This document shows, one piece after another, positions 1 through 64,000 of a DNA stretch of 64,000 nt. The DNA lies in NCBI RefSeq assembly GCF_900103785.1, contig NZ_FNHE01000005.1, positions 233,688 through 297,687 on the forward strand. The letters are read 5' to 3'. Under the pieces are notes generated by a model. That model was not told where the DNA came from, did no database searches, and was given only the letters and a program-made list of their open reading frames with translations. The stretch's first letter is position 1; each line of letters starts with the position of its first letter. The stretch is from Geodermatophilus siccatus (GTDB taxonomy: Bacteria; Actinomycetota; Actinomycetes; Mycobacteriales; Geodermatophilaceae). The translations under genes and the position numbers were made by a program.

Positions 1-2
1 GG

Positions 3-710
3 GAGTGGCTCGGCTACGCCTGGGTGTGCCTGGCCGAGCAGCCGCCGTCGTTCGAGGACGACGTCATGGGCGCCATCGCCGAGCGCCTCGGGAGCCGGGA
101 GTCCATCGACGGCTACGAGCTGGACGCGCTCACCGTGGGCCGCCGCATCACCTACGACGTGCAGGCCAACTGGAAGCTCATCATCGAGAACTTCATGGAG
201 TGCTACCACTGCGCGACCATCCACCCCGAGCTCACCGAGGTGCTGCCGGAGTTCGCCGACGGCTACGCCGCGCAGTTCTTCGTCGGGCACGGCGCGGAGT
301 TCGGCGCCGACGTGCAGGGCTTCACCGTCGACGGCGGCGAGGGCTTCGACAAGCTCCCCGGCGTCGACGAGGACCACGACCGCCGCTACTACGCCATCAC
401 CGTGCGGCCGACGGTCTTCGTCAACCTGGTGCCCGACCACGTGATCTTCCACCGGATGTTCCCGGTGTCGGAGAGCCGGACGATCGTGGAGTGCGACTGG
501 CTGTACACCCGCGAGGTGGTGGAGTCCGGCAAGGACGTGTCCCGGTCGGTGGAGCTGTTCCACCGGGTCAACGAGCAGGACTTCGAGGCCTGCGAGCGGA
601 CCCAGCCGGCCATGTCCTCGCGGGCCTACGCCCACGGCGGGGTCCTGGTCCCCTCCGAGCACCACATCGGGGAGTTCCACCACTGGCTGACCCAGCGCCT
701 GGCCGACTGA
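3..710 (+). CDS. Aromatic ring-hydroxylating (Rieske) oxygenase large subunit, C-terminal part
   Basis: The gene enters from the left edge; the open frame is already running at base 3. The visible 235 residues match the C-terminal catalytic domain of Rieske non-haem iron oxygenases: an NWKLIIENFMECYHC block followed by the His of IHPEL supplies the 2-His part of the mononuclear iron site. The later NEQDFEACERTQPA stretch is also typical of the family. The [2Fe-2S] Rieske domain must lie upstream, outside the window. Substrate cannot be told; a choline/carnitine-type or aromatic oxygenase are both possible. Confidence 0.85.
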   Translation, partial: EWLGYAWVCLAEQPPSFEDDVMGAIAERLGSRESIDGYELDALTVGRRITYDVQANWKLIIENFMECYHCATIHPELTEVLPEFADGYAAQFFVGHGAEFGADVQGFTVDGGEGFDKLPGVDEDHDRRYYAITVRPTVFVNLVPDHVIFHRMFPVSESRTIVECDWLYTREVVESGKDVSRSVELFHRVNEQDFEACERTQPAMSSRAYAHGGVLVPSEHHIGEFHHWLTQRLAD

Positions 711-769
711 GAAAACACCACCTTTCCCCGTTCCCGCTGTCAGCCGGCTCGGGGTGGGATCGGACGAGG

Positions 770-813
770 CCACGTGGGGCCGGGAGGACGCTCGTCATCC
801 CGGCCCCACGTGG
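770..813. terminator. Perfect 16-bp inverted repeat, likely terminator or operator
   Basis: Arms 770-785 and 798-813 are exact reverse complements (ccacgtggggccggga) around a 12-base loop, and one more G-C pair closes the base. It lies 60 bases after the oxygenase stop and 140 bases before the stress-protein start. A GC-rich hairpin without a T-run is the usual actinobacterial terminator form. The CACGTG cores in both arms could also bind a regulator. Confidence 0.6.
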
Positions 814-953
814 CTGTCGACGATCCAGCCCGGCCACGGTCGGCTGCACCCGTCCGAACGGGATGGGCGTCCTGCTCGCGGGCGGGTCGACGGTCGTGGA
901 CGACCTGGCCCCGGCCACGCGAGGTGGCGTCGCGACGACGATAGGTTGCGTCC

Positions 954-1481
954 ATGACCGAGCAGATCGACACCGAGCAGATCGACGTGGAGTTCGATGA
1001 CGAGGGCGTGACCCGGGTGGCCGACGTCCCAGGCGGGGTCCTGGTCGGGCACGACGGGTCGGCGTGCGCTCAGGAGGCGCTGCAGTGGGCCGCGCGCCTG
1101 GCCGCTCGCGCCGGCTTCCCGCTGCACGTGCTGCGCGCCTGGAAGATCACCACGGCCCCGCAGCCGGCGACGTGGGCGCCGGGCTACATCCCCCCGTTCG
1201 AGGACTTCGAGCAGGCGGTGCGGGCCGACCTGGAGGCCGACGTGGCCGCCGCCCGCCTGGACCCCGGGCTGTCGGTGACCTGCCACGCCACCCACGGCAC
1301 CGCCGTGCGCGGGCTGATCGAGTCGGCGGTGCGCGCCGACCTCCTCGTGGTCGGCGCCCGCGGCCGCGGCGGCTTCACCGGGTTGCTGCTCGGCTCGGTG
1401 AGCGACCAGGTCGTGCGCCACGCCCCCTGCCCGGTCACGGTCGTCCGGACCGGTACCGGAGCGGCCCACGCCGAAGCCTGA
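954..1481 (+). CDS. Universal stress protein (UspA family), single domain
   Basis: 175 residues with one Usp domain. The N-terminal VLVGHDGS strand-loop and the C-terminal GARGRGGFTGLLLGSVS signature fit the nucleotide-binding G-x2-G-x9-G-S pattern of ATP-binding Usp proteins. An acidic 20-residue N-terminal extension precedes the domain. The gene stands alone; 240 bases upstream hold only the hairpin. Family role: cytoplasmic stress-survival protein; the specific partner is unknown. Confidence 0.9.
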   Translation: MTEQIDTEQIDVEFDDEGVTRVADVPGGVLVGHDGSACAQEALQWAARLAARAGFPLHVLRAWKITTAPQPATWAPGYIPPFEDFEQAVRADLEADVAAARLDPGLSVTCHATHGTAVRGLIESAVRADLLVVGARGRGGFTGLLLGSVSDQVVRHAPCPVTVVRTGTGAAHAEA

Positions 1482-1585
1482 CCACCCGGGGACGGGCCGG
1501 GGCGGAGGGGTGGCGTGGGGTCGCCGTACCGGGCCCGGGCCGCCGACGGTGGCCGCCGTCCGCCTGGAACGGGCAGCATGCCGGT

Positions 1586-2326
1586 GTGACCACCGCCGGC
1601 GACCACCACGGGCACACCCACCGTCTCGACCTGACCGACGCCAGCGTCCGGGAGTGGGACGCGACGGTCGTCGCGGCCGATCCCGAGCAGGGCATCGTCC
1701 TCGACCGCAGCGCCTTCTACCCGGGCGGCGGGGGGCAGCCGCCGGACGAGGGCGTGCTGCTGTGGGGCGGCGTCCGCACCCGCATCGCCGGCACCCGCAA
1801 GGGCGACGAGCTGTACCTGATCCCGGTGGAGGGCGACCCGGTGCCGCCCCCGGGCACCGCCGTCCGCGGGGCGCTGGACGACGAGCGGCGGACGGCGCTG
1901 ATGCGGACGCACTCGGGCCTGCACGTGCTCACCGGCGTCGTCCTGCGCGACTTCGGCGCGAAGGTCACCGGGGGCAACATGGAGCCGCTGACCGCGCGCA
2001 TGGACTTCGACCTGGCCGAGGTGCCGGCCGACTTCAAGGACCGCGTGGCCGAGGCGGTCAACGCCGAGATCGCCGCGGACCGGCGCATCGAGGTGCGCAC
2101 GCTGCCGCGTGCGGAGGCCTACGCGATCCCCGACCTGATCCGGACGGCGACCGACCTGCTGCCGCCCGACATCGAGGAGGTCCGGATCGTCGACATCGTC
2201 GGCCTGGACCTGCAGGCCGACGGTGGCACGCACGTGGCCTCGACGGCGATGGTCGGCCGGGTCGAGGTGGTCAAGATGGAGAACAAGGGCCGCGGGTTCC
2301 GACGGCTGCGCATCCGAATCGTGTGA
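1586..2326 (+). CDS. AlaX-type alanyl-tRNA editing protein
   Basis: 246 residues resembling the free-standing editing domain of alanyl-tRNA synthetase, which hydrolyses Ser- or Gly-mischarged tRNA-Ala. Seen: the AFYPGGGGQPPD glycine-rich block, the HxxxH zinc motif as HSGLH, and the second motif as DGGTH, where most relatives have CGGTH. The zinc-ligand cysteine is thus replaced by aspartate. GTG at 1586 was chosen because it opens just before the conserved domain; the long frame upstream lies over the stress gene and is not coding. Confidence 0.85.
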   Translation: MTTAGDHHGHTHRLDLTDASVREWDATVVAADPEQGIVLDRSAFYPGGGGQPPDEGVLLWGGVRTRIAGTRKGDELYLIPVEGDPVPPPGTAVRGALDDERRTALMRTHSGLHVLTGVVLRDFGAKVTGGNMEPLTARMDFDLAEVPADFKDRVAEAVNAEIAADRRIEVRTLPRAEAYAIPDLIRTATDLLPPDIEEVRIVDIVGLDLQADGGTHVASTAMVGRVEVVKMENKGRGFRRLRIRIV

Positions 2327-2348
2327 CGACGAGCTGTGCCGCAGCGAC

Positions 2349-2427
2349 CAGTGGACGGGGGGCGCCCAGTGGACGGGGGGCGCCCAGTGGACGGGGGGCG
2401 CCCAGTGGACGGGGGGCGCCCAGTGGG
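2349..2427 (+). repeat. Tandem array of an 18-bp unit, 4.4 copies
   Basis: Four exact copies of cagtggacggggggcgcc run from 2349 to 2420, followed by a partial fifth copy. The array starts 23 bases after the AlaX stop. The unit is a multiple of three, so every frame across it stays open and simulates short peptides. I see no start site or coding context, so I treat it as an intergenic minisatellite. Confidence 0.9.
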
Positions 2428-2541
2428 ATCCCGCCGGGGAGCGTCCCCGGGTGCTGAGGATGTCAAGGGACTCGCCACATCTGTGGACAGGCGGCTGAGC
2501 TGGGGATTCGTGCTGCGGCGGCGTTCTTGACGCGCTAGACT

Positions 2542-2557
2542 TCGAACACTTGATCGA
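2542..2557. promoter_or_regulatory. SOS-box-like site upstream of the DUF222 gene
   Basis: The sequence tcgaacacttgatcga matches the actinobacterial LexA box TCGAAC-N4-GTTCGA with one mismatch (GATCGA in the right half). It ends 16 bases before the start codon of the DUF222/HNH gene. Mycobacterial 13E12/DUF222 genes are reported as members of the LexA regulon, so damage-inducible control is plausible. This is inference from one site. Confidence 0.5.
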
Positions 2558-2573
2558 TCCGGTGGGAGGTGTC

Positions 2574-3798
2574 GTGGACGACCTGATGGCCGCGCTCGAC
2601 GCCCTGGCCGCCGAGGACCTGGCACCGTTGTTCGGCCCGGCGCTGCTGGAGCGGCTGCGGCCCGCTGCTGGCCGCGCAGAACCGGCTCGCCGCCGAGGTC
2701 GCCCGCACGGTGCGGAAGGCCGAGGTGTCCGGTGCCGCGGAGGTCGACGGGCTGAGGTCCATGGCCTCCTGGCTGCGCGGGCACGGTCACCTGGCGGTCG
2801 CGGAGGCCGCCCGGGTGGTGCGCACCGGCCGGGCGCTGGCGCACCTGCCGGGCCTGGCCGCCGCGTGCGCCGCCGGGCAGGTGACCGGTGAGCAGGCCGG
2901 GGTGATCGCCCGGGTGGCCGAGCCCGAGGCGCTCGCGCTGGCCGCTGGGCAGGACGTCGACCTGGCCGTGGTCGACCGACTGCTCACCGGCGTGGCGTGC
3001 GAGCGGCCGCACGCCGACGTGGCCAAGGCGGTGGCCCACTACCTGGACCGGCTGGATGAGGACGGTCCCGAGCCCGATCCGACCGAGGGCCGCCGGCTGG
3101 TGCTGGCCAAGCAGGCGGATGGGAGCGTCAGCGGCCGGTTCGACCTGGACGCGGTGGGCGGGGAGAGGCTGCAGGCGGCGCTGGAGTCCCTGGTGCAGGC
3201 CGGCCGGGCCGCCGAGGAGCGGACCCGGGCGCAGCGGCTGGCCGATGCGCTGGTGCAGCTGTGCGACAACCAGCTGGCCGCCGGGTCGCTGCCGACGCTG
3301 CGCGGGCACAAGCCGCAGGTCGTCGTGACGGTCGGCATCGAGGACCTGGTCGACCCGGCCACCAGTCGCGGCGCGGCCAAGACCGGCTTTGGGGCGGCCA
3401 TCTCCGCGGCGCGGGCCCGCTGGCTGGCCTGCGACGGGCAGGTGACCCGGATCGTGCTGGGCCCCGGCGGGGTGCCGCTGGAGCACGGCCGCACGGTGCG
3501 GCTGTTCCCCGCCCACGTGCGCCGGGCCGCCGAGGTGCGCGACGGCGGGTGCGTGTTCGCCGGCTGTGCGGCGCCGACCTGGTGGTGCGACGTCCACCAC
3601 CTGCTGGCCTGGGTCGACGGCGGAGAGACGAACCTGGCCAACGCCGCGCTGCTGTGCGAGCGGCACCACACCCAGGTCCACCACGGCTTCCGCGTCGAGC
3701 GCCGACCCGACGGCCGATGGCGCACCTGGCGACCCGACGGCACCGAGATCCGCACCGGACCCCAGCGCACCGGCCCACCCCTGGCCACCGCCGCCTGA
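2574..3798 (+). pseudogene. DUF222/HNH endonuclease (13E12-like), frameshifted near the 5' end
   Basis: Reading from GTG 2574 (ribosome site gggagg just upstream) gives MDDLMAALDALAAEDLAP and so on up to LLERLR. The same protein then continues one base later as LLAAQNRLAAEVARTVRK. One extra C in the run at 2661-2663 accounts for the shift. Downstream, the DUF222 body (about 260 residues) and the HNH domain (DVHHLLAWVDGGETN, then the late histidine of CERHH) are intact to 3798. Without correction, translation from the real start ends at 2891. The cause is either a young pseudogene or a sequencing error. Confidence 0.8.
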
Positions 3799-4105
3799 CC
3801 GCCACCCACTCCAGCCGGTAGCCGACCGACGCCCACCCCCGGGCACCGGTCGGCTGCCGGCTGCCCGCGCGCAGGCGATCACGGTCAGCGCCCGTCGAGG
3901 TGGCGCCGGGCGCCGTCCCCACGGAGGAGTGGCGGGCCTCGTGCTGGCTGCCCTGTCGCTCCCGTGCCGGGACCACTTCCAGGGCACCACGACGAGCAAC
4001 CCGCCGCCGCGGTCGACCCGGGTGCCGCACGCCCGAGCCGCCCTGCTCGCCGTCTCCGTCGGCACCGGGGGCGGCATGGGCGGTCCGGGATCCTGGACGC
4101 ACGGG
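3799..4105. other. Non-coding gap between converging genes
   Basis: About 300 bases separate the ends of the DUF222/HNH gene and the minus-strand gene that follows. Open frames cross it on both strands but none has a ribosome site, a recognisable motif or sensible codon use. I see no strong hairpin. Confidence 0.5.
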
Positions 4106-4873
4106 TCAGGCCGAGAGCGCCGTCCACTCCGCGGTCTGCCTGCCGAGGGCGACGGCGTGCGCCAGCCGGAGGCTGCCGCTGAGCCAGACCAGGACGTCGT
4201 GCAGCCTCAGCCGGGTGAGCGGGACGCCCCCGGTCGCGGTCAGCAGTCCGGACGCCGCGGTCTCGAGCGCACCGAAGGCCTCGGCGTTGGCCAGCAGTTC
4301 CCGGTGCACGACCGCCTCCAGCCCGCTGTCGCCCTCCTCGACGTGGGGCAGCAACTGGCGGCGGGTGGTGCTGCCGACCAGCGGCACGAGGTCCGGACGC
4401 CGGTGGTGCAGCGCCGCGGAGAGGTGGTCGCGGTGCAGTCCGGGACCGTGCCGGCCGATGCTCCGCAGACCGGCGCCGACCGTGCCCGGCTCCTCCAGCA
4501 CCGACAGCTCCCCGGGCGGGAGCTCCCAGAACGCCCGACCGTCCGCCCGCACCGCCACGGCGTCGGCCAGCGGGCCGGCCTCGTCGAGCGCGGAGCGGAC
4601 CGCGGCCCAGCCCGCCGGGTCCAGGCGGCCGTGCAGCCCTTCGGCGACGAGGACGTCGTCGTCGCCCAACGGTCCGGCGACCCGCGGGCGGCAGTCGAAG
4701 CGCTCGTAGCCGAAGGCCGGGACCCGCACCCACCGACCCTCCGGGTGGCCCGGGGAGCGGAACCACAGCGCCCGCCGTCCCCGCGCGTATCCGAGCACCG
4801 CCGCGAGCGCGGTGTCCCAGGGCACCGCGTCAGGTCCGACGCTGGGCAGGGACAGGGGCGGACCGTCAGCCAC
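4106..4873 (-). CDS. Hypothetical protein, possibly DUF6308-like
   Basis: About 255 residues from a GTG at 4873 overlapping a ggggag ribosome site. The product is soluble, rich in Leu/Arg/Gly, with no signal peptide or membrane segment. Seen: an internal VPLVGSTTRRQLLPHVEEGDSG block and a C-terminal LRLHDVLVWLSGSLRLAHAVAL helix. I recall similar text in actinobacterial proteins of the DUF6308 type, but this is weak. The frame stays open upstream to 5206, but codon use there fits a different frame (next entry). Confidence 0.5.
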   Translation of the reverse strand: MADGPPLSLPSVGPDAVPWDTALAAVLGYARGRRALWFRSPGHPEGRWVRVPAFGYERFDCRPRVAGPLGDDDVLVAEGLHGRLDPAGWAAVRSALDEAGPLADAVAVRADGRAFWELPPGELSVLEEPGTVGAGLRSIGRHGPGLHRDHLSAALHHRRPDLVPLVGSTTRRQLLPHVEEGDSGLEAVVHRELLANAEAFGALETAASGLLTATGGVPLTRLRLHDVLVWLSGSLRLAHAVALGRQTAEWTALSA

Positions 4874-5186
4874 CTCCCCAGCCTGCTCGACGCCGAGCCG
4901 GGCCGCGGCATCGAGGGACCCGCGCGCCGGCGTTGCGGGCGGCGCGGTCGTGCGGACGGTCCGGCGCCCGTGGCACCTCGTCCACCGGCATGACCACCGG
5001 CAGCGTGGTGCCGTCCTCGTGCAGCCACGACAGCCAGAGGCTGCGGGCGGCGAGGACCGGTGGGTCGAGCAGGTCGGCCCAGCGCTGCGTGAGCTCGGCG
5101 GCCGAGCGGACGGGGACCTGGGCGAGCGGGGAGTCGTCACGTCTGGGACCTCGCCGCGGCCACCGCCGGTGCGGTCCGCCGTCCAC
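4866..5186 (-). pseudogene. Hypothetical protein, apparently truncated
   Basis: The middle of this frame (RSAAELTQRWADLLDPPV, SLWLSWLHEDGTTLPVV, PVDEVPRAPDRP) reads like a real soluble actinobacterial protein of about 130 residues. It then turns into arginine/proline-rich out-of-frame sequence and stops at 4866. Its natural start is unclear: a gtgacg start 20 bases downstream of the proposed GTG would need one added base to enter this frame. I read it as a decayed gene or fragment. Confidence 0.35.
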
Positions 5187-5348
5187 AGGACGACGCCCGT
5201 CCACACGACCGTCGACGCCGCACGCCCGGCTCTGCCAGCGGCTCACGCAGCTCACTCGCACCAGCCGACGCAGCTCCGGTCAGCAGGCACACCGAGGGTC
5301 GGGCGCGCACGTACGGTGCCGTTGCACGTCCGATGACGGGGGACAGCG

Positions 5349-6011
5349 ATGATGCCGACCGACCCGAACCACCAGAGCCCGATGCCGCCCTGGCAGGCCA
5401 CGCAGACCATGCAGCTACCGCTCCAGCCGCCCGCCGAGCAATCAGCCGGCAAGCGGCGGAGGTGGCTGCTGTGGGTGATCCCTCTGGTGGCCTTCCTGTT
5501 CGGCATCGGCGTCGGTGGGGCGAGCAACGGGGCCGACGTGACCACCACGCCGCAGTACCAGTCGCTGCAGGCGGAGCTGGACACCGCGCAGGACGAGGCC
5601 GGTGAGCTCAGCGACGAGGTGGCCGACGCCCAGGAGCGGGTGCGGCAGGCGGCCGCGGCGGCGCAGGCGCAGGTCGAGCAGCAGGACGCGGCGATCGGCG
5701 AGCGCACCACGGCGCTCGACCGGCGGGAGCAGGAACTCGCCGCGCGGGAGAGCGCCCTGCGCGCGGCCGAGCAGGCGGCCAGCAGCAGGAGCAGCGGCTC
5801 GTCGTCCGGCTCGTCGTCCTCGTCCTCCGGGTCGGTGTCGTCCGGCGCCGGCACCGCGTCGGTCGTCGAGCCCGAGCCGCAGGTCTCGGCCAGCGCCTCC
5901 TACGCCAACTGCTCCCAGGCGCGGGCCGCCGGCGCGGCTCCCGTCCGCGTCGGCGACCCTGGCTACGGCCGCCACCTCGACCGTGACGGTGACGGGGTCG
6001 GCTGCGAGTAG
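5349..6011 (+). CDS. Membrane-anchored excalibur calcium-binding domain protein
   Basis: 220 residues. A proline/glutamine-rich cytoplasmic N terminus is followed by KRRR and a single membrane span (about 38-58, WLLWVIPLVAFLFGIGVGG). Next come a coiled-coil stretch of about 80 residues, a Ser/Gly linker (about 142-165) and a C-terminal excalibur domain with the YANCSQARAAGAAPV opening and the DRDGDGVGCE calcium loop. The paired cysteines probably form a disulphide outside the cell. Start ATG 5349 follows cgggggac. It ends at a strong hairpin facing the next, convergent gene. Confidence 0.88.
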   Translation: MMPTDPNHQSPMPPWQATQTMQLPLQPPAEQSAGKRRRWLLWVIPLVAFLFGIGVGGASNGADVTTTPQYQSLQAELDTAQDEAGELSDEVADAQERVRQAAAAAQAQVEQQDAAIGERTTALDRREQELAARESALRAAEQAASSRSSGSSSGSSSSSSGSVSSGAGTASVVEPEPQVSASASYANCSQARAAGAAPVRVGDPGYGRHLDRDGDGVGCE

Positions 6012-6021
6012 GCCACACGAC

Positions 6022-6054
6022 GGGGCCGGTCCGGACGACGTCCGGGCCGGCCCC
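6022..6054. terminator. Bidirectional terminator hairpin
   Basis: Arms 6022-6035 (ggggccggtccgga) and 6041-6054 pair over 14 bases with one G-U, around a 5-base loop. It sits exactly between the converging stops at 6011 and 6058, so it can end transcripts from both sides. Confidence 0.8.
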
Positions 6055-6057
6055 GCG

Positions 6058-7128
6058 TCAGTTCTCGGGCCCGCCGTCGTCGGGGACGACCTCGATGCCC
6101 GAGCCCGGTGCCAGGGCGGTGAGGGCGTCCATCACCTCGACGGTGCCGATGCCCCACGTCTTCGACAGCACCCACGTGCGCTCGCCGTCGAGGAGGGGCT
6201 GGTCGAGGAACCACCGCCCCAGGTTCTGCTCTGCCTTCAGGTAGCGGGAGACGAACGCGGCGGCGAGCTCGTCGCCGGTCAGCCGACCCTCGACGGGCAG
6301 GAACTTCGACCGCCGCATCACCCCGGCCATCGCCTCGGGCGCCACCCCGGCGGCGTGCAGCTGGTGCACGAGCAGCAGCAGCGCCCGCCGCTTGGGCAGG
6401 AACGCGCTGCTGCCCGACGGCCCGGTGACCGCGTACCGGGTCAGGTCGCGGCCGTCGCCGGACCCCGAGGCCGCCGCGCGCGTGGCCTCCTCGCGGCGGC
6501 GCAGCCCGACGGTGTACTCGGCGGCCTCCGGCAGCGGGATCAGCTGCTGCAGGTCGACCACCAGCCGCTCGCCCACCCGGTACGGCGTCATCCGGATGCA
6601 GGTGACGGCGAGGTCGTAGACGTCGTTGAGCCACAGCACGGTCGTGGTGATCTGGCTGTCGAACCCGGCCGACACCAGCACGATCCGCACCCGCCGCTCG
6701 AGCACGGCGTCCTCGCCGCCGACGTCCTCCAGCCACTCGCCGAGCACCTCGCGCGCCCGGTCGGCGTCGGGGGAGCCCACCGCCCGCAGGTGCCGCCCCA
6801 GCGTGGCCGCGAGCTGGTCGAAGGTCATCGCCGAGACCATCGCGGCGTACCGGAGCGCCTGCAGCTCCATGTGGCCGCCGTCCTCGGTGCGCTTGAGCTC
6901 GACGACGACCAGCTGCCCGGCGCGGTCGACGCACAGCAGGTCGATCCGCCGCTTGACGTCGAAGTCGCCGAACTCCTCGGCCACCACGAGCAGGTCGTCG
7001 CCGAGGACGTCGATGCGGTCCCGGATCGCCGCTTGCAGGTCCGCGCGCTCCCACACGCCCTCGGCCGCGAACGTCGTCGCCGGGACGGCGGTGAGGGCGC
7101 GGTCGGGCGTCAGCTCGAACAGGGTCAC
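6058..7128 (-). CDS. PD-(D/E)XK nuclease-like protein
   Basis: 356 residues. The N-terminal half carries a restriction-endonuclease-like core: RRIDLLCVD, then QLVVVELKRTEDGGH, matching D-x(n)-E-x-K. This resembles DUF91/NucS-type and related nuclease domains; the C-terminal half (LLLLVHQLHAAGV, WFLDQPLLDGERTWVLSKTWG) is not recognised. GTG 7128 opens with the strongly coding TLFELTPDRAL and overlaps the stop of the upstream gene by 4 bases (GTGA), so the two are co-translated. DNA cleavage is an inference from the motif alone. Confidence 0.6.
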   Translation of the reverse strand: MTLFELTPDRALTAVPATTFAAEGVWERADLQAAIRDRIDVLGDDLLVVAEEFGDFDVKRRIDLLCVDRAGQLVVVELKRTEDGGHMELQALRYAAMVSAMTFDQLAATLGRHLRAVGSPDADRAREVLGEWLEDVGGEDAVLERRVRIVLVSAGFDSQITTTVLWLNDVYDLAVTCIRMTPYRVGERLVVDLQQLIPLPEAAEYTVGLRRREEATRAAASGSGDGRDLTRYAVTGPSGSSAFLPKRRALLLLVHQLHAAGVAPEAMAGVMRRSKFLPVEGRLTGDELAAAFVSRYLKAEQNLGRWFLDQPLLDGERTWVLSKTWGIGTVEVMDALTALAPGSGIEVVPDDGGPEN

Positions 7129-8162
7129 CGGTGGCCGAGGCCGCCGGGGCCGTGGTCGGCGGGCACGCGCTCGTCCTCGGGCGGCGGCCCGGGCGGCGTC
7201 CCGTCGCCGAAGGGCCGGCCGCCCAGCTCCTCGCGGCCGTGCGGGGTCAGCCAGTTCGACGTGTCCGGGCCCTGCGGGATGACCTGGGTCGGGTTGATGT
7301 CGGCGTGGACGACGTAGTAGTGCTCCTTGATCTGCGGGAAGTCGATCGTGTCGCCGAACCCCGGGGTCTGGAACAGGTCGCGCGCGTAGGCCCACAGCGC
7401 CGGCATCTCGGTCAGCTTCTGCCGGTTGGCCTTGAAGTGGCCGTGGTAGACGGGGTCGAAGCGGGCCAGCGTGGTGAACAGCCGGATGTCGGCCTCGGTG
7501 ATCGACCCGCCCATCAGGTAGCGCTGCCCCGACAGCCGCTCCTCGAGCCAGTCCAGCGCCGTCCACAGCCGGTCGTACGCTCCGTCGTAGGCCCCCTGCG
7601 AGCCGGCGAAGCCGCACCGGTACACGCCGTTGTTGACCTCGGTGTAGACGCGCTGCATGACCTCGTCCATCTCGTCACGCAGCGCCTCGGGGTAGAGGTC
7701 GGGCGCGCCGTCGCGGTGGTACGCCGTCCACTCGGTGGAGAGGTCCAGGGTCATCTGCAGGAAGTCGTTGGTGACCACCTGCCTGGTGGGCACGTCGACC
7801 AGCGCGGGCACCGTGATGCCGCGGTCGTAGTGGGGGAAGCGGGCGAGGAAGGCCTCCTGCAGCCGCTCGTAGCCCAGCACCGGGTCGCGCCCGCCGGGGT
7901 CGAGGTCGAAGGTCCAGGACCGCTCGTCGTGGGTCGGCCCGCACATGCCCATGGAGATCACGTCCTCCAGGCCGAGCAGCCGGCGCACGATGACCGCGCG
8001 GTTCGCCCACGGGCAGGCCCGCGCGACGACGAGCCGGTAGCGCCCGGCCTCCACCGGCCACCCGCCGGCACCGTCGGCGGTGATCCGGTCGGGGATGTAG
8101 TTGGTGTCCCGGGTGAACTCCCCGGAGGTGACGTAGCCCGAGCCGCTGTTCTCTTCGCTCAC
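7125..8162 (-). CDS. Glutathionyl-hydroquinone reductase-like protein (YqjG/ECM4 family)
   Basis: 345 residues with the family layout: an N-terminal thioredoxin-like domain with catalytic cysteine in ACPWANR, a conserved GPTHDERSWTFD segment and a C-terminal all-alpha GST domain (SITEADIRLFTTLARFDPVYHGHFK). The family reduces glutathionylated hydroquinones; actinobacteria lack glutathione, so a mycothiol-linked role is likely but unproven. Start is GTG 8162. A Gly/Pro-rich tail of about 30 residues overlaps the nuclease-like gene by 4 bases. Confidence 0.88.
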   Translation of the reverse strand: MSEENSGSGYVTSGEFTRDTNYIPDRITADGAGGWPVEAGRYRLVVARACPWANRAVIVRRLLGLEDVISMGMCGPTHDERSWTFDLDPGGRDPVLGYERLQEAFLARFPHYDRGITVPALVDVPTRQVVTNDFLQMTLDLSTEWTAYHRDGAPDLYPEALRDEMDEVMQRVYTEVNNGVYRCGFAGSQGAYDGAYDRLWTALDWLEERLSGQRYLMGGSITEADIRLFTTLARFDPVYHGHFKANRQKLTEMPALWAYARDLFQTPGFGDTIDFPQIKEHYYVVHADINPTQVIPQGPDTSNWLTPHGREELGGRPFGDGTPPGPPPEDERVPADHGPGGLGHR

Positions 8163-8198
8163 CCGACCAGGGTGGTCGACTCCGCGCGGGTCCGCTCG

Positions 8199-8624
8199 TC
8201 AGAGCCGAGTGGTGGTCGCCTCGTCCCGCCGGCCGCCGTAGTAGCGCTCCAGCACCTCGCCGAACACCGGCTCGCCGGGCGCGGCGGCCTCGAAGAGCGT
8301 CATCGACGAGCGCAGCTTGAGCGCGTCCACCGATCCGAGCACCCGCTCCGGGTCGTCCCCGGGCAGCTCCAGCAGTGCCCGCGCGCTCTGGACCAGCCGC
8401 GGGCCCAGCACCGGGTGCGCCAGGTACGCCCGGGCCTCGTCCAGGCCGCTGACGGCGTACCGCTGCGCCATCGGGCTGTGCCCGAGCCCGGCCACCTGCG
8501 GGAACACGAACCACATCCAGTGACCGCGCTTGGCGCCGGCCCGCAGCTCGCGCAGCGCCTGCCCGTGCACGCCGCCGTCCTGGGCCCGGACGAACCGCTC
8601 CAGGTCGAACGGGTCCTCGCTCAC
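8199..8624 (-). CDS. DUF1810 family protein
   Basis: 141 residues from GTG 8624 (SEDPFDLERFVRAQDG). The family signature GHWMWFVFPQVAGLGHSPMAQRYA is present near the start, followed by AYLAHPVLGPRL. Function of DUF1810 is not established; the fold is small, soluble and alpha-helical. It lies 36 bases upstream of the hydroquinone-reductase-like gene in the same direction and may share its transcript. Confidence 0.85.
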   Translation of the reverse strand: MSEDPFDLERFVRAQDGGVHGQALRELRAGAKRGHWMWFVFPQVAGLGHSPMAQRYAVSGLDEARAYLAHPVLGPRLVQSARALLELPGDDPERVLGSVDALKLRSSMTLFEAAAPGEPVFGEVLERYYGGRRDEATTTRL

Positions 8625-8732
8625 CCGGGCAGGCTCCCGCCGCGCCGCCGTCCCGGGCAAGTCCGACTCGCTGGTCCGCCGCTCACAGAGCTGCCGGGCT
8701 GCGGCCGATCACGTGGGTGGACGGGGAGGTCC

Positions 8733-9402
8733 GTGGGCGGGCGCAGCAGCGACACGGTCGGCGTCCTCGACTTCCGCCACCAGCACCTCGGCCTGGCCCG
8801 AGCTGCTCACCACGGGCGACCAGCCGCACCCGTTCGGCCTGCGGCCGGGCAACGCCGCGACGGTCGACCTGCCCAGCGGCCCGGACGGCGCCACCCGCGC
8901 CTGCCTGCGCTGCGCGCCGGTGCTGACGACCGACGGGGACGTGCGGACGGCGCTGCTGGTGCGCGGCGCCGAGCCGGGGTCCGGGCTGACGCGGGTCTCG
9001 GCGCAGGCCCTGTCGGCCGACCCCGGGCCGCGCGCTCCGCGGTCCGCGGCATCCGCGCCGCCGCCGACCGGGAGGACGTCTTCCGCGGCCAGGTCCTCTC
9101 CCTCGACCAGGAGGCGTTCGGCCACGGGCAGACGCCGCTGCAGTTCACCGGCGGCCGCAGCTGGAGGCCGGTCAGCTGGTCCTGCCCGCGGGGGCGCTCG
9201 CCGAGATCGAGCGCCAGGTCGTGGACGTCGCCCGGCACGAGGAGCGGCTGCTGGCCGCCGGGCGGCGCTGTTCGCCGCCGAGCGCACCGACGACGGGGCT
9301 CTCGACGTCTCGGCCGCCGACCTGACCGCGGCGCTGGACGGGCTGCTCGACACCCGCAACGCGACGACCCGCACCCCGCTGGGCGCCGCGGACCGCGGCT
9401 GA
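8733..9402 (+). pseudogene. Remnant of an AAA+ ATPase gene, multiply frameshifted and internally deleted
   Basis: A start with a good ribosome site (ggggagg then GTG 8733) opens a protein whose pieces lie in alternating frames: DTVGVLDFRH, then HPFGLRPGNAATVDLPSG through ALSADPG, then EDVFRGQVLSLDQEAFGHG, then RPQLEAGQLVLPAGALAEI through RLLAAGR, then RTDDGALDVSAADLTAALD to the stop. These parts read like the N-terminal domain and extreme C terminus of an actinobacterial AAA+ ATPase. The Walker A/B core between RLLAAGR and RTDDGA is missing. At least four shifts plus the deletion make sequencing error unlikely. Confidence 0.75.
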
Positions 9403-9408
9403 CCCGGG

Positions 9409-11289
9409 CTACGACCTGCGGGCGCCGTCCAGCGCGGCGGTGAGGAACCCCAGGATCGTGCGGATCAGCCGCTTGCGGGAGTGCGCCCGGCGGTAGTCGT
9501 GGCCCTCACCGGGCAGCTCCAGGTACTCGACCGGCCGGTCGAGCGCCCGCAGCGCCGCCACGATCTGGTGCGCCTCGCCGATCGGCACGTTGGTGTCGTG
9601 CTCGCCGTGCACCACCAGCAGCGGGACGTCGATGAGGTTGGCCGAGGCCAGCGGTGAGATGTCCTCGAGCAGCGCGCGGTCGCGCTCGGGGTGGCCGTAC
9701 TTGGACACCGCCGCCGCGGCGATCCACGGCTCGCTGTCCCGGTAGAAGGTCACCAGGTCCGACATGCCGCAGACGTCCACGCCGGCGGCGAACACCCCCG
9801 GCGAGAAGGCCAGGGAGGCCAGCGTCAGGTAACCGCCGTAGGAGCGGCCGGTCACCGCGATCCGGTCCGGGTCGGCGACCCCGGCGGCGACGAGGTGGTC
9901 GGCCGCGGCGAGGACGTCGGCGAACGCCGCGTAGCGCCCGGTGAGGTCGTCGGCGTGCACGAACTCCCGCCCGAAGCCGGACGAGCCGCGGATGTTCGGT
10001 GCGAACACCGTGATGCCGGCGGCGGCCAGGGCCTGGTGCTGCGGCGCGAAGACCGGTCGCTCCTGCGCCTCCGGGCCGCCGTGCAGGTAGATCGCCACCG
10101 GCCCGGGCTCCTTGAGGTGACCCGGCGCCCGGTACAGCCAGCCGGTCAGCGGCAGCCCGTCACGCCCGGGGAAGGTCTCCAGCCGGGGGACGACGAGCCG
10201 CTGCCGGGGGAGGGGCGGCGCGGAGGTGACCCGGGTCCAGGCGTGCGTCGTGGTGTCCAGGTGCCACAGCTCCCGCGGGCGGGTGGGCCCCTGCACGCCG
10301 AGCACCACGCTGGAGCCGTCGCGGCTGAGGACCGGGTCGGCGGCGACCAGCCCGGGCAGCCCGGTGATCGGGGTGCGCCCACCCGTGGCGGTGTCCATCA
10401 GCTCCAGCTCGCTGCGGCCGGCGACGTTCCACACCAGCAGCAGCAGCCGGCCGGCGTCGTCGGCGTCGACGAACTCCAGCTCGGCGTCGTCGCGGGCGGC
10501 GAGGGTCCGCGGCTCGCCGCGCCAGCCGTTGGGGCCGAACGGGACGCCGATGAGCTGCCGGCGGGGCAGCCCCACGTCGGAGGCGAGGTACACGTAGACC
10601 GGCCCGGAGTGGTCCTCGGGCGCCGGGCGGATCAGCGCGACGTCGGTGGAGCCGGTCGCGCCGTGCGGCAGCACGCTGAGGGCCTCGTCGGTGAGCCGGT
10701 CGACGACGACGACGAACTGCTGCCCGCGCGAGCCGTCGCGGACGACGATGAAGCGCTCCTCCAGCGACACGTCCAGCACGTGGATCAGCTCGCCCTCGGC
10801 CAGCGGGTCGAGCCGGCCGGTCGCCGGATCGGCGAGGTAGCAGCACGTCGGCGCGCCCTCCGTCGCGCCCGGGAAGGTGACGACGAAGCGGTGCCCGCTG
10901 CGCGTCCAGGGCCCCAGCTCGGCGTGGGTCTCGGCGTCCCCGGCGACCCGGCGGGCGTCGGAGCCGTCCGGCCGCACCACCCACACCGCGGTCCGGACGC
11001 CGCCGTCGGTGGCCACCTCGACGGTCAGCCAGCCGCTGTCGGCGGCCCACCGCACCTTGGTCACCGGGTCGTCGGAGAGCTTGATGTGCCGCGCCGCGGG
11101 CTGCTGCCCGTCCAGCACGATGTCCTGGATGTAGACCTGCGGGACGCCGGAGCGGTCGCTGATGAACGCGGACCGCGCGGCGTCGGGGGTCATGTTGGGG
11201 CCCCAGCTGCCCCAGGCGTCGACCAGCGCGTCGCCCAGCGCGGCCGCCGTCTCCACCTGTGCCGGGGCCGCGGCCAGCTCCGTCGTCAC
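9409..11289 (-). CDS. Prolyl oligopeptidase family (S9) serine peptidase
   Basis: 626 residues. An N-terminal beta-propeller-like region (repeated VYLASD, LLLVWN, VLGVQG strands) precedes an alpha/beta-hydrolase catalytic domain. The nucleophile serine is in GRSYGGYL (about residue 483); the acid is in VHGEHDTNVP and the histidine in PGEGHDYRRAHS. HGGPEAQ forms the oxyanion segment. No signal peptide, so probably cytoplasmic; family members cleave short peptides. Start GTG 11289 has ggagga about 10 bases upstream and overlaps a short upstream frame by GTGA. Confidence 0.9.
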   Translation of the reverse strand: MTTELAAAPAQVETAAALGDALVDAWGSWGPNMTPDAARSAFISDRSGVPQVYIQDIVLDGQQPAARHIKLSDDPVTKVRWAADSGWLTVEVATDGGVRTAVWVVRPDGSDARRVAGDAETHAELGPWTRSGHRFVVTFPGATEGAPTCCYLADPATGRLDPLAEGELIHVLDVSLEERFIVVRDGSRGQQFVVVVDRLTDEALSVLPHGATGSTDVALIRPAPEDHSGPVYVYLASDVGLPRRQLIGVPFGPNGWRGEPRTLAARDDAELEFVDADDAGRLLLLVWNVAGRSELELMDTATGGRTPITGLPGLVAADPVLSRDGSSVVLGVQGPTRPRELWHLDTTTHAWTRVTSAPPLPRQRLVVPRLETFPGRDGLPLTGWLYRAPGHLKEPGPVAIYLHGGPEAQERPVFAPQHQALAAAGITVFAPNIRGSSGFGREFVHADDLTGRYAAFADVLAAADHLVAAGVADPDRIAVTGRSYGGYLTLASLAFSPGVFAAGVDVCGMSDLVTFYRDSEPWIAAAAVSKYGHPERDRALLEDISPLASANLIDVPLLVVHGEHDTNVPIGEAHQIVAALRALDRPVEYLELPGEGHDYRRAHSRKRLIRTILGFLTAALDGARRS

Positions 11290-11393
11290 CGTGACAGGTC
11301 CTCCACCTTCTGCAGCCACATCCCCAGCAGCGCCGGCTGCACCAGCGCGTCCGCCCCGAGCGTCGCGCGGATGGCGTCCGGCTCGCGCAGCAT
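11286..11393 (-). CDS. Possible short upstream reading frame coupled to the peptidase
   Basis: From ATG 11393 (or GTG 11402) a short frame encodes MLREPDAIRATLGADALVQ and continues to LQKVEDLSR. Its stop overlaps the peptidase GTG by 4 bases. The amphipathic, helix-like composition and the coupling suggest a real leader peptide or tiny protein. No family is recognised, and no clear ribosome site precedes it. Confidence 0.3.
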   Translation of the reverse strand: MLREPDAIRATLGADALVQPALLGMWLQKVEDLSR

Positions 11394-11399
11394 GCCCTG

Positions 11400-11704
11400 C
11401 ACCGTCTCGGGCCGGGACGGGTTCAGTCCTCCGGCCGCCGGGTCGCCCCCCGTTCCCGTTGCCGCCCACGGTACGGCGCGCTCTGCGGCCGGCCGGCGTC
11501 GGCGGGCGCACGGGAGTCACTCCGGGCACACCGTGCACTGCTCTCCCCGGGATCAGGGCCGGAGGCTGCCGGGACCTCAGCGGTGGGCGCCGTCGCACCG
11601 GCCGGGCCGCCGCCGCGGCTCGGCCACCGACGACGCGCGGTGCAGCGCCCCGACGCGACGGCGCCCCCGGCCTCCGCACAGGCCGGGGGCGCCGAGCAGC
11701 GGGC
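11400..11704. other. Gap without a recognisable gene
   Basis: About 300 very GC-rich bases between the peptidase leader frame and the end of the small membrane protein gene. Frames are open on both strands, but only with low-complexity Arg/Pro/Gly products. This stretch should hold the peptidase promoter; no clear -10/-35 pair is visible. Confidence 0.4.
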
Positions 11705-12061
11705 TCAGCGGCGCAGACCCGCCACGCCCGCGACGGCCAGCTGCGCCAGGACCAGCACCAGGCCGAGCCACATGAGCGGCGCGGCCGGTGCGGCGTGGTG
11801 GGCGCCGGCCAGCATCTGCGCGTGCAGGGCCAGCATCCCGGCGTCCACCGCCGCGACCAGGCCCCAGACCGCCCCGGTCGGCGCCCGCCACAGGTGCGCG
11901 GCGCACGGCAGGCAGGCCAGTGCCATCCCGGCCATCACCAGCGCGCCGAGCGACGTGGCGTCGACCAGCAGCAGGTGTACGACCGCCGAGCCCAGCGCCA
12001 GCCCCGCCGCCACCCGCCCGAGCCCGGGAGCCCGGACGGAGGCGGCCACCGCCGCCGTCAC
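11705..12061 (-). CDS. Small integral membrane protein coupled to amine oxidase
   Basis: 118 residues with about four hydrophobic segments (AAGLALGSAVVHLLLV, LGALVMAGMALACL, WGLVAAVDAGMLALHAQMLA, LGLVLVLAQLAVAGVAGL). It contains several histidines (VVHLLLVDA, ALHAQMLAGAHHAAP), compatible with metal or haem binding but not diagnostic. GTG 12061 overlaps the amine oxidase stop by 4 bases, so it is translated from the same message. No family recognised. Confidence 0.7.
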   Translation of the reverse strand: MTAAVAASVRAPGLGRVAAGLALGSAVVHLLLVDATSLGALVMAGMALACLPCAAHLWRAPTGAVWGLVAAVDAGMLALHAQMLAGAHHAAPAAPLMWLGLVLVLAQLAVAGVAGLRR

Positions 12062-13971
12062 GCGTCGTCCGAGGCGCAGTGGGACGACGCGGACCTCGGC
12101 GTCCCCAGCGCCGGGTTGCGGTCGAAGAAGCCGACCGGCTTGAGGGTGAAGCCGGAGTAGTCGGTCGGCATGACCGGCCAGTCCTCGGGCCGCGGGAAGT
12201 GCGTCAGCCCGAAGGTGTGCCAGAGGACGACGTCGGCGTCCTCGAGCGGGGCGTCGTCGGCGACGAAGGTCGGCAGCCCGCCCTCGCCGGGGTGCTGGTT
12301 GACGAAGTCGCCGGCCGGATACCGCTCGGCCGGGTCGTAGGCGGTGACCCACAGGCTCTTGGTGGAGAAGGTCGCCCGCTGGTGGATCGAGGACTCGTCG
12401 TCGGCCAGCAGTACCGGGCTGTTCTCCGGGTGCAGCGCGTAGCCCACCGGCTGGCCGAGCCGGTTGGTCTTGGACGGGTTGACGATGTGCCAGGTCCGCC
12501 CGACGGTGGCGTCGGTGACCCGCTGGGCCTCCGACTCCCGGGTCAGCGGGGTGAGCTTGCGGGTGAAGGCGTTGCCGTGGGGGTTGGTGTCGCTGATCGG
12601 CACCCGGACGGCGTCCACCTCGTGCACGGTGTTGCCGACCCCGTCGACGGCCATGTCGAGCCGCGCGGAGAACAGGTGCTGGTGGAACGGCGCGCCCAGC
12701 CCGGGGGCGATCTCGGTGGCGTACGGGTGTTCCTCACCCCGGTAGGCGGAGGTGAAGACGATGCCGGTCGCCTTGGACTCCAGCTGGATGGTGCCGTCGG
12801 TGTAGAGGTACCAGTAGAAGCCGTAGTCGTAGTTGCCGATCGTGGTGAAGAAGCTGATCACCAAGCGCCGGGAGCGGCGGGTCTCGGCCATCTCGTTGAA
12901 CATGTCGGTGTGCTTCCACCCGACGCCGTAGTCCTCCTCGTGCAGGCAGATCGTGTTGGGCATGGTCCGGGGGGCGCCGTCCTCGTCGGCGATGACCGCG
13001 TCGAAGTAGTGGATCTCACCCAGGCAGTCGCAGCCCAGCTGGAGGGAGTTGCTGTAGCGGGCGAAGACGTACTCGCCGACGTCGAAGTAGTTCTGCCAGA
13101 ACCGCACGGGTGAGGGGTCGGCGTAGGGCACCACCATCTCGGCGATCGAGGCGCGGTGCACCACCGAGCGGCCGTCGATGGACAACTGGTTGAGCACCAG
13201 GCCCTCGCGGGCGTCGAAGCCGACCCGGAACTCCCACCCGGCCCACCGCACGACGTCGTCCTCGACGGTGAAGCTCGGCCCCTCGGGCTGGGTGATCTCG
13301 ATGGGCTTCAGGTCGCGCACCGGCGAGGGGTGCACGTCGGGGGTCAGGTCGGCGCGCTCGGCGGGGACGGGCAGGTCGAAGTGGTCGTGCACCGCCGTCG
13401 TCACCCCGCGGGTGATGTCGACGTAGGCCACGACGCCGTCCACCGGGTGCGCCCACGGCAGGTCGGTCGGGTCGGCCTGGTGGAAGCCGAGCACCCGGAC
13501 GATGCGGTGGCCGTGCTCGTCGGGGAAGTAGGAGCCGGCCGACAGCGGGACGCAACGGACGTTCGCCACGTCCAGGCCGCGCTTGGCCATCGCGGCAGCC
13601 CACTTCTCGTCGGCGACGAGGATCGGCTCGATCGCCTCGAACTCGGCGTCCAGGATGGGCACCTGCCCGTCCGCTACGCCGTCGATCTCGTCGTCCCTGA
13701 CGACCTCCCCGCCGGTGATCGAGACGGTCAGGTCGCGTCCGTTGCCGGTGGCACGGTCGAGCAGCAGCGCGCGCACCCGACGCTCGACCGGGTCGCCCGG
13801 CGTCCAGGCCAGGACGTCGCGCTTGTGCGGCTCCTCCAGGCCCACGTAGACGAACTTGCTGCTCTCCTCGACCAGGCCTGCGTCGCGGACGATCGCGGTC
13901 GCGGCGGTGATCTCCTCCGCGGTGAGCCGGGCCAGCGGGTGGGTGGCGGTGGGGGGTGCGGTCAGGGTCAC
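12058..13971 (-). CDS. Copper-containing primary amine oxidase (TPQ enzyme)
   Basis: 637 residues, the normal length for bacterial copper amine oxidases, which oxidise primary amines to aldehydes with release of ammonia and hydrogen peroxide. Seen: the topaquinone tyrosine in TIGNYDYGFYW (first Tyr, residue 381), an upstream aspartate in QNYFDVGEYVFARYS as catalytic-base candidate, copper ligands HxH in FHQHLFSARLDM and the third ligand in GLTHFPRPEDWP. Start MTLTAPPTATHP is preceded by ggagga. It lies 22 bases behind an amino-acid permease gene, suggesting uptake followed by oxidation of an amine. Confidence 0.95.
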   Translation of the reverse strand: MTLTAPPTATHPLARLTAEEITAATAIVRDAGLVEESSKFVYVGLEEPHKRDVLAWTPGDPVERRVRALLLDRATGNGRDLTVSITGGEVVRDDEIDGVADGQVPILDAEFEAIEPILVADEKWAAAMAKRGLDVANVRCVPLSAGSYFPDEHGHRIVRVLGFHQADPTDLPWAHPVDGVVAYVDITRGVTTAVHDHFDLPVPAERADLTPDVHPSPVRDLKPIEITQPEGPSFTVEDDVVRWAGWEFRVGFDAREGLVLNQLSIDGRSVVHRASIAEMVVPYADPSPVRFWQNYFDVGEYVFARYSNSLQLGCDCLGEIHYFDAVIADEDGAPRTMPNTICLHEEDYGVGWKHTDMFNEMAETRRSRRLVISFFTTIGNYDYGFYWYLYTDGTIQLESKATGIVFTSAYRGEEHPYATEIAPGLGAPFHQHLFSARLDMAVDGVGNTVHEVDAVRVPISDTNPHGNAFTRKLTPLTRESEAQRVTDATVGRTWHIVNPSKTNRLGQPVGYALHPENSPVLLADDESSIHQRATFSTKSLWVTAYDPAERYPAGDFVNQHPGEGGLPTFVADDAPLEDADVVLWHTFGLTHFPRPEDWPVMPTDYSGFTLKPVGFFDRNPALGTPRSASSHCASDDA

Positions 13972-13993
13972 GGTTCCTCCAGTCCTCTCGGTT

Positions 13994-15496
13994 TCAGATC
14001 TGCGGAGCGGCGTCGGCGGGGCCGGCGGCGGTCAAGGAGCGGGCGGCCTGCGGGCGCAGCAGCGCGAGCACCCAGCCGCCGGCCAGTGCGGCGGCGAGCA
14101 GGACCCCGGCGCCCACGCCCAGCGCGGTGGAGCCGCCCATGAGCAGCGGCAGGTTGTCGACGAGGAGCACGAGCACCAGCGCCAGCCCGATCAGGCCGAG
14201 GGACGGCGCGACGAGGCTGTGCCAGGGGCGCCGGTCCAGGCCGGTGCGGCGGAAGAAGACGACCACCGCCAGGCAGGCCAGCAGCATGAGCAGGACGATG
14301 CCGACGCTCGCGATGCCGGCCAGCCAGGTGAAGACCTCCAGCACCGGGTCCAGCCCGGCGGCCGCGCACACGGCCATGAGCACCGCGCCGACCACGGTCG
14401 TCACCAGCGAGGCCACGTGCGGCGAGGCGTGGCGGGTGTGGCTGCGGCCGCAGGCGCCGGGCAGCACGCCGGTGTTGCCCAGCGAGAAGAAGTAGCGGGC
14501 GAGCACGTTGTGGAACGACAGGACCGCGGCGAACAGGCTGGTCGCGAACAGCACGTTCATGACGTCGGCGGCCGCGGTGCCCACGTACTGCTGCGCGGTC
14601 GCGATGACGATGCCGCCCGGGTCGGCCGCCGACTGCCCGACGACCGCCGTGTCGCCCCATGCACTGACGATGGCCCAGGACGAGACCGTGTAGAAGACCG
14701 CGATGATGGCCAGCGCCAGATAGGTCGCCCGCGGGACGGTGCGGTCGGGGTCCCGGGCCTCGTCGCGGAAGATCGCCGTCGCCTCGAAGCCGATGAAGCC
14801 GGCGATGGCGAACATCAGGCCGAGGCCGGGAGCACCGGCGAGGACGTCGTCGGGGCGGAGGAACGCGGTCGACAGGCCCTCGGGTCCGCCGCCGCGGGCG
14901 ACGACGAACGCGTCGAGCACCAGCACGATGCCGACCTCGGCCACGAGGAGGACGCCGAGCACCTTGCTGGAGAGCTCGATGTGCCGGTAGCCGAGCACGC
15001 CCGCGATGGCGAGCACGAGGGCGGTCCACAGCCACCACGGCAGGCTGGGCCCGCCGTAGCCGGCCACCAGGTCGCCGATCAGGAAGCCGATGTAGCCGTA
15101 GACGGCCCCCTGCACCGTCACGTAGCTGATCAGCGCGACCAGCGCGGCGCCCAGGCCGGGGCCGCGGCCGAGCCCGGCGCCGACGTAGGAGTAGAAGGCG
15201 CCGGCGTTCGGCACGTGCCGGGTCATCGCGGTGAAGCCGACGGCGAAGAACAGCAGGACGACGCCCGCGACGACGTACATGGCGGGGTAGCCGGCCCCGT
15301 TGCCCGCCGCGATACCGATCGGCACCGACCCCGCGATGACGGTCAGCGGGGCGGCGGCCGCGACCACCATGAAGACGATGGCGCCGGGGCCGAGCCGGCC
15401 GGCGAGCCGGTGGGGCCTCGTGTCGCCGGGGCTCGTGTCGCCGGGCGCGGACGCCCGGGTGGGTGCGCTCGGGGGCGGGTCGGAGACGGTGGCCAT
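13994..15496 (-). CDS. APC-superfamily amino acid/amine permease
   Basis: 500 residues with about 12 membrane segments. The N-terminal GPGAIVFMVVAAAAPLTV helix, the GFIGFEATAIFRDEARDPDRTVPRA loop region and the SFHNVLARYFFSLGNTGVLP segment are characteristic of the amino acid-polyamine-organocation family. ATG 15496 follows gggaggtcgcc. Order and spacing put it first in an operon with the amine oxidase and the small membrane protein, so amine uptake is the likely job. Confidence 0.92.
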   Translation of the reverse strand: MATVSDPPPSAPTRASAPGDTSPGDTRPHRLAGRLGPGAIVFMVVAAAAPLTVIAGSVPIGIAAGNGAGYPAMYVVAGVVLLFFAVGFTAMTRHVPNAGAFYSYVGAGLGRGPGLGAALVALISYVTVQGAVYGYIGFLIGDLVAGYGGPSLPWWLWTALVLAIAGVLGYRHIELSSKVLGVLLVAEVGIVLVLDAFVVARGGGPEGLSTAFLRPDDVLAGAPGLGLMFAIAGFIGFEATAIFRDEARDPDRTVPRATYLALAIIAVFYTVSSWAIVSAWGDTAVVGQSAADPGGIVIATAQQYVGTAAADVMNVLFATSLFAAVLSFHNVLARYFFSLGNTGVLPGACGRSHTRHASPHVASLVTTVVGAVLMAVCAAAGLDPVLEVFTWLAGIASVGIVLLMLLACLAVVVFFRRTGLDRRPWHSLVAPSLGLIGLALVLVLLVDNLPLLMGGSTALGVGAGVLLAAALAGGWVLALLRPQAARSLTAAGPADAAPQI

Positions 15497-15606
15497 GGCG
15501 ACCTCCCGGGAACGGCAGCGCCGGGCTGCCGGTGCGGACGCGACGCCGAGGAGCCTGACCGCCCCCCTCACCCGCGTGGTCACACGCCCGAAACATCTGC
15601 GCAACA

Positions 15607-15652
15607 TCGGTGTAACACCGAATGAGACGCCGGTCACCTCTTTCTCATTCGG
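15607..15652. promoter_or_regulatory. Two overlapping dyads in the divergent permease promoter region
   Basis: tcggtgtaacaccga (15607-15621) is a perfect 7-1-7 palindrome. It is overlapped by a 10-bp inverted repeat, ccgaatgaga (15618-15627) and tctcattcgg (15643-15652). The segment is AT-richer than its surroundings and lies between the two divergent permease genes, 111-150 bases from the left start and 104-149 from the right. The IclR-family gene in the right-hand operon is the obvious candidate to bind here. Confidence 0.5.
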
Positions 15653-15755
15653 GACGCCGCTCCGTGACCCCCACGGGACCCGGCGTCGCACTAGCGTGCC
15701 GCCACCAGCGGCCCCGCAGCGTGGCCGCCCCGTACGGGAGGGATCGGCCGCCGAC

Positions 15756-17210
15756 ATGGCATCGCGGAGAGGGCCCGTGCAGCTGCCCCCGGCCTCACCG
15801 GTGGCGGGGCTGCTCCGCCGTCGGCTGTCCTTCCCCGAGGTGCTGGCCCAGTCGGTGAGCGCGCTCGCCCCGTCGGCGGCGATGGTGACCGTGCCCGCGC
15901 TGGTGCTCGTGGCGAGCGGTGCGGCCACCCTCCCCGCGATCGCCGCAGCGACCGTGCTGGTGCTGCTCGTCGGCTGGTGCCTCTCGCTGTTCGCCCTGCG
16001 CATGGCGGCCGTCGGCGGGGTCTACAGCTACACGGCCAAGGGGCTCGGGCCCGCCGGCGCCCTGCTGGGTGGCTGGTCGCTGGCGGTCGGCTACGCGGCG
16101 GTGGCGATGTCCGCGCTGGTGGGGGCGGCGCTGTACGTGGTGGCCCTGTTCGGCCTGCCACCGGGCTCCGTGGCCGTCCTGGTGCTGCTGCTGGGCGGGC
16201 TGGCCGGCTGGTGCACGGTGCGGGGCATCCAGCTCTCGGCCCGGCTGGCGCTGGCGTTGGAGGTCGTGTCGATCGCACTCGTCCTCGCCGTGCTGGTGGC
16301 GCTGCTGGTCGCGGCAGACGGCGGTCCCGGCTCCGCCGCGCCGGTCGTGGATGGCGAGGCCGGCTGGAGCGGGATCGCCGTCGGCGTCGTCCTCGGCGTC
16401 ACCGCGTTCATGGGGTTCGAGAGCGCCGGGACCCTCGGCGTCGAGGCGCAGCGGCCGCTGGTCGCCGTCCCGCGGGCGGTGCGGTGGACGCCGGTCGTGG
16501 CCGGGGCGCTGTTCCTGTTCGCGGCGTGGGCGCAGGTGGTGCTGCTGCGGCAGGCGCCGCTGGACCTGCTGATGAGCCCGGTGCCGGTGGCCGAGCTGGC
16601 CGGTCCGGTGGGCGCACTGGGCAAGCTGCTGGACGTCGGCATCGCGACGTCCTTCTTCGCCTGCGTCACCGGCTCCACCAACGCGCTGGCGCGGGTGCTG
16701 TTCTCGATGGGTCGCGAGGGCGTCCTGCCACCTGCCCTCGGGCGCACGCACCGCCGGTTCGGGACGCCGCACGTCGCGCTGGCCGCGGTGCTGCCGGTGC
16801 TCGTGGCGGTGCCCGTGCTCCTGCTGCTCGCCGGGACGGGGGCGCGAGCGGTGCTGGCCGGAACGCTCACCGTGTCGGCATTCGGCTACGTGCTGGCGTA
16901 CGTCCTGGTGTCGCTGGCCGCGCCGCTGTTCCTGCGGCGGATCGGGGAGCTGACCGCCGCGCCGCTCGTGGGCGGGATCGCCGCCGCGGTGCTGTGGCTG
17001 CTCGTGCTCGTGGTGGCGCTGGCGGGTGGGCCGCTGGCGGGTGGGCGCGCGCTCTCGGTGGTGTACCTGGTACTGCTCGTCGTCGGGCTGCTGTGGATCG
17101 GGTGGCTGCGGCTGCGCCGTCCCGCCCGGCTGGCCGCGGTGGGCGTGTACGACCAGGCCACGGAGTCGAGCGTCCTGCCCGGCTCCCTCCCCGTCGGTCC
17201 GCACCGGTGA
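15756..17210 (+). CDS. APC-superfamily amino acid permease
   Basis: 484 residues, 12 predicted membrane segments, divergent from the other permease and clearly of the same superfamily (GVTAFMGFESAGTLGVEAQ; STNALARVLFSMGREGVLPPAL). ATG 15756 has gggaggg some 14 bases upstream. The stop overlaps the IclR regulator start by GTGA. The two permeases face each other over a shared regulatory region and may take up related amines or amino acids. Confidence 0.9.
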   Translation: MASRRGPVQLPPASPVAGLLRRRLSFPEVLAQSVSALAPSAAMVTVPALVLVASGAATLPAIAAATVLVLLVGWCLSLFALRMAAVGGVYSYTAKGLGPAGALLGGWSLAVGYAAVAMSALVGAALYVVALFGLPPGSVAVLVLLLGGLAGWCTVRGIQLSARLALALEVVSIALVLAVLVALLVAADGGPGSAAPVVDGEAGWSGIAVGVVLGVTAFMGFESAGTLGVEAQRPLVAVPRAVRWTPVVAGALFLFAAWAQVVLLRQAPLDLLMSPVPVAELAGPVGALGKLLDVGIATSFFACVTGSTNALARVLFSMGREGVLPPALGRTHRRFGTPHVALAAVLPVLVAVPVLLLLAGTGARAVLAGTLTVSAFGYVLAYVLVSLAAPLFLRRIGELTAAPLVGGIAAAVLWLLVLVVALAGGPLAGGRALSVVYLVLLVVGLLWIGWLRLRRPARLAAVGVYDQATESSVLPGSLPVGPHR

Positions 17211-17950
17211 GCCCGGACGGGGGGCTCTCCGGCCGCCAGCCCAAGGCGGTGCAGAGCGCGCTGGCGGTGCTCGAGGCGGTGGCGACGGCCGGGGCGGGGG
17301 TGACCGCGCGCGAGGTCGCCGAGTCGCTCGAGCTGCCACCGGCGACGGCCTACCGGCTGCTCAACCTGCTGGTGGGGGAGGAGTACCTGGTCCGGCTCCC
17401 GGACCTGCGCGGGTTCGCGCTGGGCCGGAAGGTGGCCGGGCTGGCCGGGGCGATCGCGCCGGTCCGGGTGCCGTCGGCCGCACGCACGGTGCTCGCCGGG
17501 CTGCGCGGCCGGGTGCGGGCAGGCGTGCACCTCGTGCTGTACACGGCGACCAGCCTGCGGGTCGTCGACGAGGACCCCGACATGCCGCTGGCCTCGGCGT
17601 CCCTCGTCGAGCGACACCTGCACGCGACCGCGGCGGGGCGGCTGCTGCTCGCCGAGCAGCCGGAGTGGCGCGAGCTGCTGCCGCCGTCCCGGCTCACGCG
17701 GCTGACGCCGTCGACCGTGGCGACGGCGGACCGGCTCGACGCCTGCCTCGACGAGGTCCGTGCGCGCGGCTGGTCGCAGCAGGCGGGCGAGCTGCACCCG
17801 GGGACGGCGTGCCTCGCGGTCGCGGTGCGCTCGGCGACCGGGGAGCTGGTCGCAGGCGTGGTGGTGACCAGCGCCCGCGGTGCCGTGCCGGTGGAGCAGC
17901 TGGAGCCGGCGCGGGAGTGCGCGGCCGAGCTGGCGCCGCTGCTGTCCTGA
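17207..17950 (+). CDS. IclR-family transcriptional regulator
   Basis: 247 residues. An N-terminal winged helix-turn-helix (AVQSALAVLEAVATAG then TAREVAESLELPPATAYRLL) is followed by an IclR effector domain (GVHLVLYTATSLRVVDEDP, RHLHATAAGRLLLAEQP, QQAGELHPGTACLAVAVR). GTG 17207 overlaps the permease stop by 4 bases, so regulator and transporter are coupled. It probably controls the divergent permease/amine oxidase promoters; the effector is unknown. Confidence 0.9.
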   Translation: MSPDGGLSGRQPKAVQSALAVLEAVATAGAGVTAREVAESLELPPATAYRLLNLLVGEEYLVRLPDLRGFALGRKVAGLAGAIAPVRVPSAARTVLAGLRGRVRAGVHLVLYTATSLRVVDEDPDMPLASASLVERHLHATAAGRLLLAEQPEWRELLPPSRLTRLTPSTVATADRLDACLDEVRARGWSQQAGELHPGTACLAVAVRSATGELVAGVVVTSARGAVPVEQLEPARECAAELAPLLS

Positions 17951-18023
17951 GCGCCGGGTGGCAACGGAGGGGCGGCGCTCTGGCAGGCTGCGACTCCCGT
18001 CGCCGACCCGAGGAGGACACGCC

Positions 18024-19238
18024 GTGCCGCCGTCGCCGGGCCCGCTCGCGGGGCTGACCGTCGTGGAGCTGACGTCGACGTTCCTCGGTCCGTACTGCGC
18101 GGTGCTCATGGCGCAGATGGGGGCCAGGGTGGTCAAGGTCGAGCCACCGGGCGGCGACATCATCCGCGGCGTCGGCGACGAGCACGGCTCCGGGCTGGGT
18201 CCGGCGTTCCTCACGTTCAACCGCGGCAAGGAGTCCGTCGTCCTCGACCTGACGACGCCGGCCGGGCGGGCGGCCCTCGACCGGCTGGTCGACGAGGCCG
18301 ACGTCGTCCTGCACAACATGCGGCCGCGGGCCGCCGCCCGGCTCGGCGTCGACGCCGAGACGGTCCTGGCCCGCAACCCCCGGGTCGTCCACTGCGCCGC
18401 CGTCGGCTACGGCTCCGCCGGCCCGTACCGCGACGAGCCGGCCTACGACGACGTCGTCCAGGGCGTCTCGGGCCTGGCCGCCGTCCAGGGCGGCACCGGG
18501 GAGCCGCAGTACGTGCGCACCCAGGTGGTCGACAAGACCGTCGGGGTCATGGCCCTGGCCGCCGTCCTCGCCGCGCTCCACGAGCGGTCGGTCTCCGGCC
18601 GCGGTCAGGCCGTCGAGGTGCCGATGTTCGAGTCCATGGCGGGCTTCCTGCTCATGGAGCAGCAGGGCGCCCGGGTGTACGCCGGCCGCACCGACGGCAC
18701 CGGCTACGCCCGCACGGCCTCGCCCTACCGCCGGCCGCACCGCACCGCCGACGGCGTGATCGCGGTGTTGCTCTACACCGACGCACACTGGCGGGACTTC
18801 TTCCGGCTGGTCGACCGGCCCGACCTCGCCGACGACCCGGAGCTGACCACCATCCGCGGGCGCACCCGCCGCATCGACGAGCTGTACCGGCTGGTCGACG
18901 AGGAGCTCGCCCGCCGTCCCACCGCGCACTGGCTGCGGGTGCTGCGCGAGCGGCACGTCCCGGTGATGCCGGTGAACACCGTCGACGACCTCTTCGACGA
19001 CGAGCACCTGGCCGCGGTCGGCTTCTTCGAGACCGTCGAGCACCCGACCGAGGGGACGCTCGTGCACGCCCGGCTGCCGTGGACCTTCGGGCGCAGCGGC
19101 GCCCCCGTGCTCCCGGGCGCGCCCGCGCTGGGCCAGCACACGGAGGAGACGCTGCGCCGGCTCGGCCTCGACGACGACGCCGTGCGCGCCGCCGGGACCG
19201 CCCGGCCGGTCACCGGGGAGCGGTCCGCCCCGGGGTGA
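18024..19238 (+). CDS. CaiB/BaiF-type class III CoA transferase
   Basis: 404 residues from GTG 18024 with aggagga seven bases upstream. Family landmarks: PLAGLTVVELTSTFLGPYC, GARVVKVEPPGGD, FNRGKESVVLDL and the catalytic aspartate in RTQVVDKTVGVMA. Class III transferases move CoA between organic acids. It follows the IclR gene by 73 bases and may be part of that operon or of the organic-acid region to the right. Its last 29 bases overlap the convergent MFS gene. Confidence 0.9.
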   Translation: MPPSPGPLAGLTVVELTSTFLGPYCAVLMAQMGARVVKVEPPGGDIIRGVGDEHGSGLGPAFLTFNRGKESVVLDLTTPAGRAALDRLVDEADVVLHNMRPRAAARLGVDAETVLARNPRVVHCAAVGYGSAGPYRDEPAYDDVVQGVSGLAAVQGGTGEPQYVRTQVVDKTVGVMALAAVLAALHERSVSGRGQAVEVPMFESMAGFLLMEQQGARVYAGRTDGTGYARTASPYRRPHRTADGVIAVLLYTDAHWRDFFRLVDRPDLADDPELTTIRGRTRRIDELYRLVDEELARRPTAHWLRVLRERHVPVMPVNTVDDLFDDEHLAAVGFFETVEHPTEGTLVHARLPWTFGRSGAPVLPGAPALGQHTEETLRRLGLDDDAVRAAGTARPVTGERSAPG

Positions 19239-20490
19239 GGGCGGCGGCCCGCTCGGCCGACAGGACCAGCGCGGCCGCGGCGAGCGTGCAGGCCGCGACC
19301 GCACCGAACGCCGCGCCGTACCCGGCCACCTCGATCAGCGCGCCCGCCGCGACCGGGGCGACCACCCGGCCCAGCTGCCCGGCCAGGGCCTGGCCGCCGG
19401 AGACCGACGCGAAGACGGCGGCGGGCACGTAGCTGCCCAGCAGTGCCGGGCGGGCGATGTGGATCACGCCGAACCCGGCTCCGAACAGCAGCACGAACAG
19501 CACCGTCGACACCGGCTGGGGCAGGGCGAACAGCAGCCCGACGCCGACCGCCTGACCGGCGATCAGCGACGCGCTGACCGGACCGGTGCCCCACCGCCCG
19601 GCCAGCGCGGTGAACGCCACCCGCCCGGCCACCGACATCGCGCCGAGCGCACCGGCCGCCGTCGCGGCCAGCGCGGGGGGCGCGCCCCGCTCGAGCAGGT
19701 GGGCGACCAGGTGCACGGCGACGGCGGTGATGGCCAGCATCTCCAGCGCCGTGGCCAGGGTCAGCCGGCGCACCGCGGGGTCCCTCCAGGGGTCGGCCGG
19801 GGCGGCGGGCGGGTCGGCCGCCGGCAGCCTGGGACCGGGCTCCGCAGCGGGCCGGGGGGACGCCGCGTCGCCGTCCGGGGCGAGGCCGAGGTCGGCCGGC
19901 GAGCGCCGCAGCACCAGCGCCTGCGGCACCGCGCAGAGCGCCACCAGCCCGGCCAGCACCAGCAGGGCGCCGCGCCACCCGAGCGCGTCGATGAGCGCCT
20001 GCGACGTCGGCAGGAAGACGGTGGAGGCGAAGCCGGCGACCACGGTGAGGGTGAGCAGCGCGGCCCGCCGGTCGCGGCGGAACCACGTGTTGATGACCGC
20101 GTACGCCGGCTCGTAGAGGACGGCCGCGCAGGCCAGCCCGATGCCGGTGAACACCAGGTACAGCTGCGGCAGGCTGCGCACCTGGGACCAGCCGACGACG
20201 CACGCCGCGCCGAGCAGGCTGCCCGCGGTCATCAGCCAGCGGGCCCCGTACCGGTCCAGCCAGCGGCCCACGCCGACGGCCGCCGCCCCGGTGACGGCCA
20301 TGGCCAGGGTCAGCGCGCCGGACAGCTGCGCGGTGCTGGCCTCGAGGTCGCGCCGCATCGGCACGAGGAAGACCGCGAAGGAGTAGAAGAGCACCCCGTA
20401 GGCGACCGTCTCCGTGACCGCCAGCGCCCACACCATCCGCCAGCCGGGGAAGTCCCGGCGCCGCCGGGCGGGCACCTCCTGCGTCGACAT
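19210..20490 (-). CDS. MFS transporter (monocarboxylate/oxalate-antiporter-like)
   Basis: 426 residues with 12 membrane segments and a central loop rich in Pro/Ala. The DFPGWRMVWALAVTETVAYG opening, the GRWLDRYGARW loop 2-3 motif and the INTWFRRDRRAALL segment fit the OFA/monocarboxylate porter type of MFS. Start ATG 20490. The stop runs 29 bases into the convergent CoA-transferase gene, an unusual tail-to-tail overlap. Confidence 0.85.
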   Translation of the reverse strand: MSTQEVPARRRRDFPGWRMVWALAVTETVAYGVLFYSFAVFLVPMRRDLEASTAQLSGALTLAMAVTGAAAVGVGRWLDRYGARWLMTAGSLLGAACVVGWSQVRSLPQLYLVFTGIGLACAAVLYEPAYAVINTWFRRDRRAALLTLTVVAGFASTVFLPTSQALIDALGWRGALLVLAGLVALCAVPQALVLRRSPADLGLAPDGDAASPRPAAEPGPRLPAADPPAAPADPWRDPAVRRLTLATALEMLAITAVAVHLVAHLLERGAPPALAATAAGALGAMSVAGRVAFTALAGRWGTGPVSASLIAGQAVGVGLLFALPQPVSTVLFVLLFGAGFGVIHIARPALLGSYVPAAVFASVSGGQALAGQLGRVVAPVAAGALIEVAGYGAAFGAVAACTLAAAALVLSAERAAALTPGRTAPR

Positions 20491-20506
20491 CGCGGTCAGC
20501 GGGACC

Positions 20507-21265
20507 TCACGAGCCGCGGCGGGCGACCCTGCCGGAGCCGGCCTGGTCGACCGGGTAGACGAGGACGTCGGCGACGACGACGTGCGGCGGCCGGTCGGCG
20601 ATCCAGGTGACGACGTCGGCGACGTCCTCGGCCGCCAGCGGCGTCATCCCCTCGTAGACGGCCCTCGCCGGAGCCTCCTCGCCGGCGAAGCGGACGAGGG
20701 AGAACTCGGTCTCCACCATGCCCGGGTCGACCTGGCTGACCCGCACCCCGCTGCCGAGGACGTCCATCCGCATGCCGCGGGTGATCCGCTCGACCGCGGC
20801 CTTGGTGGCGCAGTACACCGCGCCGCCGGGGTAGACCTCGCGCCCGGCGTTGGAGCCGATGTTGATGACGTGCCCGGCGCCGCGCTCGACCATCCCGGGC
20901 AGCACGCAGGCCGAGACGTTGAGCAGGCCGCGGACGTTGGTGTCCAGCATCCGGTCCCAGTCGTCCGGGTCGTCGGTGTGGATCGGCCCGCGGCCGGCGG
21001 CCAGCCCGGCGTTGTTGACCAGCACGTCGACCGGCGTCCATTCCGCGGGCAGCGAGGTCAGGGCGGCCGACACCTGGGCGCGGTCCCGGACGTCGAGGGT
21101 CAGCGGCAGGACGGCGTCCCCGTGCCGGGCGCGCAGGTCCGCCAGCCGCTCGGTGCGGCGGGCGGCGGCGACCACCCGGTCGCCGCCGGCGAGGAATGCC
21201 TCGGCGCAGGCCCGGCCGATGCCGCTCGAGGCTCCGGTCACCAGCACGACGCGTCCAGGGCTCAC
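20507..21265 (-). CDS. Short-chain dehydrogenase/reductase (YdfG-like)
   Basis: 252 residues. Cofactor motif TGASSGIGRA near the start, NNAG, catalytic serine in INIGSNAG and the YxxxK pair in AVYCATKAAVERI. The arginines in AAARRTERL favour NADP(H). The closest general type is the YdfG/serine 3-dehydrogenase group acting on 3-hydroxy acids. GTG 21265 overlaps the stop of the GntR regulator gene by 4 bases. Confidence 0.9.
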   Translation of the reverse strand: MSPGRVVLVTGASSGIGRACAEAFLAGGDRVVAAARRTERLADLRARHGDAVLPLTLDVRDRAQVSAALTSLPAEWTPVDVLVNNAGLAAGRGPIHTDDPDDWDRMLDTNVRGLLNVSACVLPGMVERGAGHVINIGSNAGREVYPGGAVYCATKAAVERITRGMRMDVLGSGVRVSQVDPGMVETEFSLVRFAGEEAPARAVYEGMTPLAAEDVADVVTWIADRPPHVVVADVLVYPVDQAGSGRVARRGS

Positions 21266-22050
21266 AGGGTCTCCGATGCTCGGGGGATGGGCGGGCTCAG
21301 GTGCGGGCGGCGGGCCGGAGCGCCGGCCCGGGAGCCCGACGGCGCCCGGGTGCGGCGGAAGGCGACCGGCTCGGTGCCGGCGTCGCCGACGAGCTGGGTG
21401 TCGAGGTAGGAGTCGCGGGACCTCTCGACGTGCACCCGCATGGCCGTGGCGGCCTCCGCGGCCCGGCCGGCCGCGATCAGCTCGGCGACCTCCCGGTGCT
21501 CGGCCCAGGCGCGCGGCGCGATCGTGCCGACCAGCGGCGCGAAGAACCAGCGGCTGCGCTGGGAGAGCTGCTCGCCGAACTCCAGCAGCAGGTGGTTGCG
21601 CGCGCAGAGCAGCACGGTGCGGTGGAACCGCGCGGTGTGCCCGGCCATCTGCTGGGTGGGGACGCCGCGCGCCCAGTCGGCGTCGGCCTCGTCGCAGATG
21701 GCGAGCAGCGCCTCGGCGTCCTCGGGCGTGCACCGCTGCGCGGCCAGCTCCGCGGCGGAGCGCTCCACCACCTCCCGGGCCTCGAAGAACTCCTCGACCT
21801 GCTGCCGGGTGGGCTGGTTGACGAAGGCCCCGTGGCGCGGTCGCAGGGTGATCCAGCCGTCGCGGTGCAGCCGCTGCAGGGCCTCGCGCACCGGCCCGCG
21901 GCTCACCCCGAGCTCGGCGGCGAGGCGCTCCTCGACGAGGTGGTCACCGGGCGCGAGCGTGCGGGAGATGAGCAGTTCCTGCAGCCGCCCGTACACGTGC
22001 TCGCGCAGCGGGACGGCCTGGATGTGGTCGGCGCCGGACACCTGCGTCAT
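21262..22050 (-). CDS. GntR-family regulator, FCD subfamily
   Basis: 262 residues from ATG 22050 (gggaggtcg upstream). N-terminal GntR winged helix (LREHVYGRLQELLISRTLAPGDHL, ELGVSRGPVREALQRL) and a C-terminal all-helical FCD ligand domain with metal-site histidines (FHRTVLLCARNHLL; AWAEHREV). Regulators of this group sense organic acids. It is divergent from the TRAP operon across a candidate operator, and likely controls that operon and its own SDR partner. Confidence 0.9.
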   Translation of the reverse strand: MTQVSGADHIQAVPLREHVYGRLQELLISRTLAPGDHLVEERLAAELGVSRGPVREALQRLHRDGWITLRPRHGAFVNQPTRQQVEEFFEAREVVERSAAELAAQRCTPEDAEALLAICDEADADWARGVPTQQMAGHTARFHRTVLLCARNHLLLEFGEQLSQRSRWFFAPLVGTIAPRAWAEHREVAELIAAGRAAEAATAMRVHVERSRDSYLDTQLVGDAGTEPVAFRRTRAPSGSRAGAPARRPHLSPPIPRASETL

Positions 22051-22090
22051 CGACCTCCCGCCTCGGTGTGCACCGGGAGCGTCGCACAAA

Positions 22091-22107
22091 TCGTAAACAG
22101 TAGACAA
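22091..22107. promoter_or_regulatory. Candidate GntR/FCD operator between divergent genes
   Basis: The 17-base site tcgtaaacagtagacaa follows a self-complementary pattern T-N-GT-N2-AC-N-GT-N2-AC-N-A. It lies in the only AT-rich patch of the 175-base gap between the regulator and the TRAP operon. GTxxAC half-sites are in keeping with FCD-type GntR operators. Transcription starts are not visible. Confidence 0.5.
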
Positions 22108-22225
22108 GCGCATCTGTGAGCTGCTTCACTCGGCGACCGACCGCACGGCTCCACCCCGAGCCCGTCCGGACGAGGAGGAGCCCGACCCGGGGAGCCGACG
22201 ACCGCACCCACCAGGAAGGCCAACG

Positions 22226-23227
22226 ATGACCTCCACCCCGATCCCCGCCCGGCCGGTCCGACGGCTGCTCGGCACGGCTCTGGCCGCGACCCTCCTGCTC
22301 ACCGCCTGCGGCGGAGGCGACTCCGGCGGCGGGACGGGCGGCGAGGGCGCGCAGGCCGGCGGCACCCTGACCTTCGCCACGGGCGGCACCGGCGGCGTCT
22401 ACTACCCCTACGGCGGCGGCATCGCGAACCTGCTCAGCTCGCAGCTGGACGGCACGGTCGTGACGGTCCAGGAGACGAACGCGTCGGTCGACAACATGCA
22501 GCTGCTGGCCTCCGGGCAGGCGCAGCTGGCCTTCGGCCTCGGCGACGTCGTCTCCGACGCGGCCAACGGCGAGAACACCTTCTCCGAGCCGCTGCCGATC
22601 TGCTCGCTCGGCAACATCTACAACAACTTCACCCACGTCTTCACGACCGCCGACACCGGCATCACCTCGATCGAGGACGTGCGCGGCAAGCGGGTGTCGG
22701 TCGGTGCCGTCGGCTCGGCCTCCGAGGTCACCGCCGACCGCATCCTGCAGGCGGCCGGCATCGACCCGCAGGCCGACATCGAGCGCGCCCAGCTCGGCGT
22801 CGCCGAGACCGTCGCGGCCATCCAGGACGGCACCGTCGACGTCGGCTTCTGGTCCGGCGGCCTGCCCACCGGCGCGATCGTCGACCTGGCCAGCACCGAC
22901 GAGCTGGTGCTCCTCCCGACCGCGGACTACGTCGACGAGATGGCCCAGCAGTACGGCGACTACTACTTCGCCGACGAGATCCCGGCCGACACCTACGAGG
23001 GCCAGACCGAGCCCTCCCCGCAGGTGGTGTCCCCGAACATCCTGGTCGTCCGGGAGGACATGGACCAGCAGCTGCAGCAGGACATCACCCGCACGATCTT
23101 CGAGAACAAGCAGCAGCTGCTCACGGTCCACCCGGCGGCCGAGGAGCTCGACCCCGCCACGGCCGGCGACGTCGCCTTCATCGAGACCTGCCCCGGCGCC
23201 CAGGCCTACTTCGACTCGGTCGGCTGA
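22226..23227 (+). CDS. TAXI-family TRAP transporter solute-binding lipoprotein
   Basis: 333 residues. A basic N terminus (RPVRR), a hydrophobic stretch and the lipobox LLTAC give lipid attachment at Cys28, followed by a Gly/Ser linker. The mature part has TAXI hallmarks: FATGGTGGVYYPYGGGIANLL near the start, QAQLAFGLGDVVSDAANG, and the binding-site region VDVGFWSGGLPTGAI. It captures the substrate outside the membrane for the fused permease two genes down. ATG 22226 begins the operon. Confidence 0.93.
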   Translation: MTSTPIPARPVRRLLGTALAATLLLTACGGGDSGGGTGGEGAQAGGTLTFATGGTGGVYYPYGGGIANLLSSQLDGTVVTVQETNASVDNMQLLASGQAQLAFGLGDVVSDAANGENTFSEPLPICSLGNIYNNFTHVFTTADTGITSIEDVRGKRVSVGAVGSASEVTADRILQAAGIDPQADIERAQLGVAETVAAIQDGTVDVGFWSGGLPTGAIVDLASTDELVLLPTADYVDEMAQQYGDYYFADEIPADTYEGQTEPSPQVVSPNILVVREDMDQQLQQDITRTIFENKQQLLTVHPAAEELDPATAGDVAFIETCPGAQAYFDSVG

Positions 23228-23259
23228 CCGGCAGACGCCGCAGCGAGGGAGGACCGGTC

Positions 23260-23835
23260 GTGGTCGCGCCGCCGGGGGCCGGGGCTCGCGCCGCGGGCCC
23301 CGGCGGCGCGCCCGCCCGCCGCCGGACGCTGCGGTGGCTCGCCGCCCTCGTGCTGGTGGGAGCCGCCGTGCTGGTCGGGGCGGGGGCCGCCGCGACGACG
23401 GCGGCGCCGGCCGGCAGCGAGGGCCGCGCGGTCGTCGTCCGGACGCCGGACGGCGAGGTGCTCGCCAGGGTCCCGCTGACCGGGGACCGGTTCGCGGTCG
23501 GCTACCGCAACAGCGTCTACACCACCCTGGCCGAGGAGCGGTACCGCGTCCTCCCGGACGGCCGCTTCGCCCTCGTCGAGATCGCCGCCGACCAGGTGGC
23601 GGTGCTCGAGGAGTACTACGCCCTCCCCGGCGCCCCCCGGCCGGCACCGCCCGGCGACCGCCGCGGGCACGTTGCCGAGCCCGACCCCGGCCGGCCCGCC
23701 GTCTTCGACGTCCTGAACATCGCCGCCACCGACCTGGGCGAGCGCACCCTGTACGTCCCGGGCGCCGCCCCCGTCCCGATCTGGCGGCTCGTGACGGGGG
23801 AGGACCCCACCGTGCTACTGGAGACCGAGCGATGA
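23260..23835 (+). CDS. DUF1850 protein of the TRAP operon
   Basis: 191 residues from GTG 23260. One N-terminal membrane segment (LAALVLVGAAVLVGAGAAAT) and an outside domain with the DUF1850 pattern: VPLTGDRFAVGYRNSVYTT, ALVEIAADQVAVLEEYYALP. DUF1850 proteins commonly sit between TAXI binding proteins and fused TRAP permeases; their exact role is unknown, probably accessory. The stop overlaps the permease ATG by 4 bases. Confidence 0.85.
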   Translation: MVAPPGAGARAAGPGGAPARRRTLRWLAALVLVGAAVLVGAGAAATTAAPAGSEGRAVVVRTPDGEVLARVPLTGDRFAVGYRNSVYTTLAEERYRVLPDGRFALVEIAADQVAVLEEYYALPGAPRPAPPGDRRGHVAEPDPGRPAVFDVLNIAATDLGERTLYVPGAAPVPIWRLVTGEDPTVLLETER

Positions 23836-26087
23836 AGATGAAGCTGCCGGGCCGCGCCCGGACGCACGCGGCCGAGGACGACCAGGCCCGCGCCGAGCAC
23901 CTGCGGCACGACGGCGTCCACAAGGCCGCGCACCACGCCGCGCACCGGCAGGGCGGTATCGTGGACGTCGCCACCCTGGACAAGACCCCTGGCGCCGAGC
24001 CCCTCGACGATCCCGACCGGATCGACGAGGAGGCGCTGATCGCCGAGTTCGAGGCCGAGAAGCCCGCGCGCCACCTCACCGGCTGGCCCAGCTGGGTCAC
24101 CTCGGTGGTCGGTGTCGGGCTGTCCCTCTTCGCCCTCTACTGGGTCTTCAACCCCATGCCGCGGCAGGTGTACCTGCCGGTGTTCCTCTCCGTCGGCCTG
24201 TTCCTGACCTTCCTCACCTACCGCGGCTGGCCGCGGTCGGCCAAGGCCAGGGAGGCCGGCAAGCGGGACTCCCCGAACGTCCTCGACTGGCTGCTGGCGC
24301 TCGTCTCGCTGGTGCCCGGCCTCTACATGGTGTCGGACTGGCAGGGCTTCTTCCGGCGGGCGATCCTGCCGACCGACACCGACCTGATCATCGGCACGCT
24401 GCTGATCCTGCTGTGCCTGGAAGCCGCCCGGCGCACCGTCGGCGTCCTGGTCCCGGTCGTCGTCCTGCTGTTCATCGCCTCGGCGTACTGGGGCTCGTTC
24501 CTGCCCGCGCCGTTCACCACGGCCAACTTCGGCTGGCCGCGGCTGGTCGGGCACAACGTGATGGGCACGCAGGGCATCTTCGGCACGCCGCTGGAGGTCG
24601 CCGCGACCTACATCATCCTGTTCACCATCTACGGCGCCGTCCTGGCCGCGTCCGGCGCCACCCGCTTCTTCATCGACCTGTCGTTCGCCGCGTTCGGGCA
24701 GTCCCCGGCCGGACCCGGCCGCACGGTGACCCTCTCGGGCTTCCTGCTGGGCACGGTGTCCGGCTCCGGTGTGGCGACCACCGTCACCCTCGGTGGCATC
24801 TCCTGGCCGCTGCTCAAGCGGGCCGGCTACCCGGCCGAGGCCGGCGGCGGCGTGCTGGCGGCGGCCGGCATCGGCGCGATCATGTCGCCGCCGACCCTGG
24901 GCGCGGCGGCGTTCATCATCGCCGAGCTGCTGCAGGTGTCCTACCTCGAGGTGCTGATCTGGGCGACGATCCCGACCGTCCTGTACTACCTCGGGATCAT
25001 CCTGGCGATCGAGATGGACGCCCGGCGGCACAAGACGCACACCGTCGCCATCGAGACGCAGTCGCCGTGGAAGCTGCTGCTCCGCTTCGGCTACCACTTC
25101 TCGTCGCTGGCCGCGATCGTCGTCTTCCTGGTGCTCGGCTACACGCCGTTCCGCGCGGTCGTCTACGCCACCGTGCTGGCCTTCCTGCTCAGCTTCCTCG
25201 AGCGGCGGTCGTGGATGACGCCCCGGCGGATCTGGTCGGCGCTGGCGCAGGGCGCGACCGGTGCGCTCTCGGTCATCCCGGTCATGGCCGTCGCCGGCAT
25301 CATCGTCGGCGTCATGACCCTCACCGGGCTGGCCCTGCGGCTGGCCGGGATCATCGTCGACTTCTCCAACGGCAACGTCGTCCTCACCGCGCTGTTCTCC
25401 GCGGCGGTCGTCGTCCTGCTGGGGCTGGCGGTGCCGGTGACGGCGAGCTTCATCATCTCGTTCGTCGTCATCTCGCCGGCGCTGCAGCAGGTGGGCGTCG
25501 AGCCGTTCGCCGCGGCGATGTTCATCTTCTACTACGCGGTGCTCAGCGAGGTCTCCCCGCCGACGGCGCTCTCCCCGTTCGCCGCCGCGGCGATCACCGG
25601 CGGCAAGCCGGTGAAGACGATGTGGCTGACGTGGAAGTACACGCTGCCGGCGTTCCTCGTGCCGTTCATCTTCGTGCTCTCCCCGCGCGGCGTCGGGCTG
25701 CTCTTCGAGGGCGGCACGGAGACGGTGGCGATCGCCTTCGTGACCTCCGTCTTCGCGGTCGCCTCGCTGGCCGTGGTCACCGGCGCCTGGCTGTTCGGGC
25801 CGGCACGGGTCCCCGAGCGGCTGCTGTTCCTGGTCGCCGCCATCGCGCTGCTGGTCATGACGCCGACGTTCATCGCCGTCGGCGCGGCCTTCCTCGTCGC
25901 CGGCGTGCTCGTGCACCTGCTCACCCGCCGCCGGAACCGGGCGCACGACGCGGACGGCGACCGGGACGTCGCCCCGACGACCGGGCAGGAGGCGGTCGGC
26001 GGAGCGGCGACGGGAGCCCCGCAGCCGGCGTCGTCCCCCGTCGCCGGCGCCCCGGCGCCGGGAGACCGGCCGCGGACGGAGCGGTGA
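23832..26087 (+). CDS. TRAP transporter permease, fused 4TM/12TM type
   Basis: 751 residues. A hydrophilic, acidic N terminus of about 80 residues leads to roughly 16-18 membrane segments joining the small (DctQ-like) and large (DctM-like) TRAP subunits. Landmarks: GFLLGTVSGSGVATTVTLGG, AGIGAIMSPPTLGAAAFIIA, and FYYAVLSEVSPPTALSPFAAA. It drives ion-coupled uptake of the ligand caught by the TAXI protein. ATG 23832 overlaps the previous stop; its own stop overlaps the next gene by GTGA. Confidence 0.93.
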   Translation: MKMKLPGRARTHAAEDDQARAEHLRHDGVHKAAHHAAHRQGGIVDVATLDKTPGAEPLDDPDRIDEEALIAEFEAEKPARHLTGWPSWVTSVVGVGLSLFALYWVFNPMPRQVYLPVFLSVGLFLTFLTYRGWPRSAKAREAGKRDSPNVLDWLLALVSLVPGLYMVSDWQGFFRRAILPTDTDLIIGTLLILLCLEAARRTVGVLVPVVVLLFIASAYWGSFLPAPFTTANFGWPRLVGHNVMGTQGIFGTPLEVAATYIILFTIYGAVLAASGATRFFIDLSFAAFGQSPAGPGRTVTLSGFLLGTVSGSGVATTVTLGGISWPLLKRAGYPAEAGGGVLAAAGIGAIMSPPTLGAAAFIIAELLQVSYLEVLIWATIPTVLYYLGIILAIEMDARRHKTHTVAIETQSPWKLLLRFGYHFSSLAAIVVFLVLGYTPFRAVVYATVLAFLLSFLERRSWMTPRRIWSALAQGATGALSVIPVMAVAGIIVGVMTLTGLALRLAGIIVDFSNGNVVLTALFSAAVVVLLGLAVPVTASFIISFVVISPALQQVGVEPFAAAMFIFYYAVLSEVSPPTALSPFAAAAITGGKPVKTMWLTWKYTLPAFLVPFIFVLSPRGVGLLFEGGTETVAIAFVTSVFAVASLAVVTGAWLFGPARVPERLLFLVAAIALLVMTPTFIAVGAAFLVAGVLVHLLTRRRNRAHDADGDRDVAPTTGQEAVGGAATGAPQPASSPVAGAPAPGDRPRTER

Positions 26088-26935
26088 GCCCCCGGCTCAT
26101 CAGCGGCGTCGCCGACCTGCACGTGCACGGGGCCCCGAGCCTCGTGCCGCGGCACGGCCTCGACCACGAGGTCGTCGGCGCGCACGCGCAGGTCGGGGTG
26201 GACCTCGCCGTCCTCAAGGCGCACGAGGGGTCGACGGCGGAGCGGGCGGCGCTCGCCCGCGAGCGGGCGGGGACCGGCGGCGTCCAGGTCCTGGGCGGCA
26301 TCGTGCTCAACTCGCCGGTCGGCGGGGCCAACCCCGACGCGGTGGAGGTGGCCGCCCGGCTCGGCGGGCGCGTGGTGTGGATGCCGACGGTCTCCGCACC
26401 CGCGCACGTCGCGTCGGCGGCCCGCCCCGAGCTGTCGGTGCACCGGACGCTGTCCTTCCGGCAGGTCGACGTCCTGGGCGCGGACGGCGCGCTGCTGCCC
26501 GCGTGGCAGGAGGTGCTCGACGTGGTCGCAGCAGCCGACCTGGTGCTGGCCTCGGGCCACCTCACCTGCGCGGAGGCGCTGGTGCTCTTCCGCGCCGCCC
26601 GCACCGCCGGGGTGCGCCGGATGCTGCTCAACCACCCGCGCATGCCGTTCCTGCGGTGGGACGACGCCGCCGCGCCGGAGCTCGCCCGGCTCGGCGTGGT
26701 GCTGGAGCTGGGCATCCTGCCCGATCTCCTCACCCCCGACGGGCCGCGGTCGACCACGCTCGGCGAGGTCTACCCGCACGACCAGCTGGCCTTCGGCGGC
26801 GACCTCGGCCACGCGGACCACCCGACGATGGCCGAGGCGCTGCCCGGCTGGCTGGCCGAGCTGGAGACCTGCCTGGGCGAGGCGGGCACCGAGCGGGCGC
26901 TCACCACCGTCGGCCGCGAGCTGGTGCTGCGGTGA
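26084..26935 (+). CDS. DUF6282-like metal-dependent hydrolase
   Basis: 283 residues. The opening GVADLHVHGAPS carries the HxH metal motif of the amidohydrolase fold. Later candidate ligands are the lysine/histidine in VLKAHEGS, SGHLTCAEAL, LLNHPRMPFL and the aspartate in FGGDLGHADHPT. This arrangement matches DUF6282 proteins as I remember them. It could open a lactone or hydrolyse an amide/ester on the imported compound. GTGA overlaps on both sides tie it into the operon. Confidence 0.75.
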   Translation: MSPRLISGVADLHVHGAPSLVPRHGLDHEVVGAHAQVGVDLAVLKAHEGSTAERAALARERAGTGGVQVLGGIVLNSPVGGANPDAVEVAARLGGRVVWMPTVSAPAHVASAARPELSVHRTLSFRQVDVLGADGALLPAWQEVLDVVAAADLVLASGHLTCAEALVLFRAARTAGVRRMLLNHPRMPFLRWDDAAAPELARLGVVLELGILPDLLTPDGPRSTTLGEVYPHDQLAFGGDLGHADHPTMAEALPGWLAELETCLGEAGTERALTTVGRELVLR

Positions 26936-29094
26936 TCCGGGTCGCGCTCCTGCCGGGGGACGGCGTCGGCGCCGAGGTGCTCGACGGGCCGACGCGGCTG
27001 CTGCAGCGGCTGGCCGCCGACGGCGCGGTCGAGGTGACCGGGCCGTGGCCGGTCGGCGCCCGGGCCGCGGCGGCGACCGGCGACGTCCTGCCCGAGGAGA
27101 CGCTGGCCGCCTGCGACGCCGCCGACGCGCTGCTGCTCGGCGCGGTGGGGGAGGACCCACGCGTGCCGGCCGAGGTGTGCCCGCGCCCGGAGGTCGCCCT
27201 GCACCGGCTGCGGGAGCGCTACGACCTGCGCGTGTCGGTGCGCGGCATCCCGTTCCCCGACGGGCGGGAGCTCACCGTCGTCCGCAACCTCGCCGGCGGC
27301 TCCTACGGCGGTGCCGACGACCGCCTGTTCCGGCCCGACGGCAGCGAGGCCGCCGACGTGCTGCGGCTGACCCGGGAGCGGGTGGCCGAGGTGGTGCACC
27401 TGGCCTGCGACGAGCTCGAGCGGCGGGGCGGTGGACGGCTGGTGTCGGTGGACAAGGCCAACCTCTACGCCACCGGCCGGCTGTGGCGGCAGGTCGCCAC
27501 CGAGGTCACCCGCGAGCGCGGCGTCGCCGTCGAGCACCGCTACGTCGACCGGGCGGCCTACGAGCTGGGTGCCGGGGCCGAGGTCCCCGACGTCCTGGTG
27601 ACCGAGGGGCTGCTCGGCGACGTCCTGTCCGACCTCGCCGCGGGCCGGGCTGGCTCCCCGGCGCTGTGCGGCTCGGCCTCGGTCCACCCGGGGGAGCCGG
27701 TGCGCGGCCGGTGCGCCGGGCTGTTCGAGCCGGCGCACGGGTCGGCGCCGCGGCGGGCGCTGCGCGACCAGGTCGACCCGCTCGGGGGCTTCCTCGCGCT
27801 GGCCGCCCTGCTCCGGCACTTCCCGGCCACCCGGGAGCTCGGCGAGCGGGTGCGGGCCGCGGTCGACACCGTGCTGCGGTCGGGCCCGTGGACCTACGAC
27901 CTGGCCCCGGAGGGGATCCCGCCGGCGTCGACCACCGCGGTCGCCGACGCGGTGCTGGCGGCCTTCGACGCCGGCGACGCGGCGACCGCCCCCGGAGCCG
28001 TCGTCGAGGAGCCCGACGTGCGCGTGCCGGCCGACGTCCTCGGGACGTGGACGGTCGACGTGCTCGAGGCCGTCGGCGTCCGGCCGGCCCACGCCCGCGA
28101 CGTCGCCCACGTGCTCGGCTACGCCGACCTGTCGGGCATCGACTCGCACGGCATCGCCCGGCTGCCCGCCTACGTCGGCGCGATCGGCAACGGCGTCATC
28201 GCGGTCGACGGGGAGCCGAGCGTGCACTCCGACGGCGGCGCGGTGGCGCTGGTCGACGGCCACGACCTGCTCGGCCACCCGGTCACCACGCTCGCGTTCG
28301 ACGAGGCGGTCCAGCGGGCGCGGCGGTACGGCGTCGGCTGGGTCGACGTGCGCAGGAGCAGCCACCACGGCGCCAGCGGCTCCTACGTGTACGACGCGGC
28401 GAGGCTCGGGCTGGTCGGGCTCGCCGCGACCAACACCGGGCCGATCGTCGCGCCCACGGGGGCCGCCCGCCCGTACCTGGGCACCAACCCGCTGGCGCTC
28501 GGGATGCCGGTGGCCGGCGAGGAGCCGATGGTCTTCGACATGGCGACCTCCGCGGTCGCCGGCGGCAAGTTCGAGATCGCCCTGCGCCTGGGCAAGCCGG
28601 TGCCGCCCGGCTGGGGCGTGGACGCCGAGGGCCGGCCGACGACCGACCCGGCCGCGGTCTACCCGGGCAGGGGCGCGCTGCTGCCGCTGGGCAGCGACCG
28701 CGAGCGGTCCAGCCACAAGGGCTACGGGCTGGGTCTGCTGGTCGAGCTCCTCACCGCGGTCCTGGCCGGTGGGCCGACGGGGCCCGGGGTGGGCAACCTG
28801 ACGTTCCGGTCCGGCGCCCGGCCGCCGCGGACCAGCCACCTGGTCGTCGTCCTCGACCCGGCGCGGCTGGGCGACCCGGCGGCCATCAGCAGCGGGGCCG
28901 CCCGGCTGCTCGCCGGGCTGCGGGCGCTGGCGCCGGTGGACCCCGACCTCCCCGTGCGGACGCCGGGACAGCGGGCCGCCGCCGAGCGGGCGCTGCGCCG
29001 GGCGCACGGGATCCCGCTGGACGCCGAGACGCACCGGGCGCTGCAGGCGCTGGCCGGGCAGCTGGGCCGCCCGCTGGGAGCCGCGCGTGGCTGA
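26932..29094 (+). CDS. Fused isopropylmalate-dehydrogenase-type / LDH2-type (malate/lactate) dehydrogenase
   Basis: 720 residues in one open frame. Residues 1-345 form an isocitrate/isopropylmalate dehydrogenase domain: VDKANLYATGRLWR (Lys175), YVDRAAYEL, VTEGLLGDVLSD (Asp230/234) and LFEPAHGSAP. Residues from about 363 form an LDH2/malate dehydrogenase-2 domain: SHGIARLPAYV (His406), SSHHGASGSYVYDAA, FDMATSAVAGGKFEIA and HKGYGLGLLVELL. A 15-20 residue Ala/Gly/Glu linker joins them. An internal GTG at 28018, six bases after gaggag, could also give the second domain alone. The N-terminal type decarboxylates 2-hydroxy-dicarboxylates with NAD; the second oxidises 2-hydroxyacids. The pair suggests successive steps on one substrate. 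Confidence 0.88.
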   Translation: MIRVALLPGDGVGAEVLDGPTRLLQRLAADGAVEVTGPWPVGARAAAATGDVLPEETLAACDAADALLLGAVGEDPRVPAEVCPRPEVALHRLRERYDLRVSVRGIPFPDGRELTVVRNLAGGSYGGADDRLFRPDGSEAADVLRLTRERVAEVVHLACDELERRGGGRLVSVDKANLYATGRLWRQVATEVTRERGVAVEHRYVDRAAYELGAGAEVPDVLVTEGLLGDVLSDLAAGRAGSPALCGSASVHPGEPVRGRCAGLFEPAHGSAPRRALRDQVDPLGGFLALAALLRHFPATRELGERVRAAVDTVLRSGPWTYDLAPEGIPPASTTAVADAVLAAFDAGDAATAPGAVVEEPDVRVPADVLGTWTVDVLEAVGVRPAHARDVAHVLGYADLSGIDSHGIARLPAYVGAIGNGVIAVDGEPSVHSDGGAVALVDGHDLLGHPVTTLAFDEAVQRARRYGVGWVDVRRSSHHGASGSYVYDAARLGLVGLAATNTGPIVAPTGAARPYLGTNPLALGMPVAGEEPMVFDMATSAVAGGKFEIALRLGKPVPPGWGVDAEGRPTTDPAAVYPGRGALLPLGSDRERSSHKGYGLGLLVELLTAVLAGGPTGPGVGNLTFRSGARPPRTSHLVVVLDPARLGDPAAISSGAARLLAGLRALAPVDPDLPVRTPGQRAAAERALRRAHGIPLDAETHRALQALAGQLGRPLGAARG

Positions 29095-30418
29095 CCCGGC
29101 CGGGGAGGCCGACGGCGACCCGGTCGAACCCGGCCGGCGCCGCGCGGCCGGGGTCCGGCGCGCCCGGTCCCCGGCCGCGGTGGGCGCCGTGCTCCGGGCG
29201 GTGGCCGTCTCGGTGCTCGGCGTGCTGCCGGCCTTCCTCGTCGGTGCACTGGCGGTGCAGATCCGCGCCGACCTCGACGTCGGCCTCGGCCTGTTCGGCC
29301 TGGCCGCGGCGACGCTGTTCACCGTCTCCGGCTGCCTGGCCCGCCCCGGCGGCCGGCTGGTGCAGCGGCTCGGGTCGCGCCGGGGTGCCGCCCTGGCCGC
29401 GGCGCTGGCCACGACCTCGCTCACCGTCATCGCCCTCGCCGACTCACCGGCCGCGCTGGTCGCCGGGCTGGCCGTCGGCGGCCTGGGCAACGCCGTGGCC
29501 CAGCCGTCGGCCAACGCGGGGGTCTCCGAGCTGGTCACCGAGCACCGGCTCGGCGTCGCCTTCGGCATCAAGCAGTCCTCGATCCCCGCGGCGACGCTGC
29601 TCGGCGGCCTCGCCGTCCCCGGGGTGGCACTGGTCTTCGGCTGGCGGTGGGCGGTCGCCGGCGCCGTCGGTCTCGCCGTCGTCCTGCTGCTGGCCTCGCT
29701 GGCCGGCGGCCGGGACGCCGGGCGGAGGGCCGGCCCGGCGCGCGCCCCCGCCGCCCGGGCGCCGGACAAGGGACTGCCCCGCGGCGGCCTGGTGGTGCTC
29801 ACCGCCGGCGGGTTCCTCGGCTCGGCCGCGGCCACCCCGACCGGGGTCTTCCTCGTCGACTCCGCGGTCGCGGCGGGGATGGGCGCGGGCGCGGCCGGGC
29901 TGCTGTTCGCGGCCTGCTCGGTGCTGGGGCTCGTCGTCCGGATCGGCTTCGGGTGGTGGGTCGACCGGCACCCCGGGCGCAGCGCCTACCTGTTCATCGC
30001 CAACCTGCTCGCGCTCGGCACCCTGGGCTACGCCCTGCTGGCCTCGGGCTCGGTGCCGGCCTCCGTCGCCGGCGGGGTGCTGGCCTACGGCGCCGGCTGG
30101 GCGTGGACCGGGCTGTTCCACTTCACGGTCATCCGCGACAACCGGGGCGCCGCCGCGTCGGTCACCGGCTTCGTGCAGACCGGGCTGTCGCTGGGAGCCG
30201 CCACCGGGCCGCTGCTGTTCGGCTTCGTCGCCCAGGCCTCCTACTCGGCCGCCTGGCTCACGACCGCCGCCCTCAGCCTCGCCGGTGCCGTCACGGTGCG
30301 GGTCAGCCGCCGGATGGTGCGCCGCTCGCGCGGGCTGCCGGTGGGCGGGCGCCGGCCGCTCCGCTCCGCCCGCAGGCACCCGCCCGTCCCGTCCCCCGAG
30401 GAGGAGATGCACCGATGA
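29087..30418 (+). CDS. MFS transporter
   Basis: 443 residues, 12 membrane segments with charged ends. The first helix block LRAVAVSVLGVLPAFLVGAL and the AFGIKQSSIPAATLLGG segment closely resemble the MFS protein at 33271-34497, so the two are paralogues. GTG 29087 lies inside the fusion gene (8-base overlap) and the stop overlaps the RraA-like gene by ATGA. It may export a product or import a second organic acid. Confidence 0.88.
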   Translation: MADPAGEADGDPVEPGRRRAAGVRRARSPAAVGAVLRAVAVSVLGVLPAFLVGALAVQIRADLDVGLGLFGLAAATLFTVSGCLARPGGRLVQRLGSRRGAALAAALATTSLTVIALADSPAALVAGLAVGGLGNAVAQPSANAGVSELVTEHRLGVAFGIKQSSIPAATLLGGLAVPGVALVFGWRWAVAGAVGLAVVLLLASLAGGRDAGRRAGPARAPAARAPDKGLPRGGLVVLTAGGFLGSAAATPTGVFLVDSAVAAGMGAGAAGLLFAACSVLGLVVRIGFGWWVDRHPGRSAYLFIANLLALGTLGYALLASGSVPASVAGGVLAYGAGWAWTGLFHFTVIRDNRGAAASVTGFVQTGLSLGAATGPLLFGFVAQASYSAAWLTTAALSLAGAVTVRVSRRMVRRSRGLPVGGRRPLRSARRHPPVPSPEEEMHR

Positions 30419-31098
30419 GCACCTGCCGGCTGCACCCGCGCGGCCCGAGCCCCGACCCGGCCCTGCTGGACCGGTGCCGGGCCCTGCCGACGAGCACCCT
30501 GTCCGACAGCATGGAGCGCACCGGCGGCGTCTGCGGCGTGCACCCGGTGCCGGGCGGGCGGTGGCCACGGGTCGCCGGCCCCGCGCTGACCGTGCGCACC
30601 CGCCCCGGCGACAACCTCGTCGTGCACCGGGCCCTCGACCTCGCCGAGCCCGGCGACGTGCTCGTCGTCGACGCCGGCGGCACCCTCGACCGGGCCGTGC
30701 TCGGCGAGCTCATGGCCCGCTGGGCCACGGCCCGGGGGCTGGCCGCGCTGGTCGTCGACGGCGCCGTCCGCGACGTCGAGGGGCTGGCGGCGGGCCCGCT
30801 GCCGGTCCTCGCCCGCGGGATCAACCACCTCGGCCCCTACAAGGTCGGTCCGGGGGAGATCGGCGGCCCGGTGCACGCCGGCGGCACGGTCGTCCGCTCC
30901 GGCGACGTGGTGGTCGCCGACGCCGACGGGGTCGTGGTGGTGCCGCGCGAGCGCCTGGCCGAGGTGGTCGCGGCGGGCGAGCGGCAGCTGCGCGCCGAGG
31001 AGGCCGTGCTCGCCGACATCGCGGCCGGCACCTGGGACCGGTCGTGGGTGCTCGCCGCGCTGACCGAGGTGCCGGTCGGCGGGGAGGTGCGCCCGTGA
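30415..31098 (+). CDS. RraA-like protein (HMG/CHA aldolase-type fold)
   Basis: 227 residues. The family core is clear: GGTLDRAVLGELMARWA, then GLAALVVDGAVRDVEGL (the G-x-DG-x2-RD motif), GINHLGPYKVGPGEIGGPV and DVVVADADGVVVVPRE. Members include RraA RNase regulators and 4-hydroxy-4-methyl-2-oxoglutarate/oxaloacetate aldolases. In this catabolic operon an aldolase or decarboxylase role on an oxo-dicarboxylate is more likely than RNase control. ATG 30415 follows gaggaggag. Confidence 0.85.
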   Translation: MSTCRLHPRGPSPDPALLDRCRALPTSTLSDSMERTGGVCGVHPVPGGRWPRVAGPALTVRTRPGDNLVVHRALDLAEPGDVLVVDAGGTLDRAVLGELMARWATARGLAALVVDGAVRDVEGLAAGPLPVLARGINHLGPYKVGPGEIGGPVHAGGTVVRSGDVVVADADGVVVVPRERLAEVVAAGERQLRAEEAVLADIAAGTWDRSWVLAALTEVPVGGEVRP

Positions 31099-31973
31099 CC
31101 CGGTGGGGGCTGGTCGGCTTCGGCGAGGCCGGCCGGGTCATCGGCGGCGCGCTGGCCGCTTCCGGGGCCGACCTGGCGGTGCACGACCGGCTGCTCGCCG
31201 ACCCGGACCGCGGCCCGGAGCTGGCCCAGGCGGTCCGCGCGGCCGGGGCACGGCCCGTCGCCGACGTCGCGGGGCTCGCCGACCGCGACGTGGTCCTGTC
31301 GCTGGTCACCCCGGCCACCGCGCTGGCCGCGGCCGAGGGGTTCGCGGCCTCAGCCCGGGACGGCGTCCTCTACGTCGACCTGAACTCCACGGCGCCGCGG
31401 GTCAAGGAGGCGGTGGCCGCCGCGCTGCCCGCCGCCCGCGTCGTCGACGGGGTGATGACCGGCGGCGGCATCCGGCTCGACGGCCGCCGCATCCCGATCT
31501 CCCTGGCCGGGCCGGACGCCGGCGAGGCGGGCCGGCTGCTGTGCGGCGCCGGCCTCAGCGCGGCCGTCGTCGGCGAGCGGGTGGGCGCCGCCGCGGCGCT
31601 GAAGATGCTGCGCAGCGTCGTGGTCAAGGGCCTCGAGGGGCTGTGGACCGAGGCGCTCCTGGCGGCGGCGGAGCTCGACGTCGTGGAGCCGCTGCTCGCC
31701 ATGGTCGAGGAGACGCTGGACCGCTGGCCGACCCGCGACTTCGCCACGATGCTCGTCACCACCCACGTCGGGCACGCCGGCCGCCGGCAGGTCGAGGCGC
31801 GGATGGTGCGCGACACCGTGGCCGGCACGGGGGTGGAGCCGCTGATGTCGGCCGCGCTGGTGGCCCGCCAGGAGCGCACCGCGCGCGAGCTGGAGCAGGC
31901 CGGACGGCGGCCGGGGGAGGTGCCGCCGACCCTGGCCGAGGCCTTGGAGGTGCTGCGCTCCCTGCCCGGCTGA
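31095..31973 (+). CDS. NAD(P)-binding beta-hydroxyacid dehydrogenase-like protein (DUF1932)
   Basis: 292 residues. An N-terminal Rossmann fold starts WGLVGFGEAGRVIGGAL and continues with LSLVTPATALAAA and YVDLNSTAPRVKEAV, as in the 6-phosphogluconate/3-hydroxyisobutyrate dehydrogenase superfamily. The MTGGGIRLDGRRIPISLAGP segment and the catalytic-lysine helix ALKMLRSVVVKGLEGLWTEA follow; the C-terminal part is of the DUF1932 type. GTGA overlap with the RraA-like gene; last gene of the TRAP operon. Confidence 0.87.
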   Translation: MTRWGLVGFGEAGRVIGGALAASGADLAVHDRLLADPDRGPELAQAVRAAGARPVADVAGLADRDVVLSLVTPATALAAAEGFAASARDGVLYVDLNSTAPRVKEAVAAALPAARVVDGVMTGGGIRLDGRRIPISLAGPDAGEAGRLLCGAGLSAAVVGERVGAAAALKMLRSVVVKGLEGLWTEALLAAAELDVVEPLLAMVEETLDRWPTRDFATMLVTTHVGHAGRRQVEARMVRDTVAGTGVEPLMSAALVARQERTARELEQAGRRPGEVPPTLAEALEVLRSLPG

Positions 31974-32041
31974 ACCGAACTGTCGGACCCTCCGGGCAAG
32001 GTGGCGGTGGCATGCCACACGCACTCCGGGGAGGGAATGCC

Positions 32042-32479
32042 GTGAAACTCGAGCCCCGGGCCGCCGACCTCGACCTCGCCGACTTCGAGACCGCCCTGCT
32101 GCGGGCCGCGGTCGGCGACTACTCCGCCGAGGCGGCGGTCCTCCTGCTGGCCAACGCCGGCCACTGGCTGCCGCAGCTGCAGGCGGCGGGCCTGGTGTGC
32201 CTGCTCGACGACGTCGACGGCGAGGGGCTCTGGGCGCAGGTCGCCTGGCCCGAGGTCGACGCCGCGCTGCGCGCCGGCACCATCGGCGGCAACGGGAGCC
32301 AGCTGCGCCTGCTGCGCGCCGCCGCCTCGCTCGCCGACGGGCAGCCGGTCGACCTGAGCGACCTCGCCGCCGGCCTCGACCGCGCCGCCCTCGCGCTGCT
32401 GCTGGCCGCCGTCGCCCACGCCGGGGGCAGCCACGGCGACGACCAGCCGCCGCTGGCTGCCTGGCCCGTGCGCGCCTGA
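32042..32479 (+). CDS. Hypothetical protein
   Basis: 145 residues from GTG 32042 with ggggaggg nine bases upstream. Soluble, acidic, mostly helical (ADFETALLRAAVGDYSAEAAV, LLLANAGHWLPQL, RAALALLLAAVAHAGG). No known family recognised. The ribosome site and codon use support a real gene. It sits between the TRAP operon and a beta-lactamase-fold hydrolase, 68 bases after the former. Confidence 0.7.
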   Translation: MKLEPRAADLDLADFETALLRAAVGDYSAEAAVLLLANAGHWLPQLQAAGLVCLLDDVDGEGLWAQVAWPEVDAALRAGTIGGNGSQLRLLRAAASLADGQPVDLSDLAAGLDRAALALLLAAVAHAGGSHGDDQPPLAAWPVRA

Positions 32480-32553
32480 CCCTGCCGCGCCCGGCCGTCT
32501 CCCCACGGCGAACACGGGCGCGGGACACCCGTGCGCCGGTCCAGGATCGGCAC

Positions 32554-33249
32554 GTGGACGTCGTCGAGGTGGTCCCGGGCCTGCACCTGCTGCGGCTGCC
32601 CGTCGCCAACGCCTGGCTGTGGCGCGAGGCCGACGGCGCCACGCTGGTCGACACCGGCCCGCCCGGCAGCGGCCCGGCGGTCGCCGCGGCCCTGCGGTCC
32701 CTCGGTCTGCGGCGGGAGGACGTGCGCCGCGTCGTGCTGACCCACTCCCACGACGACCACGCCGGCTCCGCGGCGGAGATCGCGTCCTGGGCCGGCGCCG
32801 AGGTCGTCGTGGGGCGCGCGGACGCCCCCGTCGTGCGGGGCGACGTCCCCGGACCCCCGCCGTCCTCCACCGCAGCCGAGCGGGCGCTGCACGCCGCCGT
32901 CGCCGCCGGCCTGCAGCCCGCGCCGGCCTGCCGGGTGGACCGGGAGGTCGACGACGGGGACGTCCTGGACCTCGCCGGCGGTGCGACGGTCCTCGGCCTG
33001 CCGGGCCACACCCCGGGCAGCATCGCCCTGCACCTGCCGCGGCACCGGGTGCTGATCACCGGCGACACCGCCGCCGAGCACCAGGGGCAGGCCATCCTGG
33101 GCCCCTTCAGCACCGACCGCGGCCAGGCGTGGGCGGACCTGCAGCGGCTCGCCGCGCTGGACGTCGCGGTCGCCTGCCCCGGCCATGGCGACCCCATCCG
33201 GCCCGACGCCGCCGCGGCACTCCGCCGGGCCACCGACCCCTTCGCCTGA
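32554..33249 (+). CDS. Metallo-beta-lactamase fold hydrolase
   Basis: 231 residues with all five MBL motifs: early aspartate in LVDTGPPGSG, THSHDDHAG (HxHxDH), GLPGHTPGSI, the bridging aspartate in ITGDTAAEH and a final histidine in CPGHGDPI. This is the glyoxalase II-like lineage that hydrolyses thioesters or lactones using two metal ions. GTG 32554 begins the conserved strand DVVEVVPGLHLLRLP. The substrate is unknown. Confidence 0.9.
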   Translation: MDVVEVVPGLHLLRLPVANAWLWREADGATLVDTGPPGSGPAVAAALRSLGLRREDVRRVVLTHSHDDHAGSAAEIASWAGAEVVVGRADAPVVRGDVPGPPPSSTAAERALHAAVAAGLQPAPACRVDREVDDGDVLDLAGGATVLGLPGHTPGSIALHLPRHRVLITGDTAAEHQGQAILGPFSTDRGQAWADLQRLAALDVAVACPGHGDPIRPDAAAALRRATDPFA

Positions 33250-33270
33250 CCGCCGGCCGGGACCGCGCCC

Positions 33271-34497
33271 TCAGGCCCGCGCGGCCGCCCGGCGCTGCCG
33301 GTGCGCGGCCACCAGCGCGGGGCGCTCGCGCAGCAGCAGGTGCCGGCCGAGCACGACGACCAGCCCCGCGACGACGGCGAGGGCGGCGGTCGCGGTCCAG
33401 GCCACGGCGTAGGAGCTCACCGAGAGCAGCCCGCCGAAGGCCAGCGGCCCGGCTGCTGCGCCCAGCCCCATGCCGCCCTGGGTGATCGACGTCGCCTGGG
33501 CGGCCATGCCGTGGTGCATCCGGGTGACGGCGTAGGTCGACAGCCCGGCCCACGCCCAGCCGGTGCAGTAGCCGACCACCGCGCCGACGGCGATGAGCGC
33601 CTCGACGCCGGTGCCGAGCAGCGCGTAGGACAGCCCGCCCACCGACATCTGCGCGGCGACGACGAGCAGCCAGCGGGTGCGCACGCGGTCGGCCAGCCAC
33701 CCGACGAGCACCCGGGCCAGCGCTCCCACCCCGCTGGCCACCGCGGCGAGCACGCCGGCGGTCGCCGGGGCGATGCCGCCCGCGACGGCGGTGCTGACGG
33801 CGAAGGAGCCCAGCGCGTTGCCGGTGCCGGCACCGAGCGCCAGCCCGGCGGCGAGCACGTACAGCGGCGCGCGGCGGAACGGCCCGGCCGCCTCCGACGG
33901 CGGTGACGACGACCCGGCCGACCCCAGCCGCCGCGGACCCGGCACGGACAGGACGACGAGCAGCGCCAGGACCGCGCCCAGGCCGAACGCCGTCCGCCAG
34001 CCCAGCGGGATGGCGACCAGCGGGACCGCCACGCCGGCCAGCAGCGTCGACAGCGGGATCGCCGCCTGCTTGAGGCCGTAGGCCAGGCCCTGCCGCCCGG
34101 CGGACACCGAGCGCGCGATGAGGTCGTTGCTCGCCGGCTGCCCGATGCCGTTGCCCCACCCGGCGACGACGAGCGCGACGACGAGGACGGCGGGATCGCG
34201 AGCGGCCAGCGCGACGACGAGCATCGTGAGCGCCGCGGTGAGCCCGGAGAGCCGCACGACCCGGACGGTGCCGAGCGTGCGCACCAGCGTCCCGGCGGAG
34301 AGGGCCGACACCGCCGAGGTGGCGAAGAACGCGGCCACCAGCACGCCGAGCAGGGACGGGCCGACGTCGAGGTCGGCGCGCACCTGCACCCACAGCACGC
34401 CGACGAGGTAGGCCGGGAGCACGCCCGCGGTGGTCACCGTGACCGCCGCGGTCGCCGCGCGGGCCGGGCCCGCGGGCCGCCCCCGGCCGCTGCTCAC
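33271..34497 (-). CDS. MFS transporter, paralogue of the one in the TRAP operon
   Basis: 408 residues, 12 membrane segments. AATAAVTVTTAGVLPAYLVG and AYGLKQAAIPLSTLLAG mirror the matching segments of the MFS gene at 29087. GTG 34497 is the fourth GTG in a 14-bp tandem repeat and is reached only after the short stop-start steps described for that repeat. Located downstream of the lhgO-like gene, it probably carries a related hydroxy acid or oxo acid. Confidence 0.88.
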   Translation of the reverse strand: MSSGRGRPAGPARAATAAVTVTTAGVLPAYLVGVLWVQVRADLDVGPSLLGVLVAAFFATSAVSALSAGTLVRTLGTVRVVRLSGLTAALTMLVVALAARDPAVLVVALVVAGWGNGIGQPASNDLIARSVSAGRQGLAYGLKQAAIPLSTLLAGVAVPLVAIPLGWRTAFGLGAVLALLVVLSVPGPRRLGSAGSSSPPSEAAGPFRRAPLYVLAAGLALGAGTGNALGSFAVSTAVAGGIAPATAGVLAAVASGVGALARVLVGWLADRVRTRWLLVVAAQMSVGGLSYALLGTGVEALIAVGAVVGYCTGWAWAGLSTYAVTRMHHGMAAQATSITQGGMGLGAAAGPLAFGGLLSVSSYAVAWTATAALAVVAGLVVVLGRHLLLRERPALVAAHRQRRAAARA

Positions 34498-34539
34498 GAG
34501 GCCCTGCTCACGAGGCCCTGCTCACGAGGCGCTGCTCAC
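34490..34539 (-). repeat. 14-bp tandem repeat forming three 5-codon micro-ORFs between lhgO-like and MFS genes
   Basis: On the minus strand gtgagcagSgcctc repeats three times (S = c or g) and a fourth copy begins the MFS gene. The stop of the upstream gene is part of the first GTGA. Each copy reads GTG, four codons, TGA, and every TGA overlaps the next GTG: Met-Ser-Ser-Ala-Ser, Met-Ser-Arg-Ala-Ser twice, then the MFS start. The period of 14 shifts frame at each step. It looks like slippage duplication of an ordinary GTGA junction. Confidence 0.85.
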
Positions 34540-35747
34540 GGCCGGTCGTCCTCGGCGAGCAGCACGCCGACGAGGTGCTCGGCGATCGCCAGCGACGACG
34601 TGGCGGCGGGGGAGGGCGCGTTGCGCACGGCCACCACGGCGCCCCGCCGGGTGATGCGGAAGTCGTCGACCAGGCTGCCGTCGGACTCCAGCGCCTGCGC
34701 CCGGATCCCCGCGGCCGCCGGCACCATGTCCTCGGCGGTCAGCTCGGGCACGTAGCGGCGGGCGGCGGCGGTGTAGGCCTTCTTGGACAGCGACCCGCGC
34801 ATCTCGGCCAGGCCGGTGCGCCAGTGCTGCCGGGCGAAGCGCCGGAAGCCGGGGAAGCGGGCGATCGCGGCCAGCTCGGCGGGGGAGACGTCGCGCCACC
34901 GGTACCCCTCGCGGGCCAGCGCCAGGACGGCGTTGGGGCCGACCAGCACCTCGCCGTCGAACCGCGGGGTCAGGTGCACCCCGAGGAACGGGTACCGCGG
35001 GTCGGGCACCGGGTAGACCAGGCCGTTGACCAGCCCCCGCTTCTCCGGCGTGAGCGCGTAGTACTCGCCGCGGAAGGGGACGATTCGCGGGGCGTCGTCG
35101 TCCCCGGCCAGGCGGGCCAGCCGGTCGACCTGCAGGCCCGCGCACAGCACCACCCGGTCGGCGACGACCTCCTCGCCGGACGTGCCCGCGACGACGACCC
35201 CCCCGTCGGCGGACCGGAACGCGGCCACCTCGAACCCGGTCCGGACCGTCGCGCCCGCGGCGCGGGCGTCGGCGGCCAGCCGCTCGGTGACCGACACGTA
35301 GTCGACGATCGCGGTGGTCGGCGAGTGCAGCGCGGCGATGCCGGTGACGTGCGGCTCGAGCTCGCGCAGCTCGGCCCGGTCGATCACCCGGACGCCGGGG
35401 ACGCCGTTGGCGCGGGCCCGCTCGGCGATCGCGCCCAGCCGCTGCTCCTCGGCGCCGTCCAGCGCCACGAGCACCTTGCCGATCTCGTCGTAGGGCAGCG
35501 CGTGCTCGGCGCAGAACTCCTTGAGCAGGGCGACCCCGCGGCGGCACAGCGTCGCCTTGAGCGAGCCGGGCTCGTAGTACAGACCGGCGTGCACCACGCC
35601 CGAGTTGCGGCCGGTCTGGTGGGCGGCGAGCCGGTCCTCCTTCTCCAGGACCGTCACCTCGGCGTCGGGCCGCTCGGCCAGCAGTCGCCGGGCCACCGCC
35701 GTCCCGATGATCCCGCCTCCGACCACGGCGTATCGCTGGACCGGCAT
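34536..35747 (-). CDS. lhgO: L-2-hydroxyglutarate oxidase-like FAD enzyme
   Basis: 403 residues from ATG 35747 (ggaggac upstream). An FAD-binding GxGxxG as VVGGGIIGTAVARRLL opens the protein; HQTGRNSGVVHAGLYYEPGSLKA is the signature of the LhgO/L2HGDH branch of the DAO family. Further LhgO blocks: IVPFRGEYYALTPEKRGLV, YPVPDPRYPFLGVHLTPR, GPNAVLALAREGY, and IRAQALESDGSLVDDF. It oxidises L-2-hydroxyglutarate or a similar 2-hydroxyacid to the oxo acid. In a cluster rich in hydroxyacid enzymes a different acid cannot be excluded. Confidence 0.9.
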   Translation of the reverse strand: MPVQRYAVVGGGIIGTAVARRLLAERPDAEVTVLEKEDRLAAHQTGRNSGVVHAGLYYEPGSLKATLCRRGVALLKEFCAEHALPYDEIGKVLVALDGAEEQRLGAIAERARANGVPGVRVIDRAELRELEPHVTGIAALHSPTTAIVDYVSVTERLAADARAAGATVRTGFEVAAFRSADGGVVVAGTSGEEVVADRVVLCAGLQVDRLARLAGDDDAPRIVPFRGEYYALTPEKRGLVNGLVYPVPDPRYPFLGVHLTPRFDGEVLVGPNAVLALAREGYRWRDVSPAELAAIARFPGFRRFARQHWRTGLAEMRGSLSKKAYTAAARRYVPELTAEDMVPAAAGIRAQALESDGSLVDDFRITRRGAVVAVRNAPSPAATSSLAIAEHLVGVLLAEDDRP

Positions 35748-35890
35748 CGTCCTCCGTCCTCCAGGTGCCCCCCGCGTCGCTGCGGGGCACGGGTGGGGCC
35801 GCACCGCCGGCCGACGGCTACGGTGACCGCTGTGATCTCCGTCGCCCTCCCGGCCGCAGGCCGCCGTCCCCGTCCGCAGGGTAGTTCCCG

Positions 35891-36778
35891 GTGACCGCGC
35901 TCACGGGTGTGCTACCGATCACACTGACCCCGTTCACCGACGACGGCGAGGTCGACGAGGGCAGCATCGACAGCCTGGTCGAGGACTACCTCGGCGCGGG
36001 AGCGCACGGGCTGACCATCCTCGGGATCATGGGCGAGGCCGCCAAGCTGCTCGACGAGGAGCGCGAGCGGGTGCTGCGCCGCTACCTGCGGGCCGCGGCC
36101 GGCCGGGTGCCGGTCGTCGCCGGGGTCTCGGCACGAGCCACGAAGATGGCGCTGGACTACGCCCGCCGCGCCGAGGACGCCGGCGCCGCCGCCGTCATGC
36201 TCGCCCCGCCGGACAACACCCGGAACCTCGACCTGGGCTTCGAGCACTTCCGGCTGGTCGCCGAGGCGGTGTCGGTGCCGGTCGTCGTGCAGGACGAGCC
36301 GGTGAACACCAACGTCGTCATGCCCGCGCCGTTCCTCGTCCGGCTGCTCGACGAGATCGAGGGCTGCCGCTACCTCAAGCTCGAGGAGACGCCGACGCTG
36401 CCCAAGATCACCGCGGTGAAGCAGCGGGCCAAGGAGCCGGTGGGCGTCTTCGGCGGGCTCGGCGGGCTCTACCTGTACGAGGAGCTGCTCCGCGGCGCGG
36501 ACGGCATCATGACCGGCTTCGGCTTCCCGCAGGTGCTGGTCGGCACCTACGAGCGGTTCGTCGCCGGCGACCGGGCCGGTGCGCAGGAGTTCTTCTTCAC
36601 GTACCTGCCGCTGATCCGCTACGAGGCCCAGCTCGGCGTCGGCGGGGTGACCATCCGCAAGCAGGTCTTCGCCCGCCGCGGCGCGATCGCCTCGCCGCAC
36701 GCCCGCTTCCCGGCCCCGCCGGTCGACGAGCTGACCCTCGCCGAGCTCGACGACCTCATCGCCGCCGTCGGCCTGTAG
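35891..36778 (+). CDS. DapA/NAL-superfamily aldolase or dehydratase
   Basis: 295 residues. TIM-barrel family features: GVLPITLTPFTDDGEVD, GAHGLTILGIMGEAAKL (replacing the usual GTTGE) and the Schiff-base lysine in CRYLKLEETPTLPKI (Lys163). The tyrosine of the usual YNxP motif is replaced: VVVQDEPVNT. That argues against true dihydrodipicolinate synthase and for a sugar/hydroxy-acid lyase or dehydratase. GTG 35891; followed by an FAH-family gene, so it probably makes or splits an oxo acid in this pathway. Confidence 0.87.
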   Translation: MTALTGVLPITLTPFTDDGEVDEGSIDSLVEDYLGAGAHGLTILGIMGEAAKLLDEERERVLRRYLRAAAGRVPVVAGVSARATKMALDYARRAEDAGAAAVMLAPPDNTRNLDLGFEHFRLVAEAVSVPVVVQDEPVNTNVVMPAPFLVRLLDEIEGCRYLKLEETPTLPKITAVKQRAKEPVGVFGGLGGLYLYEELLRGADGIMTGFGFPQVLVGTYERFVAGDRAGAQEFFFTYLPLIRYEAQLGVGGVTIRKQVFARRGAIASPHARFPAPPVDELTLAELDDLIAAVGL

Positions 36779-36851
36779 CCCCGTAGCCCCACCCACCGCT
36801 CCGGCGGCGCGCTGCCGCGCGCCCGGGGCCCGCCTGCGAGAGGACACGCCC

Positions 36852-37706
36852 GTGCGACTGACGACCCTGCGACTGGACGGCGCGGAGCCGGGGGCGCTGG
36901 TGCGCCCCGGCGGCGCCGTGCCGCTGCCCGCCCTCAACGAGCGCTTGGGCACCGACTGGCCGGAGACGGTGCAGGAGCTCCTCGAGCACGGCCGGGTCGA
37001 GGGGCTGCGCGACTGGGTGGCCGGCCAGGACGCCGCCCGGCTCGACGAGCTCGCGCTGCCGCAGGAGCGGCTGGTCTACGCGCCGCTCTACCGCCGGCCG
37101 CGCAAGATCTGGGGCATCGGCCTGAACTATGTCGAGCACGCCGCCGACCTGTCGGAGAAGGCGCCCTCGACCGAGCCGGCCAGCTTCCTCAAGCCCGACA
37201 CCGCGATCATCGGCCCCGGCGACCCGATCCGGATCCCGCCGCAGTCGCAGCGCACCACCGCCGAGGGCGAGCTCGGCGTGGTCATCGGCCGCGAGTGCAA
37301 GGACGTCGACGAGGCCGACGCGCCCTCGGTGGTCGCCGGCTTCACCACGATCGTCGACATGACCGCCGAGGACATCCTCGAGAAGAACCCGCGCTACCTC
37401 ACCCGCTCGAAGAGTTTCGACACCTTCTTCAGCTTCGGCCCGGAGCTGGTGACCGTCGACGAGGTGGACGACGTCGACGCGCTCGAGGTCGCGACGATCC
37501 ACAACGGGCAGGTGCACCGGCGCAACGTCGTCTCCAACATGACCTTCCGGCCGTGGTGGCTCGTCGCCTTCCACTCGCGGGTCATGACCCTGCTGCCCGG
37601 CGACGTCATCTCGACCGGCACGCCGGGAGCGGTGCACATCCGCTCCGGCGACACCGCCGGCGTGCAGATCACCGGTTTCCGCGAGCTCACCAACCCCGTG
37701 GCCTGA
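36852..37706 (+). CDS. Fumarylacetoacetate hydrolase-family protein
   Basis: 284 residues. An N-terminal domain of about 75 residues precedes the FAH fold: IWGIGLNYVEHAADL, then the metal ligands in RTTAEGELGVVIG and the aspartate of IVDMTAEDIL, and the closing TLLPGDVISTGTPGAV. Family members hydrolyse C-C bonds in acylpyruvates or hydrate/decarboxylate oxo acids. GTG 36852 lies 73 bases after the DapA-like gene and 29 before an SDR. Confidence 0.92.
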   Translation: MRLTTLRLDGAEPGALVRPGGAVPLPALNERLGTDWPETVQELLEHGRVEGLRDWVAGQDAARLDELALPQERLVYAPLYRRPRKIWGIGLNYVEHAADLSEKAPSTEPASFLKPDTAIIGPGDPIRIPPQSQRTTAEGELGVVIGRECKDVDEADAPSVVAGFTTIVDMTAEDILEKNPRYLTRSKSFDTFFSFGPELVTVDEVDDVDALEVATIHNGQVHRRNVVSNMTFRPWWLVAFHSRVMTLLPGDVISTGTPGAVHIRSGDTAGVQITGFRELTNPVA

Positions 37707-37735
37707 CGGCCCCCGATCCGACGGAGCGCATCCCG

Positions 37736-38524
37736 ATGGACCTCGAACTGACCGGGCGGGTCGCCCTGGTCACCGCCGCCTCCAAGGGCCTGGGCCGCGC
37801 CACCGCGACCCAGCTGGCCGCCGAGGGCGCGCGCGTGATGATCTCCAGTCGCGGCGCCGACCAGCTGGCGCGGACCGCGCAGGAGATCACCGACGCCACC
37901 GGCGCGCAGGTGGAGCACTGCCCGGCCGACGTCGCCGACGCCGCCGACCTCGACCGGCTGCTGCACGAGACGCAGGAGCGGCTCGGCGGCATCGACGTCC
38001 TGGTGAACAACGCCGGCGGGCCGCCGCCGGGCGGCTTCGACGCCCTCGACGACGCGAAGTGGCAGCAGGCCTTCGAGCTCAACCTGCTCTCCACCGTGCG
38101 GCTCTTCCGCGGCGTGCTGCCGCACATGCGCGAGCAGGGCTGGGGCCGGATCGTCACGGTGGCGTCCTCGTCGATCAAGCAGCCGATCGACAACCTCACG
38201 CTGTCCAACACCCTGCGCGTCGGCATCCTGGGGCTGGCCAAGAGCGTCGCGCTCGAGGTGGCCGGGGACGGCGTGCTGGTCAACACGATCGGCCCGGGCC
38301 GCATCGCCACCGACCGGGTCGCCTCCCTCGACGCCGGGCGTGCCGAGAAGACCGGCCAGTCGGTCGAGGAGGTCCGCGCCCAGAGCGAGGCCGGCATCCC
38401 GATGGGTCGCTACGGCACCCCCGAGGAGTTCGGCAAGGTGGCGGCCTTCCTCGCCTCGGGTGCGAACACCTACGTCACCGGCCAGGCCTTCCTGGTCGAC
38501 GGCGGTCTGGTCCGGGCCATCTGA
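37736..38524 (+). CDS. SDR-family protein lacking the YxxxK catalytic pair
   Basis: 262 residues. The cofactor site TAASKGLGRATA and NNAGGPPPGG are normal and the catalytic serine region ASSSIKQP is present. Where Tyr and Lys should follow, the sequence reads LSNTLRVGILGLAKS, i.e. S157-N-T-L-R161. A subgroup of actinobacterial SDRs shares this substitution; its chemistry is unclear. ATG 37736. Stop and next ATG share one base (TGATG). Confidence 0.88.
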   Translation: MDLELTGRVALVTAASKGLGRATATQLAAEGARVMISSRGADQLARTAQEITDATGAQVEHCPADVADAADLDRLLHETQERLGGIDVLVNNAGGPPPGGFDALDDAKWQQAFELNLLSTVRLFRGVLPHMREQGWGRIVTVASSSIKQPIDNLTLSNTLRVGILGLAKSVALEVAGDGVLVNTIGPGRIATDRVASLDAGRAEKTGQSVEEVRAQSEAGIPMGRYGTPEEFGKVAAFLASGANTYVTGQAFLVDGGLVRAI

Positions 38525-39291
38525 TGCGCCTGGTCCGGTACACCGCGGCCGGGGGTCCGGCGTCGTACGGCCTGGTGGAGGGGGACGGCGGCGACGCCGT
38601 CGTCGTCCGCCTCGACGGGGAGCCGTTCGGCGGCGTCCGGACGACGGGGGAGCGCACCCCGCTCACCGACGTGCGGCTGCTGGCCCCCGTCGAGCCGAGC
38701 AAGGTGCTGTGCCTCGGCCGCAACTACGCCGAGCACGCCAGGGAGCTGGGCAACGAGGTGCCGGAGATCCCGGTCGTGTTCGCCAAGTTCTCCACGTCGG
38801 TCGTCGGGCCGGACGCCGAGGTGCCCTACCCGCCGGACACGGAGAACCTGCACTTCGAGGGTGAGCTGGCGGTCGTCATCGGGCGGGAGTGCACCCGGGT
38901 GCCGGCCGAGGGGGTGGCCGACGTGGTGCTCGGCTACACCGTCGCCAACGACCTGACGATGCGGGACCTGCAGCGGGCCGAGAAGCAGTGGACCCGCGCG
39001 AAGGGGTTCGACCGCTCCTGCCCGCTGGGGCCGTGGGTGGAGACCGACGTCGACCCGTCGGCGCTGTCGCTGCGGACGACGGTGAACGGCGAGGTCCGCC
39101 AGGACGGCACCACCGCGGACATGCTGCTCGACGTCGCGGCGTGCGTGTCCTGGGTCAGCCAGACGATGACCCTGCTGCCCGGGGACGTCGTCCTGACCGG
39201 CACACCGGCCGGCGTCGGGCCGCTGCAGGCCGGCGACGAGGTGACGGTGAGCATCGAGGGCATCGGTTCGCTCTCCACCCGCATCGTCTGA
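38524..39291 (+). CDS. Fumarylacetoacetate hydrolase-family protein (short form)
   Basis: 255 residues. FAH core with LCLGRNYAEHARELG, metal ligands in HFEGELAVVIG and the aspartate of YTVANDLTMRDLQ, then KGFDRSCPLGPWVE and LLPGDVVLTGTPAGVGPL. It is the compact acylpyruvase/2-hydroxyhepta-2,4-diene-1,7-dioate isomerase type and differs clearly from the FAH gene two positions upstream. A hairpin follows the stop. Confidence 0.93.
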   Translation: MRLVRYTAAGGPASYGLVEGDGGDAVVVRLDGEPFGGVRTTGERTPLTDVRLLAPVEPSKVLCLGRNYAEHARELGNEVPEIPVVFAKFSTSVVGPDAEVPYPPDTENLHFEGELAVVIGRECTRVPAEGVADVVLGYTVANDLTMRDLQRAEKQWTRAKGFDRSCPLGPWVETDVDPSALSLRTTVNGEVRQDGTTADMLLDVAACVSWVSQTMTLLPGDVVLTGTPAGVGPLQAGDEVTVSIEGIGSLSTRIV

Positions 39292-39313
39292 GGCCGAGCC
39301 ACCCCGGGTGACT

Positions 39314-39368
39314 CCCCGGAGGGTCGGCCCCTGCTCACAGGTGGAAGCAGGGGCCGACTCCCCCGGGG
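39314..39368. repeat. Dispersed hairpin repeat, copy 1 (probable terminator)
   Basis: Inner stem 39323-39335 / 39346-39358 (gtcggcccctgct with its exact complement) around loop cacaggtgga. An outer stem pairs 39314-39319 with 39363-39368. It lies between converging stops of the FAH gene and the TetR gene, the position of a terminator. The 26-base core recurs at 48985-49010 with only two differences, both in the loop. Confidence 0.8.
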
Positions 39369-39407
39369 ACACGTCGTGCCGTCCGGGAGCAGGTCGGTGC
39401 GGCTCGG

Positions 39408-40097
39408 TCAGGCGTGCACCGGGAGACCCAGCGCCTGCGCCCACAGCCGGGTGAGCGTGGCGACGAGCCGCTCCTCCTCGAAGTCGCCGTCGAGCACCAG
39501 CCAGTAGTGCACCGCGCCGTTGACCATGGCGACCAGCGCGTGGGCGGCGTACTCGGCGTCGAGGTCGGCGGCGACCAGGCCGTCGCGCTGGAGCTGCTCG
39601 ATGCTGTGCCGGACGCGGCCGACGTTGCGCTCCCGGGCCGCCTGCCGCTGCGCGCGGACCTCAGGGTCGAAGGTCGTCACCTGCTCGAAGAGCGCCATGA
39701 GCGCGGTGTTCTGCCGGTACATGGCGACGAACCGGCGGTTGGCCTGGTCGATGCGGTGCACCGCCACCTCGGCGGGGGAGCCGTCCGGCGGACCGGTCTC
39801 GCCGCGGGTGGACATCGAGGCGTAGAGGTCGTCCATCGTCTCGGCCACCAGCGCCCGGAAGACGGCGGTCTTGGAGCCGAAGTACGTGTAGAAGCTGCCG
39901 TGCGCGACGCCGGCCGCCGCCGAGATGTCGGTGACGCGGGCCTCCAGGAAGCCGTCGCGCTCGAACACCTCGCGGGCCGCGACGAGCAGCCGGGCCCGCA
40001 TGCGCCGGCCGCGCTCGGTGGTCGGCAGCGCGGGCGGGGCGCTCGTGCCGGCGTCCCCGGGAGGCGGCCCGGCGGCGGAGGGTCGGGGCACGGTCAC
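39408..40097 (-). CDS. TetR-family transcriptional regulator
   Basis: 229 residues. A disordered N terminus rich in Pro/Ala leads to the TetR helix-turn-helix: RARLLVAAREVFERDGF, VTDISAAAGVAHGSFYTYFG. The ligand domain includes MYRQNTALMALFEQVTTFDPE. GTG 40097 is divergent from the acyl-CoA operon, with a perfect 16-bp palindrome in the shared promoter. Most likely it represses that operon and relieves on acyl-CoA binding; the ligand is inference. Confidence 0.92.
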   Translation of the reverse strand: MTVPRPSAAGPPPGDAGTSAPPALPTTERGRRMRARLLVAAREVFERDGFLEARVTDISAAAGVAHGSFYTYFGSKTAVFRALVAETMDDLYASMSTRGETGPPDGSPAEVAVHRIDQANRRFVAMYRQNTALMALFEQVTTFDPEVRAQRQAARERNVGRVRHSIEQLQRDGLVAADLDAEYAAHALVAMVNGAVHYWLVLDGDFEEERLVATLTRLWAQALGLPVHA

Positions 40098-40106
40098 CTC
40101 TTTGCG

Positions 40107-40135
40107 TTGACATTGACGTCGACGTCAACTTAGCT
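40107..40135 (+). promoter_or_regulatory. Promoter with embedded TetR operator
   Basis: TTGACA (40107-40112) and TTAGCT (40130-40135) are 17 bases apart, a good sigma-70-like spacing toward the acyl-CoA operon. The spacer is filled by the perfect palindrome ttgacgtcgacgtcaa (40113-40128). A repressor bound there would block polymerase. It lies 16 bases before the TetR GTG, so the TetR gene is probably controlled as well. Confidence 0.7.
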
Positions 40136-40178
40136 GCGGTCGGCCCACCTGTCGTCCTCCCGAGGAGGCGTTCCGCCG

Positions 40179-42323
40179 ATGACCGCGCCGACGCCGCACC
40201 CGCACGACGACGGGCTGCAGGCGCTGCTGCGGCCGCGCGGGATCGCGCTGCTCGGCATCTCCGGCCGGCCGGAGAACATCATGTCCCGGCCCCTGCGCTA
40301 CCTGGTCGAGCACGGCTACGAGGGTGGCCTCTACCCGGTCAACCCGAACCACTCCGAGCTCGTGGGCCGGCGCTGCTACCCGACGCTGGCCGAGGTCCCC
40401 GGCCCGGTCGACCTGGTGCTCGTGCTCGTCGCCGCCGACCGGGTCGAGGACGCGATCCGGCAGGCCGCCGCGGTCGGCGCGAGGGCAGCGGTCGTCTACG
40501 CCTCCGGCTTCGCCGAGGTCGGCCCCGAGGGGGTGGCGCTGCAGCAGCGGCTGGCCGCGGTGGCGCGGGAGACCGGCGTCCGCGTCGTCGGGCCGAACTG
40601 CCAGGGCTTCCTCTACGCGCCCACCGGCGTGGTGGCCACCTTCACCGCCGCCGCCGACCGGCCGCTGACCTCCGGCAGCGGCGTGGCCTACGTCGGGCAG
40701 AGCGGTGCGGTCGGCGGCTCGGTGCTCGACCTCGCCACCGACATGGGGCTGGGCCTGGCGGCGTGGTTCAGCACCGGCAACCAGGCCGACCTCGACCTGA
40801 CCGAGGTCTCGCTGCACCTGCTGGCCGACCCGACGGTGCGGGTGCTGATGCTCTACGTCGAGGCCACCGGCGACGGCGCGGCCTACGCCGAGCTGGCCCG
40901 CCGCGCGCAGGAGGCCGGCAAGCACCTGGTCGTGCTGCGCTCGGGGCGCTCCAGTGCCGGGCGTCGCGCGGTGGCCAGCCACACCGGCTCGATGCTCGGT
41001 GACGACGTCGCCTTCGTGCTCACCTCCCGGCGGTACGGCGTGGTGCTGGTCGACGACATCGACGAGCTGCTCGCCGTCGCCGCGGTGCTGGCCGCCGGGA
41101 AGCCGGCGGAGGGGTCGCGGGTCGCCGTCGTCACCACCTCCGGCGGAGCCGGCAGCCTGGCCGCCGACCAGTGCGCGGACGTCGGCCTGCAGCTGCCCGA
41201 GCTCTCGGCGGCGACCCAGGCGCGGCTGCGCCCGCTGATCCCGCCGTTCGGCGCGCTGGCCAACCCGGTCGACGTCACCGCGCAGCTGTTCAACCGGGGC
41301 GCGCACGCCTTCGGCGACGTCTGCCGGATCATCGCCGAGGACGACGCGGTGGACGTCGTCGCGGTCCTCGTGACCATGGTCGTCGGCGACGCCGGCGCCC
41401 GGCTGGCCGAGGACCTCGTCGCCACGGCCGCCAAGCTGCCCTGCCCCCTGCTGGTCGGCTGGATCGCCGGCCAGGAGCTGACGGTCGAGGGCCGCCGGGT
41501 GCTCCGCGAGGCCGCAATCCCGGTGTTCGGCTCGGTCGGCGACCTGGCCCGGGTCGCCGCGCGGCTGGCCCCGCCGCGGCACCGCGGCACCCCGCCGCCG
41601 CTGCCGCCGGTGCCCGAGGTCCCGGCCGCGGAGGTGCGCGCGCTGGTCGCGGCCCCGGTGGTGGACGGCGCGGCGCTGCTGCGGGCGATCGGCATCGCGC
41701 AGCCGTCGTCCACGCTGGTGACCACGCCCGAGGCAGCCCGCGCGGCGGTCGCGGCGCTGCCCGGCCCGGGCGTGCTCAAGCTGGCCGCCGTCGACCTGGC
41801 GCACAAGAGCGAGGTCGGCGGGGTGCGGGTGGGCGTCGGTCCCGACGAGGCCACCACCGTCTTCACCGAGCTGCTGGACGCCGCGCGGGCGCACCACGTC
41901 CCCGGCGTCGAGGGCGTGCTCGTGCAGGAGCTCGTCCCGCCGGGCACCGAGCTGGTCCTCGCGGTCACCGCGGGGCGCGACGGGTTCCCGCCCGTGGTGA
42001 CCGTCGGGCTCGGCGGGGTGACCACCGAGCTCTACCGCGACCTCGCCTCGGCGCTGGCGCCGGTGACGCCGGAGGAGGCGTGGGCGATGCTGCGCAGCCT
42101 GCGCGCCTGGCCGCTGCTGGCCGGCTTCCGCGGCGCCGAGCCCGCCGACGTGCCGGCCGCGGTCGACGCCGTCGTCCGGCTGTCGCAGGCCGCGCTGGCC
42201 GCGGGCGACCGGCTCGCCGAGTTCGAGGTCAACCCGCTCGTCGTCGCGCCGCGCGGGCGGGGCGCCACCGCCGTCGACGTCCTGGTCCGCACCACCGGCT
42301 CGCGGGAGCCGGTGGGCGAGTAG
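40179..42323 (+). CDS. NDP-forming acyl-CoA synthetase (fused alpha/beta)
   Basis: 714 residues. CoA-binding domain (ALLGISGRPENIMSRPLRYL; PVNPNHSELVGRRCYPTL), two succinyl-CoA-ligase-like domains with the phospho-histidine loop ASHTGSMLGDD, and a C-terminal ATP-grasp part (GVLKLAAVDLAHKSEVGGV, FEVNPLVV). Such enzymes link acyl-CoA with acid plus ATP/ADP. ATG 40179 opens the operon. It ends in TAG, which matters because TAG is recoded in the fifth gene. Confidence 0.92.
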   Translation: MTAPTPHPHDDGLQALLRPRGIALLGISGRPENIMSRPLRYLVEHGYEGGLYPVNPNHSELVGRRCYPTLAEVPGPVDLVLVLVAADRVEDAIRQAAAVGARAAVVYASGFAEVGPEGVALQQRLAAVARETGVRVVGPNCQGFLYAPTGVVATFTAAADRPLTSGSGVAYVGQSGAVGGSVLDLATDMGLGLAAWFSTGNQADLDLTEVSLHLLADPTVRVLMLYVEATGDGAAYAELARRAQEAGKHLVVLRSGRSSAGRRAVASHTGSMLGDDVAFVLTSRRYGVVLVDDIDELLAVAAVLAAGKPAEGSRVAVVTTSGGAGSLAADQCADVGLQLPELSAATQARLRPLIPPFGALANPVDVTAQLFNRGAHAFGDVCRIIAEDDAVDVVAVLVTMVVGDAGARLAEDLVATAAKLPCPLLVGWIAGQELTVEGRRVLREAAIPVFGSVGDLARVAARLAPPRHRGTPPPLPPVPEVPAAEVRALVAAPVVDGAALLRAIGIAQPSSTLVTTPEAARAAVAALPGPGVLKLAAVDLAHKSEVGGVRVGVGPDEATTVFTELLDAARAHHVPGVEGVLVQELVPPGTELVLAVTAGRDGFPPVVTVGLGGVTTELYRDLASALAPVTPEEAWAMLRSLRAWPLLAGFRGAEPADVPAAVDAVVRLSQAALAAGDRLAEFEVNPLVVAPRGRGATAVDVLVRTTGSREPVGE

Positions 42324-42374
42324 GCATCCTCAGCGGCACACCCCGGACCCCAGCAGAGAGGCAGGACACCCCCC

Positions 42375-43112
42375 GTGGGACAGATCCAGTTGGAGCGGCA
42401 CGGCGGCGTCGCCGTGTTCACGGTCGACTCGCCCGAGGTCAAGAACGGGCTCACCCCGGAGATGGGGCTGCAGCTGTCGGAGCTGTGCGACGAGGTGGAC
42501 GCCGACCCGGCGATCGGCGCGGCCGTCGTCCGCGGGGCCGGGGGCACGTTCTGCTCGGGCGCCGACCGCCGGCGCTGGACGCCGGGCAGCGACCAGGCCG
42601 AGGACAAGACGTACAAGGAGCTCGGCGCGGTCTACACCGCCTTCCGCCGCGTGGGCACGCTGCAGGTGCCGACGATCGCCGCCGTCCGCGGCGCCGCCGT
42701 CGGCGCGGGGATCAACCTGGCGCTCTCCACCGACCTGCGCATCGTGTCCGAGAGCGCCCGGCTGCTGGCCGGCTTCCTGCGCATTGGCCTGCACCCCGGC
42801 GGCGGCTACTTCACCATCAGCAGCCGGACGGCGGGCCGCGAGGCCACCGCCGCGATGGGCCTGTTCAGCGAGGAGATCGACGGCGTGCGCGCCGCGGAGA
42901 TCGGCCTGGCCTGGAAGGCGGTGCCCGACGACCAGGTCGAGGACCTCGCCCTCGAGCTCGCCGGCCGCGCGGCCAAGGACCCGGAGCTGGCCCGGGAGGC
43001 GGTCCGCTCCTTCCGCACCGAGGCCGGCCCGCCCGGGATCGGCTGGGAGGCCGCCCTGCACTTCGAGCGGGCCACTCAGATGTGGTCCCAGCGGCGGCGC
43101 GAGACCGCCTGA
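42375..43112 (+). CDS. Enoyl-CoA hydratase/isomerase family protein
   Basis: 245 residues with the crotonase fold: GGTFCSGADRRRW (oxyanion hole 1), AAVRGAAVGAGINLALSTDLRI (oxyanion hole 2). The segment AGFLRIGLHPGGGYFTIS replaces the usual two catalytic glutamates, so ordinary hydration is doubtful. The protein may be an isomerase, hydrolase or decarboxylase variant. GTG 42375 follows gaggcaggac. Confidence 0.87.
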   Translation: MGQIQLERHGGVAVFTVDSPEVKNGLTPEMGLQLSELCDEVDADPAIGAAVVRGAGGTFCSGADRRRWTPGSDQAEDKTYKELGAVYTAFRRVGTLQVPTIAAVRGAAVGAGINLALSTDLRIVSESARLLAGFLRIGLHPGGGYFTISSRTAGREATAAMGLFSEEIDGVRAAEIGLAWKAVPDDQVEDLALELAGRAAKDPELAREAVRSFRTEAGPPGIGWEAALHFERATQMWSQRRRETA

Positions 43113-43176
43113 CCCGACCCCCCGCCGGGCCGGCGACGGCGCCGGCCCGGCGGGGTCCACCTTCAGGAGGGATGCC

Positions 43177-44310
43177 GTGCAGTTCGCCCCCACCGCGCTC
43201 AGCCCCGCCGAGGAGGCGCTGCGCGCCGAGGTGCGCGAGTTCCTGGCCGCCGAGCTGCCGCCCGACCACCGCCCGGCGCTCGGCTTCGCCGGCCGGCACG
43301 ACCCGGAGTTCTCCCGCACGCTGGCCGAGCGCGGCTGGGTCGGCATGGCGATCCCGCAGGAGTACGGCGGGCACGGGCGCAGCGCCGTCGACCGGTTCGT
43401 CGTCGCCGAGGAGCTGCTGGCCGCCGGGGCGCCGATCGGGGCGCACTTCGTCGCCGACCGGCAGACCGCGCCGGCGCTGCTGCACTTCGGCACCGAGGAG
43501 CAGCGGCGGCGGTTCCTGCCCGGCATCGCGGCGGGGGAGGTCTACTTCTCCCTCGGCATGAGCGAGCCCGACTCCGGGTCCGACCTCGCCTCGGTGCGCA
43601 CCCGCGCCACCCGGGTCGAGGGCGGCTGGACGGTCACCGGCACCAAGGTGTGGACCAGCGAGGCGCACCGCAACCACTTCTTCGCCGTCCTGTGCCGGAC
43701 CTCGCCGATGGAGGAGGGCCGCAAGCACGCCGGCCTGTCCCAGCTGGTCGTCGACCTGTCCGCGCCGGGCGTGCGCATCTCGCCGATCCCGTACCTCGAC
43801 GGCAGCCACCACTTCAACGAGGTGGCGCTGGAGGAGGTGTTCGTCCCCGACGACATGGTGCTCGGCGAGCTGGGCAGCGGCTGGCAGCAGGTGACCAGCG
43901 AGCTGGCCTACGAGCGCAGCGGCCCCGACCGCTGGCTGTCGACCTTCCCGGTGCTGCGCGAGTGGCTGCGCGAGCGCCCCGGGGTGACCGATGACGAGGC
44001 CGCGGTCCTCGGCCGGCTGGCCGGCCGAGCCCGCGCCATCCGGCACCTGTCGCTGTCGGTCGCCCGCGCGCTCGACGCCGGGGCGGCGCCGGCGGTCGAG
44101 GCCGCGCTGGTCAAGGAGGTCGGCACCCGCTTCGAGCAGGACCTGGTCGAGGCGCTGCGGGAGGCCGCCGGGACCGAGCTCGACCAGGGCTCCGGCTCGC
44201 TGTTCTGCTCGCTGCTCGCCGAGGCGGTGCTGACCTCGCCGTCGTACACGCTGCGCGGCGGCACCACCGAGGTCCTCCGCTCCGTCGCCGCGAAGGGACT
44301 GGCCGCATGA
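43177..44310 (+). CDS. Acyl-CoA dehydrogenase
   Basis: 377 residues from GTG 43177 (caggaggg upstream). Helical N domain (VREFLAAELPPDHRP, GWVGMAIPQEYGGHGRS), FAD-binding strand FSLGMSEPDSGSDLASVRT with WTVTGTKVWTSEAHR, and a C domain ending SYTLRGGTTEVLRSVAAK. It shares a 4-base ATGA overlap with the next acyl-CoA dehydrogenase gene; the two subunits likely form a heteromer, as in several actinobacterial pairs. Confidence 0.93.
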   Translation: MQFAPTALSPAEEALRAEVREFLAAELPPDHRPALGFAGRHDPEFSRTLAERGWVGMAIPQEYGGHGRSAVDRFVVAEELLAAGAPIGAHFVADRQTAPALLHFGTEEQRRRFLPGIAAGEVYFSLGMSEPDSGSDLASVRTRATRVEGGWTVTGTKVWTSEAHRNHFFAVLCRTSPMEEGRKHAGLSQLVVDLSAPGVRISPIPYLDGSHHFNEVALEEVFVPDDMVLGELGSGWQQVTSELAYERSGPDRWLSTFPVLREWLRERPGVTDDEAAVLGRLAGRARAIRHLSLSVARALDAGAAPAVEAALVKEVGTRFEQDLVEALREAAGTELDQGSGSLFCSLLAEAVLTSPSYTLRGGTTEVLRSVAAKGLAA

Positions 44311-45371
44311 GCGACGACCGGCAGATGCTCACCGAGGTCGCGACCGGCCTGTTCCGCGACCTGTGCACGCCCGAGGACGTCGTCGCCGCGGAGGCGACCG
44401 GCTGGAGCGAGCGGCTCTGGGACGCGTTGGCCGGGTCCGGCTTCCCGACGGTGTCGGTGCCCGAGGCGGCCGGCGGCTCCGGCGGGGACGTCGCCGACGC
44501 CTGCGCGCTGCTGACCGTGGCCGGCCGGTTCGCCGCCCCGGTGCCGCTGGCCGAGACCGGGCTGCTCGCCGGCTGGGCGCTGGCCGCGGCCGGGCTCGAG
44601 CTGCCCGAGGGCCCGCTGTCGGTGGCGGTCGGCCGGCCCGGGGACACCGTCCGGCTCACCGGACGGCGCCTCACCGCGCGGCTGTCCCGCGTGCCGTGGG
44701 GCGGGCGCAGCACCCGGGTGGTCGCCGTCGCCGAGAGCGGCGGGCAGCGGTTCGTCGTCTCGGCGCCCACCGCCGCGGCGACCGTCACGCCCGGCCGCAA
44801 CCTCGCCGCCGAGCCGCGCGACACCCTCGTGTGGGACGACGTCGAGCTGCCCGAGGACGCGGTGGCGCCCGCGCCGGACGGCGTGGACCCCGCGGCGCTG
44901 CGGCTGCGCGGGGCGCTGGCCCGCTCGGCGCAGATCGCCGGCGCGCTGGCCCGCGTGACCGAGCTGAGCGTGCGCTACACCGGCGAGCGCCAGCAGTTCG
45001 GCCGGCCGATCGCCCGCTTCCAGGCGGTGCAGGCGCACCTGGTGACGATCGCGGAGGAGGCCCAGCTGGCCGGGCTGGCCGCGCAGGTCGCCGCGCTGAA
45101 CGCCCGGCCGGACCCCTCGTTCGACGACGTCGCCGCGGCCAAGGCGGCGGCCGGCGAGGCGGCGACGGTCGCCGCCCGGGCCGCCCACCAGGCGCACGGG
45201 GCGATCGGCATGACCAAGGAGTACGAGCTCGGGCAGCTCACCCGGCGGCTGTGGTCGTGGCGCGACGAGTTCGGCGGCGAGCGGTGCTGGAGCCGGGAGC
45301 TGGGCCGCCGGCTGGCCGCCGAGGGCGCCGACGCGCTGTGGCCGCGGATCTCGACGGGGCTACTGGCGTGA
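44307..45371 (+). CDS. Acyl-CoA dehydrogenase, divergent partner subunit
   Basis: 354 residues. Shorter and more degenerate than its neighbour: GSGFPTVSVPEAAGGSGGD in the N domain, VRYTGERQQFGRPIARFQAVQ and HQAHGAIGMTKEYELGQLTRRLW in the C domain. The middle strand lacks the usual SEP motif. ATGA overlap upstream and GTGA overlap downstream join it to the acyl-CoA dehydrogenase and to the selenoflavoprotein. Confidence 0.92.
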   Translation: MSDDRQMLTEVATGLFRDLCTPEDVVAAEATGWSERLWDALAGSGFPTVSVPEAAGGSGGDVADACALLTVAGRFAAPVPLAETGLLAGWALAAAGLELPEGPLSVAVGRPGDTVRLTGRRLTARLSRVPWGGRSTRVVAVAESGGQRFVVSAPTAAATVTPGRNLAAEPRDTLVWDDVELPEDAVAPAPDGVDPAALRLRGALARSAQIAGALARVTELSVRYTGERQQFGRPIARFQAVQAHLVTIAEEAQLAGLAAQVAALNARPDPSFDDVAAAKAAAGEAATVAARAAHQAHGAIGMTKEYELGQLTRRLWSWRDEFGGERCWSRELGRRLAAEGADALWPRISTGLLA

Positions 45372-46783
45372 GCACCGACTGGGACGTCGCCGTCGTCGGC
45401 GCGGGCACCGCGGGCCTGGCCGCCGCCCGGGTGGCCGCGGAGCGCGGGCTGCGCGTCGTGGCCTACGAGCGGATGAGCCCCGGCGGGCAGCTGGTGAACC
45501 TGACCGTGCTGCACGACCACCCCGGCGGGACCGGTCCCGAGCTGGTGTCAGCGCTGACCGCAGCGGCCGAGGGCGCCGGTGTCCGTCTGTCGTGTGCCGA
45601 GGTCACCCGCGTGCACCCCGGTACACCGGCCCGGCTGGAGACCGCCGACGGCGAGGTCGCCGCCGGCGCGGTCGTGATCGCGGCGGGGCTGTCCGCCGGG
45701 CGGCTCGGGCTGCCGGGGGAGGAGGCGCTCGTCGGCCGGGGGATCTCGACCTGCGCCGGCTGCGACGGGCCACTGTTCCGCGGCCGCCCGGTCGCCGTGG
45801 TCGGCGACGACGAGTGGACGGCGGAGGAGGCGCTCGAGTTGGCCGGCTACGCGTCGGCGGTGACCGTGCTGGTGCCGGGGGAGCCGCGGTGGTCCGCGGC
45901 GCGCGCGGCGCGGCTGGCGGCCGACGAGCGGGTCGAGGTGGTGACCGGCGCGGCGGTGACCGCCCTGCGCGGCGAGGGCGTGCTGTCGGGGGTCGTCGTC
46001 CGCACCGCCGACGGCGAGCGCGAGCTGGCGGTCGCGGGGGTCTTCCCGTTCGTCAACCGGCGCGGTCCGGAGGGCCTGGTGGCGGGGCTGGCCGCCGACG
46101 CCGACGGCCGGCTGGTCCCGGAGGACGGCGTCCTCGTGGCCGGCGACGCGCGCGCCGGGGCGGAGCAGTCGCTGACTGCCGCCGAGGCCGACGGTCGGGC
46201 CGCCGGCGAGGCCGCGGTCGCGGCACTGGCGGCGGGCGCGGGGTCGCTGCGCGTCGTGGACCCGACGTACGGCGTGCTGCCGGAGGACGACGCCGGGCCG
46301 GTGGAGGCCACCGGCAGCACGGCGACGTGGCGCGACGTCGCGCTGTTCACCAACTCCAAGCCGAACGCGACCGAGCTGCTGCGCGGGCTGGGTGCGCGGC
46401 TGCAGGCGCACTGGGAGCTGCCGGAGCTGGGCTTCGCGGCCAAGGACAGCGCCTCGGTCCCGGCCGACCCGGACCAGATCGACTGGCTGTCGCAGCGCTT
46501 CAAGATGGTGCTGGTGGCGGTCGGCGACTAGGGCTCGTGCTCGTCGTGGAGTCTCCACGACTCGGTGGAACTGGAGCGGCGCGGCGTCGTGGCACCCCTG
46601 GTGGTGACCGAGACGTTCCTGCCGCTGGTGCAGGCGCAGGCCCGGGCGCGCCGGGTGCAGCCGCGCCTCCTGGTGGTGCCGCACCCGGTGGGCGGGCTGA
46701 ACGAGGCGGAGCTGGCCGGGCGGATCGAGGGCGCGGCAGCCGAGCTGCTGCGGATGGCCGACGAGGCGAGGGGTCTGTCGTGA
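45368..46783 (+). CDS. Thioredoxin-reductase-like flavoprotein fused to a UGSC selenoprotein domain; Sec encoded by UAG
   Basis: 471 residues if TAG 46529-46531 is read as selenocysteine (residue 388). Residues 1-295: FAD motif VVGAGTAGLAAA, SPGGQLVNL, and the redox pair STCAGCDG (Cys129/Cys132) of thioredoxin reductases; the NADPH loop is degenerate (VVGDDEWTAEEA). From about 298 a UGSC domain follows: DPTYGVLP, LFTNSKPNATELL, VLVAVGD, then [Sec]GSC, WSLHDSVELERRGVVAPLV and TETF. In UGSC proteins that position is a TGA; here it is TAG. The frame continues 84 codons with clear homology and its stop overlaps the next GTG by 4 bases. If TAG ended translation, the protein would lose half of its second domain. 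A Sec/Cys pair near a CxxC suggests a selenium electron relay; the substrate is unknown. Confidence 0.85.
46543..46561 (+). promoter_or_regulatory. SECIS-like stem-loop after the UAG codon
   Basis: Arms 46543-46550 (gtcgtgga) and 46554-46561 (tccacgac) are perfectly complementary; the apical triloop is gtc, so the tip reads gagtctc, with a GUCU like that in the E. coli fdhF SECIS loop. The stem starts 11 bases after the TAG, within the coding region, as in bacterial SECIS elements read by SelB. Function inferred from position and shape. Confidence 0.6.
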
Positions 46784-47820
46784 GCGCCGTGGTGGACCTG
46801 CCGGGGGTCACCGAGGAGAGCTGGCAGGAGGAGGCGTACCGCCGCGGCTGGGGCGACGGCCTGCCGCTGGTGGCCCCGACGCCGGCCCGGGTGGCGGCCG
46901 CCCTCGCCGCGCTCCACGGCATCGACCTGGAGCTGGGACCGTTGCCGCCGTCCGGGCTGGTGCCGACCCGCGAGAGCTTCGCCGCCAACGCGGTGATGGC
47001 CGGCTGCCGGCCGGCGGACCTGCCGGTGGTGCTCGCCGCCGTCCGCGCGCTGCAGGCCCCCGAGTACAACCTGCACGGCGTGCTGGCCACCACGCACCCC
47101 TGCGCGCCGATGGTCGTCGTGAACGGCCCGGTGCGCGCGGAGCTGGGCATCAACTCCGGCGGCAACTGCCTGGGCCAGGGCACCCGGGCCAACGCGGTCA
47201 TCGGCCGGGCGGTGCAGCTGGTCGCCACGCACGTGGGCGGGGCGCGGCCGGGCGTCATGGACCGGGCGACCCAGGGCGGGCCGGCGAAGTACACCTTCTG
47301 CTTCGGCGAGAACGAGGAGGAGAGCCCCTTCCCGCCGTTCTCGGTGCGCCGCGGCTTCGCGCCGGGGCAGTCGGTGGTGACGGTCGCGGCGACCGAGGGG
47401 CCGCACAACGTCAACGACCACGGCGGGACGACGGCCGAGGACCTGCTGCTCACCATCGCCGGGACCATGGCCCAGCCGGGGTCGAACAACGTGTACGTGA
47501 AGGGCCCGCACTTCCTGGTGCTGGGTCCGGAGCACGCGGCGACCTTCGCCCGCGACGGGTGGACGGCGGACGCGGTCCGCGACGCGCTCTGGGAGCGGGC
47601 ACGGATCCCGGTGTCGAGGGTGTCGGAGGCCAACCAGCGGCAGTTCGAGGACTGGGGCGTGGTGCCCGACGGCGACGCGTACACGGTGAGCACCGGCCCG
47701 GAGATGCTGCACGTGCTCGTGGCCGGGGGAGCGGGGAAGCACTCGGCGTGGATCCCGTCGTTCGGGGCGACGGCGGCGGTGTCGCGCGCCGTGCCCTCCC
47801 GCCCCGTGGACCGTGCCTGA
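46780..47820 (+). CDS. Protein of unknown function, UGSC-operon paralogue A
   Basis: 346 residues from GTG 46780, overlapping the selenoprotein stop by 4 bases. No family recognised. Seen: RRGWGDGLPLVAPTPARV, MAGCRPADLPVVLAAVRAL, NLHGVLATTHPCAPMVVVNG, GINSGGNCLGQGTRANAV and GPAKYTFCFGENEEESPF. Several cysteines (in THPC, GGNC, FCFG) lie in conserved-looking blocks. No signal peptide or membrane segment. Aligns by eye along most of its length with the next gene, so the two arose by duplication. Confidence 0.8.
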   Translation: MSAVVDLPGVTEESWQEEAYRRGWGDGLPLVAPTPARVAAALAALHGIDLELGPLPPSGLVPTRESFAANAVMAGCRPADLPVVLAAVRALQAPEYNLHGVLATTHPCAPMVVVNGPVRAELGINSGGNCLGQGTRANAVIGRAVQLVATHVGGARPGVMDRATQGGPAKYTFCFGENEEESPFPPFSVRRGFAPGQSVVTVAATEGPHNVNDHGGTTAEDLLLTIAGTMAQPGSNNVYVKGPHFLVLGPEHAATFARDGWTADAVRDALWERARIPVSRVSEANQRQFEDWGVVPDGDAYTVSTGPEMLHVLVAGGAGKHSAWIPSFGATAAVSRAVPSRPVDRA

Positions 47821-48817
47821 GCGGCCGCTGGTCGAGCCGGACGCCGACCCCGCCGCGGTGGCGGCCGAGCTGCTCGCCGCCGGGCACGGCGACGGGCTGC
47901 CGGTGGTGCTCCCCATCGCCGACCGGCTCGCGGCGATGGTGGACGGCGTCGCCGCGCCGGACGCCGTCCTCGGGCAGGTGCCGCCGCTGTTCGGCGAGCT
48001 GACCGTGCGGGCGGTCGCCTGGTACGCGGTGCTGGCCGGGTGCCGGCCGGCCGAGCTTCCGGTCGTGGTGGCCGCGGTGCGGGCGGCGCTGGAGCCGCGG
48101 TTCAACCTGCTGGGCATCGCGACGACGACCGGGTCGCCCGCGGTGGCGGTGCTAGTGCACGGCCCGGTCGCGGCGTCCCTCGGGCTGACGCCGGCCGGCG
48201 GGCTGGGCCCGGGGTCGCGGGCGAACGCCTGCGTCGGGCGGGCGGTGTCGATGGCCCTGGCCGGCATCGGCGGCGCGCGGGCCGGGCTGACCGACATGGC
48301 GACGATCGGCTGGCCGGGCAAGTACACGTGCTGCACCGCCTCGCTGCCAGGGCCCTTCCCACCTCCGGCGGACGGTGACGCGGTGACCGTCGTCGGGGCG
48401 AGCGGGGTGCTCGAGGTGCTGCCGGCGTCGGGCTACCGGACGCCGGCCGAGGTCCTCGCGCCGGCCGCCGCGGCCCTGGCAGGGGTCGCGCTGGCCGCCG
48501 GCGACCCGGGCTGCTCCCGCGACGGCGAGCCGTTCCTGCTGCTGCCACCGGAGCCGGCCGGGTTCCTGCGCGGCCACGGGTGGGGCCCGGAGGAGGTGTC
48601 CGGGTTCCTGTTCGCGGAGGGCAACGCGGTGCTCGCCGCAGGGGCCGCGCGGCTGGCCGGGGTGTCGTCCGCCTACGGGCCCGGTGACCTGCGGGTGGCG
48701 GCCTCGGCCGACGACGTCCGGGTCGTGGTCACCGGCGGGCCCGGGGTGAAGGCGGCGGTGCTGCCGACGTGGGCGGGCGGCACCCGCTCGGTCACCGCCG
48801 CCGTCCGCCCGCTCTGA
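47813..48817 (+). CDS. Protein of unknown function, UGSC-operon paralogue B
   Basis: 334 residues from GTG 47813, overlapping its paralogue by 8 bases. Matching blocks: GHGDGLPVVLPIADRL, LAGCRPAELPVVVAAVRAA, NLLGIATTTGSPAVAVLVHG, GPGSRANACVGRAVSMALA and WPGKYTCCTASLPGPFPPP. The THPC and GGNC cysteines of paralogue A are missing, but a CC pair replaces FCFG. The two may form a heteromer that works with the selenoflavoprotein. Last gene of the operon. Confidence 0.8.
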   Translation: MPERPLVEPDADPAAVAAELLAAGHGDGLPVVLPIADRLAAMVDGVAAPDAVLGQVPPLFGELTVRAVAWYAVLAGCRPAELPVVVAAVRAALEPRFNLLGIATTTGSPAVAVLVHGPVAASLGLTPAGGLGPGSRANACVGRAVSMALAGIGGARAGLTDMATIGWPGKYTCCTASLPGPFPPPADGDAVTVVGASGVLEVLPASGYRTPAEVLAPAAAALAGVALAAGDPGCSRDGEPFLLLPPEPAGFLRGHGWGPEEVSGFLFAEGNAVLAAGAARLAGVSSAYGPGDLRVAASADDVRVVVTGGPGVKAAVLPTWAGGTRSVTAAVRPL

Positions 48818-48976
48818 CCGCCGTCCGCCGCCGCACCCCGGTCGTCCCCGTGGTGCCGGCGACCGCAGATCACGACCTCGTGTCGGTGCGGTCGTCGCGG
48901 CGTGGACCGGACCGCGCGACGCCCCGGCGGCCCGGACGACGACGCAGGCCGAGGCCCGCCGCACGTGCACCCCGGC

Positions 48977-49018
48977 AACCTCCGCCCCTGCTTACAGGTG
49001 GGAGCAGGGGTGGAGGTT
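48977..49018. repeat. Dispersed hairpin repeat, copy 2 (probable terminator)
   Basis: Arms 48977-48992 and 49003-49018 pair over 16 bases with one G-U, around loop tacaggtggg. The inner 26 bases (cccctgct, loop, agcagggg) match copy 1 at 39328-39353 except for two loop positions. It lies between the converging UGSC operon and the transglycosylase gene. A second small hairpin, cgaggaa/ttcctcg (49021-49038), follows. Confidence 0.8.
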
Positions 49019-49084
49019 CGCGAGGAAGGTGTTCCTCGGGAGCCTCACCCCCTGCCCGCACCGTGGGCGGGGGGAGGGGTCGCG

Positions 49085-50185
49085 TCAGGCAGTGCCCTCG
49101 GCGGCGATCAGGTCGGCGACCGCCTGCGGCCGGGTCGAGCAGTCGTCGCCGGAGGGCGGCTGGTCGCTGGCCAGGCCGGTCACCCCGGCGTCCTCGACCG
49201 GCTGGAAGCCGAGGCGCTCGATGTGCCGCGGCACCCGCTTCTGGGCGTTGATCACGTGCGACCGGGAGAGCCAGCCCTGGCCGTCGGCGACGTCGAAGTC
49301 CAGGCCGCCGCCGGGCGCGCGCTGCACGTGGCCGGGGGAGGGCAGCAGCCCGACGATCTGCACGGCCTGCTCGACCGGGAGGTCCTGCGGCGGGCGGTCG
49401 AAGTAGTACCAGCTGGCCGCGCAGACCCCGTACAGCGATGGTCCGAACTGGGCGTAGTTGACGTAGAGCTCGAGCATCCGCCGGTCGTCGAGGGCCAGGG
49501 CCAGCTCGGCGGAGAGGCCGGCCTCGACCGCCTTCCGCCAGGCGCTCATCTCCTGGTTCAGGAAGAGGTTCTTGGCGACCTGCTGCGGGATGGTCGAGCC
49601 CGACGGGTCCTCCTCGCCGGATAGGTGCGCCTGCGCGCGGCCGAGCATCTCGCCCCAGGTGAAGGCGCCGGCGCGGTAGGGCAGCTTGGCGTCCTCGTGC
49701 GCGATGACCGCGGCGAGGAAGTTGCGCGAGACGTGCTCGACCGGCACCGACTGCTGGATGGCGCCGTCCGGGTTGGCCGCCATGAAGGCCGTCGTCGGCG
49801 GGTCGACCCAGCGCAGCGACACCATCACCAGCGCCTGGACGGCGAAGCCGACCGCGAGCACCTTCGCGATCCGCCGGACGAGCAGCCGACGCGTGCGGGA
49901 GCGCGGCCGGTCGGGCCGCTCGTCGCCGTCCCGTCGTCCGCCGGCGGGGCGCGGCTCGTCCCGGTCGCGGCGGCGCCGCCGGCGCCCGGGCTGCTCGTCC
50001 GGCGCCGGACCGTAGCCGTCGTACCCGTACCGGTCGGCGACGTCGTCCCACGACGAGCGCGGCGGGACCGGGGCCGAGTCGTCGTCGTACCCGGACCAGT
50101 CGTCCGCGGGCCGGTCGGCGGTCGTGGTGCCACGGGTCCGGCGGCGGCGGACGGCGGGCCAGCGATCCGGTGAGCCGTACGGCAT
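49085..50185 (-). CDS. Membrane-bound peptidoglycan glycosyltransferase (GT51)
   Basis: 366 residues from ATG 50185 (cagggag upstream). A charged, disordered N-terminal third (poly-Asp/Tyr/Arg) leads to one membrane segment (VRRIAKVLAVGFAVQALVMVS) and a transglycosylase domain: FLAAVIAHEDAKLPYRAG (catalytic Glu), GSTIPQQVAKNLFLNQEMS, WRKAVEAGLSAELAL, RRMLELYVNYAQFGPSLYG. No transpeptidase domain follows, so it is monofunctional and polymerises lipid II outside the membrane. Confidence 0.9.
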   Translation of the reverse strand: MPYGSPDRWPAVRRRRTRGTTTADRPADDWSGYDDDSAPVPPRSSWDDVADRYGYDGYGPAPDEQPGRRRRRRDRDEPRPAGGRRDGDERPDRPRSRTRRLLVRRIAKVLAVGFAVQALVMVSLRWVDPPTTAFMAANPDGAIQQSVPVEHVSRNFLAAVIAHEDAKLPYRAGAFTWGEMLGRAQAHLSGEEDPSGSTIPQQVAKNLFLNQEMSAWRKAVEAGLSAELALALDDRRMLELYVNYAQFGPSLYGVCAASWYYFDRPPQDLPVEQAVQIVGLLPSPGHVQRAPGGGLDFDVADGQGWLSRSHVINAQKRVPRHIERLGFQPVEDAGVTGLASDQPPSGDDCSTRPQAVADLIAAEGTA

Positions 50186-50330
50186 GGGCGGTGTTCTCCC
50201 TGGGGGGCGCGAACCGTCATGGTACGGCGGCGGAACGTGAGGACCGGGGAGCTCAGCCGGTGAGGTGCGCGAAGACGACGACGTCCGCACGCGCCGGTGA
50301 CTTCCAGGGCGTCGGCCGGTCTGCCCTCCC

Positions 50331-50912
50331 ATGGAGACAACACGGCTGGACCTCGCCCCCCAGGCGGCCGAGCTGGCCCGGGTGGTGACCGGCATCCGCG
50401 CCGACCAGCTCGGCCACCCGACCCCGTGCGACGGCACCCCGGTCGCGGGGCTGCTCGCGCACGTGGTGGGCCTGACCACGGCCTTCCGCATGGCCGCGGA
50501 GAAGACGCCGGTGTCCGGCGGGCCGTCGGCGTCGCCCGACGACCTCCCGCCCGACTGGCGCACCCGGATCCCCGCCCAGCTCGACGCACTGGTGGAGGCG
50601 TGGCAGCGGCCCTCGGCGTGGGAGGGGACCGCGGAGGCCGGCGGCGTGGTCATGCCCGCGCCGGTCGCGGCGGTCGTGACGCTCGACGAGGTGCTGGTGC
50701 ACGGCTGGGACCTCGCCGTCGCCACCGGGCAGGACTACACGGCCGACCCGGCGTCGGTGGCGGCGTGCACCGAGTTTGCCGCCCAGGCCGCCGCCCAGGG
50801 GCCCACGCCCGGGCTCTTCGGTCCGGCGGTGCCCGTTCCCGACGACGCCCCGCCGCTGGACCGGCTGCTCGGCCTCACCGGCCGCGACCCGGCCTGGCGT
50901 CCACCCGCATGA
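50331..50912 (+). CDS. TIGR03086-type DinB-like metal-binding protein
   Basis: 193 residues. LTPQ-like opening DLAPQAAELARVVTGI, then QLGHPTPCDGTPVAGLLAHVVG (first histidine ligand) and DEVLVHGWDLAVATGQ (second), the layout of the mycothiol-dependent maleylpyruvate isomerase N-terminal/DinB superfamily. Such proteins are abundant in mycothiol-containing actinobacteria and are probably mycothiol transferases. Stands alone, divergent from the transglycosylase gene. Confidence 0.88.
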   Translation: METTRLDLAPQAAELARVVTGIRADQLGHPTPCDGTPVAGLLAHVVGLTTAFRMAAEKTPVSGGPSASPDDLPPDWRTRIPAQLDALVEAWQRPSAWEGTAEAGGVVMPAPVAAVVTLDEVLVHGWDLAVATGQDYTADPASVAACTEFAAQAAAQGPTPGLFGPAVPVPDDAPPLDRLLGLTGRDPAWRPPA

Positions 50913-50996
50913 TCACCGCTGGAGGCGGATGAGGCGGGGCTCCTGCCCTTCCGGCCGCGGGGGCACCGTGCTCCGGCTCCTGGACCCGCGGTCCCG

Positions 50997-51779
50997 TCAG
51001 GGCAGCTCGCGGGTCAGGCCCTCGATCGGGGCGGACCAGGCGTCCGGCGCCGTCCACACGAAGCTGTGCGCGCCGGGCACGGCGCAGAACCGGCCGTCCG
51101 GCGCCAGGGCGGCGAGCTCGCGTGCCCACGCCTGCGTGCACAGGCGGTCCTGGTCCCCGCGCAGGACGAGCACCGGCGCCTGCACCTGCGGGACGACGTC
51201 CTCGAGGGCATCGGCGAGGTGCGCCGAGAGCGCGTGCCGGACCCGGCGCAGTCCGGCGCGCTGCCGCTCCGAGGTGTGCTGCGCGTCGAGGCTCGGCGGC
51301 TCCAGCGCGTGGTTGCGGCGCCAGGCGAGCAGCACCCGGCGCAGGCTGCGGTAGCGCGGGTCGATGGTGGGGCTGGCCAGGACCAGGGCCCGCACGTCCC
51401 GGGGACGGCGGACCGCCACCCGCGCCGCCACCTGCGTGCCGCTGGAGTGCCCGGCGAGCACGACGCCGCCGAGGCCGCCGGCGTCGAGCCACTGCACCAC
51501 GGCGTCGGTGAACTGGGCGACGTCCAGCGGGTGCGGCGGCTCGCCGCTGCCCGAGAAGCCGGGCAGCTCGACCAGGTGGGCGCGGGTCCATGCGCCGAGC
51601 TCGCACAGCGCCGGCTGGAGGTAGTCGGCCACGGCCAGGCCGGGGACGACGACCACCTCGGGGACGCCCGCGCGGAGCGTGCCCACCGTGCGGCTGCGCA
51701 TGACGCCCCAGCTGGTGCGGCGGTGGGCGAGCTCGACGTCGGGCGGCGGGTGTGGCCCCGCACCGGGGTCGGCAGCCAT
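50997..51779 (-). CDS. Alpha/beta hydrolase
   Basis: 260 residues. Nucleophile serine in LAGHSSGTQVA, acid in LRGDQDRLC and histidine in PGAHSFVW give a full triad. The first half has VVVVPGLAVADYLQP and LVELPGFSGSGEPP, as in C-C hydrolases and esterases of the family. ATG 51779. No close partner gene; substrate unknown. Confidence 0.9.
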   Translation of the reverse strand: MAADPGAGPHPPPDVELAHRRTSWGVMRSRTVGTLRAGVPEVVVVPGLAVADYLQPALCELGAWTRAHLVELPGFSGSGEPPHPLDVAQFTDAVVQWLDAGGLGGVVLAGHSSGTQVAARVAVRRPRDVRALVLASPTIDPRYRSLRRVLLAWRRNHALEPPSLDAQHTSERQRAGLRRVRHALSAHLADALEDVVPQVQAPVLVLRGDQDRLCTQAWARELAALAPDGRFCAVPGAHSFVWTAPDAWSAPIEGLTRELP

Positions 51780-51884
51780 GGCGCGACGGTAGCCACCCGC
51801 GTCGGCTGCGCGGGGACGGCGTTGCTGGTTGACTCCCGGGAGACGGTGAGCCGAGCCGTCGGGTCGGCCTCCAGGAGGTGCGCC

Positions 51885-52265
51885 ATGGCGACGACGGTCG
51901 CGGGGATGTCGAAGCAGCAGCTGGCGAGAGCGCTGGGCGCCACGGGGGCGGCCTTCGGGCTGACCAGCATCGTCGCGCCGAGGGTGGTCGCCGGGACCTA
52001 CGGCGTCCCGGTCACCCCGGCGGGCCTGCAGCTGCAGCGGCTGTTCGGCAGCCGGGCGCTGGCGATCTCGGTCCTGGCGCTGACCGCGCGCACCGACGAG
52101 GAGGTCGACCGCGGGCTGGCCGTGGTGGCCGGCATGAACGCGATCGACGCGCTGACCGCGCTCGCGGCCGCTGCGCAGGCCGGGCGGGCGACCACGCTGC
52201 GGGCGGTCGCCAGCTCACTCGCCTACGGGGCGGCCGCGCTGGTCGTCCGCTCGATGAAGGGCTGA
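51885..52265 (+). CDS. Small membrane protein, DUF4267-like
   Basis: 126 residues from ATG 51885 with a strong ccaggaggt site. Three or four hydrophobic helices: ALGATGAAFGLTSIVAP, RLFGSRALAISVLAL, GLAVVAGMNAIDALTALAAA, VASSLAYGAAALVV. The FGSRALA segment and size recall DUF4267 proteins. Function unknown. Confidence 0.75.
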   Translation: MATTVAGMSKQQLARALGATGAAFGLTSIVAPRVVAGTYGVPVTPAGLQLQRLFGSRALAISVLALTARTDEEVDRGLAVVAGMNAIDALTALAAAAQAGRATTLRAVASSLAYGAAALVVRSMKG

Positions 52266-52273
52266 GCCCCCGC

Positions 52274-53389
52274 TCAGCCGACGAGGAAGGCGGTGGCCTG
52301 CGGGCCGTCGCCGTCCACGCACGAGCCGGTGGCCACGAGTCCGGCGTCCCCGTCGAGCGGGGCGACGTCGCCCAGCACGGCCGCACCCGCGCACAGCGGC
52401 ACGGCCGACACCCGCTGCCCGCCGGCCAGGTCGATCGCGACCAGCTCGGCGGGGAAGGAGAGGTCGGCCTGCGGCACCCACGCCGTGCCGCCGTCGGGGG
52501 AGACGACGACGGCGAGCGCGGAGTCACCCACGCCGTCCAGCTCCACCGAGGTCGCGACCGCGCCGTCCACCACGGTGACCAGCCGGCCGAGCTCGCGGCC
52601 GTCGCTGACGTGGGCGGTGGCGACCACGGTGCCCTCGGCGGTCACGTCGACGTCGGCCGGAACGCCGACCGGGGCGTCGGGCGCGAGGTCGACCGGCTCG
52701 CCCACCGGGCGCAGGTCGGCGCCGTAGCTGGCGAGCAGGGCGCGCCCCCCGCTGTCGACGAGGGCGGCCAGACCACCGTCCGGGCGGGCCGCGAGCGCGG
52801 TGACCGTGCCCTCGGGGACGACGGGCGCGGTGCGGGACACGACACCTGCGGCGAGGTCGACGGCGAGCAGTTGCGCGGGACCGGCGTCGGGCAGGGCGAG
52901 CGCGGCGTAGAGCGTGCGGTCGTCGGGGGAGAGGGCGGTGGCCGCCCGCTCGGGACGCACGCCGAGGGCGGTGACGGTGGCCTGCCCGTCGGGCCGGACG
53001 GTGAGCAGCTGGTACCCGGTGGTCGGGCTGGTGGTGGCGACGAGAAACGAACCGTCGGCCAGGACGGTGAGCTCGGCGTCGTCCCCGACCGCGGGCAGCT
53101 CGAGCAGCGTCGTGGCCATCGGGCCGTCCCCACCCGAGCCGACCCGCACCAGCCAGCCGCGCGTGCCGCCGTCGCCCAGCAGGGCGACCGGGTCGCCACC
53201 GGGGGGAGCGGCGAGGTCGAGCAGCCGGGCGTCGCCGCCGACGGCCGCGTCGAGGTCGACGGTGCCGAGCAGGGCCGGGCCGCCGTCGGCGCCGGTGCGC
53301 TGCGAGGGGCCCGTGTCTCCGTCGCTGGTGCAGGCGGCGGCCGCCAGGACGACGGCGAGGACCGCGGCGGTGCGGCGGACACGGGGCAT
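52274..53389 (-). CDS. Putative beta-propeller lipoprotein
   Basis: 371 residues from ATG 53389. An N-terminal signal with lipobox LAAAAC (Cys21) gives a lipid-anchored exported protein. The rest is about 8-10 repeated strands with alternating VAxDGG-like turns (LLTVRPDGQAT, TALAARPDGGLAALV, LAVVVSPDGGTAWVP), suggesting a WD/YVTN-type beta-propeller. A late cysteine pair (PLCAG; TGSCVDG) may form a disulphide. No specific function recognised. Confidence 0.8.
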   Translation of the reverse strand: MPRVRRTAAVLAVVLAAAACTSDGDTGPSQRTGADGGPALLGTVDLDAAVGGDARLLDLAAPPGGDPVALLGDGGTRGWLVRVGSGGDGPMATTLLELPAVGDDAELTVLADGSFLVATTSPTTGYQLLTVRPDGQATVTALGVRPERAATALSPDDRTLYAALALPDAGPAQLLAVDLAAGVVSRTAPVVPEGTVTALAARPDGGLAALVDSGGRALLASYGADLRPVGEPVDLAPDAPVGVPADVDVTAEGTVVATAHVSDGRELGRLVTVVDGAVATSVELDGVGDSALAVVVSPDGGTAWVPQADLSFPAELVAIDLAGGQRVSAVPLCAGAAVLGDVAPLDGDAGLVATGSCVDGDGPQATAFLVG

Positions 53390-53573
53390 GACGGCTCCGG
53401 GGTCGGGAGACGCGAGCTTCCGCCGGGGTCGGGAGCGCGGCAACTCGGGCGGGCGGTCCTGTCGCAGCTGGGGCGGGTGTGACTGGCTCGTCCGGACGCG
53501 CCGGACGGGTGCCGATGAGCCGGGGGAGACGACGGACCGATCTCTACCCCCGTCGTCGCGGGAGTGGCTCGGT

Positions 53574-54980
53574 ATGGCGGCATGGCAGCGACGACTCGGT
53601 GACGGCCTGGCGGTGCTCGGAGGCGCCCGCCCCGACGTGCTGGAGGCCGCGCCCGGTGCGCGACCGCGGTTCGTGGCCCTGGGCGGCGTCCTCCTGAGCA
53701 CCGGTGGGCTGGCCGTCGTCTCGATGGCGTTCGCCGTGGCGATGGCGCTGGGCGTGTGGTGGCCGCTGGCGCTGCTGGTCGGCCTGGGCTGGGGCGCGGT
53801 CGTGGTCAACCTCGACCGGATGCTGCTGGTCGGGATGGCGCACGACGCCTCGCTGAAGCGGAACCTGGTGCTCGCCGTCCCCCGGGTGGGGCTGGCGCTG
53901 ATCCTGGGCGCGGTGATCGCGACCCCGCTGACGCTGCAGGTGTTCTCCTCGGAGATCGACACCGAGGTCAAGGCGATGCAGGCCGAGGCGGCCGACGCCT
54001 ACCGGGAGTCGCTGGAGACCGACGCGCGCTTCGCCGGGCTCCCCGAGCTGCGGGAGCAGGTGGCGCTGCAGGAGTCGATCGTGGCCTCCGGTGGCGTCGC
54101 GGACCCGCAGCTGGCGGTCGTGCACGGCGACGCGACGGCGGCCCAGCAGGCCTACGACGCGGCGCTGGCCACCCAGCGGGAGCTGGAGGCCAAGGCGCAG
54201 TGCGAGCTGGACGGCACCTGCGGCACCGGGGACGCCGGGACCGGTCAGGCGTACGTCGAGGCGCGGGCGGCGGCGGACGCCCAGGCGACGGTCGTGGAGT
54301 CGGCGCGGTCGGCGCTGGACGCGGCGACGACGGCCGCCTCGGCGGCGGAGGGGCGGGCCGCGGAGCTGGCGTCGGCCTCGCTGGAGTCCGACCGGGCCGA
54401 GCTGGAGCGGCTGACCGCGGAGCAGACCCGGCTGCAGACGGCGTTCGACGCCACCAACGAGGAGTCGGCGGGGATCCTCGCGCGGCTGGAGGCACTCGAC
54501 CGGCTGGGTGACCGCAACGCGACCCTGGCCGCCGCGCAGGTGATGCTGTCGCTGCTGTTCATGAGCATCGAGATCCTGCCGGTGCTGATGAAGCTGCTGC
54601 TGAACTTCGGCCCGCCCTCGGCCTACGACAGGCTCGCGGCGCTGCGCGACTCCGGCGACGTGGAGATCGAGGAGCTGCAGAAGGAGTCGCGGCTGACCGT
54701 GGCCGCGGCCCGCGAGGAGATGCTCGTGATGGCCGAGCAGGAGCGGATCGACCGGCAGAAGCAGGCGATCATCGCCCGGCGCGAGGCCGCTGAGGCGGCC
54801 GCCGCGGCCGAGCGCGCGGCCGCTGCCCGCGCGGCCGAGCGGGCCGCCGCGGCGGCCGAGGCGCCGGCGCCGTCCGCGGTGGAGACGCTGCGGCCCTGGG
54901 ACACCGGCCCGATGCGCCTGGCCCGCACCGTGCTCGGCGCCCGCCGCCGTCCGTCCGATCGCGTGCCTGCCGGCGTGTGA
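53574..54980 (+). CDS. DUF4407 membrane protein
   Basis: 468 residues. Two N-terminal membrane segments (GGVLLSTGGLAVVSMAFAVAMAL; PLALLVGLGWGAVVVNLDRML), a third (RVGLALILGAVIATPLTL), then a long alanine-rich coiled coil on the outside (about 135-305) with a cysteine pair in QCELDGTCGTG. A fourth membrane segment (AAQVMLSLLFMSIEILPVLM) returns to the cytoplasm, ending in a second coiled coil rich in Glu/Ala/Arg. This layout is that of DUF4407, whose role is unknown. A terminator hairpin follows. Confidence 0.85.
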   Translation: MAAWQRRLGDGLAVLGGARPDVLEAAPGARPRFVALGGVLLSTGGLAVVSMAFAVAMALGVWWPLALLVGLGWGAVVVNLDRMLLVGMAHDASLKRNLVLAVPRVGLALILGAVIATPLTLQVFSSEIDTEVKAMQAEAADAYRESLETDARFAGLPELREQVALQESIVASGGVADPQLAVVHGDATAAQQAYDAALATQRELEAKAQCELDGTCGTGDAGTGQAYVEARAAADAQATVVESARSALDAATTAASAAEGRAAELASASLESDRAELERLTAEQTRLQTAFDATNEESAGILARLEALDRLGDRNATLAAAQVMLSLLFMSIEILPVLMKLLLNFGPPSAYDRLAALRDSGDVEIEELQKESRLTVAAAREEMLVMAEQERIDRQKQAIIARREAAEAAAAAERAAAARAAERAAAAAEAPAPSAVETLRPWDTGPMRLARTVLGARRRPSDRVPAGV

Positions 54981-54998
54981 GCACGGACCCCCGGGACT

Positions 54999-55038
54999 GA
55001 CGGTGCCCCGGCCTCCACGGGGAGGCCGGGGCACCGTC
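54999..55038. terminator. Perfect 18-bp terminator hairpin
   Basis: Arms 54999-55016 (gacggtgccccggcctcc) and 55021-55038 are exact complements around a 4-base loop. It lies between the converging DUF4407 and vapC stops and can terminate both transcripts. Confidence 0.88.
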
Positions 55039-55085
55039 GTCCCCGGCCGGGACCCACGGCCCGCCGCAGGCGCGCACGCGCGGGG

Positions 55086-55478
55086 TCAGACGGGGATGAC
55101 GCGCAGGTCGCTGATCTCCGCGAGTGCCGCGTAGTCGGTGTCCTGGGTGACCACCGGGACGTCGTGCGCGAGCGCGGTGGCGGCGATCCAGGTGTCGTTC
55201 ACGTCGACCCGTCGTCCAGCCGTGGCCAGGAGGAGCCGCAGCCGGGCCCACTCGTCGGCAACGGCCGTGTCGACGGGGAGAGGGTGGAGCTCGGCCACGG
55301 TCTGCAGGGTGGACAGTCTGCGGGACCGCACCGAGACGTCGGTGGCGGCGAGGACGCCGGCGCGCAGCTCGCCGTAGGTCACCACGGAGACGGCGACCTC
55401 GTCCGGCAGGGCTGAGACGTCCAGCCCCCGGCCCTCCCGGGCGATGAAGACGCTGGTGTCCAGGAGGCCGCGACTCAC
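55086..55478 (-). CDS. vapC: VapC-type PIN-domain toxin
   Basis: 130 residues. PIN-domain acidic residues: LLDTSVFIARE (Asp near start), VTYGELRAGV (Glu), VNDTWIAATALAH (Asp) and TQDTDYAAL (Asp). VapC toxins are magnesium-dependent RNases that cut tRNA or rRNA. GTG 55478 overlaps the antitoxin stop by 4 bases, the normal antitoxin-first order. Confidence 0.93.
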   Translation of the reverse strand: MSRGLLDTSVFIAREGRGLDVSALPDEVAVSVVTYGELRAGVLAATDVSVRSRRLSTLQTVAELHPLPVDTAVADEWARLRLLLATAGRRVDVNDTWIAATALAHDVPVVTQDTDYAALAEISDLRVIPV

Positions 55479-55729
55479 CTGATGGGCCCGAGCTCGTCGG
55501 TGTCTCCGGTGAGGGCACGCAGGTCCTCCCGGAGTGCCGGGTCGGCCTGGGCCCGCGCCAGCCGCGCGGCGAAGACCGCCCTGGGCGTCCAGTGCGAGCG
55601 CTGCTCCCGGATCGGGCCCAACTCGGCCACGGCCTCGCCGTTCACCGTCACCTCCACGACCTCGCCGGCGGCGGCCCGTCTGAGGACGCCGGCCGTGTCG
55701 TTGCGCAGTTCCCTGGATGCCACCCGCAT
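55475..55729 (-). CDS. Phd/YefM-type antitoxin of the vapC module
   Basis: 84 residues from ATG 55729. The N-terminal half MRVASRELRNDTAGVLRRAA with VEVTVNGEAVAELGPI is the DNA-binding Phd fold; the C-terminal half (AVFAARLARAQADPALREDL) would wrap the toxin. A palindrome starts 2 bases upstream of the ATG, the likely site of autorepression. Confidence 0.92.
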   Translation of the reverse strand: MRVASRELRNDTAGVLRRAAAGEVVEVTVNGEAVAELGPIREQRSHWTPRAVFAARLARAQADPALREDLRALTGDTDELGPIR

Positions 55730-55730
55730 G

Positions 55731-55744
55731 CCTACGATCGTAGG
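55731..55744. promoter_or_regulatory. Palindromic operator of the Phd/vapC module
   Basis: cctacgatcgtagg is a perfect 14-base palindrome ending 2 bases before the antitoxin ATG. Phd-family antitoxins bind such sites as dimers, with toxin as co-repressor. Its closeness to the start suggests a short or missing leader. Confidence 0.65.
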
Positions 55745-55949
55745 CCATCTGTAGCTCTCGAGGGGGGTACCGCGGGGGCTCCCCGGATGCGACACGGAGG
55801 CCTCCGACCGTCACCCTGCGTGGGGACGCCGACCGGGCGCTCCCCGTTGGGCTGAGCCGCGGTGCCCGTTCGGGCGGGGCGGGTGAACGGCAGGATTCTC
55901 GTCGTACCCCGGCCCTAGCCTTGACTGTGAGTGCGCGAGGGGGTGCGCA

Positions 55950-56396
55950 GTGAGCACAGCCGTCTGGGCCTTCATCGGGGTGGTGGCCGGCGGGCTGCTC
56001 ACGGTCGCGGCCCAGGCCACCGCCGAGTCCCTCAAGGCCCGTGCCGCGGCGCGGGCACGGCACGAGCAGCGGGAGCGCGCGACGCGCCAGTTCCAGCGCG
56101 ACACCCTGATCGAGCTGCAGGCCGCCATGGCCGACTACCGGGCAGCGCTGGACCGGGACCGGACCCAGCTGCTGCCCCTGCGGAGCACGGAGCAGCAGCT
56201 CTCGGCCGCCCGGGCGAGGTACCAGATGCTCGTGCACCGCGTGTCGTCGTCCGCCGCACGGGAGGCCGCGCTGGCGTGGGAGACGGCCGCACTGCCCTGG
56301 TTCCAGGGCGACGACTCCGGCACCGCCGCGGCGGAGGCGGAGGCGTGGGAGACGGCGATGCGCGTGACGGGCGAGGCCGTCCGCGCCACGGACTGA
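55950..56396 (+). CDS. Hypothetical protein with N-terminal membrane anchor and coiled coil
   Basis: 148 residues from GTG 55950. One N-terminal membrane segment (VWAFIGVVAGGLLTVAAQAT) followed by a highly charged helix (SLKARAAARARHEQRERATR, QFQRDTLIELQAAMADYRAA). The rest is helical and acidic. No domain recognised. Similar anchored coiled-coil proteins are common in actinobacteria. Confidence 0.75.
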   Translation: MSTAVWAFIGVVAGGLLTVAAQATAESLKARAAARARHEQRERATRQFQRDTLIELQAAMADYRAALDRDRTQLLPLRSTEQQLSAARARYQMLVHRVSSSAAREAALAWETAALPWFQGDDSGTAAAEAEAWETAMRVTGEAVRATD

Positions 56397-56404
56397 CGTA
56401 CCGC

Positions 56405-56701
56405 TCAGGCGGTCTGCAGGCGCTCCGCGACCCCGTGGTCCCGGGCCGCCTCGAGCAGGTACTCGCCGAACTCCCGGGTGACGTGCTCGGCGCGCAGCAC
56501 CGCGGCGCCGCCGTCGACGAGCACGCGGGTGACGAGCTCGTCGGCGAAGGACGGGGTGCCGGCGACCATGCGGCGGAAGTCCACCACGATGGTGGCGCCG
56601 GACATGCGGTCCGCGAGGCCGTCGACGAGGGCACGGGCGCGCTCGCGGCCGCCGCTCAGCTGCGGGACCTCGATCGGTGGGAGGACAGCAGGCACGGTCA
56701 T
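56405..56701 (-). CDS. STAS-like domain (DUF4325-type) protein
   Basis: 98 residues from ATG 56701 with aggaggtcg upstream. IEVPQLSGGRERARALVDGL and the strand TIVVDFRRMVAGTPSFADEL followed by EFGEYLLEAARDHGV fit the STAS-like DUF4325 fold, often paired with GHKL ATPases. The upstream ATPase gene ends 8 bases before it, so the two are one unit. Confidence 0.78.
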   Translation of the reverse strand: MTVPAVLPPIEVPQLSGGRERARALVDGLADRMSGATIVVDFRRMVAGTPSFADELVTRVLVDGGAAVLRAEHVTREFGEYLLEAARDHGVAERLQTA

Positions 56702-56709
56702 CGACCTCC

Positions 56710-57543
56710 TCACAGGCTCAGGCGCACGTGGGCGAGCGTACCGGGATAGGACGCGGGCAGATCGCTCAGCTCCGGGTCCAGGTGACCGCGCCGGAAGGTG
56801 CCGCTGGCCGCTCCGCTGATGAGCGTCACGCTGCCGCGGTGCTCGCCGGTGATGCCGATGACCCGGCTGATCCCGCGTCCGCGGCCCGGGCGGCCGATCG
56901 AGGTCACGTTCACCTGGGCCGCGCGCACGATCGCCGTCCGGTCGTCGGGTACGGGGAACACCGCGGCGAGTCGCTCACGCAGCCCGATGCCGCTGTCACC
57001 GACGGCGAACGAGATGTCGCCCCTGTTGTCGTACCGCTGCAGCGCCACGTAGCCGTGCGACCGCGTGCTGTGCTCCAGGACGTTCCGCGCCATCTCGTCG
57101 AGCGCCGCGTACAGCGGCTGGATCAGCTCGGGGTGGTCGTCGACGTAGGTCTGCACGAGGGCGGCGGCGACGGTGTCCAGCCCGGCCTCCCCGTCGAACC
57201 GGCGCAGCTCCACGAGACGGTGGCCGAGCCGGCGCTCCCGCACCTGGGGCAGGTCGTGGACCACGTCGAGCCCGGTGAGCTGCTCGCCGAGCCGCATCCG
57301 GGTGAGGTAGTTCGCGACGTCGCCGCCCTCGGGCTTGCGGAAGCGGACGGGGCGGTGCAGCAGCGTCGCCCGCTCGGCGATGACGGCGAGGCTCACCAAC
57401 CCGGCCGGGTCGATGAACTTGAGACCGGTCAGGTCGATCTCGACGGATCCGGTGCCCGAGGGGCGCAGGTGTCCGCCGATCTCGTCGTACGTCAACACGC
57501 CGTTCGTGCAGACCGTGATGTCGACGCAATCGGTCCTGGTCAT
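56710..57543 (-). CDS. STAS-like plus GHKL ATPase protein
   Basis: 277 residues from ATG 57543. The first 90 residues look like a STAS-type domain (GTGSVEIDLTGLKFIDPAGLV). The rest is a histidine-kinase-like ATPase: N box LDEMARNVLEHS, G1 box AVGDSGIGLRERL, and RGRGISRVIGITGEHRGSVT as the G2-like part. No phospho-acceptor or sensor domain is present, so it may be an anti-sigma-type kinase or a partner switch with the STAS-like gene that follows. Confidence 0.8.
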   Translation of the reverse strand: MTRTDCVDITVCTNGVLTYDEIGGHLRPSGTGSVEIDLTGLKFIDPAGLVSLAVIAERATLLHRPVRFRKPEGGDVANYLTRMRLGEQLTGLDVVHDLPQVRERRLGHRLVELRRFDGEAGLDTVAAALVQTYVDDHPELIQPLYAALDEMARNVLEHSTRSHGYVALQRYDNRGDISFAVGDSGIGLRERLAAVFPVPDDRTAIVRAAQVNVTSIGRPGRGRGISRVIGITGEHRGSVTLISGAASGTFRRGHLDPELSDLPASYPGTLAHVRLSL

Positions 57544-57629
57544 CTCCGTTACATCATCGACGAGGGTCTGACAGTCAGCGAGTGACGGCGTCGTCCTCGT
57601 CCGTGACCGAGAGGCGTGGTTGCCCGCCG

Positions 57630-58973
57630 TCAGCGCCCGGTGCCCGCGTCCCGGGAGGTGTCGTAGCCGGGCAGCCACCGCCGGAGCTCGGCGTCCACGG
57701 CCACGGTGGCGTCCAGCGAGCAGAGGACGCCGGCCAGCCCCGCGGCCACGCGCTGGAGCAGCAGGTGGCGCGGCGGGACGGTGAGCCGGCGCTGGGTGCG
57801 GGCGGCGGCGCTGAACGGGTCGGAGGCGAGCCGGGTCTGCTCCTGCAGCCACGCCCTCGTGAAGCGGTGGGTGGAGCTGCGCAGCGGCTGCAGGTAGGGG
57901 TCGAGCAGCGCGAGCAGGGCCTGCGGGGGAACCTGGTCCGCGCGCAGCAGTCCGGCGGAGGCGGCCATGCGGTGCAGGGCCGCGGCGTCGCCGTCCCGCC
58001 CGGCGGCGAGCATCGGGCCGAGCCGGGCCGGCCAGCCGTGCGGCAGGGCCTCGGTCGCCCCGAAGTCGAGGACGGCGAGCCGCCCGTCGGGCAGCAGCCG
58101 GAAGTTGCCGGGGTGCGGGTCGCCGTGCAGCCGGCGGGCGCGCACCGGCGCGGAGGCGAGCAGGCGCACCAGCAGCCGGCCGGCGTGGTCGCGGTCGTCC
58201 CGGGCGCCGCCGGCGATGACCCGCGACAGGGGGGTGCCGTCGACCCAGCGGGTGACCAGGACCTGGCCTGCGACGGCCAGCACGTCGGGGACGGCGAGGT
58301 CCGGGTCGTCGCGGTAGGCGTCGGCGAACGCGGTCTGGGCCTCGGCCTCCCGGACGTAGTCGACCTCGTCGACGAGCCGGTCGCGGAGCTCGGCGAGCAG
58401 CTGCCGGGCGTCGAGGCCGGGCGCGGCCGCCTGCAGGACAGGCGTCAGCGTCTGCAGCACCCCGAGGTCGGCGACGAGCGCCTCGCCCGCGCCGGGGTAC
58501 TGGACCTTCACCGCCACCGGGCTGCCGTCGGACCAGGTGGCGCGGTGCACCTGCCCCACGCTGGCCGCCGCGACCGGCCGGTCGTCGAGGTCGCGGAACA
58601 GCCGCCGCCAGCGGGTGCCGAACGACTGCTCGAGCTGCCGGTGCACCAGGTCGGCCGGCATGGCCGGCGCCGCCTCCTGCAGCCGGACCAGCGCGTCGCG
58701 GTAGGGGCCGACCAGCTGCTCGGGCAGCGCGGCCTCCATCGCCGACATCGCCTGGCCGACCTTCATGGCGCCGCCCTTGAGCTGGCCGAGGACGGCGAAC
58801 AGCTGCTCGGCCGTGCGCTGCTGCACCTGCGCGGCGACCACCTCGGCGGGGCGGCCGCCGATCCGCTTGCCGAGCCCGAGGGCGGTGCGCCCCGCGTAGG
58901 CCGCGGGCAGTGCGGCGAGCCGCGCCGTCCGGGCCAGGCGGCCCCGCGGCGGCCGGCCGTCCTCGGAGGTCAC
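57630..58973 (-). CDS. ABC1/UbiB-family atypical kinase
   Basis: 447 residues. Family signatures: LKGGAMKVGQAMSAME (KxGQ helix), VAAASVGQVHRAT (Ala-rich nucleotide loop), VAVKVQYPGAGEALVADL (the lysine strand), EVDYVREAEAQTAF, and HGDPHPGNFRLLPDGRLAVLDFGAT as catalytic loop and DFG. UbiB-type proteins act in quinone or lipid metabolism; a menaquinone-using actinobacterium would use it in another role. GTG 58973. Confidence 0.92.
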   Translation of the reverse strand: MTSEDGRPPRGRLARTARLAALPAAYAGRTALGLGKRIGGRPAEVVAAQVQQRTAEQLFAVLGQLKGGAMKVGQAMSAMEAALPEQLVGPYRDALVRLQEAAPAMPADLVHRQLEQSFGTRWRRLFRDLDDRPVAAASVGQVHRATWSDGSPVAVKVQYPGAGEALVADLGVLQTLTPVLQAAAPGLDARQLLAELRDRLVDEVDYVREAEAQTAFADAYRDDPDLAVPDVLAVAGQVLVTRWVDGTPLSRVIAGGARDDRDHAGRLLVRLLASAPVRARRLHGDPHPGNFRLLPDGRLAVLDFGATEALPHGWPARLGPMLAAGRDGDAAALHRMAASAGLLRADQVPPQALLALLDPYLQPLRSSTHRFTRAWLQEQTRLASDPFSAAARTQRRLTVPPRHLLLQRVAAGLAGVLCSLDATVAVDAELRRWLPGYDTSRDAGTGR

Positions 58974-58989
58974 GGGCGGACCGTAGCGA

Positions 58990-59289
58990 TCACCTGCGCT
59001 GGTCGGTCACCAGGTCGCTGACCGTCCCGGAGGCCGCGACGGGCCGGGGCGCCGAGCGCGTGCGCCGGCGGGCCGGCTGTACGTGTCCCTCCGAGATCAA
59101 CCGTTCCAGCGGGCTGGGCTCGTCGACGGGGACGATCCGGGCGATCGGGCGGCCGTGGTCGGTGACGGTGACGGTGACGGTGCGCACCTCGGCCAGGTAC
59201 CGGCTCAGCCCGTCGCGCAGCTCACGGATGCCGACCGAGTCCACCGTGACCTCCCTCGTGGCGACGTCTCGGGGGAACCGTAGCCACAT
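58990..59289 (-). CDS. Orphan Phd-type antitoxin
   Basis: 99 residues from ATG 59289 (GTG 59301 also possible). The Phd fold is seen in VDSVGIRELRDGLSRYLAEVR and VTVTDHGRPIARIVPVDEP; the C-terminal part is basic and lacks obvious similarity to the Phd partner at 55475. No toxin gene adjoins it: the neighbour downstream is the ABC1 kinase and upstream is HepT. It could be a solitary regulator. Confidence 0.82.
   Translation of the reverse strand: MWLRFPRDVATREVTVDSVGIRELRDGLSRYLAEVRTVTVTVTDHGRPIARIVPVDEPSPLERLISEGHVQPARRRTRSAPRPVAASGTVSDLVTDQRR
59161..59182 (+). repeat. Hexamer tandem repeat inside the orphan antitoxin gene
   Basis: ggtgac occurs three times in a row plus ggtg, encoding the Val-Thr repeat of the antitoxin. 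The period is in frame, so copy changes would alter one surface strand without breaking the gene. Confidence 0.7.
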
Positions 59290-59451
59290 CGCGCACTCCA
59301 CTGCCTAGCCCGGCCGCCCTCAGCAAGGGCGCCGGCGACCGTTCCGCCGTAGGACACAGCGACGCCGGACCGCCACCGTCGCACTCGAAGACCGCAGGGC
59401 TCCGGCCAGGGTCGCGGTCAGCGACCGAGACTGGCGCGGAACACCCCCGGA

Positions 59452-59889
59452 TCACCTCCGATGCTGCAACCAACTCGCGACCTGCCGGACGAAGTCCGCC
59501 AGGTCCCGCTGTGCCCCGGGCACGGCCGCAGCGACGATCGAGAGGTCGGCACGGGCGTACTCGTGCACCAGGATGTTGCGCAGGCCGACGGCGGCCACCA
59601 GCGACCGGGCCAGATCGGTGCCGATCAGGCCATGCTCGGCGGCAGCGCGGACTGCGTCGCGGTACGTCGTCGGGACCGTCGTCGTCTCGGCGGCCAACAC
59701 GTGGCTGCACACCGCCACGGCCAGGTCGACGGTCTGGGTCAGAGCTCGTTCCACCGCCAGGCGGAGCAGCACGTCCTGTCCGAGCCGGGCGCCGTCGACC
59801 TCCCCGACTAGGCGGAGCGCGCTGCCCAGCTCGTCGAGTGACCGGAGCTTGGCCTGCACCGAGGCGACGTCCACCGGGCGGGGTGTCAC
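59452..59889 (-). CDS. hepT: HepT-type toxin (DUF86)
   Basis: 145 residues. Helical HEPN fold with the motif RNILVHEYARAD (R-x4-6-H-x-Y) near residue 107, the catalytic RNase/AMP-acceptor site. GTG 59889 overlaps the stop of the MntA gene by 4 bases. HepT/MntA modules work by MntA adding AMP groups to HepT. Confidence 0.9.
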   Translation of the reverse strand: MTPRPVDVASVQAKLRSLDELGSALRLVGEVDGARLGQDVLLRLAVERALTQTVDLAVAVCSHVLAAETTTVPTTYRDAVRAAAEHGLIGTDLARSLVAAVGLRNILVHEYARADLSIVAAAVPGAQRDLADFVRQVASWLQHRR

Positions 59890-60293
59890 GAGGTCGCCAT
59901 CCGCTCTAGGTCGAGGTCACGAAGCCACGCCGTCTCGTAGAACTCCAGGGCCGCAGCCATCTGTGTTCGTGCGAAGAGGCCGGCCGATGCCTCGTACAGG
60001 GGTTGCGCGCCGACCAGTCCGGAGAACCGGGACGTCGGAGGGGCGCCGTCGAGGACCAGCAGGTCGACGTCGTCGCTGGCGGTCAGGTCGGCGAGCTCCC
60101 CGACCAGTGCCAGCAGCCCGTGTGCTCCTGCAGGGAGGGACACGGCGACGTCGAGGTCCCGGGCCCGCTCCGGGTTGCGGACGGCGCTGCCGAAGACGGT
60201 GATCAGCGTGACGCCGTGCCGACGCGCCAGATCCTCGAGCCGCCCGTCGTCGGCGGCGGCGCGCAGACGGTCGAGCGAATCGGCGACGGACAC
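59886..60293 (-). CDS. mntA: MntA-type nucleotidyltransferase antitoxin
   Basis: 135 residues from GTG 60293; GTG 60335 is another start candidate. The nucleotidyltransferase signature is FGSAVRNPERARDLDVAV (GS-x9-D-x-D), followed by DDVDLLVLDG with the third acidic residue. C-terminal helix ARTQMAAALEFYETAWLRD. It precedes hepT with a GTGA overlap, the usual module order. Confidence 0.9.
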   Translation of the reverse strand: MSVADSLDRLRAAADDGRLEDLARRHGVTLITVFGSAVRNPERARDLDVAVSLPAGAHGLLALVGELADLTASDDVDLLVLDGAPPTSRFSGLVGAQPLYEASAGLFARTQMAAALEFYETAWLRDLDLERMATS

Positions 60294-60566
60294 GGCCCGA
60301 GAGTAGGAGACGGGTGCATCACCGGGGAGCCGCACGAGCTGATGCCGCCGCGTGCCGCCTCGTGACCCGTGGCATCGACGACGCCGGGACCTCCGCTCAG
60401 TCCGCCAGACGCCCGAGGGTCTCTTGCACGACCTCGGATCGCTGACCCTCGCGCTGGCCGGGGAGGTTAGCGAAGCCGCCCTTGTTGCAGTCGCTGTTGA
60501 TCGACGCCGAGTCCGACGCGGACGTGCGCGAGCGACTCGGCGACGGGCTTCCGACTACACCGCCCG

Positions 60567-60815
60567 CTACGACCGCTGCTTCCATTGCTTGAAGGCGACC
60601 GGCAAACACCGTGCGCACGGTCGGTAGCCGGCCGCGACGGCCGTGGCCTCATCGGCGAAGAAGACGCGATGCGGGACATAGTGACCCGCGGCGATGTGCC
60701 GAAGAGCCGAGGGACAGTCGAGTCGCCCGTAGATCCGCATGGGCTTGTATCCGCCGAAGGTCCCGGGGGTTGGAGATTGGTAGGGGACGCCGTCCCCACC
60801 GATCAGTGTGTACAC
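60567..60815 (-). CDS. Ada-type zinc-binding domain protein
   Basis: 82 residues from GTG 60815. KPMRIYGRLDCPSALRHIA, FFADEATAVAAGYRPCARC match the N-terminal Ada metal-binding domain with zinc cysteines in LDCP and PCARC (three of four Cys are seen). No AraC or methyltransferase domain follows, so this is a free-standing domain of unknown job. It is AT-richer than its neighbours. Confidence 0.8.
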   Translation of the reverse strand: MYTLIGGDGVPYQSPTPGTFGGYKPMRIYGRLDCPSALRHIAAGHYVPHRVFFADEATAVAAGYRPCARCLPVAFKQWKQRS

Positions 60816-60957
60816 ATGGTCATTCTGCGGTTACACGATGTCCGCCTCGGCGCGTCTTGCACTGGGGCGTGTCGCCCGACGCGTTGTCGGCTCGGCCGCC
60901 CGTGTCGCCCGTACCGAATCACCCACATGACCCGGATTGCCACCGAGCAGTCGAGGG

Positions 60958-62502
60958 TCAGTGGACGGCGCGCTCCTGCCCGGCCCAGTAGGGCTCGCGC
61001 AGCGCCCGCTTGAGCACCTTGCCGGCCGCGGAGACCGGCAGTGCGTCGACGACGTCCATCGACCTCGGCACCTTGTAGCCGGCGATCCGGTCGGCGCAGA
61101 ACTCCCGCAGCTCCTCGAGGGTCACGGCCGCGCCGGCCGCCGGGACGACGACGGTGTGCACGCGCTCGCCCCAGGTCTCGTCGGGGACGCCGATGACCGC
61201 GCAGGTGGCCACCGCCGGGTGCTGGGCGAGGACGTTCTCCACCTCGACCGAGTACACGTTCTCCCCGCCGGAGATGATCATGTCCTTGAGGCGGTCGGTG
61301 AGGTACACGTAGCCCTCGTCGTCCATCCGGCCGGCGTCGCCGGTGTGCATCCAGCCGCCGCGCAGCGCCTCCGCGGTCTCCTCCGGGCGGTCCCAGTAGC
61401 CGAGCATCACGTGCCCGCCGCGGACGACGATCTCCCCGACCTCGCCGCGGGGCAGCTCGACGTCGTCCGGGCCGACGACGCGCACCTCGGCGTGCGGAGC
61501 GGCGCGGCCGACGGAGCGCCGGTGCCGCGGGTCCTCGTGGTCGTCGGGCGTGAGGAGGGTCGCCACGGGGGCGAGCTCCGTCATGCCGTAGGCCTGCATG
61601 AAGCGCGCGTTGGGCAGCGCCTTCACCGCCCGGCCGAGCAGCGCATCGGACATGGGGGAGGCCCCGTACATCACCCGCTGCACGCTGGTCAGGTCGAACT
61701 CGTCGACCCGGGGGGAGTCGACCACCAGCTGGATCATCGTGGGGACCAGCAGCACGTCGGTGATGCCGTGCTCCTGGACGGCGGCCAGCACGGCGACCGG
61801 GTCGAACACCGGGATCGCCACCTGCGTGCCGCCGACCACGCCGCCTGTGACCCAGGTCGAGAAGGCGGCGAGGTGGAACATCGGCGCGGCGTGCAGGAGC
61901 AGGCCGCCGGGCGCGAAGTGCTCGGTGGCCAGCGCGCCCATGGACGACGTCAGCAGGTTGTCGTGGCTGAGCATCACGCCCTTGGCCCGGCCGGTGGTGC
62001 CGCCGGTGTAGAAGACGCCGGCGAGCTGGTCCCCGCCGCGGCGGGCGTCCTCGACCGGCTCGTGCTTCTCCACCAGCTGCTCGAAGGCGACCATGCCGTC
62101 GGGTGGGGGCCCGTCACCGGCGTGGACGACGTGCTGCAGCCGGGGGTGACCCGACCGGATACCGTCGACGCAGGCCGCGAAGACGTCGTCGACGACGAGG
62201 ACCCGGGCGTCGACCTCGGCGAGCGAGTCGGCGACCTCGGGGACGCTCCACCGGATGTTGACCGGGACGACGACGCCGCCGGCCCACAGCGTCGCGGCGA
62301 GGAACTCGGAGTAGCGGTCGGAGTTGAGAGACAGGATGGCCGCGCGCTCGCCGTCCTGGACCCCGAGCTGCCGGAGGGCGGCGGCGAGCCGGGCGATCCG
62401 GTCGACCGACTCGGCGTGGGTCCGGGTGCGGCCGGCGCAGACGGTGGCGGTCTCGTGCGGGCGTTGCTGGACGTGGCGGTGCAGCCCCTGGGTGAGGTAC
62501 AC
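60958..62502 (-). CDS. AMP-forming acyl-CoA synthetase/ligase
   Basis: 514 residues from GTG 62502 (gggagg six bases upstream). Adenylation-enzyme motifs: AGVFYTGGTTGRAKGVMLSH (P-loop), MQAYGMTELAPVATLL, GWMHTGDAGRMDDEGYVYLTDRLKDMIISGGENVYSVEVE and the final lysine motif PVSAAGKVLKRALREP. It activates a fatty or aromatic acid; chain length cannot be judged. Single gene, with 140-160 bases of non-coding sequence on each side. Confidence 0.93.
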   Translation of the reverse strand: MYLTQGLHRHVQQRPHETATVCAGRTRTHAESVDRIARLAAALRQLGVQDGERAAILSLNSDRYSEFLAATLWAGGVVVPVNIRWSVPEVADSLAEVDARVLVVDDVFAACVDGIRSGHPRLQHVVHAGDGPPPDGMVAFEQLVEKHEPVEDARRGGDQLAGVFYTGGTTGRAKGVMLSHDNLLTSSMGALATEHFAPGGLLLHAAPMFHLAAFSTWVTGGVVGGTQVAIPVFDPVAVLAAVQEHGITDVLLVPTMIQLVVDSPRVDEFDLTSVQRVMYGASPMSDALLGRAVKALPNARFMQAYGMTELAPVATLLTPDDHEDPRHRRSVGRAAPHAEVRVVGPDDVELPRGEVGEIVVRGGHVMLGYWDRPEETAEALRGGWMHTGDAGRMDDEGYVYLTDRLKDMIISGGENVYSVEVENVLAQHPAVATCAVIGVPDETWGERVHTVVVPAAGAAVTLEELREFCADRIAGYKVPRSMDVVDALPVSAAGKVLKRALREPYWAGQERAVH

Positions 62503-62663
62503 GGCGGCCTCCCGATCCGGTCGTCCCAGATCGTGACTCCGCTGGAGCCCGGGTCGCCAGGGGCGGACGGCTCTGCGACCGCCCGGGCGGACGCGGTGGC
62601 CGCCGGTGGGTCGCGACAAACGCCGACCCACGTGCAGTGAACGCGCCGCGGCTGACGTGTCGG

Positions 62664-63632
62664 TCAGCTAGTTGAGAGGGACGCCGGGTTCAAACCAACC
62701 CGGTTGTGGGGGGAGCCGCCGGGGATCCACTCGATGAGCCAGTCGGCGAAGGCTGCCGTTGGTCCCGGCTCAGGTGCTACGACCGACGGGTAGTACGGCC
62801 TGTCGTTGAGCGCCGGGAAGTGAGTCTCCAGCGCACGGTCGAGTTCAGCGACTCGGTCCTCGCCCAGTGAGCCGAAGTCCTTGAAGTAGCCGCGGTTCAC
62901 GGTCATCACCCCGGTGCCGTAGAGCACGTAAACCGACCGCGGCCCCTCGCCCGGGATGTATGGGTAGTCGAGCGAGACCGACACCGAACCCGCGTTGATG
63001 CGCATTGATGCGCCTGGGCGGCTCTCCCACTGCTCGAGGATCTCTTGGGCCGCAGATCGGAAGCTGCTGTCGCATGCCGCGAGGAGTGCGGTAACCGACC
63101 GGGGACCGCCGTCGTCCTGGCCGTGGACGGCGGTCAACCAGGTGTTGGGACGAGCGACCACGGTGAACCGCGGGACGATCGCCTGCCCGACCTGCTCCGC
63201 CGTCACCTGCACCAGGAAGACGGCGATCCCCTTCTCCGATCCGAGCTGCTCATAGGCGGAGTTGAGGTAGTCGGCGATCGCGATAAACTCCGAGCCGTGG
63301 TCCTCGGCGATGACGACGAGCGCCTTGGCGTCGTGTCCGACGGCGTACGCGAGACCTCGGGTCAGGTGGTCGTGATCGACCTTGAGGTACTGGTTCTCGA
63401 TGGCGATCCGCCGGCCGTCGGGCGTACGCGCGAGGATGTCCAGGTTCCGGTTCACGGTCGGCAGCACCACTTCGGTGCCGACCAACTCGAGGCGCCCGAG
63501 ACCCAGCGCGTCCAGCCAGTCGAGGTTCGCCGCGAGCCACGGCGTGAAGTGCGTGGCTTCACCTGGCCACACACTCCGGACCTCGACGGGTTCAGGACGG
63601 ACGATCCGACCGATCAGGTCTGGCTGGGTCAC
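62664..63632 (-). CDS. PD-(D/E)XK nuclease-like protein
   Basis: 322 residues from GTG 63632. The likely active site is LDILARTPDGRRIAIENQYLKVDHDHLTRG (D then E-N-Q in place of ExK), followed by ALVVIAEDHGSEFIAI; it resembles DUF4268-type nuclease-like proteins. The C-terminal half has a SVSVSLDYPYIPGEGPRSVY domain. Codon use is less GC-extreme than its neighbours, which hints at transfer. The absent Lys (Gln instead) leaves catalysis open. Confidence 0.65.
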   Translation of the reverse strand: MTQPDLIGRIVRPEPVEVRSVWPGEATHFTPWLAANLDWLDALGLGRLELVGTEVVLPTVNRNLDILARTPDGRRIAIENQYLKVDHDHLTRGLAYAVGHDAKALVVIAEDHGSEFIAIADYLNSAYEQLGSEKGIAVFLVQVTAEQVGQAIVPRFTVVARPNTWLTAVHGQDDGGPRSVTALLAACDSSFRSAAQEILEQWESRPGASMRINAGSVSVSLDYPYIPGEGPRSVYVLYGTGVMTVNRGYFKDFGSLGEDRVAELDRALETHFPALNDRPYYPSVVAPEPGPTAAFADWLIEWIPGGSPHNRVGLNPASLSTS

Positions 63633-63694
63633 TGCCCGAGTATCACCAGTGATCGGCTCGGATCCTTGGAAGACGCGGTCCGAGTGGAGTGACG

Positions 63695-63750
63695 CGCCTG
63701 CGCGCCGCTGCCGCGCAGGCGCTCCTTTCGCCGGATCCGGCGAAAGGGGC
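63695..63750. terminator. Two adjoining hairpins
   Basis: First hairpin: cgcctgcgcg (63695-63704) with cgcgcaggcg (63712-63721). Second: a 24-base perfect palindrome cctttcgccgga/tccggcgaaagg (63724-63747), lengthened by two pairs and a G-U. They stand between two minus-strand genes; they may end the upstream PHA depolymerase transcript or shield the nuclease gene. Confidence 0.7.
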
Positions 63751-63773
63751 ACCTGCGCGGCAACTATCAGCCG

Positions 63774-63799
63774 CAGAAGCGGGCGGCCGGCCGCTTCTG
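63774..63799. terminator. Hairpin directly after the depolymerase gene
   Basis: cagaagcgg (63774-63782) pairs perfectly with ccgcttctg (63791-63799) around an 8-base loop. It starts 18 bases after the depolymerase stop on the minus strand, the normal terminator spot. Confidence 0.7.
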
Positions 63800-63816
63800 G
63801 TGGGTGCGGGTCAGCC

Positions 63817-64000
63817 CTAGGACGCCGTCCGCTCCCGGTCCCGGGTGGAGGCGATGAACTCCCGGACGACGGGGTAGACCTCGGTCTCCCAGCGGGACCC
63901 GCTGAAGACGCCGTAGTGGCCCACCTTCTCCTGCAGGTGGTGGCGCTTGCGCTCCTCGGGGATCCCGGTGCACAGCCCGTGGGCCGCCTCGGTCTGGCCG
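63817..64000 (-). CDS. Polyhydroxyalkanoate depolymerase, C-terminal end
   Basis: The last 60 residues of a gene entering from the right edge, ending in TAG. The sequence HGLCTGIPEERKRHHLQEKV with GHYGVFSGSRWETEVYPVV matches the C terminus of intracellular PHA depolymerases; the catalytic histidine of the alpha/beta-hydrolase triad is probably the one in VGHYGVF. The catalytic serine lies outside the window. Confidence 0.8.
   Translation of the reverse strand, partial: GQTEAAHGLCTGIPEERKRHHLQEKVGHYGVFSGSRWETEVYPVVREFIASTRDRERTAS

Follow-up and report, generated by a model that had tools for sequence, protein, structure and literature searches.

Low-Mr thioredoxin reductases (TrxR) carry two NADPH motifs, i.e., GGGxxA and HRRxxxR, and the animal high-Mr selenium thioredoxin reductase has a C-terminal Gly-Cys-Sec-Gly. 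We know of no established function for the UGSC proteins, a family (PF24696; NF041046) named after its U-G-S-C site, in which U is selenocysteine (Sec). UAG-encoded Sec is in print for the Geodermatophilaceae, together with formate dehydrogenase (FDH) and UGSC-motif selenoproteins (available passages of PMC5330540, citing Mukai et al., 2016, Angew. Chem.). Because this published decoding includes UGSC-motif proteins, the use of UAG for Sec is not in itself new. A fusion between UGSC and Unknown_1, a domain of unknown function, is described from Global Ocean Sampling data in the available part of PMC2398784, where the domains fused to UGSC are said to have, as a rule, at least one conserved Cys. 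The accessible text of PMC12796991 describes a TrxR-like enzyme that cannot use NADPH, i.e., ferredoxin-dependent flavin thioredoxin reductase (FFTR).

The locus considered here lies in a stretch of 64,000 nucleotides from Geodermatophilus siccatus (genome size 5.2 Mb), which is referred to below as the window. A previous reading, made from the letters alone (the sequence-only reading), had proposed that a gene for a TrxR-like/UGSC fusion contains an in-frame UAG that specifies Sec. It had pointed to UAG-programmed selenoprotein synthesis in Geodermatophilus and Blastococcus, and it had suggested that the architecture might be new.

When set beside the published UAG-Sec system, as described in those passages of PMC5330540, the genome studied here has the same tRNA-Sec with a CUA anticodon, UAG at the Sec site, FDH and UGSC proteins; the TrxR-like fusion, the split UGA-coded relatives and the partner genes, all found here, do not appear in those passages. 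The U-G-S-C site and nearly the whole Pfam domain are common to the locus and the UGSC family, the domain being placed here behind a TrxR-like domain. Like the Global Ocean Sampling fusion, the protein joins UGSC to another domain, although, from the available part of PMC2398784, Unknown_1 can be set beside the TrxR-like domain by description only. The FAD fold and the CxxC motif, both traits of low-Mr thioredoxin reductase (TIGR01292), are present in the fusion and in AhpF-type reductase fusions; unlike these enzymes, the fusion lacks the NADPH motifs and its attached partner is UGSC. FFTR, as the accessible text describes it, is likewise TrxR-like, and non-use of NADPH is predicted for the fusion; here, however, a Sec domain is attached and no ferredoxin partner is shown. 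The likeness to the animal high-Mr enzyme is an analogy in working only, in that a single chain carries flavin, disulfide and Sec. That enzyme differs in its flavoprotein class and its Sec site, and its tail is absent here, where 83 residues follow the UAG. We found no report of a TrxR/UGSC fusion in the open-licence PMC literature surveyed (titles, starts of abstracts and passages). As far as searched, three things are new: the fusion, the loss of NADPH motifs in 34 of 34 TrxR-like partners, and a pair of neighbouring proteins, N7 and N8, without a Pfam or NCBIfam match or a clear PDB match.

Reading frame and domains of the fusion gene

The gene (45368..46783, forward strand) opens with GTG at 45368, which overlaps the stop of the preceding gene (45371), and runs through 387 codons, the TAG at 46529-46531, and 83 sense codons to a TGA at 46781-46783. 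The TAG is the sole interruption of this frame and, by the frame and its conservation in other fusions, would be the codon for Sec388 in a protein of 471 residues. As claimed earlier, UGSC sequence continues behind the TAG and the terminal TGA overlaps the GTG of the next gene at 46780; the 84 further codons counted in that reading included the stop. The computed masses, 38.9 kDa for 387 residues and 47.9 kDa for 471, are close to the 40 and 50 kDa that it had estimated.

The TrxR-like FAD domain takes up approximately residues 1-287 (45368..46228), and the UGSC domain approximately residues 298-471 (46259..46780), the latter opening at about the point where separate UGSC genes start in relatives. 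The two redox sites, CAGC at residues 129-132 (45752-45763) and Sec388-Gly-Ser-Cys391, lie where the sequence-only reading had placed them. A match to the pyridine-nucleotide-disulphide oxidoreductase fold extends over residues 6-272, and sequence and fold matches of this half point to thioredoxin reductases. The TIGR01292 profile (thioredoxin-disulfide reductase) gave 162 bits with the whole protein and 162.7 bits with the part before the TAG, both below its cut-off of 343.45. With PF24696, the Pfam UGSC profile (gathering cut-off 25 bits), scores were 48.8 bits before the TAG, 57 bits after it and 126.6 bits across it; the last match, which includes the U-G-S-C site, covers residues 296-462 and profile positions 2-168 of 172. 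The frame and the score across the TAG bear out the earlier claim that this codon stands at the Sec position of a UGSC protein. The fusion scored 103.6 bits with NF041046, the UGSC equivalog, i.e., below the cut-off of 125, and the genome's second UGSC gene reached 146.1 bits. An AF2 model of the fusion was mediocre (pLDDT 72.2, pTM 0.43), and too poor to judge contact of the two redox centres.

Decoding of the UAG codon

The only strong tRNA-Sec in the genome (64.2 bits; cut-off 47) has the anticodon CTA (CUA), a second match above the cut-off being a serine tRNA. Profiles for selD, selA and selB gave 386, 421 and 277 bits, each above its cut-off. The tRNA-Sec gene is flanked by selD on one side and by a UAG-containing CMD/AhpD-like gene on the other, with selA and selB following the latter. 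The components for which the sequence-only reading had advised a search are thus present, and no outcome contrary to that reading, in so far as sequence can reveal one, was found. Three more genes of selenoprotein type contain an in-frame TAG, i.e., the second UGSC gene, that for FDH (IENQARI-TAG-HSATV) and the CMD/AhpD-like gene. The last of these (L011:7666-8274; CFY-TAG-TPTH), which sits immediately behind the CUA tRNA-Sec gene, ahead of selA, and has a hairpin of its own, is likely to encode a UAG selenoprotein.

In the family as a whole, tRNA-Sec was found in 108 of 112 Geodermatophilaceae genomes (110 matches). Anticodons were checked at 31 of these loci, giving 23 with CTA and 8 with TCA; the TCA cases come from three genera (g5, g6 and g7), apart from one extra copy in the genome G058. 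Because the checked genomes of g5, g6 and g7 (L044-L049 and L052) have UCA, the switch from UCA to CUA probably took place inside the Geodermatophilaceae. G058, which belongs to the same genus as the window, has two tRNA-Sec genes (L043, L106), one with UCA (81.8 bits) and one with CUA, and genes judged by eye to be transposase-like share the contig with the former; it is possible that two Sec codons are in use there.

The TAG stands at the Sec site in all 19 orthologous fusions (the window and 18 others), all from Geodermatophilaceae, and the terminal codon is TGA in every one. The 18 come from 20 family places which, with the window, were the UGSC matches in the family tested one by one for fusion; the other two, L082 and L092, are not fusions, and the fusion L084 matches only from residue 27 onward. 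A putative bacterial SECIS hairpin of eight pairs, GUCGUGGA-GUC-UCCACGAC (46543..46561, forward strand), is predicted from structure and conservation, with 11 nucleotides from the UAG to its first base. We compared 59 distinct UGSC contexts, i.e., 47 with Sec (26 TAG, 21 TGA) and 12 with Cys; the filter admitted these three states only, and misfits, including eight U-G-A-C loci, were excluded. Standard pairs filled 357 of 376 pair cells in the Sec contexts and 48 of 96 in the Cys contexts, whereas slid controls filled at most 196 of 376. A GUN loop was present in 47/47 Sec contexts versus 0/12 Cys contexts, and changes on both sides were seen at three pairs across the Sec contexts. Among the 21 TGA contexts, 13 had a broken outermost pair; among the 26 TAG contexts, the two outermost pairs failed to form in 3. 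As judged by these counts, the predicted SECIS hairpin is common to the UAG fusions and their UGA-coded relatives and is missing from the Cys versions. The eight loci with U-G-A-C instead of U-G-S-C are from proteobacterial relatives (L149, L150, L154, L155, L157, L159, L160 and L162), and the same hairpin occurs at the right place in all seven that were folded, L160 being outside that set.

Downstream of the hairpin, the codons show the substitution pattern of protein-coding sequence under purifying selection: in 18 comparisons with the window, dN/dS for codons 404-468 had a median of 0.39 and was always below 0.6. The value for the TrxR part was 0.33, and that for the UGSC part before Sec was higher (median 0.57, maximum 1.46). 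Differences at third positions amounted to 0.041 per site in codons 389-403, whereas the UGSC codons on either side had 0.22 and the TrxR part had 0.35; third positions as nearly invariant as this would be expected of an RNA signal.

If the UAG were an ordinary stop, the TrxR-like protein would end at residue 387, and a 72-codon frame that opens at GTG 46565 would be separate or dead. That frame (46565-46783) does exist, and other UAG codons in the window do act as stops (6011, 36778, 42323 and 9409-9411, the last of these on the minus strand), at positions which the sequence-only reading had listed correctly. However, a stop at 46529 would cut the UGSC domain mid-way, the TAG and the reading frame downstream are kept in every one of the fusions, selection behind the TAG is purifying, the SECIS is common to the UGA relatives and the genome has a matching tRNA; termination at this codon is therefore highly improbable. 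We attach almost no weight to pyrrolysine, or to an ordinary suppressor, as the explanation for the UAG. ARAGORN does label the CTA-anticodon tRNA as tRNA-Pyl, a call that comes from the anticodon, but this tRNA exceeds the tRNA-Sec cut-off and lies between selD and selA, and the 59 UGSC contexts have TAG, TGA or Cys at the site (the three states that the filter admitted). By profile, neither protein of a pyrrolysine system that was looked for in the genome reaches its cut-off (PylS 24.4 bits versus a cut-off of 178; PylD 20.6 versus 150), and pyrrolysine was rejected as the decoded residue on the grounds of these scores.

On the evidence of frame, conservation and decoding genes, the gene almost certainly encodes one protein of 471 residues with UAG read as Sec388. 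We propose that SelB would bring Sec-tRNA, with its CUA anticodon, to the UAG at 46529 under the direction of the hairpin just behind it; UAG codons without such a hairpin would remain stops, as is suggested by what is known of the family and supported by the sequence.

Relatives and origin of the fusion

A scan of named genomes yielded 15 fusions from Geodermatophilaceae, together with relatives in Alphaproteobacteria, Alicyclobacillus and other Actinomycetota. An orthologous fusion (L125) is present in G. obscurus DSM 43162. Among the matches listed, there were 14 full-length fusions in 397 genomes of the order (four candidates being scored in each) and two in 394 genomes of the class, some of which are the same as in the order set; all were from Geodermatophilaceae. 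The comparison of TAG with TGA suggested by the sequence-only reading gave a clear division, since the UGSC site, TAG in every orthologous fusion, is TGA in 30/30 loci from outside the family (L136-L162 and L165-L167). A TrxR-like gene was found in 15 of these 30 loci, and in all 15 it is separate, with its own stop. In several, this stop is followed at once by a sequence like a ribosome-binding site and by the ATG of the UGSC gene (MRIVNPTFG), and the junction in the fusion (LRVVDPTYG) falls at about this start. In L166 the TrxR-like gene is positioned behind UGSC and an N7-like gene. The architecture picked out as possibly new is thus a real fusion, but no isolated oddity, the two genes occurring side by side or close together elsewhere, with UGA.

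In the genome G335, the TrxR-like and UGSC genes are separate and UGA-coded, and the operon enzymes lie together on the opposite strand, with identities of 53% for the ligase, 74% for the hydratase, and 67% and 52% for the dehydrogenases, the last over part of the protein only, which is cut by the end of the locus. One locus of Alicyclobacillus tolerans (L161) contains two TGA-coded UGSC genes, three N7-like genes and a dehydrogenase pair with 42% and 36% identity to that of the window. A tree of 63 UGSC rows, which carries a tool warning about long branches that meet, placed the seven fused rows in one group (96/89), nested in a 29-row set (97/88) whose other 22 rows are TGA; 22 of the 23 TGA rows fall inside it. 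The remaining 21 UAG rows do not join the fused ones and require four label changes on this tree. These comparisons indicate that a Geodermatophilaceae lineage fused two neighbouring genes and replaced UGA by UAG.

Redox centres, neighbouring genes and possible role

Only four Cys or Sec columns are invariant in the 19 fusions, i.e., C129, C132, U388 and C391, and these residues would fit a relay from FAD via CxxC to Sec/Cys. In our model, a low-Mr TrxR-like FAD domain and a UGSC active site share one chain. The likeliest route for electrons links FAD, the C129-C132 pair and a selenenyl-sulfide pair formed by Sec388 and Cys391, and this last pair would in turn give electrons to, or take them from, a substrate bound together with the partners N7 and N8. 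In place of GGGxxA and HRRxxxR, the window protein has GDDEWTA and VPGEPRWS. Neither motif is kept in any of 34 TrxR-like partners, of which 19 are fused and 15 separate, and every one of them has a Trp within the place of the first motif (W150 in the protein studied here); seven ordinary thioredoxin reductases, used as controls, had GGGxxA in 7/7 and HRRxxxR in 5/7. The NADPH site thus appears to have been lost from the TrxR-like half, although the enzyme might still use NADPH without the motifs. Because both motifs are gone, the redox partner on the far side is probably a protein or other carrier, and not NADPH. The selenium relay that the sequence-only reading had likened to animal thioredoxin reductase is consistent with the four invariant residues; its NADPH-driven version is doubtful, as both motifs are lacking.

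It is conceivable, but in our view unlikely, that the TrxR-like half has retained the use of NADPH or NADH via a changed site, the fusion then being a selenium thioredoxin reductase complete in itself. A match to PF00070 persists at residues 142-212 (25.5 bits; cut-off 22), both sequence and fold comparisons point to thioredoxin reductases, and the full HRRxxxR is missing in two of the seven ordinary controls too, whereas the absence of both motifs from all 34 partners, with Trp filling the place in each, argues against it. A further possibility, also one that we doubt, is that this half is oxidising, i.e., a FAD-dependent dithiol oxidase of the DepH kind that would pass electrons from a dithiol or selenolthiol to oxygen or another acceptor. 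The reading that we prefer remains a relay with a partner other than NADPH.

Two genes on the same strand follow the fusion, i.e., those for N7 (46780..47820), a UGSC partner protein with two nearly invariant Cys (76 and 174), and for N8 (47813..48817), which sequence comparison identifies as a paralogue of N7 (37% identity). An N7-like gene stands beside 29 of 30 UGSC loci in the family (L013-L042, the exception being L023) and occurs in 30/30 from outside it, in several phyla. None of 41 members of the N7/N8 family had a credible match in Pfam or NCBIfam (best E 0.011 and 0.0078), and a confident AF2 model (pLDDT 93.3) had no clear PDB match.

Upstream, also on the forward strand, lie genes for an ADP-forming acyl-CoA ligase-like protein (40179..42323, with an ordinary TAG stop), a protein that matches enoyl-CoA hydratase (42375..43112), acyl-CoA dehydrogenase 1 (43174..44310, start approximate) and acyl-CoA dehydrogenase 2 (44307..45371). 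Both dehydrogenases were found in 16 of the 18 family fusion loci; neither was seen in L091, and in L073 a single one is represented by its first 86 residues. The locus extent reached the ligase in only two of the 18. Outside the family, the upstream enzymes are clear in G335 and the dehydrogenases are found also in Alicyclobacillus; matches are weak (~28-32%) in five loci, and 23 of 30 gave no match to these enzymes. The operon suggests that the fusion probably serves the catabolism of an acyl-CoA-activated compound, although this is a guess, because the acyl-CoA enzymes accompany only part of the loci.

The selenoprotein GrdB of glycine/betaine reductase (PF07355) has, in the same register as UGSC, U-G followed by E-L-E-R-x-G. 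Profile comparison of UGSC with 12 actinobacterial GrdB C-termini gave a weak match (probability 1.85, P 0.027). The Pfam scan gave no GRDB match, that model ending before the Sec site, and a pattern search for UGSC-like relatives among twelve short PF07355 fragment matches had no useful result. There is a hint only of GrdB ancestry.

We consider it very probable that the locus encodes a single Sec protein of 471 residues, with decoding by SECIS and CUA, a FAD-CxxC-Sec relay, a partner other than NADPH, an origin by gene fusion and a role connected with acyl-CoA. Annotation that takes the UAG as a stop would split the gene and lose the active site. G335, which has the same gene set in split, UGA-coded form, makes with the fusion a natural before-and-after pair, in which the Sec codon was replaced and the SECIS stayed. 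More tentatively, and with less than even odds in our view, the fusion might be a selenoflavoenzyme independent of NAD(P)H that acts with N7 and N8 in selenium-dependent redox or bond-cleaving chemistry during the catabolism of CoA-activated compounds. If, in addition, the in-register likeness to GrdB represents real ancestry, it would be an aerobic counterpart of glycine-reductase-type selenium chemistry. A built-in flavin partner without NADPH motifs, together with the constant N7/N8 pair, makes the function of UGSC testable.
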